The notes under the pieces were generated by a model. The model made no database searches. It had not been told where the DNA came from and saw only the letters and a list, made by a program, of their open reading frames with translations. A stretch of DNA of 26,231 nucleotides from a virus, in the IMG/VR virus record IMGVR_UViG_3300020198_000086, positions 1-26,231 of that record; one strand, written 5' to 3'. Positions within the stretch are counted from its first letter, which is position 1. The number at the start of each line of letters is the position of its first letter. Position numbers and translations under genes: made by a program. Below, piece after piece: positions 1 to 26,231 of this stretch.

Positions 1-1455
1 ACGCACTGATAGTTCGCAAAGATCCTCTAACTCATCATCAGACTTGACTCTACCAACATTAATCGCTGACAGAATACACAGTGCAATCTCACCGTGTTCG
101 TCATCAATATGCTGAAGAGGATATGTTGGTAGTGTAATTTCCTGACACAAATTGCTCATCTCAACCTTATCTTTAAATGAGGAGTGAGAGTTGCAGTGGT
201 CTATGTTCATAATATAGACACGACCCGTTTCAGCGCGTTCTTTGAGTAAATTGAGAATAAGTTCTTGTGCCTTAAGAGTCTTCTTTGGAATGGACGCATC
301 CTTTTCATATTGAACGTATAACTCATCAAAACCAGAGAGTCCAAAGCAATCATAAAGTCCAGGAACATCATGTGGGGAGAAAAGCGTGATCTCACCGTCT
401 TGAATAAATCTTTCATAAAATAATTTAGAAATCTGAATTGAGTAGTCAAGTTTGCGAACACGATTATCTTCGGTTCCTTTATTATTTTTGAGCACCAAAA
501 TATCTTCTATTTCTTGGTGCCAGATTGGGAAGTGGACTGTTGCGCTTCCGCCTCGTATGCCATTTTGAGTGCAGCATCGGACAGTTGCCTCAAACTTTTT
601 GAGAAATGGGACAACACCTGTGTGTTGAACTTCTCCGCCTCTGATTTTGCTGTTGATACCCCTGATGCGACCTGCGTTGATGCCGATGCCCGCCCTTTGT
701 GCAACATATCTGCCAATAGCCATATCGCTACTAAAGATACTATCGAGGGTGTCATCAACATCAACAAGAACACAGCTAGCGAATTGTCTAAGTGGCGTTC
801 GCACTCCTGCCATGATGGGCGTGGGAATGTTGATTTTGTGTTTTGAGATTGCGTCATAGTACCTCTTTACATAAGAGAGACGAGTTTCTTTTGGATAATC
901 TTGAAACAGAGTTGCAGCAATCAAAATGTACATGTATTGAGGAGTTTCATACTTCTCATTATTACTACGATCCTGTACCAGATACTTGTCATTAACCTGT
1001 CTAAGACCTGCGTAGGTGAACAAATAATCTCTATCGTGAACAACAAAAGAATTAATTTTATTCCATTCATCATCGTTATATTGATAACAAAGATGAGGAT
1101 CATAGATTCCCAGTGAAGCACCACGAACTACATGATTTTTTACTGGAGGAAATTCTACTTTCCATTCAGGCCCAAAGACATGTTTATATAGACCAAAAAG
1201 AAGCAAACGAGCAGCAACAAACTGATAGTTTGGGTTATCAAGAGAAATAAGATCACTAGCTGATCTGACCAAAATTTCTTGAATTTCGTCGGTGGTAATG
1301 CCATCATAAAATTGTAGTCCAGATTGAATTTCTACTTGTGATGGAGAAACGCCACTAAGTCCTCCACATGCACACTCAACCATTGAGTGAATTTTGTCAA
1401 GATTTAAATGTTCAAAAGATCCATTACGTTTTTTAACTTTTGTTCCGTTGCTCAT
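1..1455 (-). CDS. nrdA: Ribonucleoside-diphosphate reductase alpha subunit, class Ia (N-terminal 485 codons, runs off the left edge)
   Basis: The frame is open from the ATG at 1455 to base 1, so the C-terminal part lies outside the window. The product would reduce ribonucleotides to deoxyribonucleotides with an NrdB partner, supplying the phage with dNTPs. Residues matching the class I catalytic set are visible: Cys228 in the ASCVLVDVDD segment and Cys460 in ALCILSAINVG as the redox pair, and Asn435, Cys437 and Glu439 in NLCQEI as the radical-site residues (E. coli C225, C462, N437, C439, E441). An N-terminal ATP-cone-like segment covers roughly residues 5-90. The start overlaps the primase stop as ATGA, so the two are probably translationally coupled. 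No intron or inserted endonuclease is seen in this part. Confidence 0.95.
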   Translation of the reverse strand, partial: MSNGTKVKKRNGSFEHLNLDKIHSMVECACGGLSGVSPSQVEIQSGLQFYDGITTDEIQEILVRSASDLISLDNPNYQFVAARLLLFGLYKHVFGPEWKVEFPPVKNHVVRGASLGIYDPHLCYQYNDDEWNKINSFVVHDRDYLFTYAGLRQVNDKYLVQDRSNNEKYETPQYMYILIAATLFQDYPKETRLSYVKRYYDAISKHKINIPTPIMAGVRTPLRQFASCVLVDVDDTLDSIFSSDMAIGRYVAQRAGIGINAGRIRGINSKIRGGEVQHTGVVPFLKKFEATVRCCTQNGIRGGSATVHFPIWHQEIEDILVLKNNKGTEDNRVRKLDYSIQISKLFYERFIQDGEITLFSPHDVPGLYDCFGLSGFDELYVQYEKDASIPKKTLKAQELILNLLKERAETGRVYIMNIDHCNSHSSFKDKVEMSNLCQEITLPTYPLQHIDDEHGEIALCILSAINVGRVKSDDELEDLCELSVR

Positions 1456-2429
1456 ATTTTTTTCCAATCAATTAATTTAACTTTAGCCTCTAGTCCACTA
1501 TAGACATTTGATTCTACTATATGTTGAACATTTAGTCCAGAAAGAACCATATCATTTATGTCTTTTTCCTTTACCTCCTTTGGCCAGATGACAATATTTT
1601 CTCCAGAAGAAATAGCTTTTTCATATCTGTTAACAATTTGTTTGTTTCTTGGTTCGTTATCAAATACTAGTACTCGGTTTGGAAATATATCTGAATTCAA
1701 TTGAACGTCTGCACCACACATCGCCATACTATTAGACAGAAAAAGAGAGTCAAATGGACCCTCTGTAACGTAAATAGTATTCGCTGTGTTTATACGATCA
1801 AGTCCAAATAATTTAGGATGGTCATCATCCAGGAGTACTGTGATATACCTAAGCTTTGTATTTTTGTCAAGAGACCTACCTTGATATCCGAATAGTTTTC
1901 CATCTAATGTTTTGAGTGGTAATACAATTCTAGGTTCCTTAACGGTTGAATCAACTTTGGCCCAGGATGCAAAATCTTCAACGAAGTATATTTGTGAGAA
2001 ATATTTCTCTGGTATTTGCCGTGATTGAAGATATGTCCTGGCCGGGTGTATAGTATTTAGGTCTGCGATACTTTTAAGATCAAAATCTTTTTTTTGAAAC
2101 TTTGGTTTTTTAAATTCAAATTTTGGTTCTTTAACTACAGTTCCCCTTCCAGTTGTACCTTCTTTAAATCTTTCCATAACATATTGATCATATACATTTA
2201 TATCAATGTCTTTAAGAAAGTTTGCAAGAGTTCTTCCAACACCACAGTTATGACATTTAAAAATCATATCTGATTTCTTAAGAAAGAAAAACCCTCTTGC
2301 ACGATTCTTATTCTTTGCAGAATCGCCGCAGTAGGGACATCTAAAATTATAGAGATAATCTTTTTTCTTTGTAAATTTTTGTAGTCTGGGCGAAATAATA
2401 TTAATGTACTTCAAGTCAACGTAGGACAT
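1452..2429 (-). CDS. 61: DNA primase, T4 gp61-like
   Basis: This 325-aa protein is close in length to T4 gp61 (342 aa). It should make the RNA primers for lagging-strand synthesis together with the gp41 helicase encoded further right. A zinc-binding module is visible near the N-terminus, with Cys31-x2-Cys34 and Cys59-x2-Cys62. The TOPRIM part shows the motif TEGPFDS (about 222-228), with the catalytic Glu, and VFDNEP (about 255-260) with the acidic residues. In T4 the gene also belongs to the replication set. Here it lies between three small unknown genes and nrdA, and its stop overlaps the nrdA start. No separate promoter was found, so it probably depends on upstream transcription. Confidence 0.93.
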   Translation of the reverse strand: MSYVDLKYINIISPRLQKFTKKKDYLYNFRCPYCGDSAKNKNRARGFFFLKKSDMIFKCHNCGVGRTLANFLKDIDINVYDQYVMERFKEGTTGRGTVVKEPKFEFKKPKFQKKDFDLKSIADLNTIHPARTYLQSRQIPEKYFSQIYFVEDFASWAKVDSTVKEPRIVLPLKTLDGKLFGYQGRSLDKNTKLRYITVLLDDDHPKLFGLDRINTANTIYVTEGPFDSLFLSNSMAMCGADVQLNSDIFPNRVLVFDNEPRNKQIVNRYEKAISSGENIVIWPKEVKEKDINDMVLSGLNVQHIVESNVYSGLEAKVKLIDWKKI

Positions 2430-2438
2430 TACAAAAAA

Positions 2439-2852
2439 TTACTTGGGTCTTTCTATTCTAACAGGTGTTGGGTTGGGTGTCAATATGTCAACAAAAAAAC
2501 TTTGTTGGGAAACGATAAATGTAGCAAAAATAATTCCTCCAGCAATTAACCATCTAAATTTAATTACATCTTCTAATTTTTTTTCTACTTCCTCAATTTT
2601 TTTTTCGACAATCAAATAATTTTCTTTATTTTCTTCTTTCATATCATTGATCATACTAACAATGATATCATCGGACTTAGAATTATGTTCTAATTTTTCT
2701 TCATGTACTGCTAACATCTTAGAAATATTTTGACTCGTCTTCCCCATTATTTGTATTGCTTCATCAATTCTTCTCATCATAATCTCATAAGAAGTAAGTC
2801 TTTCTTCTAATACAGCAATTTTTGTTTCAGCTTTTGAAAATCCACTAAACAT
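2439..2852 (-). CDS. Coiled-coil protein with one C-terminal membrane segment, function unknown
   Basis: The product is 137 aa. I chose the ATG at 2852 because it follows the upstream stop by one base and has a GAGGG Shine-Dalgarno 9 nt upstream; a TTG at 2876 would add eight residues with no good ribosome site. Residues from about 5 to 100 are charged and heptad-like, rich in Glu and Lys, and should form a long alpha-helical coiled coil. A single hydrophobic segment follows (WLIAGGIIFATFIV, roughly residues 100-115), then a short polar Pro-rich tail. The coiled coil plus one C-terminal membrane helix recalls XhlA-type proteins that accompany holins, but no sequence evidence goes beyond this topology. 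It sits in a run of small unknown genes between the Ig-like virion protein and primase. Confidence 0.75.
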   Translation of the reverse strand: MFSGFSKAETKIAVLEERLTSYEIMMRRIDEAIQIMGKTSQNISKMLAVHEEKLEHNSKSDDIIVSMINDMKEENKENYLIVEKKIEEVEKKLEDVIKFRWLIAGGIIFATFIVSQQSFFVDILTPNPTPVRIERPK

Positions 2853-2853
2853 G

Positions 2854-3336
2854 TTACTGTGCCCTCGATTGTGCAAATGCTTTTATTTTTTCATAATTAG
2901 CTGAAGATCCATTAATATTACGGATCATCTTAACTCTATTACTTGCATTTAGTTCTCTATAAAGAGAAACAATTTTTGCTGCTTCCTGTGGATTGACTTG
3001 TGTTTTTCCACCATTATCAAAAATTACATTACCACTAGATCCAGCATTAGCAATTTTTTTTAATTGATCAATAACTTTACCGCCACTTTCTTGAAGATCT
3101 TCTTCGTGCATCGCACATTTTTTACATTTTTTCTCTTCTCTTTTTTGTCTATTAGATAAAAGTTTTTTTACAAAAGATCTAACATCTTTTTTGCGACCAT
3201 CAATTCTTTTTTTAACTATTGGTTGGTCGGGTGGAAGACCAGCAATTGATTCACCAGCAACACTATTTGTTGGGGAGATACCACCTACCCCCCCAACAGA
3301 CATTTCCCACATTGAGTATAATTCTTTTTTATCCAT
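2854..3336 (-). CDS. Hypothetical protein with a basic, Cys-containing middle, 160 aa
   Basis: I do not recognise a family. The N-terminal third is Gly/Pro-rich (VGGVGGISPTNSVAG). A strongly basic stretch follows (about residues 41-73) that contains a Cys-x2-Cys pair (KKCKKCAM) followed by a Met-His, possibly half of a metal site or a redox pair. The C-terminal half looks helical (EAAKIVSLYRELNASNR). The ATG at 3336 overlaps the stop of the preceding gene as TAATG, and its own stop is one base before the next ATG, so the reading frame is well fixed by its neighbours. The basic stretch could bind nucleic acid, but that is a guess. Confidence 0.7.
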   Translation of the reverse strand: MDKKELYSMWEMSVGGVGGISPTNSVAGESIAGLPPDQPIVKKRIDGRKKDVRSFVKKLLSNRQKREEKKCKKCAMHEEDLQESGGKVIDQLKKIANAGSSGNVIFDNGGKTQVNPQEAAKIVSLYRELNASNRVKMIRNINGSSANYEKIKAFAQSRAQ

Positions 3337-3701
3337 TAGATTTTATTTAATTCTTCTAAACAATAAGTATCAAGTTGTATTTGTAGTAAAAATACATCTG
3401 GATCAATTCTATTCAAATACACTAGAAAAGATTTTAATGCTGACCAATACTGTGGTTCAAGTTTATAAAATAACAAAGGAATGCCAGCATCATCAAATAA
3501 ATTAAAAATAATGATAATATGATTTAGTAACAAATGTGTTTTGAGAAGTCCAGTTGAAAGATATTTTTTGAGTAATCTTTTGATATATTTAAATCTTTTT
3601 AGATCTTCAAAAAATTCATCTTTAGTGGAACAATGGGGGTTCTCATAATTTTTTATAGCAAATAATAAAAAATTATCTTCATTCAATTCATTAAATTTCA
3701 T
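3336..3701 (-). CDS. Hypothetical protein, 121 aa, conserved-looking cyanophage type
   Basis: A compact protein with an acidic N-terminus (MKFNELNEDNFLLFA), a basic helix (FKYIKRLLKKYL) and hydrophobic helices (LLLNHIIIIFNLFDDAGIPL). Similar small proteins occur beside structural genes in T4-like cyanophages as far as I recall, but no function is known to me. It starts 14 nt after the Ig-like virion gene, with no good Shine-Dalgarno in front, and overlaps the next gene by TAATG. It is therefore most likely the second gene of a late transcript started at the promoter at 4319-4326. There is no signal peptide; the hydrophobic stretch is interrupted by charged residues and is not a convincing membrane span. 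Confidence 0.72.
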   Translation of the reverse strand: MKFNELNEDNFLLFAIKNYENPHCSTKDEFFEDLKRFKYIKRLLKKYLSTGLLKTHLLLNHIIIIFNLFDDAGIPLLFYKLEPQYWSALKSFLVYLNRIDPDVFLLQIQLDTYCLEELNKI

Positions 3702-3715
3702 AATATATTAATTTA

Positions 3716-4291
3716 TCATGTGCCGAATGTGAGAGTAACTTCGTTAGAGATTACTTCAGTAGCACCAGCGGTTGAGTTGAGTTTGACACGATACTCATTA
3801 CCAGTAGCTGCGGCAGTCTGTCCAGCGAGAACAAGTGAAGCACTTGTAGCACCAGAGACATTCGAGAATCTACCACCAGACGTTGCTCTCTTCTGCCACT
3901 GGAAGGTAACAGACCCAACAGTAGCTGTAGCAGCAACAGTAAATGTAGCACCGCCAGAAGAAGTTGTCTGGTTAGTTGGTTGTGTAGTAATAGTAATTGT
4001 AGATGTTACATCTGCTGCGATAGTGTCATCAGCCTGAGTTTCATTAGCGTTGGTATCAGCGTTACAGAGAGTAACTAGTTTTTCTACCTTGTGACGTGTT
4101 TGTCCTTCGCAATCAGTATATGTAAAATATGACCACCATCCAGGACCGTCAATTCCTCGCTTTTTGTTTACAGCTAATTGTGCTTCTGTTTCATCAACAA
4201 AAACAATTTGTTTAGCTTGTGATGATGCTGCAATGCCACGGCCCGCCTTGGTAACGTTGGCATTACTATCTGTTCTTCCGTATAGAGACAT
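3716..4291 (-). CDS. Virion structural protein with C-terminal Ig-like domain
   Basis: The protein has 191 aa. The first about 85 residues form a phage-specific N-terminal module (MSLYGRTDSNANVTKAGRGI at the start, then a GPGWWSYFTYTD segment). Residues from about 95 to the end are a Thr/Ser/Ala-rich beta domain with the Ig pattern: SGGATFTVAATAT, a core Trp in FQWQKR, then TGNEYRVKLNST and a final strand EVTLTF. Ig-like domains on phage virions usually decorate the capsid or tail and may bind host-surface glycans. A perfect late promoter (TATAAATA) stands about 28 nt upstream of the ATG, which fits a virion protein. It is probably a decoration or tail-associated protein; the exact position in the particle cannot be read from sequence. 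Confidence 0.85.
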   Translation of the reverse strand: MSLYGRTDSNANVTKAGRGIAASSQAKQIVFVDETEAQLAVNKKRGIDGPGWWSYFTYTDCEGQTRHKVEKLVTLCNADTNANETQADDTIAADVTSTITITTQPTNQTTSSGGATFTVAATATVGSVTFQWQKRATSGGRFSNVSGATSASLVLAGQTAAATGNEYRVKLNSTAGATEVISNEVTLTFGT

Positions 4292-4318
4292 GTTATCTTA
4301 CCTATAATTTTCTATTGG

Positions 4319-4326
4319 TATTTATA
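4319..4326 (-). promoter_or_regulatory. T4-type late promoter, exact TATAAATA
   Basis: Read on the minus strand, the octamer is exactly TATAAATA, the gp55-dependent late promoter core of T4-like phages. It lies about 28 nt upstream of the ATG at 4291, so the start point should be near 4313. It drives the Ig-like virion gene and probably the three small genes after it. Confidence 0.75.
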
Positions 4327-4329
4327 AAA

Positions 4330-4515
4330 TTAGTTTCCAGGAGTTAGATCTTTGCCACCTTTTGCCTTCAATTGTCCTTGGACTTGAAGAAGGATGAGTG
4401 AAAGAATACCGTTTGATTTGACTTTTGGATTTGCTCCAAGTGCTTCAGAAACTGCAAACAAAACTGTTGCAATTAAAGCTTGATTAGCAAGACACCATGC
4501 TACAAGTGCTGACAT
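4330..4515 (-). CDS. Small hydrophobic protein, 61 aa
   Basis: The N-terminal half (MSALVAWCLANQALIATVLF and on to about residue 27) is hydrophobic enough for a membrane segment. The C-terminal half carries a second, weaker hydrophobic helix (GILSLILLQVQGQL) and ends in a polar KGGKDLTPGN tail. The gene has one of the best ribosome sites in the window (AAAAGGAGGG, 6 nt before the ATG) and a one-mismatch late promoter upstream, so high late expression is expected. It lies between two virion-like genes. A holin-like or minor virion membrane role is possible, but nothing in the sequence decides it. Confidence 0.72.
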   Translation of the reverse strand: MSALVAWCLANQALIATVLFAVSEALGANPKVKSNGILSLILLQVQGQLKAKGGKDLTPGN

Positions 4516-4551
4516 AATACCCTCCTTTTAGTTTTTAGATATGTCTTCTTC

Positions 4552-4559
4552 TATTTATT
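4552..4559 (-). promoter_or_regulatory. Late promoter, AATAAATA (7 of 8)
   Basis: On the minus strand this reads AATAAATA, one base from TATAAATA. It is about 37 nt upstream of the ATG at 4515 of the small hydrophobic protein, followed by a strong Shine-Dalgarno. It sits in the 66-bp gap after the 724-aa gene, the expected place for a separate late unit. Confidence 0.6.
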
Positions 4560-4581
4560 TTATTACGCAGTTCAAGGTGTT

Positions 4582-6756
4582 TTACGCTTTGACGCAGTTA
4601 TCAACTGTTTTACCACCTTTCTTTTTAGTCCCCGCTAACTTGTAACCTTTCCAACAAGACTTACCATCAAGTCCCTTTGCTTTTTCAATGATGATCACTT
4701 CACCATCTTCCATGACTACTTCATAAGTAGTACCCACTAATTCATCTGGCATCAGATCATCAGATTCAGTTTCTTCTTTATATCCTTTTGCTTTTGGTAC
4801 TCCTTTTGAAGGAACACAATTAGGAACTTCACGACCACCTTTCTTCTTCATACCAACTTGAGTATATCCTTTCCAGCATGGATCATCCTTCTCTTCTACA
4901 TATTCAACTTCTTCTGCTTGATTCTTGTTTTTTGCAATCATTTTGAAGTCGGTAAGTGACTTACCTTTTTTCTTCGGTCTGTCTACAGCGTTGACAATTT
5001 GATTACTAAAGTCTGGACCTTGTGTTGAAAGATCAACTTCATGAAGATTTCCTTCAATATGCATATCAGCGGATTGTTTCTTAGCAGTTGCTTTCTGTTG
5101 AACGGCAACCTTTTGCTTATTTAAGGCTAATTGTTTGTTTTGAATTTGCTGTTGTTGTGGTGACTGTTGTGATTGTGCAGGTTGAGTTGTTGGAGCAGGC
5201 TTTTTCTTTGCAACCATTTGAGGTTGCATTGGGACCTGTTCTTGCATCCCTTTAATTTTAGGATTAATCATTACTCCATCTTTTTTTTTACCAACAAGTT
5301 TAAGTTGATTCTCTGCTTCATTTATGAAATAATCAAAATCCTCATCAGAAATATTCTCAAAGATTTCTAGAACTTCATCTTCATTGAATGCAATTTCATT
5401 CTCAATAAAGTAATCTTTGAGCATATGGAACTGTTCTAGCATTTCCATATCAATCTCAAAGTCTTCCTTTACTTTCTTTCTGGGATCATTTGCTGCACCT
5501 CTTTCATAATCTGCTTTGGTATATGGTCTAAAGTCATCACGGCCGCCACCACCTTGTTTACCATAACGCTGTTGTCTTCTCTTAGCAGCTCTTTCTCTCA
5601 TTTTAGCAATAGAATCTGCTTCGTCAAGTTGTTCTGCTTCATAGATGTCAAGCATTTCATCCCAAGTATATTCAGAAAGATCGTATCCTTCATCTACAAG
5701 TTGATTTACCCAGTTCTCAAACTCTTCTCTACCAAGTTGCTTCTTCTCATTGGGAGTTAGAGCAGCAGAACCTCTCTGTGCTCCTCTTGCTGCTTGTTTT
5801 GCTTTTACCTTAGGATCATTTGATTGGTGTCCATAACCATGAAGTCCAGGGCTTGACGAAGTGGTATTACGGAAATCACCTCTTTGCTTTCTAGCATAGT
5901 TGGATCTTTGTTTTGATTTGTTAGCATCACCGTAAGTAGGTTTATTCTCAAGTGCAGTTGCTCTGTCTGCAGCTGCACCACCACCAGTTGACTTAGCAAT
6001 TTTGTTACGAATTGCAGTCTCATCATGACCACGTTTTGCCATTGCAGTTGCTTCGTCAATAGACTCTTTACGAGTTGTCATTGCTTTAGCAATTGCTGCG
6101 CGACGATTCTTTAGATACTTATCGTTCTTATCATTCTTTTTACCGTCATTATCAACGTCTGCATCTTCTTTACCAACTGGATCAAGTGCTTCAGTCTTTG
6201 ACTTCATCAAAGCACTCTTACCATACTTTGCAGTGATAGATGCTTTTACTGCATCTAATGCAGCTTGACTAGTTTTCTTGTGTTGTTCTGGATCATGCTT
6301 CTTTGCAGTTCCAGATGGTTTGGAAGGATATCTGTTGTTCCCATCAACACCGCCTCTTTCCATACGGCGATCTTTCAATCTATCCGACTCTTCTTCAGGG
6401 AGAAGTTCTACTTCTTCCTTTCTCATTTCTTTTTGTTGTTCGTTTCTCTTCGTTACTTTTTCCTTAACTTTTGCCTTAAGTTCAGGTTTTGAAGCAACAT
6501 TGTAGATAGCAAGTGTTGGAGCACTATATGACTTACCATCAAAGTGAACTTTTGTTCCCATGTAAGACATTGACTCTTCGCTGATTAAATCCATTGCATA
6601 CGCAAGAGATTCACCAGCAAGATGATTCCTGAGATAATTTTCTACAAGTTCCTCATCTCTATCGAACATCACAAGTGCTCTTTCTAAAAGGCCTTGGGCC
6701 TTCATGAGTTTACTTGGATCTACGTGAAGATAAGTAGCGAATTTAGATAGTTCCAT
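4582..6756 (-). CDS. Large charged protein with prohead-protease-like sites; likely virion-internal protein
   Basis: This 724-aa protein is highly charged, with low-complexity stretches (Gln-rich about 520-570, Gly-rich about 401-405). A calcium-loop-like DVDNDG motif (200-205) is followed by KKNDKNDKYLKNRR. Sites fitting the T4 gp21 protease rule (Ile/Leu/Ala-x-Glu before Ala/Gly/Ser) occur at AGE/S (49), IDE/A (235), IYE/A (373), LDE/A (379) and INE/A (480). Two C-terminal copies of a motif (CWKGY, then KKKGG, then NCV) give paired Cys. Similar proteins are found in cyanophage virions as far as I recall. The start overlaps the 3' end of the nucleotidyltransferase gene by 14 nt, so the two are probably co-expressed. 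An injected or scaffold-associated internal protein is the best inference; no enzyme domain is recognised. Confidence 0.75.
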   Translation of the reverse strand: MELSKFATYLHVDPSKLMKAQGLLERALVMFDRDEELVENYLRNHLAGESLAYAMDLISEESMSYMGTKVHFDGKSYSAPTLAIYNVASKPELKAKVKEKVTKRNEQQKEMRKEEVELLPEEESDRLKDRRMERGGVDGNNRYPSKPSGTAKKHDPEQHKKTSQAALDAVKASITAKYGKSALMKSKTEALDPVGKEDADVDNDGKKNDKNDKYLKNRRAAIAKAMTTRKESIDEATAMAKRGHDETAIRNKIAKSTGGGAAADRATALENKPTYGDANKSKQRSNYARKQRGDFRNTTSSSPGLHGYGHQSNDPKVKAKQAARGAQRGSAALTPNEKKQLGREEFENWVNQLVDEGYDLSEYTWDEMLDIYEAEQLDEADSIAKMRERAAKRRQQRYGKQGGGGRDDFRPYTKADYERGAANDPRKKVKEDFEIDMEMLEQFHMLKDYFIENEIAFNEDEVLEIFENISDEDFDYFINEAENQLKLVGKKKDGVMINPKIKGMQEQVPMQPQMVAKKKPAPTTQPAQSQQSPQQQQIQNKQLALNKQKVAVQQKATAKKQSADMHIEGNLHEVDLSTQGPDFSNQIVNAVDRPKKKGKSLTDFKMIAKNKNQAEEVEYVEEKDDPCWKGYTQVGMKKKGGREVPNCVPSKGVPKAKGYKEETESDDLMPDELVGTTYEVVMEDGEVIIIEKAKGLDGKSCWKGYKLAGTKKKGGKTVDNCVKA

Positions 6757-8002
6757 TCTTAGATTTCTGTTTACTACTATTTAGTGTTGTCGGATCTTTA
6801 TGTGCATATGAAACTACTGGTTGCCCAGGAGTTAAGTTTTGCAATGCAATACGATGTATATCTGTACCAACTTCCCAATGAACTTTCTCATTAATATTAT
6901 CTAACCATGTACGGAATGTTCTTCCTTCTTCATCTAGAATAATCACATAATTAGAGCCACGGAAAATGATATTACCAACAACTCCTGTACTTAGACTTTC
7001 AACTACATCCCCAACATTAAAGATACGTTCTTGAAAATATTCTTCACGCAATCCTTGTGGATCTAGTTTAGGAGCAATTTGATATAGTTCCTCTTCAAGA
7101 TTCATTGAACGACGAACCTGCATATAAATTGCTTTCGCGTCTGCAGATTTTACATCCTTCGGAAGTCCCTTTTTGAATGCATCATAATCATTATCTTGAG
7201 CTGCTTTTCTCATCTTAGATGCAGACATTCCTTCTACATCCTCTGAGTCAGGATCTCTTTCACCAGCACTTACAATATCAAGTTTGCCAAAGTTATATGT
7301 TTTTCCATTATATTTACCAGTGATGCTTGTGAATTCTTTTACACGGTCATCACCAACAACAATTTTAACTTTGTCGTATCCTTGTGCATGTAAACCCTTT
7401 AAAACATCAAAAATGTTTCTGCCACCTGAAGGATCATTAACAATATTTCCAGCATGATGTGGGAACATTGTTTGCATCACATTTGTTTTAGTCTGAAAGT
7501 CCAGAGGATTCTTTTTAGGATCCTGTGATTGACTTGGATAGATCATATAATCTGAACCATCCTTATAAGCCTCATCAGCAACTCGATCAATTAATTTAAG
7601 ATGACCAGCATGAGGAGGATTAAATCTACCAAATGTAATTACAACAGATCCTCCACCTTCATTACGAGGAACCATAGGTTCTTCTTCTGAAGTCTTTTTA
7701 TCTTTAGGTTGTTCTTTTTGAGGTTCTTGTTGAACTTGTTGTGCAGGCATCTGGCCAGCAGCAGGCGTTTGTCCTGCTTGTTGTTGTGATATTGGAGGAG
7801 TTGTTAGGGGTTCACCAGATGTCAAACGTTTTTTTTCTTCTGGACTTAGTGGAACAAGACGGGTGCCACCTTCAGCTTTGGCAACAATGTTACCCTTTGT
7901 ATCCGCGTAATATCCCTTTCCTGTATGTACTAATCCTTTCTTCTCCGCTTCTAATCCTGCCTTAGTTCTAGATTCATTCAAAAAGTCGTTAAAAGATTTC
8001 AT
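6743..8002 (-). CDS. HxGH nucleotidyltransferase (cytidylyltransferase/NMN adenylyltransferase-like) with capsid-targeting-like N-terminus
   Basis: The 419-aa protein contains a HIGH-superfamily nucleotidyltransferase core at about 119-300: GRFNPPHAGH (125-134) is the nucleotide-binding motif, and SASKMR (260-265) matches the ISSTxxR-type second motif. Family members join a nucleotide to a phospho-compound, making for example CDP-alcohols, NAD or CoA precursors; the substrate cannot be told here. The first 11 residues, MKSFNDFLNES, match the T4 internal-protein targeting peptide (MKTYQEFIAE before Ala) and the gp21 cleavage rule, suggesting packaging inside the capsid. Residues 12-118 include a Gln/Pro-rich linker. 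Residues about 327-372 (IFNVGDVVESLSTGVVG) look like a small SH3/KOW-type beta domain. A late promoter is present just upstream. Confidence 0.85.
   Translation of the reverse strand: MKSFNDFLNESRTKAGLEAEKKGLVHTGKGYYADTKGNIVAKAEGGTRLVPLSPEEKKRLTSGEPLTTPPISQQQAGQTPAAGQMPAQQVQQEPQKEQPKDKKTSEEEPMVPRNEGGGSVVITFGRFNPPHAGHLKLIDRVADEAYKDGSDYMIYPSQSQDPKKNPLDFQTKTNVMQTMFPHHAGNIVNDPSGGRNIFDVLKGLHAQGYDKVKIVVGDDRVKEFTSITGKYNGKTYNFGKLDIVSAGERDPDSEDVEGMSASKMRKAAQDNDYDAFKKGLPKDVKSADAKAIYMQVRRSMNLEEELYQIAPKLDPQGLREEYFQERIFNVGDVVESLSTGVVGNIIFRGSNYVIILDEEGRTFRTWLDNINEKVHWEVGTDIHRIALQNLTPGQPVVSYAHKDPTTLNSSKQKSKNGTI
6778..6785 (-). promoter_or_regulatory. Possible weak late promoter (ACTAAATA)
   Basis: On the minus strand the octamer matches TATAAATA at 6 of 8 positions and continues with GTAGTA, like the element before the 8002 gene. 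It is 22 nt upstream of the ATG at 6756, inside the 3' end of the preceding gene. It may boost the 724-aa gene separately, but the match is weak. Confidence 0.3.
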
Positions 8003-8025
8003 TAAGATAGGTAAGGACTATATAC

Positions 8026-8033
8026 TATTTATT
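8026..8033 (-). promoter_or_regulatory. Late promoter, AATAAATA (7 of 8)
   Basis: On the minus strand this reads AATAAATA followed by GTATATAG, 24-31 nt upstream of the ATG at 8002. It overlaps the last bases and stop codon of the ligase-like gene, so late transcription of the nucleotidyltransferase and 724-aa genes can start without passing through the ligase-like gene. Confidence 0.6.
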
Positions 8034-9225
8034 TGTCCCAGTTCTTATCTACAGTAAAGTTAGCAACTGAAAACTCAAGTCGGTCAACAAGTTTCATTGC
8101 ACGACCAGATTTAATTGCAACAAATCCTTCTGGAGCAGTGACACGATAACCATTTCCATCTTTGAGAAACGTACCAATATCTTTTACTTTTTCCAATTTA
8201 CGAATGATCATCAGTTTTGCTTCGGTGAGGTTCTTATATGATGCAATTGCCATATAAATTGACTGTTCATTGACAGAAATAAATTTCATTCCATCTTGTT
8301 TTACTTTTTCCCACTTTGCTTTTGCAGCAGGAGTTTTCTTTGAATTGACTTCTTTATCAATCAGCGCAGAATAATATTTTGCAAAATCAGTAACAACTTT
8401 CTTCACAGGAGGAATAGTGCTACCTGCACGAATATATGCATTGAAGAACTGTTTGAAGATAGCGTTAAATGCATAACGATCCTCACCTTTCATCAGATCA
8501 AGAAACTTAGATGCTTTCTTGAGAGATCCTTCTGCACGATTAACCGCAGACTTAAACTTAATTAGTTCTGGTCCAGTAAAGTTTGCAGAGCCACTGGCGT
8601 CACTGAAGTCGGAAGAGAATACAGCAATATCAGAGTGTCCCTGGTACGGAGATACATCCACACCAAACCCAGCAGACATTTCCGGCAGGGATGAACCAGA
8701 ATAAGAAGTATGGAAAACAATGCCAATCTTAGCACGGTTGACACGTTGACCCAAATCCGTATCAAGAGGGATTGCATAGGTAATCGTGTTTGGAGTGAAA
8801 GTTACACATCGTTTTCCACCAACATTAGTTACAGTTTTTGTATTACTGGTGAACAAGAGATCACCTTGAATTACACCCTTAATATTCAGTTTAGAGAGAT
8901 ATTGAAGACACTCTTTTAATACTTTATTCAGTCCGCTATCTGGATAAAAGACATCAATAATAGCTTCGTCAAAACAAACCTTTGGAGTTGTCTTTGCAAA
9001 TACAGATTTATTGCCAACAAAAAATGCATTACTACCAGGCATAGTGCCGCAAATGATAGCCGGGGCCCCATCCCATTTAGTAGTAATACGAATTCCTTTA
9101 TTCTTATCTCCCTGAGAGAGCATTCCACCAAGGGACTTTAGAAATGCAATCGCAGACTTTCCACCCTCTGATCCCAGGTTGAGGATGTCGTCTTCAAGGT
9201 GTTCTAGGTGAGTGTTTTTTGCCAT
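8029..9225 (-). CDS. Polynucleotide-ligase-like nucleotidyltransferase (DUF6267-like)
   Basis: The 398-aa protein shows the motifs of the covalent nucleotidyltransferase (DNA/RNA ligase, capping enzyme) fold in order. Motif I is KWDG with Lys50 as the candidate adenylated residue; a motif III-like QGDLLF is at 120-125; motif IV is EGFVAIK (366-372); motif V is KLVDRLEFS (378-386). Ligases of this type use ATP to seal nicks or RNA ends. The long region between motifs III and IV (about 240 residues) is unusual and holds Ser/Gly-rich and helical segments. I recall the family as a phage DUF (DUF6267), but the ligase reading is mine from motifs. The start has AGGATA directly upstream, which doubles as a promoter -10 element, so the mRNA may be nearly leaderless. 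Confidence 0.72.
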   Translation of the reverse strand: MAKNTHLEHLEDDILNLGSEGGKSAIAFLKSLGGMLSQGDKNKGIRITTKWDGAPAIICGTMPGSNAFFVGNKSVFAKTTPKVCFDEAIIDVFYPDSGLNKVLKECLQYLSKLNIKGVIQGDLLFTSNTKTVTNVGGKRCVTFTPNTITYAIPLDTDLGQRVNRAKIGIVFHTSYSGSSLPEMSAGFGVDVSPYQGHSDIAVFSSDFSDASGSANFTGPELIKFKSAVNRAEGSLKKASKFLDLMKGEDRYAFNAIFKQFFNAYIRAGSTIPPVKKVVTDFAKYYSALIDKEVNSKKTPAAKAKWEKVKQDGMKFISVNEQSIYMAIASYKNLTEAKLMIIRKLEKVKDIGTFLKDGNGYRVTAPEGFVAIKSGRAMKLVDRLEFSVANFTVDKNWDK

Positions 9226-9231
9226 ACATGT

Positions 9232-9260
9232 ATCCTACCACAGAAAGATCGTTTTGTCAA
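9232..9260 (-). promoter_or_regulatory. Sigma70-type promoter for the ligase-like gene
   Basis: On the minus strand a perfect -35 TTGACA (9255-9260) is separated by 17 bp from an extended -10, TGG then TAGGAT (9232-9237). The predicted start point is at or within a few bases of the ATG at 9225, so the transcript would have almost no leader. It lies in the 40-bp gap after the 409-aa gene. Confidence 0.65.
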
Positions 9261-9265
9261 GTGGC

Positions 9266-10495
9266 TTATTTTGTGATGTAGTCACACATAACATGCGACG
9301 GAAATTGACCACCTTGTTTATTTCTTATATTAAAACTAAATTTATATTTTGAAGACTCACAAACCATATCAACTCTCTTTCCTTTACCATCTTTACCACC
9401 ATAATATATTGTTACTCCACCAATTAATGTAGAAGCTTGTCTCATATAACTTTGATTAACATCATACACTTTAACACCATGGGCGTTACCTCTAGTGCCA
9501 GTATTATGTACCATAGTATATCCTCTACCAATACCACTCTTTAGTAAAGCTTCAATGGCACCTTTATCATATGATTTTGAAACTTCCATATGATTTGGGA
9601 TTGGTGAACTTCTCGGATAATCCGCAAATGATTGACAGAATCTAACTGGATCTATTCCAAAAATTTCTAAGAATCTTTTACCAGCTGCAGTTTTAATATT
9701 GTAACTTTTCAACTCATCTTCCAAGAACATGGGAAGACTATCTTTCTTTCCTCCTCTCACACCACAGTTAAAGAAAGTAACTGATGGACCAAATTTTAAA
9801 GAAAGATATTTTGGAGTTCTACCCGATCCATAATAATAAGTAATATCTGTAAGAGTAGAACCCATCTCCTCGGATAAAGTACCTCCGGCAGAAACTACAA
9901 TATTATTACCACTCATAGCTAATGGTCTTGGTTTATTTGCTCCCCCTTCTTGAACTGTGTCAACTAATGCTAATCCAGTTTCTTTTTCAAATCTCTCGTT
10001 TATCTCTTTAATCTTAGAAATATATCTTGGTCCGTCTGTATGACCTTCTAAGAATTTTTTACTATCTTTTTGCCAATGATCTTCAAATTCATTACCCAAA
10101 TTAACCTTGGGCCCATCCGCAGATCTTCCACCTAGTTCATCAGTTTTTTTAAATTTACTAATATCAACAGAATATATTCTGTGACCAGTTAAGGAACTAA
10201 CTTGAAATGTTAAACTTCTCTTTCCTTTTGCTTTTGAAGCCTGTATCCAATGTGCCTTGAAAACTGGCAGTTCACTTTTAAAATTTCTACTATCTTGATC
10301 GTAGAATAATTTCAATCCGTTATATTCCAATTTTGCAGAATGAATCATTACCAATCCTTCATCAGTCAAAAAGGCATTTTTATATCCTCTCTCGGATTCA
10401 TACATCTTTGACATAAAGATGTGAATTCTGCCCTGGTAATCTTCCCCTGGTTGTCTTACAAAAGTACTCCAGTTACAATTAGTATATCCAGCCAT
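9266..10495 (-). CDS. Unknown protein, 409 aa, possible PD-(D/E)XK-type nuclease
   Basis: I do not recognise a named family. The protein is soluble, with no signal peptide or membrane span. A possible nuclease core is formed by Glu135 in NLGNEFEDHW, Asp217 in STLTDITYYY and SLK at 232-234 in PKYLSLKFG. This order (Glu, Asp, about 15 residues, x-x-Lys on a beta strand) is that of PD-(D/E)XK enzymes, with Ser in place of the usual acidic residue. The C-terminal part carries a segment GIGRGYTMVHNTG (about 332-344) and ends in a beta-rich region. The gene is isolated by a hairpin terminator directly in front of its ATG, with a late promoter overlapping it, and has no clear Shine-Dalgarno. A restriction-like or packaged nuclease is possible but unproven. 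Confidence 0.7.
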   Translation of the reverse strand: MAGYTNCNWSTFVRQPGEDYQGRIHIFMSKMYESERGYKNAFLTDEGLVMIHSAKLEYNGLKLFYDQDSRNFKSELPVFKAHWIQASKAKGKRSLTFQVSSLTGHRIYSVDISKFKKTDELGGRSADGPKVNLGNEFEDHWQKDSKKFLEGHTDGPRYISKIKEINERFEKETGLALVDTVQEGGANKPRPLAMSGNNIVVSAGGTLSEEMGSTLTDITYYYGSGRTPKYLSLKFGPSVTFFNCGVRGGKKDSLPMFLEDELKSYNIKTAAGKRFLEIFGIDPVRFCQSFADYPRSSPIPNHMEVSKSYDKGAIEALLKSGIGRGYTMVHNTGTRGNAHGVKVYDVNQSYMRQASTLIGGVTIYYGGKDGKGKRVDMVCESSKYKFSFNIRNKQGGQFPSHVMCDYITK

Positions 10496-10496
10496 T

Positions 10497-10522
10497 AAAA
10501 AAGAGGGGTCTATTTCCCCTCT
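10497..10522 (-). terminator. Intrinsic terminator after the polymerase/mazG operon
   Basis: On the minus strand a 7-bp stem (AGAGGGG / CCCCTCT, arms 10516-10522 and 10502-10508) with a 7-nt loop is followed by six T, ending one base before the ATG at 10495. It would stop transcripts coming from mazG. The 5' arm touches the late promoter octamer (10522-10529), so late RNAs starting near 10516 would lack that arm. Confidence 0.7.
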
Positions 10523-10640
10523 ATTTATTTCGTCTAAAAACTTTTGGATGAAGAGAGAACCCTATCAGAGTCTCTCTCATTGCTTCTCTGATACCAGGAT
10601 CAGATATCTCCTTCTTTTCGGTTCTCTGAGTAGTATACAT
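10521..10640 (-). CDS. Small ORF overlapping the mazG 3' end, 39 aa
   Basis: The ATG at 10640 lies inside the mazG 3' end in the +1 frame and is preceded by AGAAGG with about 7 nt spacing, a good ribosome site. The peptide is basic and helical in its middle (ISDPGIREAMRETLIGF) and ends HPKVFRRNK. The stop falls at the late promoter before the 409-aa gene. It fills the otherwise empty 104-bp gap after mazG. I have a vague memory of similar short peptides after mazG in related phages, but cannot confirm it. An inverted repeat (ATCAGAG / CTCTGAT, 10564-10592) lies inside it. Confidence 0.45.
   Translation of the reverse strand: MYTTQRTEKKEISDPGIREAMRETLIGFSLHPKVFRRNK
10522..10529 (-). promoter_or_regulatory. 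Late promoter overlapping a terminator, AATAAATA (7 of 8)
   Basis: The octamer reads AATAAATA on the minus strand. Using T4 spacing (octamer at -13 to -6), transcription should begin near 10516, the last base of the terminator's 5' arm, giving a leader of about 20 nt before the ATG at 10495. Confidence 0.55.
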
Positions 10641-11037
10641 CAAATGTGCCTTCTGGATACCTTGACGTAAGTTTAGTAACGTTTCTCTCAAGAATTTCAT
10701 TGAAGTCTACTCCGAGTGCAATACAACCTTGTGCGATATACCACATCACGTCTCCTAGTTCCACAATCATGTGTTCACGATTTGCTTCGTTGTAAGGTTT
10801 ACCCTGGAAAGAAATCTTTTTGACGATCTCAGCAAACTCACCACCCTCAGCACAAATACCGATTGCAGCAGTTAGAAGTCGATTTAAATCAACACCAACC
10901 CCGTTTATGTTGTCTTGAGGCAACTTACGTTCAAGTTCATTCACACGATCAATGAAGGCTTCTGGATTACTAGAAGAAATACTAGTAACGTTATTTACGA
11001 AGTCAATATATTTATGTGGATTAATTTGTTTTGTCAT
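10600..11037 (-). CDS. mazG: MazG-like nucleotide pyrophosphohydrolase
   Basis: The 145-aa protein has the all-alpha NTP pyrophosphatase signature: Glu64-x2-Glu67 (EGGEFAE) and Glu93-x2-Asp96 (ELGDVMWY), which bind the Mg ions. MazG enzymes hydrolyse (d)NTPs to the monophosphate and pyrophosphate. In cyanophages it has been proposed to tune host nucleotide or alarmone pools, though substrate preference cannot be read from sequence. The ATG at 11037 overlaps the helicase stop as ATGA, making it the last large gene of the polymerase-recombinase-helicase operon. The N-terminal 45 residues precede the catalytic core and contain a short helix (FIDRVNELERKL). Confidence 0.9.
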   Translation of the reverse strand: MTKQINPHKYIDFVNNVTSISSSNPEAFIDRVNELERKLPQDNINGVGVDLNRLLTAAIGICAEGGEFAEIVKKISFQGKPYNEANREHMIVELGDVMWYIAQGCIALGVDFNEILERNVTKLTSRYPEGTFDVYYSENRKEGDI

Positions 11038-12419
11038 ACTTTAAAACCATCAAAATTTCTGAATTTTTTATCAAGAATAGAAGAATACTCTTCATCTTCA
11101 CGACCCGAATCCACAATATTGGATTGAGCACTATCCTCTAGATTATACAACCTCATCTTAGCTCTGTCAATCCCAATCACAAATCTTTTATTCATTGTGG
11201 GGTCGTTATAACGATTCTTTAATTGTTTGACCATGATTTGATTGAGTTCTTCAAGTTCCTCTGTAGAAATTAGAGCAAACATAAAATCAGCAGTGGCAGG
11301 AAGACCAAAGGATTCAGAAGTATCAGTAAGATCAACATCAGAACTACCAAAACCACTCCGAGTAGTTTGAGTAGCAGACACGATGGGAACGTTGTGTTCA
11401 ACAGCAAGTCCTCTAAGTTCTTCAGCAATTGCCTTAATGAAAGTATACGAATTGACAATAGTACCTTTAAATCTACTAGAAGAACAAATATTAAGATAAT
11501 CAATAAAAATAATGTCTGGAGAAAATCCTTTTTTAAGACTAAGTTCGTTAAGAAGAGACTTAAAGTGTCCTGCATGAGCAGATGCTGTTGGATACTCTTT
11601 AATTATAAGAGTTCCTTGAGTCTTCTTTAGAACCTTCTGTACCTTAGTATCAAACATTGGTTTAGGAAGATCCATTAAGGTTTTAATATCTACATTGAAT
11701 AAATTTGCATCAATACGTTCTGCAATTCTTTCTTCAGACATCTCCAACGTGATATACAAAACATTCTTACCATCCATCAAACAGGATGCAGCTTGGTGAC
11801 ACATAAACAGCGATTTACCAACACCAGTTCCTGCAAGTGCAATGTTAAGAGTTTTGTTTGGTAGACCACCTTTAGTAATCTTATTGAACATCTCAAGATC
11901 AAAAGGAACCTTATCTTCTTTCTTATGATAGAACTCATAACGAGCATCTGCATCACCAAAGTAATCATGACCAACATGATCATCAAAACTAATTGATAGA
12001 GCTTCGGATAAGATGCTAGGAATTGCATCACGACTTCTAGTTTTATCTTTACCATCTGCAATCTTCACAGACTCGATCAGAGCAAGATAAACAGCACGTT
12101 CTTTACACCACTTCTCAGTAGTATCAGTTAACCACTGATCATCTACTTTCTCATGACGAAGTTCATCAAGAATGGTAGAACACTCTTTAAATCCATCCTC
12201 CGATAGATCTGTCCTGTTCTCAATCTCAATAAAAAGTACAGATTTAGTAGGACAAGTGCCATACTTTACTACGAACTCATTTATCTCTTGAAAGATAATT
12301 TTTTCAGAGTGAATATCAAAGTAAATATCCTGTATGAATGGAATTACCTTACGAAGATAATCTTCATTAAAAATCAAATTGGATAGAATTTTCTTCTCAA
12401 TTTTATCAATCAATCTCAA
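11034..12419 (-). CDS. 41: Replicative DNA helicase, T4 gp41 / DnaB-like; non-ATG start
   Basis: The 461-aa protein is the expected size for T4 gp41. It unwinds the replication fork as a hexamer and works with primase gp61. Walker A is GTGVGKS (197-203); downstream are the Walker B region [10 protein letters not shown] and the conserved Q/T-rich [12 protein letters not shown] segment typical of DnaB-family motif H4, then a basic C-terminal motif KNRYNDP. No ATG fits the N-terminus. A TTG at 12419 sits only 3 nt from GGAGG, while a TTG at 12413 has ideal 9-nt spacing (protein beginning at Leu-Ile-Asp-Lys). The true start may therefore be two codons later than given. The gene overlaps uvsX by 14 bp, so it is translationally coupled. 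Confidence 0.93.
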
Positions 12420-13452
12420 TATCCTCCTTCACAGTATCAAAAGAGCCGTAACTATACTCCTTGCGAGCACACTCATCAAGGGCTTGCATTATATCACAGG
12501 TGAAGTATTTTTCTGGATCAGCAAGAATAGATTTTGGATAAACAGAAATTTCACCAATCTTATAACGATTACCGACACGTTCAAATACTCCATACTTCTC
12601 TCCAAGTTCCAGAAGACCATAAAAACGATCAAGACCACGTTCATCATAGAACAATCTAGTTTCTACTTGTGAGTTTTCTTTTGTAAATCGTGACTTAAAT
12701 GCCTTACACTTGATAATATTACCTACAACTTCTGTACCTTCTTTTTCTTTAGATTTTGATAGATATACAATAGTAGATGCAGCATACTTAAGACCAGTAC
12801 CACCACCCATCTCTTTCATTGGAACATAAGAACCAACAACATCATACGTGTGATTAGTTACGATCAGAGGAATCTTTGCAACACCAAGTTTAAGAGTTAG
12901 AATTCTGAAGATAGATTTCACTACCTGGGCCCGAGTCATATCACGAGTCTCTTTACCCGCGGCGGAGTCTTCCAGTTCTTTGGTGGTAGAGAGCATTCCC
13001 AGAGAGTCTAAAACAAACAGGAGAGGAGGTCTATCAGATACTTTGACTTTCATATACTCATCCACAACCTTGATTGCCTGAGTCCTGAATTCCTGCACCG
13101 TACACACAGGCACGATACCCACACGGGAGGTATCAATTTTTCTATCCTGCATCATCTTACGAGTAACTGCAGATTCAGATTCAAAGTAAATTACCTCCCC
13201 AGTTGGATTTTGATCTAGAAAGTATCTTACAATTGACAACGCAAAAAAAGTTTTACCAGTACTAGACTCCCCTGCAAGTGCAGTAATCTTGTTAGATGGT
13301 AGTCCACCAAAAATACTACCACTCAACAAAGCATTAAAAATATAACTACCAGTATCAACAAAAGTATCACAGTCACCAGAAGCGACACCATCATCTGCAA
13401 CTGCTGCAAATTCATTATCTAACTCTTTAATAACCGATTTAAGAAAACTCAT
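12406..13452 (-). CDS. uvsX: Recombinase, T4 UvsX / RecA-like
   Basis: The 348-aa protein is a RecA-family strand-exchange ATPase used in recombination-dependent replication and repair. Walker A is GESSTGKT (61-68); the Walker B strand [11 protein letters not shown] and a lid with [13 protein letters not shown] follow in RecA order. A good Shine-Dalgarno (AAAAAAGGAGT, 5 nt before ATG) stands in the 27-bp gap behind the DNA polymerase gene, and the 3' end overlaps the helicase gene. The stretch around 12940-13180 is more GC-rich than its surroundings, as in other core genes of the window. No UvsY was found here. Confidence 0.95.
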
Positions 13453-13479
13453 ACGTACTCCTTTTTTACTAGTATAACA

Positions 13480-15969
13480 TTAGATGAAGAAAGATTCAAG
13501 TGTTCCTCGACGTTCCACTTGCCAACCAATAGTATCTAAAACACTCTTCAATGGTTCTAGAAAACTCTTTTCAAACTGCATATTGTAATCAATATACTTG
13601 ACTAAATTAAACTCTGATGGAAGCGTCTGGAAATATGCAATCACATTTTCTTTAATTGGATTTGGTTCTATCAAATAAACAAATTTAATTTTTTCACCTT
13701 CTTGAATTTGTGGATACTTACTTTCTAATTTCATTTTTTTAATAAGATGATTGTATAGAATAGCACCACGAACTTGTATTGGGGTTCCCTTTTTATAAAG
13801 GTCTGCAGAACTTTTATACTTCTCTAGATTATTAAGAGAACGAGGGAAAGAAATATCTGCAATATCTTGATTGCGAGAATCAATACGAATCTTATCAATG
13901 AACTTAATAAGAGTATCGTTATCACTATTAATAGTAATCTTGAACGCTTCATAGAGTTTATCTCTATAATAAGCGGGTGTAGATGATCTCGCAGTTTCAA
14001 GACCCATGATTTTAAGTTTTGGCGTTTCATAACGAACTCCTTCACTATCCCATACATTTAGAATGTAGCGTTTTTTTGCAGTCCAGATTCCACGATCAGC
14101 AATGTTTTCTCGTTTCATCTGCATTTTTTGACTATAAGCATTCACCTTCTCGGCCAGTTCTTTGTAAGAACTCTCAATATATTTCTCAAGTTCCATTTGA
14201 CAGACCTTATCAAGGAAGTTAACAATACTTTTATTAGTTTTCTTTCTTCCTTTGAATACAGCTTGAACCACAGGATCCATATGCAAATAAATGGAATCGG
14301 TATCAGCAGCAATAACATAATCTTCTCCATCAGTTTTCAAAGTTTTATTTACATACTCATTCATCTTAGATTCAATCCAACGAATAGAAACCTGTCCTGA
14401 TAGAGTAATGGCTTCTGCATTTGTGATTCGAAAATACCTGAAGTATTCATTACCAATTGCACCATAAGCAGAGTTAAGAGAAATCTTTCTTGCCATCTGG
14501 ATATTATTGCAGCGAGCAATCTCTTTCATCAATTCAACAGTAGGTGTTTTTTCATACTGTTGTTTTGCAACTAGCATTTTTTTCTTAAAGATGGTTCTAT
14601 CATTGTAAATCTTTTCCATCAATTTTGGAAGAAATCCCTGAACATCTTTGCGATATTGAGCACCATTTGCACAAACACAATATTTCTCATCATAGATGAT
14701 TGGTTGTGTGAGAATCTTATCCACAGTAATGTTTGGATGTTTCTCGTTCACCAGAGTTTCTGGAGAAATATTGTATTGCATAATTAAGTGAGGATATAGA
14801 CTGTTCAAGTCAAAACTCACAACCCAGTCATATAATCCAGGTTTAGGTTCTTTTACATACGCACCAGCGTATGCTGAATCTTTCTTATGAGAAATTTTAG
14901 GAGGAACAACAATGTTATCTTTCTTGAGATAATTGAAGATAATATTGTCCCAAGTTTTTACCTGTGAATAAACATCTTCATAATTTTGTTTTGCGTCATA
15001 CGCCATCGTCAAACACAACTCAATCAATTTCATCTTGTCATCCATACGATCAACAAGTTCTACGTCATGAATATTGTATTCAACAAACTTTTGCCAATTA
15101 TAAGTATAGAACGCTTTGAAGTTCTCAAACTCAGAGTGATCTAGTTTTTTCTGACCAAGTTCAACAAAAGCGATGTGATCTAGACGATAAGATTCCTGGT
15201 TGGTATAAGTAAACTTTTTGTAGAGATCAAGATAATCTAGACAGGATACTCCACCAAGATCATAAGCAATATTCTTGCGACCATGATTCATAAACTCACG
15301 ATAATTGATTAGATTCCATGGTGACATAGAACGCATGTGTTTTTCAGAATGCACACGCTCTAGACGACGACAAATGTATGGCATGTCATAAAGATATACA
15401 TTCCATCCAGTCACAACATCTGGAGTATTTTGAGTCCACCAAATTAGAAACTCTTGAAGAAGTTTTTTCTCATTGAAACAATCAACATATTTGATGTCAT
15501 CTCGTTTGTTCTCAAACTCACGAGTACCCCAAACAATTAGTTGTTTTGTATTGAGATCCTTAACTGTAATGCACAGAATTTCTTCAGCAGCACTTTCTAC
15601 ATCTGGAAATCCATTCTCACATTCAACCTCAATGTCAAGACAAACAATGTTCATCTTTGACATATCAAATCTAATTTCATCTTGAGGATACTTATCAGCA
15701 ATATACTGATACAAGAATCTTTCATATCCATAAACTTCAAAGTTATCTACTTCAGAATACTTTTTGATAAACTCTTTAGCATCACGAACACTCAAGAACT
15801 TAATTGGTTTTACATATTGATCATCTAGAGTTTTAAACTTAGTTTTTTTCTGAGAAGAAACAAATAGTGTTGGAGAAAGTTGATCTCGATAAGCTACTTG
15901 TTCACCATCTTTGTAACCACGATAAAGGATTTGGTCGGAAACTAATTGGATGTTAGTATAAAAATTCAT
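13480..15969 (-). CDS. 43: DNA polymerase, family B, T4 gp43-like
   Basis: The uninterrupted 829-aa frame carries both activities. The 3'-5' exonuclease motifs are DIE (Asp112, Glu114), GWNVYLYDMPYI (Asp195) and NIHDVELVDR (Asp302). The polymerase motifs are A, DLNSLYPHLI (Asp387); B, KISLNSAYGAIGN (about 495-507); and C, DTDS (556-559). The exonuclease residue numbers coincide with T4 D112/E114. The C-terminus ends GTLESFFI, with the hydrophobic-aromatic pattern of a sliding-clamp binding peptide, which fits gp45 in the same window. The start overlaps the preceding 84-aa gene as ATGA. There is no intron, split or inserted endonuclease. Confidence 0.97.
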   Translation of the reverse strand: MNFYTNIQLVSDQILYRGYKDGEQVAYRDQLSPTLFVSSQKKTKFKTLDDQYVKPIKFLSVRDAKEFIKKYSEVDNFEVYGYERFLYQYIADKYPQDEIRFDMSKMNIVCLDIEVECENGFPDVESAAEEILCITVKDLNTKQLIVWGTREFENKRDDIKYVDCFNEKKLLQEFLIWWTQNTPDVVTGWNVYLYDMPYICRRLERVHSEKHMRSMSPWNLINYREFMNHGRKNIAYDLGGVSCLDYLDLYKKFTYTNQESYRLDHIAFVELGQKKLDHSEFENFKAFYTYNWQKFVEYNIHDVELVDRMDDKMKLIELCLTMAYDAKQNYEDVYSQVKTWDNIIFNYLKKDNIVVPPKISHKKDSAYAGAYVKEPKPGLYDWVVSFDLNSLYPHLIMQYNISPETLVNEKHPNITVDKILTQPIIYDEKYCVCANGAQYRKDVQGFLPKLMEKIYNDRTIFKKKMLVAKQQYEKTPTVELMKEIARCNNIQMARKISLNSAYGAIGNEYFRYFRITNAEAITLSGQVSIRWIESKMNEYVNKTLKTDGEDYVIAADTDSIYLHMDPVVQAVFKGRKKTNKSIVNFLDKVCQMELEKYIESSYKELAEKVNAYSQKMQMKRENIADRGIWTAKKRYILNVWDSEGVRYETPKLKIMGLETARSSTPAYYRDKLYEAFKITINSDNDTLIKFIDKIRIDSRNQDIADISFPRSLNNLEKYKSSADLYKKGTPIQVRGAILYNHLIKKMKLESKYPQIQEGEKIKFVYLIEPNPIKENVIAYFQTLPSEFNLVKYIDYNMQFEKSFLEPLKSVLDTIGWQVERRGTLESFFI

Positions 15970-16220
15970 GAATTAATTGATTCTTTATATTTTTCAAGAA
16001 GGTGAGAAGTTGGTTCTGAGATTGTAAAAATTGATTTTGAATATACTAACACATCTGGTTCATCTGTGTACTTGGGCCATTTTTTTAATTCAATATTACC
16101 AACAGCATCTTCAATAATTTCTCTACAATTTTTTAGATATGCGGATGGTTCTTCTGGAAGTTCTTCTACGTCTGCAATGATATTTTTACCATTTGCAAGT
16201 TCCATTACATGCACATTCAT
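15966..16220 (-). CDS. Small unknown protein at the head of the polymerase operon, 84 aa
   Basis: The N-terminus (MNVHVMELANGKNIIADVEE) has the beta pattern of small Sm-like phage proteins that begin VVKLxxGExIIxxV. The rest is acidic with a conserved-looking YTDEPDVLVYSKSIFTISEP stretch. An Sm-like or RNA-binding role is only a fold-level guess. The ATG at 16220 has GGAG 6 nt upstream and lies just behind a sigma70-type promoter, making this the first gene of the operon. Its stop overlaps the polymerase ATG (ATGA), so its translation should set polymerase translation. Confidence 0.78.
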   Translation of the reverse strand: MNVHVMELANGKNIIADVEELPEEPSAYLKNCREIIEDAVGNIELKKWPKYTDEPDVLVYSKSIFTISEPTSHLLEKYKESINS

Positions 16221-16240
16221 ACAGTCTCCGGCTTTTAATC

Positions 16241-16269
16241 ATTATACCACACGCAGTCAACATACGCAA
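16241..16269 (-). promoter_or_regulatory. Extended -10 sigma70-type promoter of the polymerase operon
   Basis: On the minus strand a perfect TATAAT (16241-16246) is preceded by TGG, giving an extended -10. A weak -35 (TTGCGT, 16264-16269) is 17 bp upstream. A TTGACT at 16254-16259 is too close to serve as -35 for this -10. The predicted start is near 16234, giving a 14-nt leader with GGAG. Confidence 0.7.
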
Positions 16270-16310
16270 TAGAAAAGGGGTCACCTGATTTTGACCAGGC
16301 GGCCCCTTTG
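16270..16310 (-). terminator. Intrinsic terminator after hsp20
   Basis: On the minus strand AAAGGGG (16303-16309) pairs with CCCCTTT (16274-16280); pairing continues inward through CCTG/CAGG after a mismatch and closes on an AT-rich loop. The hairpin is followed by TTTTCTATT. It lies 34 bp past the hsp20 stop and directly in front of the polymerase-operon promoter, insulating the two units. Confidence 0.75.
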
Positions 16311-16343
16311 GCATACCAACGATATTTGGGGGTAGCGTATTAT

Positions 16344-16769
16344 TTATGAAATATCATATACCCTTTTCATCTTCTCTTCTGGAATTACTTGTGTGATATA
16401 AAGTGATAGAATTCCATCCTCATATACCACCTTGTCAATTACAGAGTCATCAGATAGTTCCCAAGTTTTTTTAAACGCACGTCTAGCTAGTCCTCTATAT
16501 GTATATTCTCTTTGATCTTCTTCTTTTGCAGAAGATACTGTCAATAAATTTTTTTCAGTAGTTACTTCAAGATCTTCTCGTTTAAATCCTGCAACGGCCA
16601 TTTCAATGACAACGTTGCTAGAATCAAGTTTAATTACATTATATGGTGGATAGTTTGATGACATTGAATTTGGGTATGTTTTAATTCTTGTAAACCAGTC
16701 GTCCATGTTATATAGACTGTCAAGAATTGTTGGAATATCTCTGGTTGTGTATCTGGTTAGTGTTGTCAT
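16344..16769 (-). CDS. hsp20: Small heat-shock protein, Hsp20 / alpha-crystallin family
   Basis: The 141-aa protein has the size and beta-sandwich pattern of the alpha-crystallin domain at about 42-135. Recognisable elements are VVIEMAVAGFKREDLEVTTE, the YRGLARRAFKKTWEL segment around the conserved aromatic/Arg strand, and DGILSLYI near the end. Hsp20 proteins hold unfolding proteins in oligomers; in T4-like cyanophages the gene is a common host-like addition whose target is unknown. It has the strongest ribosome site here (AAAGGAGG, 5 nt before the ATG), a late-type promoter and a stable leader hairpin in front, and its own terminator, so it looks like an independent late-expressed unit. Confidence 0.92.
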   Translation of the reverse strand: MTTLTRYTTRDIPTILDSLYNMDDWFTRIKTYPNSMSSNYPPYNVIKLDSSNVVIEMAVAGFKREDLEVTTEKNLLTVSSAKEEDQREYTYRGLARRAFKKTWELSDDSVIDKVVYEDGILSLYITQVIPEEKMKRVYDIS

Positions 16770-16799
16770 GGTGACCTCCTTTGAGCGTCTATAGGTAGT

Positions 16800-16818
16800 G
16801 AACCCCGAAGGCGTTCAT
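16800..16818 (-). promoter_or_regulatory. Stable C(UUCG)G hairpin at the 5' end of the hsp20 leader
   Basis: On the minus strand TGAAC and CC pair with GG and GTTCA around a TTCG loop, with one bulged G. The predicted late start point is near 16816, so the hairpin would form at the very 5' end of the mRNA, about 30 nt before the Shine-Dalgarno. No T-run follows, so it is not a terminator. Confidence 0.4.
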
Positions 16819-16821
16819 TAC

Positions 16822-16829
16822 TATTTAAC
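16822..16829 (-). promoter_or_regulatory. Probable late promoter of hsp20 (GTTAAATA, 6 of 8)
   Basis: The minus-strand octamer GTTAAATA is followed by GTAATG, as in the other late-type elements here. It is the only promoter-like element in the hsp20 upstream region; no TTGACA/TATAAT pair is seen. Confidence 0.4.
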
Positions 16830-16884
16830 CACATATTCGTTTTTTTGCATATCGTGACATCCGACTATTTTTTTCGGTTGTCCG

Positions 16885-16892
16885 TATAAATA
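16885..16892 (+). promoter_or_regulatory. T4-type late promoter on the plus strand, exact TATAAATA
   Basis: An exact TATAAATA octamer 14 nt before the ATG at 16907. The predicted start is near 16898, leaving a leader of about 9 nt. It is the only plus-strand promoter I can support and argues that the two small plus-strand ORFs are expressed late. Confidence 0.65.
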
Positions 16893-16906
16893 CCTACAAA
16901 CATTCA

Positions 16907-17038
16907 ATGAGAAGATTAAAAATTTTAATTCTCAAACATGATCATACTACAGAATGGAGAATAATTTTATGGGGAAAATCACACATAGATTATCACCGAA
17001 AAGATGGATACATTATAATGTCTTTTATATTAAATTAA
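16907..17038 (+). CDS. Possible small plus-strand ORF, 43 aa
   Basis: The peptide begins MRRLKILILKHDHTTEW and is basic with hydrophobic stretches; it contains two Trp and a DYHRKDGYIIM segment. It directly follows an exact late promoter, but has no Shine-Dalgarno and would be read from a leader of about 9 nt. I do not recognise it. It may instead be only the leader of the next, more convincing small gene. Confidence 0.35.
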   Translation: MRRLKILILKHDHTTEWRIILWGKSHIDYHRKDGYIIMSFILN

Positions 17039-17057
17039 ACAAACAAATAATTATATT

Positions 17058-17192
17058 ATGATGCCAGAATATTTTCCCTGGGGAGTAATTACTATCCTCG
17101 GTATAGGATTAGCAGGTACTGCTTATATCATTTATTATATTTTGAGATTTGCTTACCTAGAAATGAAAGATAAAAACATTGATCATTTATGA
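17058..17192 (+). CDS. Small single-span membrane protein on the plus strand, 44 aa
   Basis: The peptide (ATG 17058, second ATG 17061) has one clear membrane helix, GVITILGIGLAGTAYIIYYI (about residues 9-28), after a short PEYFPW start, and a charged C-terminal tail EMKDKNIDHL. The composition and the clean helix-plus-polar-tail shape make chance unlikely, and I recall similar peptides in T4-like cyanophages. It is convergent with regA: the stop codons overlap at 17187-17192, with no terminator between them. No good ribosome site is visible. The function is unknown; a membrane-acting late peptide is possible. Confidence 0.6.
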   Translation: MMPEYFPWGVITILGIGLAGTAYIIYYILRFAYLEMKDKNIDHL

Positions 17193-17609
17193 TTCAACTT
17201 TTTTCTTACCAATATTATATTTGCTTTCCAAAACCCATTCACTCTTATTTTTATAAGAAAGAACTTTAATCTGACTTAAAGGAGCTGCATCTTCAACTCT
17301 CGATGCATCTACAATTGTAACCAATCCCCAGTCACTAAGAAGTTGAGCAATACGATTACGTCTTTGAACATCATTCACAAAAAGATTTGTTTTCTTGCCG
17401 TCAAGAGCAAACAACTCTTTGAAGTGAACAATATAATACTTTCCTTGCTTATGTAGAATGTGGCAAGACTGATAGATTTTCTTTTCCTTACGAGAAGCTA
17501 CACCAATTCTTGTCAGTGTTTCTCTCACTTTAAGAAAGTCATCTGGTTCATTCAGAATGACTTCAATCATCTGATCTTGAGACCAAGTATACTCTAGTTG
17601 ATCACTCAT
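17187..17609 (-). CDS. regA: Translational repressor RegA
   Basis: The 140-aa protein corresponds in size and position to T4 RegA (122 aa), which binds the start regions of several early phage mRNAs, including the clamp and clamp-loader messages, and blocks their translation. The helix-loop region VRETLTRIGVASRKEKKIYQ and the central basic segment FVNDVQRRNRIAQLLSDWG fit the family. As in T4 it follows gene 62, here with an ATGA overlap, so it is the last gene of the clamp-loader operon and could repress it. The C-terminal 20 residues are basic (KSEWVLESKYNIGKKK). Confidence 0.92.
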   Translation of the reverse strand: MSDQLEYTWSQDQMIEVILNEPDDFLKVRETLTRIGVASRKEKKIYQSCHILHKQGKYYIVHFKELFALDGKKTNLFVNDVQRRNRIAQLLSDWGLVTIVDASRVEDAAPLSQIKVLSYKNKSEWVLESKYNIGKKKVES

Positions 17610-17986
17610 TGTTTTCCTCCACGATTCATTTTCTGTTCAATAAAATTAATTTGATCTTGTGTCAAGATTTTGAGAGCACTTCTGGCTTTTTCTCCACTGT
17701 AATTATAATACTGTTTGATCATTTCCAAAGACTCTATTTTCTCCTTCTTCAACCAAGGAGAAAATCTTTTCCTAGGTCTCACAATATTTATAAAAAAGTC
17801 ATATTGCATCTTTTTACCAAGATGACTATTAATATTCATCTCATTTGCAATTAGAATCGTGTCTAGATGACCAGACATGCATCTATTGATAATGTATGGA
17901 GCATACTCATCAACTGCATCTGGATTTTCATCCATGATATTGTTCTTAGAAATGTTAACAGAGTTTAACCAATCTTTGAGATCCAT
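17606..17986 (-). CDS. 62: Clamp loader small subunit, T4 gp62-like
   Basis: The 126-aa protein is shorter than T4 gp62 (187 aa), as is usual in cyanophages. It contains the DENPDAVDEYAPYIINRCMSG segment and a basic helix RPRKRFSPWLKKEK. It joins four gp44 subunits to load the gp45 clamp. It is separated from gene 44 by a 3.1-kb insertion (the three-gene cassette plus the 47-aa gene), although the two proteins must assemble in a fixed ratio. The start lies two bases past the stop of the 47-aa gene, and its 3' end overlaps regA. Confidence 0.9.
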   Translation of the reverse strand: MDLKDWLNSVNISKNNIMDENPDAVDEYAPYIINRCMSGHLDTILIANEMNINSHLGKKMQYDFFINIVRPRKRFSPWLKKEKIESLEMIKQYYNYSGEKARSALKILTQDQINFIEQKMNRGGKQ

Positions 17987-17988
17987 AA

Positions 17989-18132
17989 CTATTTAAATAC
18001 TGCAGTAATACTAATAATTTTTGCACCTGGATTACGAGCAAGAGCAGTAGACTTTGCATCTTTATAATCCGTAGCAATCACTTCTTCTTTAAAGACGGTT
18101 CCAGCTTTATATAAGGTCACTTCACACTTCAT
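17989..18132 (-). CDS. Small conserved-looking protein between the cassette and gene 62, 47 aa
   Basis: The protein begins MKCEVTLYKAGTVFKEEVIA and ends AKIISITAVFK, a compact beta-alpha-beta pattern (strand, strand, helix DAKSTALARNP, strand). I recall closely similar short proteins beside gene 62 in other T4-like cyanophages. It overlaps the 3' end of the glycosyltransferase gene by 11 bp and ends two bases before gp62 begins, so it is embedded in the operon. The position suggests it is ancestral clamp-loader neighbourhood and that the insertion happened upstream of it. The function is unknown. Confidence 0.75.
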   Translation of the reverse strand: MKCEVTLYKAGTVFKEEVIATDYKDAKSTALARNPGAKIISITAVFK

Positions 18133-19471
18133 GATTAATCCAGCAGTAAGTTGGTGTTTCATCTATTATATCATAGATATTTTTATGATTCATTAATGAT
18201 CGTCTGTAAGGTCCAAATTTAATACCACGACCCCAACCAAGATGTTCTTTAAACAATTCATGTTTGGTGATTTGTCCTTTCTCTTTGATTGTGGAAACAA
18301 GTTTATCTGTAACCTGACTAGAAGTAGATTTTAATTTAGAAACCAGATCATCAATGTAGTTACTCATGTTAGCAATCTCATCTGCATAGATAAGATTATT
18401 TTTCATGTGTTCTTGCGACTGTCTAGACTTTTCATTTCGATAGTCTTCATCATCAAGATACTTCTGTAGAAGTTCAATAGCTTGAGGATAATCAGAGAAG
18501 AAGTCTGCAACTGGATTGAGTTCTTTGTAGTAAGTGTCATCCCACATAATGAATGGACAACCGTTCATGATTCCATCTGTAGTAGATACACTCCAACCGC
18601 CATAGACTTGTCTTGGAGAAAATCCAACTCTACAATTCTGAAGTTTCTTGTAGTAACGTTTTTTATTGTATTTGGAAGTATTAATCCATGGTTCAGAAGC
18701 AGAATCAAGAAGTGGAATCCATACATCAAAATCTTGGCGAATCTCTCTCAACCGTTCAATAACTTTCATAAAATTATTGAAGTCTTTATATGCATCTGGA
18801 CGATGATTGAATACAATTGTTTTTGGTGTTGACTGTAATGGTTCTACAATATCTGCATACTTTACACCAAGATGATGTGTTTCTAGGATTGCACTCAATT
18901 TAGATACTTTATCTGAATTAAAAGTTTTTGTTGATTCTTTAATAACCAAAATTTTCTGATGCTCAGTGTTTAGATAACATTTATCCATCTCTAAGATACC
19001 TAGAATATTTTGATTAAAACTAGGCACAGCCCAAGACACTACATTGTCTAGATCAAACCAGTGACAGTATCCAAAGTACAACGGACTGTGGTGAGTAACA
19101 TTTCCAATTACATTTTTAACAGCATGAGTATGTTCTGGAAGATGACTAAAAACAAGATCGATGTCGATATCATGTCCAACAATTTCTTGAAATTTTTTCA
19201 CATTAAAGTGTGATCTCATCGTTGGAGGATACGTAGGATATTCCATAATATACTGATGGGTATTTGAGAAATCCAACATTTCCAAAAACTTTGGAAGAAT
19301 CAAATAAAAATAAAGGTCGCTACGAATCTTATTCAGTTCAGTGATCATGTTTGTAATTACTTGAATGTAACTATCTTTTGTTAGATCTTTTGAATATGTA
19401 ATATTAGGATACACAAGAATCCTAATTGTTTTTTCATATTGAGTATCATTAAAAAATTTAGTAAGAGTCAT
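18122..19471 (-). CDS. GT-B-type glycosyltransferase with a C-terminal winged-helix-like domain
   Basis: The 449-aa protein has a GT-B layout. An N-terminal Rossmann-like half (RILVYPNITYSKDL, DIDLVFSHLPEH) is followed by a C-terminal half with TIVFNHRPDAYKDF (218-231), VWIPLLD and the sugar-nucleotide-site-like stretch YGGWSVSTTDGIMNGCPFIM (290-309). Residues about 394-446 do not belong to that fold: ITKHELFKEHLGWGRG, PYRRSLMNHKNI and a terminal beta hairpin (DETPTYCW) look like a winged-helix DNA-binding unit. GT plus DNA-binding tail would suit a glycosyltransferase acting on DNA, as T4 AGT/BGT do, but no base-hydroxylating partner gene is in the window. It overlaps the DUF4338-like gene as ATGA and belongs to the inserted cassette. 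Confidence 0.72.
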   Translation of the reverse strand: MTLTKFFNDTQYEKTIRILVYPNITYSKDLTKDSYIQVITNMITELNKIRSDLYFYLILPKFLEMLDFSNTHQYIMEYPTYPPTMRSHFNVKKFQEIVGHDIDIDLVFSHLPEHTHAVKNVIGNVTHHSPLYFGYCHWFDLDNVVSWAVPSFNQNILGILEMDKCYLNTEHQKILVIKESTKTFNSDKVSKLSAILETHHLGVKYADIVEPLQSTPKTIVFNHRPDAYKDFNNFMKVIERLREIRQDFDVWIPLLDSASEPWINTSKYNKKRYYKKLQNCRVGFSPRQVYGGWSVSTTDGIMNGCPFIMWDDTYYKELNPVADFFSDYPQAIELLQKYLDDEDYRNEKSRQSQEHMKNNLIYADEIANMSNYIDDLVSKLKSTSSQVTDKLVSTIKEKGQITKHELFKEHLGWGRGIKFGPYRRSLMNHKNIYDIIDETPTYCWINHEV

Positions 19472-20583
19472 CTGATGATATCAATTGTGTTCATGGTATT
19501 AGCATTCCAAATTTCAAGATTAGTTCGAACAGATTTTTCCTTGGTTAATCTTTCATAACGGTTAGAAGCTTTCTTCTTCCACCAGTTTACCATATTATCA
19601 AAGTAAAACTTGTCAAAGTTTTCTTTGTTTGGAATCAGTGTTTCTGTTTTTCCAAGAAGAATATCTTTAACATTTTCATATCCATAATCGGACATATAAA
19701 AACGTTTCTTGGTTGTGATATCTTCCCTAGATTTAATAAAATCTACAAACTCTTTATGCATTTCTAGATTTTGTTCTTTCAAAGAATTTTTGATAATAGA
19801 AATCATCTTGGTTTGAATCTTGAGCTTGCGACTAGAAGCACCTTTATGCACTAGTTGTTCATTATTGTTCTTTCTAATGAACCACTTGTGTAGATCATGA
19901 TAGATAAAATCTGGAAGAGTCAGAAGAAATTTAGATTCAGTATCTCCACGATATCGTAAATAGGGTTTCATACCATCGTACTGACTAGTTCCTTTGATGT
20001 TTCCATAGAGAGAAGTAGTTTCGAACAAACACATCTCTGTGTCGTACTTTTTATTTAGCATCTCACGAACTTCATGAGAACAACAAACAAGACTCAAAAG
20101 TTTACCACCAAGATAATTAAATCCAAATGGTTGTACAGGAACAATAATGAATCCCATGATGGCCCTACGGTTGAAGATGGTGAGGTCAGGCGTCTCTCCC
20201 AGCCAGTCGTTGCGGGGTTTTGAGTTGATGGTGGGGGAACCCAGCTTGATGAACCCCACAGCGGTGCCTGTGGTGGTCTCCTGCAGGATTAGCTTCTGCT
20301 CCTTACCAGGCGCCTCCTCATAGGTGAATGAGGCGGTCATTTCCAGAAGAGTATTGAAGGTAGTATGATCCGGCTGAACAATACGAAAGTTCATATCTTC
20401 AGGATGCATATCATACTTCTGAAACATATCATCTTCCATGGAGAGTCCAAACAAAGGAGTTGGAATCTCTTTGATACGTTCAATCTTTTTCATACGAAAA
20501 TAATCATCAATTCGATTGATAGAACTGTAAGCTTCTTTGATTTTTTCGTATGCGTACAGGGTGTCTTCTGGAGTTAGAATCAT
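19468..20583 (-). CDS. DUF4338-like (DruA-related) protein
   Basis: I chose the ATG at 20583 (371 aa) because it overlaps the upstream stop as ATGA, like its neighbours; an ATG at 20595 would add four residues. The core at about 140-215 contains NRRAIMGFIIVPVQ, YLGGKLLSLVCCS (157-169), the CLFETTSLYG (185-194) strand and KGTSQYDGM (197-205). This order of an NaRFLI-like strand, S-x-x-L helix, ETxxxxG strand and GT-x-Y is how I remember DUF4338, the domain of the Druantia protein DruA; similarity to GNAT/Mom-type enzymes is possible. The C-terminal 150 residues are basic and Lys-rich. The part encoded at 20158-20340, just before the core, has very different codon use. Confidence 0.6.
   Translation of the reverse strand: MILTPEDTLYAYEKIKEAYSSINRIDDYFRMKKIERIKEIPTPLFGLSMEDDMFQKYDMHPEDMNFRIVQPDHTTFNTLLEMTASFTYEEAPGKEQKLILQETTTGTAVGFIKLGSPTINSKPRNDWLGETPDLTIFNRRAIMGFIIVPVQPFGFNYLGGKLLSLVCCSHEVREMLNKKYDTEMCLFETTSLYGNIKGTSQYDGMKPYLRYRGDTESKFLLTLPDFIYHDLHKWFIRKNNNEQLVHKGASSRKLKIQTKMISIIKNSLKEQNLEMHKEFVDFIKSREDITTKKRFYMSDYGYENVKDILLGKTETLIPNKENFDKFYFDNMVNWWKKKASNRYERLTKEKSVRTNLEIWNANTMNTIDIIR
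20158..20340. other. GC-rich tract inside the DUF4338-like gene
   Basis: Counted by hand, bases 20161-20340 are about 59% G+C (106 of 180), against about 32% in the 60 bases on the left and 38% on the right. About four fifths of codons in the tract end in G or C (ACC, ATC, CTG, GAG preferred). The frame stays open through it. Both edges are abrupt, which suggests a recombination tract from a GC-rich homologue. Confidence 0.85.
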
Positions 20584-21107
20584 TTCAAAATACATTCACG
20601 ATGTTTTTTAAACAAAGATTTTTCTCTATCAGTTAAATTAGATCCATACAATTTTGCATCGTCAAATGAAATTTTTTTGATACGATCAACTTTACCTTTT
20701 GTATGTCTATCAACAGTAGGATACTTTAGAATAGATTGTTTGTCAAGCAAAATTACTTTGGAAAGATCGTAGTTGAAATATGCCATAATAAAGTCCATAT
20801 TTTTTCGGATAAACTTTTCTTTACGTCCAAGAAAACTTACATGACTATAAAAGTTTGGCCAATCAGTATTCCAAACACTCCATCGTTCTACATCTACTCC
20901 AACCACTAATTTATCTTTCCAATATACACCAATGTCTATATCATAGATACCAAGTGGTTTAGTTTTAATGTGTACAGTAGAATCATTCTCATACATTTCA
21001 GTAAGAAAATTGATCATAACATTAACTTCTTGGTTATCATCAAAGTTATTTTTTCGATCTGAGTACGAGCCAAATTGTTTAATATCAGATTTGTCAATAT
21101 AAATCAT
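20580..21107 (-). CDS. Putative PD-(D/E)XK-fold nuclease-like protein, 175 aa
   Basis: The central part has the beta-strand pattern of the PD-(D/E)XK core: IYDIDIGVYW with Asp56/Asp58, then KLVVGVDVERWSVW with Asp72, Glu74 and Arg75. The classical Lys would be replaced by Arg or supplied from elsewhere, so activity is not assured. Downstream, HVSFLGRKEKFI and FIMAYFNYDLSKVILLD look like the following helix and strand. I do not know a named family. It is the first gene of the inserted cassette; its ATG overlaps the gp44 stop (ATGA) and its stop overlaps the next start, so it is tightly coupled to the clamp loader. Confidence 0.65.
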   Translation of the reverse strand: MIYIDKSDIKQFGSYSDRKNNFDDNQEVNVMINFLTEMYENDSTVHIKTKPLGIYDIDIGVYWKDKLVVGVDVERWSVWNTDWPNFYSHVSFLGRKEKFIRKNMDFIMAYFNYDLSKVILLDKQSILKYPTVDRHTKGKVDRIKKISFDDAKLYGSNLTDREKSLFKKHRECILK

Positions 21108-22045
21108 TTGAATTTACAATCACACATTAGTTCGGTAAAACATGCAAGAACATTAATCTCTTGATCAACTGCAAATGCGGCCTGATATTGGTATTTAGCA
21201 AATACTAAAACTGCTTGGGGAATAGAAGATGGTTCTAAAACAGAATACATTGTCTCATACACTTTTCTGAAAATAGATGCAGAATCATTATCCAAATTTT
21301 CTACAACCCATTTACGTACCGATGAGAAATTTTTCTCCTTCATACTTAAAGCAAGATCTTTAATATTAACATCTGCAATCGTTACAAGAATACCAGAATC
21401 AATTATACCACTGGATGCATATCTTTGTAGTTCATTTAATACACGCCTCCAGTCAGGAAAATATTTTTGAATTACTTCTGCAACAACCTTTGGATCGTAT
21501 TTAATATTCTCTGTCTCAAGAATAGTCCTGATACGGTTGAAGAATTGTGATGCGACAACTGGTTTTTGTTTTCCTGGAATGCTGAAATCAAAGACTGCAC
21601 ATCGACTGTGGAGGGGTTCAATGATTTTGTTTTTGTAGTTGCAGGTGAAGATAAATCTACATGTTTTACTAAATTCCTCAATAGACGCCCGTAGGAGGAG
21701 TTGTACATCGTTGGTTGTGTTATCTGCCTCATCAATGATGATGACTTTGTGTTTAGCAGTTGATGAAAGCGAGACGGTCGAAGCGAAAGACTTCGCATGA
21801 TTTCTGACAGTATCGAGGAATCTACCCTCGTCAGATCCATTGATGACATAAAAATCTACTCCAAGTTCATTACATAAAGCTTTTGCTACGGTAGTTTTAC
21901 CGATACCTGGAGGACCAGACAAAAGAAGATTAGGAATCTCTCCTTTATCTATAAAGTCCTTCAGAGTTTTTTTGATGTGGTTTGGAAGAATACAATCATC
22001 AATAGTTTTAGGCCTATACTGTTCAACCCAAAGAAAATTATTCAT
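21104..22045 (-). CDS. 44: Clamp loader large subunit, T4 gp44-like AAA+ ATPase
   Basis: The 313-aa protein (T4 gp44: 319 aa) is an AAA+ ATPase that opens the gp45 ring and loads it at primer junctions. Walker A is GPPGIGKTT (44-52), Walker B IIIDEAD (102-108), sensor 1 lies in FIFTCNY, and the SRC arginine-finger motif is at 147-149 (LHSRC). The C-terminal collar region follows. The N-terminus (WVEQYRPKTIDD) is typical of clamp loaders. It lies 22 bp behind gene 45 as in T4, but gene 62 does not follow directly: the nuclease-like gene starts on the gp44 stop. Confidence 0.96.
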   Translation of the reverse strand: MNNFLWVEQYRPKTIDDCILPNHIKKTLKDFIDKGEIPNLLLSGPPGIGKTTVAKALCNELGVDFYVINGSDEGRFLDTVRNHAKSFASTVSLSSTAKHKVIIIDEADNTTNDVQLLLRASIEEFSKTCRFIFTCNYKNKIIEPLHSRCAVFDFSIPGKQKPVVASQFFNRIRTILETENIKYDPKVVAEVIQKYFPDWRRVLNELQRYASSGIIDSGILVTIADVNIKDLALSMKEKNFSSVRKWVVENLDNDSASIFRKVYETMYSVLEPSSIPQAVLVFAKYQYQAAFAVDQEINVLACFTELMCDCKFK

Positions 22046-22067
22046 TTAGTCTTCCTCAAAAAATAAA

Positions 22068-22733
22068 TCAATTAAAAGTGGAATCAGGTTCCAAAGCAAT
22101 CAAATAGCTTAGATTCCATTTCTTACTGGTAAACAACGAAATATTTGCAGTTGAGATTTTTACATTATACACCCCTGGAAGCATTTTCAGGTTCTCAACC
22201 TTAAAGTTGAACACAAATTCATTTTCAGTTTGTCCAACATTGACAGAATAATTGTTAGAAGTATCGTTGTTTTTAGTGCGAACAACTAGAGACATTTTAC
22301 CATCTTTACCAATCAAAGAAAGATCAGGAAGTTGATAGACACTAGATGCACGAAGAAGAGAAGTCAGATCGGAATCTGACAAAGTAAACTCTACATCCAC
22401 ACTAGGAAGTTGAATATCTTTTTCTGGAGGAGCAGTAATAACGCTGGGATCAGAGAAAAAGTATTTTACCTCAGAACGATCACTCTTAATAGTCACATAC
22501 TGGTTATCACTAAAGTTAAACTCTGGATCTTTAAATAAAGATAGTCCACCAAGAAACTCATTCAAATCGTAGAGAGCAAAATCACGATCAAAAGTTTCTA
22601 CACATTCATATTTTGCAAGAATGTTTTTTGCAGGGGAAATAGTGCGAAGAATATTACCCTCTTTTACTACCAGCGAAGAGTTAATAGATGAAAAGTTTTT
22701 TAGAATATTTAAAGTTTCAGGAGAAATGTTCAT
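22068..22733 (-). CDS. 45: Sliding clamp, T4 gp45-like
   Basis: The 221-aa protein (T4 gp45: 228 aa) forms the trimeric clamp that holds the polymerase on DNA and, in T4, also activates late transcription through gp55 and gp33. The beta-rich pattern fits: NILKNFSSINSSLVVKEGN at the N-terminus, EFTLSDSDLTSLLRASSVYQ at the domain 2 start, and the final strand NLSYLIALEPDS. It has a GAGG ribosome site close to the ATG and follows the DUF3310-like gene by 8 bp. Its use of late promoters would link it to the TATAAATA elements in this window. Confidence 0.95.
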   Translation of the reverse strand: MNISPETLNILKNFSSINSSLVVKEGNILRTISPAKNILAKYECVETFDRDFALYDLNEFLGGLSLFKDPEFNFSDNQYVTIKSDRSEVKYFFSDPSVITAPPEKDIQLPSVDVEFTLSDSDLTSLLRASSVYQLPDLSLIGKDGKMSLVVRTKNNDTSNNYSVNVGQTENEFVFNFKVENLKMLPGVYNVKISTANISLFTSKKWNLSYLIALEPDSTFN

Positions 22734-22741
22734 GTATTACC

Positions 22742-23053
22742 TCAGATTTTAAATTCTTTGAGTCCGTTGTCAGTACGAGAATAGTGACGATCAAAATGCA
22801 ACAGAAGCATTGCATAGTGAATCACCTTAAGAAGGTCACGCTTATTGTGGCCATCTTTATCACCATACCGACTGCCATATTTTAGGATATTCGCCTGACA
22901 AAATCCAGGAGCAAGATCCTTTGCAGCCATCAAATCAATTGTTTGAATATCAGAATATTCATCACTATGTCCACAGTAGTGGCTACCATATGTACTTACA
23001 ACATAATCTTCAATATCTTTGATGATTTTGTCTTCATTGTACTTCCATTGCAT
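22742..23053 (-). CDS. DUF3310-like small protein
   Basis: The 103-aa protein shows the DUF3310-type pattern: an Asp/Ile start IDLMAAKDLAPGFCQANILKY, a YGSRYGDKDGHNKRDLLKVIHYAMLLLHF basic-to-helical segment and a polar end. DUF3310 proteins are common next to nucleotide metabolism and replication genes in phages; the function is not established. I placed the start at the ATG at 23053 because GGAG lies 9 nt upstream; an ATG at 23068 would add five residues but has no ribosome site and sits next to the terminator. It is the first gene of the clamp operon, behind its own sigma70-type promoter. Confidence 0.75.
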   Translation of the reverse strand: MQWKYNEDKIIKDIEDYVVSTYGSHYCGHSDEYSDIQTIDLMAAKDLAPGFCQANILKYGSRYGDKDGHNKRDLLKVIHYAMLLLHFDRHYSRTDNGLKEFKI

Positions 23054-23070
23054 AGTTAAAAACTCCATAG

Positions 23071-23092
23071 AAAAGGGGGAAGTTATCCCCCT
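23071..23092 (-). terminator. Hairpin terminator between the CobS-like gene and the clamp operon
   Basis: On the minus strand a 6-bp stem (AGGGGG / CCCCCT, arms 23087-23092 and 23074-23079) with a 7-nt loop is followed by TTTTC. The T-run is short, so termination may be partial. The start point predicted for the promoter at 23096-23124 lies inside its 5' arm. Confidence 0.6.
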
Positions 23093-23095
23093 AGT

Positions 23096-23124
23096 AGTAT
23101 ATCAAAAAGAATTGGATTCGTCAA
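23096..23124 (-). promoter_or_regulatory. Sigma70-type promoter of the clamp operon
   Basis: On the minus strand TTGACG (23119-23124) and TATACT (23096-23101) are separated by 17 bp; each hexamer has one mismatch to consensus. The -35 and most of the spacer lie in the last codons of the CobS-like gene. The predicted start is near 23089, giving a leader of about 35 nt to the ATG at 23053. Confidence 0.7.
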
Positions 23125-24211
23125 GAGATTCGCTATTGATGTGTGTGTCAGTAGTATTTTCTGCTGGTTTCATAATTTTTTCGTAAAGATCCAAGAAGGA
23201 TTGTTTTGTATCATCATCAAAACGATTTAGACAAACCGAGATAGACTTTTCAGCGTTCCTAAAAATAGCGTATGCCCGAATGATGTGGATCAAACGACGA
23301 GTAGAAATAATTTCATCTACACCACCTTCAGCAAAAGTCTTGCGAATAATCTCAGCCCAGGTAGAAAGATTTTTAACAAATTCTTCTGTGTCCGATAGTT
23401 CAAGTTCTGCACAAAGTTTTGTCATAATTTGAATTTCTACTTTTGCAGAAGGATACTCCTGTTCAAAAGTAAGCGCAAAGCGTTCAAGGAATGCTTCGTT
23501 GAGAACATTAGTACCGATAAAACGACCATCATCAGAACCCTTACCTTTAGTGTTAGCGGTAGCAATAATATTAAACCCAGGAGCAGGTTGAATATATTGA
23601 CCAGTCTTTTTCAAGAAAACACCTTTACCTTCAAGAATAGATTGTAGACACATGATCTTATTAGATGCAAGATCAATCTCATCCAGAAGAAGAATCGCAC
23701 CACGTTGCAGTGCTTCAATTACAGGACCATTATGCCATGTAGTGTTACCATCAACCAGACGGAACCCACCAATTAGATCATCCTCATCAGTTTCAATCGT
23801 AATATTGACACGAACCAATTCACGATTCAGTTGAGCGCAAGCCTGTTCAACGCCAAAAGTTTTACCATTACCAGAGAGACCAGTGATGAAAACAGGATAA
23901 AAGATACGAGACTTGACAATCTTTTTAATATCTGTAAAGTTACCAAAGCTGACGAAGTTATCATCTTTAACGGGTACGAGGTTTTTTTGCACTACAGGTT
24001 CTACAGCGGGTTGAGCATAAGTCTGTTCAAGTTTTTCTTGAACAGTAAGATTCCACACACCACGCCCAGACTTATAGGGTTCTAGACGTTTGCAAATAGT
24101 TGCAAGAGAAACTTCTGCAGACTCAGAATACTCAATCAACTGTTTACGAGTAACTGTTTGACCATATTTGCAAGACAAATTAGTAATCATGGTTTCAACT
24201 TTAAGGTTCAT
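23102..24211 (-). CDS. cobS: MoxR/CobS-like AAA+ ATPase
   Basis: The 369-aa protein has a small N-terminal helix-turn-helix-like domain (about 1-60: QTVTRKQLIEYSESAEVSLA) and a linker. The AAA+ core follows, with Walker A GLSGNGKT (111-118), Walker B GAILLLDEID (171-180) and the sensor segment FNIIATANTKGKG. Cyanophage homologues are annotated CobS after the aerobic cobaltochelatase subunit. Metal insertion into cobalamin needs CobN and CobT as well; no CobN is visible, but a CobT-like VWA protein lies directly upstream. The pair therefore resembles a MoxR-VWA remodelling machine, and chelatase function is not shown. It has its own promoter; there is no clear Shine-Dalgarno before the ATG. 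Confidence 0.9.
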   Translation of the reverse strand: MNLKVETMITNLSCKYGQTVTRKQLIEYSESAEVSLATICKRLEPYKSGRGVWNLTVQEKLEQTYAQPAVEPVVQKNLVPVKDDNFVSFGNFTDIKKIVKSRIFYPVFITGLSGNGKTFGVEQACAQLNRELVRVNITIETDEDDLIGGFRLVDGNTTWHNGPVIEALQRGAILLLDEIDLASNKIMCLQSILEGKGVFLKKTGQYIQPAPGFNIIATANTKGKGSDDGRFIGTNVLNEAFLERFALTFEQEYPSAKVEIQIMTKLCAELELSDTEEFVKNLSTWAEIIRKTFAEGGVDEIISTRRLIHIIRAYAIFRNAEKSISVCLNRFDDDTKQSFLDLYEKIMKPAENTTDTHINSESLDESNSF

Positions 24212-24243
24212 AATAAATTACTGGTGGGTGAGAGGAGCTGTAC

Positions 24244-24261
24244 TTGACTATAGTACGTCAA
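24244..24261 (-). promoter_or_regulatory. Inverted repeat over the -10 element of the cobS promoter (possible operator)
   Basis: TTGAC and GTCAA arms of 5 bp flank the 8-bp GTACTATA, which contains most of the -10 element. A third TTGAC is the -35 itself. A repressor or host regulator bound here would block the promoter. The arms are short, so chance is possible. Confidence 0.35.
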
Positions 24262-24278
24262 ACGCCAACTTTTGTCAA
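24250..24278 (-). promoter_or_regulatory. Sigma70-type promoter of the CobS-like gene
   Basis: On the minus strand a perfect -35 TTGACA (24273-24278) and a TACTAT -10 (24250-24255) are exactly 17 bp apart. The -35 overlaps the last bases of the VWA gene. The predicted start near 24243 gives a leader of about 32 nt. Confidence 0.7.
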
Positions 24279-26231
24279 GCAATTTGATCGACGAATTTAG
24301 ATAAGATAATTTTATTAAACATCTTGGACTTAACATGTTTTCTAAACTCATTTCTAAGTTTATTTGTAGTTGAATTATGATCTGCATTAATTTCAGATAC
24401 TTGACCCATGTATTCATGATTTATTTGAATAACATAGAGTTCATCATATCCAAGATTACGAGAAACAAAATACTTATCATTTCTCCAAGATTTTGAAATT
24501 AGATATTCATCATCTTCATTTTTCTTGGCGGCACTCATGATCGTACTAGAGTGTCCAGGTTTAGACAAACGAAAACCAATAACAGTAGAATTAGTCATCC
24601 ATTTGTAATATTCTAGAATACGAGAAGTAACTTTAAATGAAGATTCTTGCCAAGAGTTTGCGTTGGTAATGTCGTGATCCATATATCCAGTCTTAGGATC
24701 TTTCAAACAAATTACATCATGGTAATAATACTGAATTCCTTTGCTGCGATACTTAACTTCATTACTTTTGCGATTCTCAACTTTCTCAATGATCTGGAGT
24801 TGATTAGATTCTCCATCAGTCAAAAACACCGTATTAATTTTGTCAACATTAAAGCGTTTTTTGAACTTGTTGAACAGATGAATGCCTGCAAAGATAGTGT
24901 CATTTAGAGGAGTACTACCAAGATCATACTTACGATGTTCGTGGAGATCATAACGATAGTGAATACACTTCATCAAATTCCAAACACGCATGATCTGCAG
25001 ATCAAGTTCACGAGTGTTCAAAGAACTATTGAACATCTCAACCAACTTAAACTTTTTTAGAATAGCAATCTGACGATGAACTTCACACTTGTTAAACGAC
25101 TCGTAATAAGAATTGTTGTTATCCACGAAAGCAAACACTTGATAAGGAATTTGAACTTTCTTGCAAAACACAACCAGATTAATAAGTTGTTTAATAGTTC
25201 CTTCCAAATTGTCATCCATAGAACCAGACCAATCAATATACATGATCAGACCATGATTCTTTCCAGTAGGAATTACAGAAGTCTTTCGAAAAAGATCATC
25301 CGACCACTTGTAAGAAGTCAATTTGTTTGTATCAAGAACTCCAGTACGAGCAGTAGAAGCACGATTATATTCGTTTGCTTTCTTTTTCATTTCAAATTCT
25401 TTGATCAAAAAAGAAACTGCTTTGTTACTTTCTTGTTTGAACTTTTGATACGCATGTTTCCATTCAGAAATCCAAAGTTTTCCAGTAGGAACAGTTTGTC
25501 CAATGTAATCAATAGTGGTTTTCTCAGAAATCTCATTCATGCACACATCTATATCATTTGAAAACTCTTTAATAGGAATAATATGTTTATCCCAATCTAC
25601 GACAGGAGGAGTAATATAGATATAGTTCTTTCTGGAATTAGTAACAAACTTACGTTGGTTACGTTCCCAAGCTTTATCAGTAGACCCCTCATCTTCACCC
25701 GACAGATCATCTTCACCATGATCTACATCAGAAAAACTTTTTTGTTTTTCGGTGTGACTTTCGGATTCTTTTTTCTCTTCAGATTCACCATCTTCTGTTT
25801 TCTGATCTATATTATTTTGCGTAGGAATAGAATCTGCAAAAGAAGAAGACTGCCCCTGATTATTTTTGGGGGGAATTAGATCAATCTGTTTTTCTTCTTT
25901 GTTGTTTTGTTTGACATACTCATAGATTTTACGACAAACATCAACAACCTCATCAAAAGTTTGAGTGTTGCGAGTCATCTCAACGAACACAGATTCTTCT
26001 TCCGAGAAAGGAATTAGCGTAGTAACATCATGAATACCAATTTTGAAATAGAGATTGATACGATCAATCAGAGAAAAAGTTTCAAGAGGTTTATCTTTGA
26101 CTTCAAAGAAATTTTCTTTATTCAGTTCAGAATAACCACGATAAAAAGATTTAGTAAGACCAGGATATTTTACTTTCATCAGACGTTCAATACGAGCGTC
26201 TTCTACAATGTTTAGATAGGACTGAGGAATT
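24275..26231 (-). CDS. CobT-like VWA-domain protein (5' end outside the window)
   Basis: The first ATG in the window is at 26179, but the frame stays open to the right edge and encodes YLNIVEDARIERLMKVKYPG, a typical CobT-family N-terminal motif, so the gene is truncated by the window. Then come a helical region, a strongly acidic Glu/Ser linker (about residues 125-170 from the ATG at 26179) and a C-terminal VWA domain. The metal-ion site DWSGS (25220-25234) is intact, and a second VWA element is FLTDGES. VWA proteins of this kind pair with MoxR/CobS ATPases to remodel or insert metal into client proteins. It lies directly upstream of the CobS-like gene, supporting a two-protein machine; the client is unknown. 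Confidence 0.88.
   Translation of the reverse strand, partial: IPQSYLNIVEDARIERLMKVKYPGLTKSFYRGYSELNKENFFEVKDKPLETFSLIDRINLYFKIGIHDVTTLIPFSEEESVFVEMTRNTQTFDEVVDVCRKIYEYVKQNNKEEKQIDLIPPKNNQGQSSSFADSIPTQNNIDQKTEDGESEEKKESESHTEKQKSFSDVDHGEDDLSGEDEGSTDKAWERNQRKFVTNSRKNYIYITPPVVDWDKHIIPIKEFSNDIDVCMNEISEKTTIDYIGQTVPTGKLWISEWKHAYQKFKQESNKAVSFLIKEFEMKKKANEYNRASTARTGVLDTNKLTSYKWSDDLFRKTSVIPTGKNHGLIMYIDWSGSMDDNLEGTIKQLINLVVFCKKVQIPYQVFAFVDNNNSYYESFNKCEVHRQIAILKKFKLVEMFNSSLNTRELDLQIMRVWNLMKCIHYRYDLHEHRKYDLGSTPLNDTIFAGIHLFNKFKKRFNVDKINTVFLTDGESNQLQIIEKVENRKSNEVKYRSKGIQYYYHDVICLKDPKTGYMDHDITNANSWQESSFKVTSRILEYYKWMTNSTVIGFRLSKPGHSSTIMSAAKKNEDDEYLISKSWRNDKYFVSRNLGYDELYVIQINHEYMGQVSEINADHNSTTNKLRNEFRKHVKSKMFNKIILSKFVDQIA

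Follow-up and report, generated by a model that had tools for sequence, protein, structure and literature searches.

The gene and its surroundings

The window, by which we mean the whole stretch of DNA analyzed (26,231 nucleotides), is a 26-kb fragment of an IMG/VR virus record that ends where the window ends. It encodes UvsX, gp41 helicase, gp43 polymerase, primase, MazG and Hsp20 together with head-associated PHROGs, and judged by this gene content its source is a T4-like virus related to the cyanophages. No gp21 or capsid genes lie within the 26-kb fragment. One minus-strand ORF, with its ATG at 8002 and its stop codon at 6743-6745, encodes a 419-residue nucleotidyltransferase (hereafter the enzyme). 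Matches to head PHROGs (window 2854-4291) lie near its gene. The features of the locus are:

4582..6756, minus strand: low-complexity protein of 724 aa with CWKGY...GGK.V.NC repeats, related to S-SZBM1_139 by synteny and a common motif only
6743..8002, minus strand: HxGH-type nucleotidyltransferase of 419 aa (phrog_395 cytidyltransferase, NMNAT-like; Pfam CTP_transf_like 7.6e-07, phrog_395 2.8e-95)
6878..7051, minus strand: C-terminal beta-rich domain, residues 318-375, conserved (strands within 333-372, pLDDT about 84-91)
7103..7651, minus strand: nucleotidyltransferase core, residues 118-300, with HAGH at 131-134 and MSASKMR at 259-265 (invariant motif residues; Foldseek)
7652..7819, minus strand: low-complexity Q/P/K-rich linker, residues 62-117 (least conserved, at 1.61 bits per position; pLDDT below 50 at residues 69-93)
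7820..7969, minus strand: second N-terminal module, residues 12-61, a small alpha/beta domain (AF2 pLDDT about 90-96; homologous stretches elsewhere)
7973..8002, minus strand: putative capsid-targeting leader MKSFNDFLNE, residues 1-10, with a predicted prohead-protease cut at Glu10/Ser11 (T4 IPII/IPIII match at 2, 4, 7, 8 and 10)
8026..8033, minus strand: octamer AATAAATA, resembling a T4-type late promoter and located 31 nt upstream of the enzyme start codon
8029..9225, minus strand: DUF6267 protein, encoded by a conserved neighboring gene; ligase-type motifs KxDG and EGxV...KLVxR, no leader in the window copy

Homologues of the enzyme are held by 557 phage records, mostly of Synechococcus and Prochlorococcus phages and at identities below 60%; the best cultured relatives share 41-45% identity with the window enzyme. 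The order of genes around the ORF is the same in Syn9 (gp182-gp192) and S-SZBM1 (S-SZBM1_139-148). The low-complexity protein at 4582-6756 contains two CWKGY...KKKGG...NC repeats, a motif also present in the virion-detected S-SZBM1_139.

The octamer upstream of the enzyme is an element which we take to be a T4-type late promoter (T4 consensus TATAAATA). Of 68 NMNAT homologues, 32 have the motif NATAAATA in the 80 nt preceding the gene, as against 1.5% of background 80-nt windows; it is missing mostly where the enzyme gene directly abuts DUF6267. Late expression, as the element predicts, would fit co-assembly with the prohead, which requires late synthesis.

An N-terminal leader resembling that of T4 IPII and IPIII

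The sequence-only reading had likened the first 11 residues of the enzyme, MKSFNDFLNES, to the T4 IPIII targeting peptide followed by a gp21 cleavage site. This identification holds: the letters are confirmed, and residues 4, 7, 8 and 10 fit. In the T4 genome IPIII and IPII both begin MKTYQEFIAEA, which aligns with the enzyme over 11 residues without a gap, giving four identities (M1, K2, F7 and E10) and mostly conservative changes elsewhere. According to a review of T4 head work, IPIII packaging needs the first 10 residues only, mutagenesis assigns residues 4 and 7 to targeting and residues 8 and 10 to processing, and gp21 cleaves after L/I-x-E (PMC9026906). The window enzyme has aromatic residues at positions 4 and 7 (F4, F7) as well as L8 and E10, and its residues 8-10 (LNE, followed by a small residue, Ser) form the gp21 cleavage motif, although as a motif only. 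The T4-derived pattern is found at the N-terminus of just one of the 26 window ORFs, the enzyme, and in the S-CREM2 proteome it occurs at 3 of 219 N-termini compared with none of 50,056 internal windows; the match is thus better than chance.

The leader is widely retained. Among 85 homologues fetched through catalytic-core patterns, 73 carry the strict leader and the remaining 12 are mostly leader variants or truncated contigs. Once leaders shorter by one residue are realigned, position 10 is nearly always Glu and position 11 nearly always Ala or Ser, with Ala the commonest P1' residue and Ser, as in the window enzyme, in a minority. In alignment A4, which was partly chosen by leader pattern and for which the unselected core-fetched set of 85 is the fairer sample, conservation within the leader peaks at positions 2, 4, 7, 10 and 11, and the leader is better conserved than the catalytic core. 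A proper leader is absent from the enzyme of HTVC008M and of the L007-L009 lineage.

A full leader-like sequence, MKTFKEFIKE, also begins T4 gp61.1 (54 aa; NC_000866, 18966-19130; L216), which adjoins primase gene 61; the window enzyme lies on that side of its replication cluster too.

A second N-terminal module

The leader is followed by a module of about 45 residues that has no Pfam match. Homologues of it occur in the S-CREM2 kinase (twice), the S-CREM2 Cas9-like protein, S-CRM01 g128 and the S-CRM01 kinase. It is also found in an ADP-ribosyltransferase at L185 (Pfam 1.3e-16) and, at L424, in a protein that Pfam matches weakly as HNH-like. The enzyme core accompanies the module in 207 of 231 carriers, and among the 24 without it are several truncated copies of the enzyme. 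We propose that the module may serve packaging or delivery. At L185:9941-10774 the ADP-ribosyltransferase domain protein carries the module at its N-terminus. The S-CREM2 virion protein gp12 (L092:7704-10313), annotated as Cas9, lacks any Pfam match, contains the second module and has a leader lying internally, at residues 17-27, so that its Cas9 annotation merits checking.

Orthologues in virions and the predictive value of the leader

Orthologues of the enzyme have been detected in the purified virions of several cyanophages: in S-SM1 as T4-GC190, a core protein and putative citidylyltransferase (PMC3037559), in S-SCSM1 as ORF91 (PMC9602691), in S-SZBM1 as S-SZBM1_140 (PMC9146016 Table 1) and in S-CREM2 as ORF154 (PMC10665884 Table 3). 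These proteins begin MKKFSAFLNEA, MKSFLQFLKEA, MRFRQFIIEA and MKNFSSFLTEA, respectively. Detection amounts to 2-3 peptides in some phages, and in S-SZBM1 the emPAI of the enzyme is 0.26 as against 27.64 for the capsid protein (PMC9146016). The authors of the S-SCSM1 and S-CREM2 studies flagged carry-over through CsCl as possible, and both papers already propose an effect on NAD (PMC9602691, PMC10665884). No cut N-terminus at the leader is reported in the virion proteomics, and among the openly licensed literature we found no paper naming the leader in cyanophages, a T4 review being the single one to mention both. Virion presence and the NAD idea are hence already in print, and it is the targeting leader that appears to be new.

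S-CREM2 allows the leader to be compared with virion content across a whole proteome, with all 219 annotated CDS set against 52 MS-detected proteins. All three matches to the T4-derived pattern (the SAM lyase ORF6, the kinase ORF14 and the enzyme) are virion-detected non-structural proteins (p=0.013, or 0.0022 among non-structural CDS). Allowing L or I at positions 4 and 7 adds ORF13, for 4/4 detected (p=0.0029), and the widest pattern, picked after the data were seen, tolerates an offset start too and brings in ORF12 (Cas9-like) and ORF136, for 6/6 detected (p=1.4e-4). Taken by itself, the cleavage motif is no predictor of virion proteins (1 of 4 in S-CREM2), and prediction calls for the complete leader. 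In S-SZBM1 the link is less strong, with the strict-leader proteins _191 and _192 not in the MS list and the detected enzyme bearing the variant leader MRFRQFIIEA. In S-CRM01 five consecutive genes (g127-g131; L217), the kinase and the enzyme among them, have leader-like starts and may form a cargo operon; PMC10665884 cites the S-CRM01 kinase as virion-detected.

The leader on unrelated proteins of environmental phages

Scanning IMG/VR with an exact nucleotide pattern that encodes MK.F..F(hydrophobic).EA gave at least 125 matches in at least 120 loci. Among the matches listed, 120 of 125 stand at the start of an ORF that is 60 aa or longer and has an in-frame stop no more than 40 codons upstream; grouped on the sequence beyond residue 11, these comprise 39 unrelated cargo groups. 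A permuted control pattern with the F at position 5 instead of 4 gave 120 matches; the real pattern is present in 108 of them as well, and the other 12 are control-only, two of these being leader variants. The overlap between the two scans gives a rough estimate of about a thousand real matches in the stretch that yielded the 12 control-only ones. Among the leader-bearing cargo, Pfam supports DUF6267, glucosaminidase, DPBB, GNAT and DUF192, among others. A gp21-type protease (PF03420, peptidase S77) is present in 14 of the 17 leader-bearing contigs above 50 kb and in no control-pattern contig, although only two of these exceed 50 kb.

These observations suggest, with somewhat better than even probability, that the T4-type leader, often joined to the folded module of about 45 residues, acts as a portable two-part packaging address in environmental T4-like phages. 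Its cargo would, with similar assurance, span a nucleotidyltransferase, a kinase, a SAM lyase, an HNH nuclease, an ADP-ribosyltransferase, a glucosaminidase, an acetyltransferase and dozens of unknowns. The link between the leader, virion detection and many unrelated phage proteins goes beyond the literature searched. If the address reading is true, scanning for the address would yield candidate injected proteins of uncultured phages, turning a T4 curiosity into a prediction rule for the injected proteins, mostly without known function, of an abundant group. It would also bear on the virion enzymes of cyanophages, for which several groups have been unable to separate cargo from contamination: a leader with a conserved cut site would explain entry, and makes the cargo question testable in existing spectra.

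The DUF6267 neighbor

The KxDG, EGxV and KLVxR-type motifs are invariant in DUF6267 (alignments A2 and A5), as in ligase and capping enzymes. Foldseek gave no significant match for the protein (T4 DNA ligase, an RNA ligase and LigA appear at E about 4), so the ligase idea is one of motifs alone, and a profile search against solved structures returned chance matches only. A leader-like N-terminus is present in 63 of 75 DUF6267 homologues of a scan, the cyanophage type being without one, and the leaders of DUF6267 and the enzyme are largely complementary across loci, in a sampling that is partly biased. Packaging of leaderless DUF6267 by piggybacking on the leader of its neighbor was considered and is not claimed, because DUF6267 is absent from the MS lists of both S-SZBM1 (_141) and S-CREM2 (gp87). 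No ORF fusing DUF6267 to the enzyme was found in the loci.

The enzyme core and its possible substrate

The core of the enzyme contains both the HxGH and the (I/M)S(S/A)(T/S)xxR motifs, as HAGH and MSASKMR, with TxGH replacing the former in many homologues, and these active-site motifs are kept with little or no variation across 42 diverse homologues. The C-terminal domain may be SH3/KOW-like. Foldseek searches with the AF2 model place NadD/NMNAT first by E-value (1.2e-05, against 2.2e-04 for PPAT/CoaD). The curated NadD and NadR models both score below cut-off (TIGR00482, 21 of 112.45 bits; TIGR01526, 15.6 of 341.15 bits), and a sequence search of solved structures with the enzyme profile gave no match. 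As the window is a fragment, relatives were examined for NadV/NAPRTase, which was found in none of seven Kyanoviridae and not in T4; according to a survey, NadV is always found alongside NadM in phages (PMC9503650).

The earlier suggestion was that the enzyme possibly restores a nucleotide cofactor such as NAD. The NadD/NMNAT fold and intact motifs favor it, whereas the unmet NadD and NadR cut-offs, the lack of NadV in the seven relatives and the PPAT fold match leave it plausible and unproven, and we assign NAD chemistry to the enzyme tentatively, at just short of an even chance. That a packaged and injected enzyme instead adenylylates something other than NMN or NaMN, for example a phosphopantetheine-like compound, a sugar phosphate or an acceptor common with a ligase-like DUF6267 partner, is a serious possibility, if a less than even one. 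PPAT is as close in fold (target-normalised TM 0.68 versus about 0.6 for NadD/NMNAT), the failure of the NadD and NadR models and the want of NadV point the same way, DUF6267 is the usual neighbor, and phrog_455 spans both domains; against this stand the top Foldseek E-values and the published NMNAT annotation, for which no assay was found in the literature searched.

A probable head-packaged and injected enzyme

The earlier interpretation is partly borne out. Its claim that the enzyme is packaged is well supported by a conserved leader specific to protein starts, a gp21-type protease in relatives and orthologues in virions, with the caveat that the last may reflect carry-over. On this basis the enzyme is very probably packaged through its leader. 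Cleavage of the leader by the protease is likely, given the conserved site, and injection is probable by analogy with T4 IPI-III. What the sequences show is the leader, the conservation of its functional positions and its link to the protease in relatives, and others have detected orthologues in virions; location in the head, like the substrate, is something we infer.

Might the leader package the enzyme for a role in assembly, or as a passenger that does nothing useful after injection? T4 internal proteins do enter as parts of the core, the enzyme gene lies beside head-associated genes, and the S-SZBM1 emPAI suggests a low copy number, but we consider this unlikely in view of the near-invariant active-site motifs and of the other cargo of leader and module, which are enzymes too (SAM lyase, kinase, ADP-ribosyltransferase, glucosaminidase). 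Least probable of all is that this is an ordinary cytoplasmic metabolic enzyme carried over into virion preparations, as the few peptides and the proteome authors' own caution might suggest, with an N-terminal likeness serving another role: the leader is specific to protein starts, is common to 39 unrelated groups among the matches listed, and goes together both with detection in S-CREM2 virions and with a gp21-type protease.

The best overall explanation, which we consider likely, is a head-packaged internal enzyme that is targeted by its leader, cut, injected and, most plausibly, NAD-sustaining. The enzyme would be made late, and its first 10 residues would bind it into the growing prohead core, as the leader of T4 IPII/IPIII does. 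The gp21-type protease of the phage would then cut after Glu10, leaving a low-copy enzyme in the mature head to pass into the cell along with the DNA. Inside the cell it would work as an adenylyltransferase before phage gene expression, most plausibly on NMN or NaMN, so that NAD is sustained or restored.

Comparison with known systems

Phage NadM and NadR NMN adenylyltransferases belong to the same HxGH nucleotidyltransferase superfamily as the window enzyme, but the latter has no Nudix or kinase domain, does not satisfy the NadR and NadD models and has relatives without NadV. Also close are the cyanophage virion NMNAT/cytidylyltransferases (T4-GC190, ORF91, S-SZBM1_140 and ORF154), whose core is orthologous and, in S-SZBM1 as in Syn9, whose gene neighborhood is the same; within the literature searched, earlier work on these proteins did not tie packaging to a leader. 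T4 Alt, a head-packaged ADP-ribosyltransferase, offers the precedent of a head-carried enzyme acting at once after injection, although the type of enzyme differs. A parallel for targeting is provided by T4 IPII and IPIII, with which the window enzyme shares a 10-residue leader, MK.(F/Y)..F(I/L).E then A/S, matching at the functional positions, a late-promoter-like element (in the window gene) and a gp21-type protease (in relatives). IPII and IPIII differ in being small and abundant and in inhibiting type IV restriction enzymes; the window protein, at 419 aa, is an enzyme that has a linker and a second module as well, and its apparent copy number is low.
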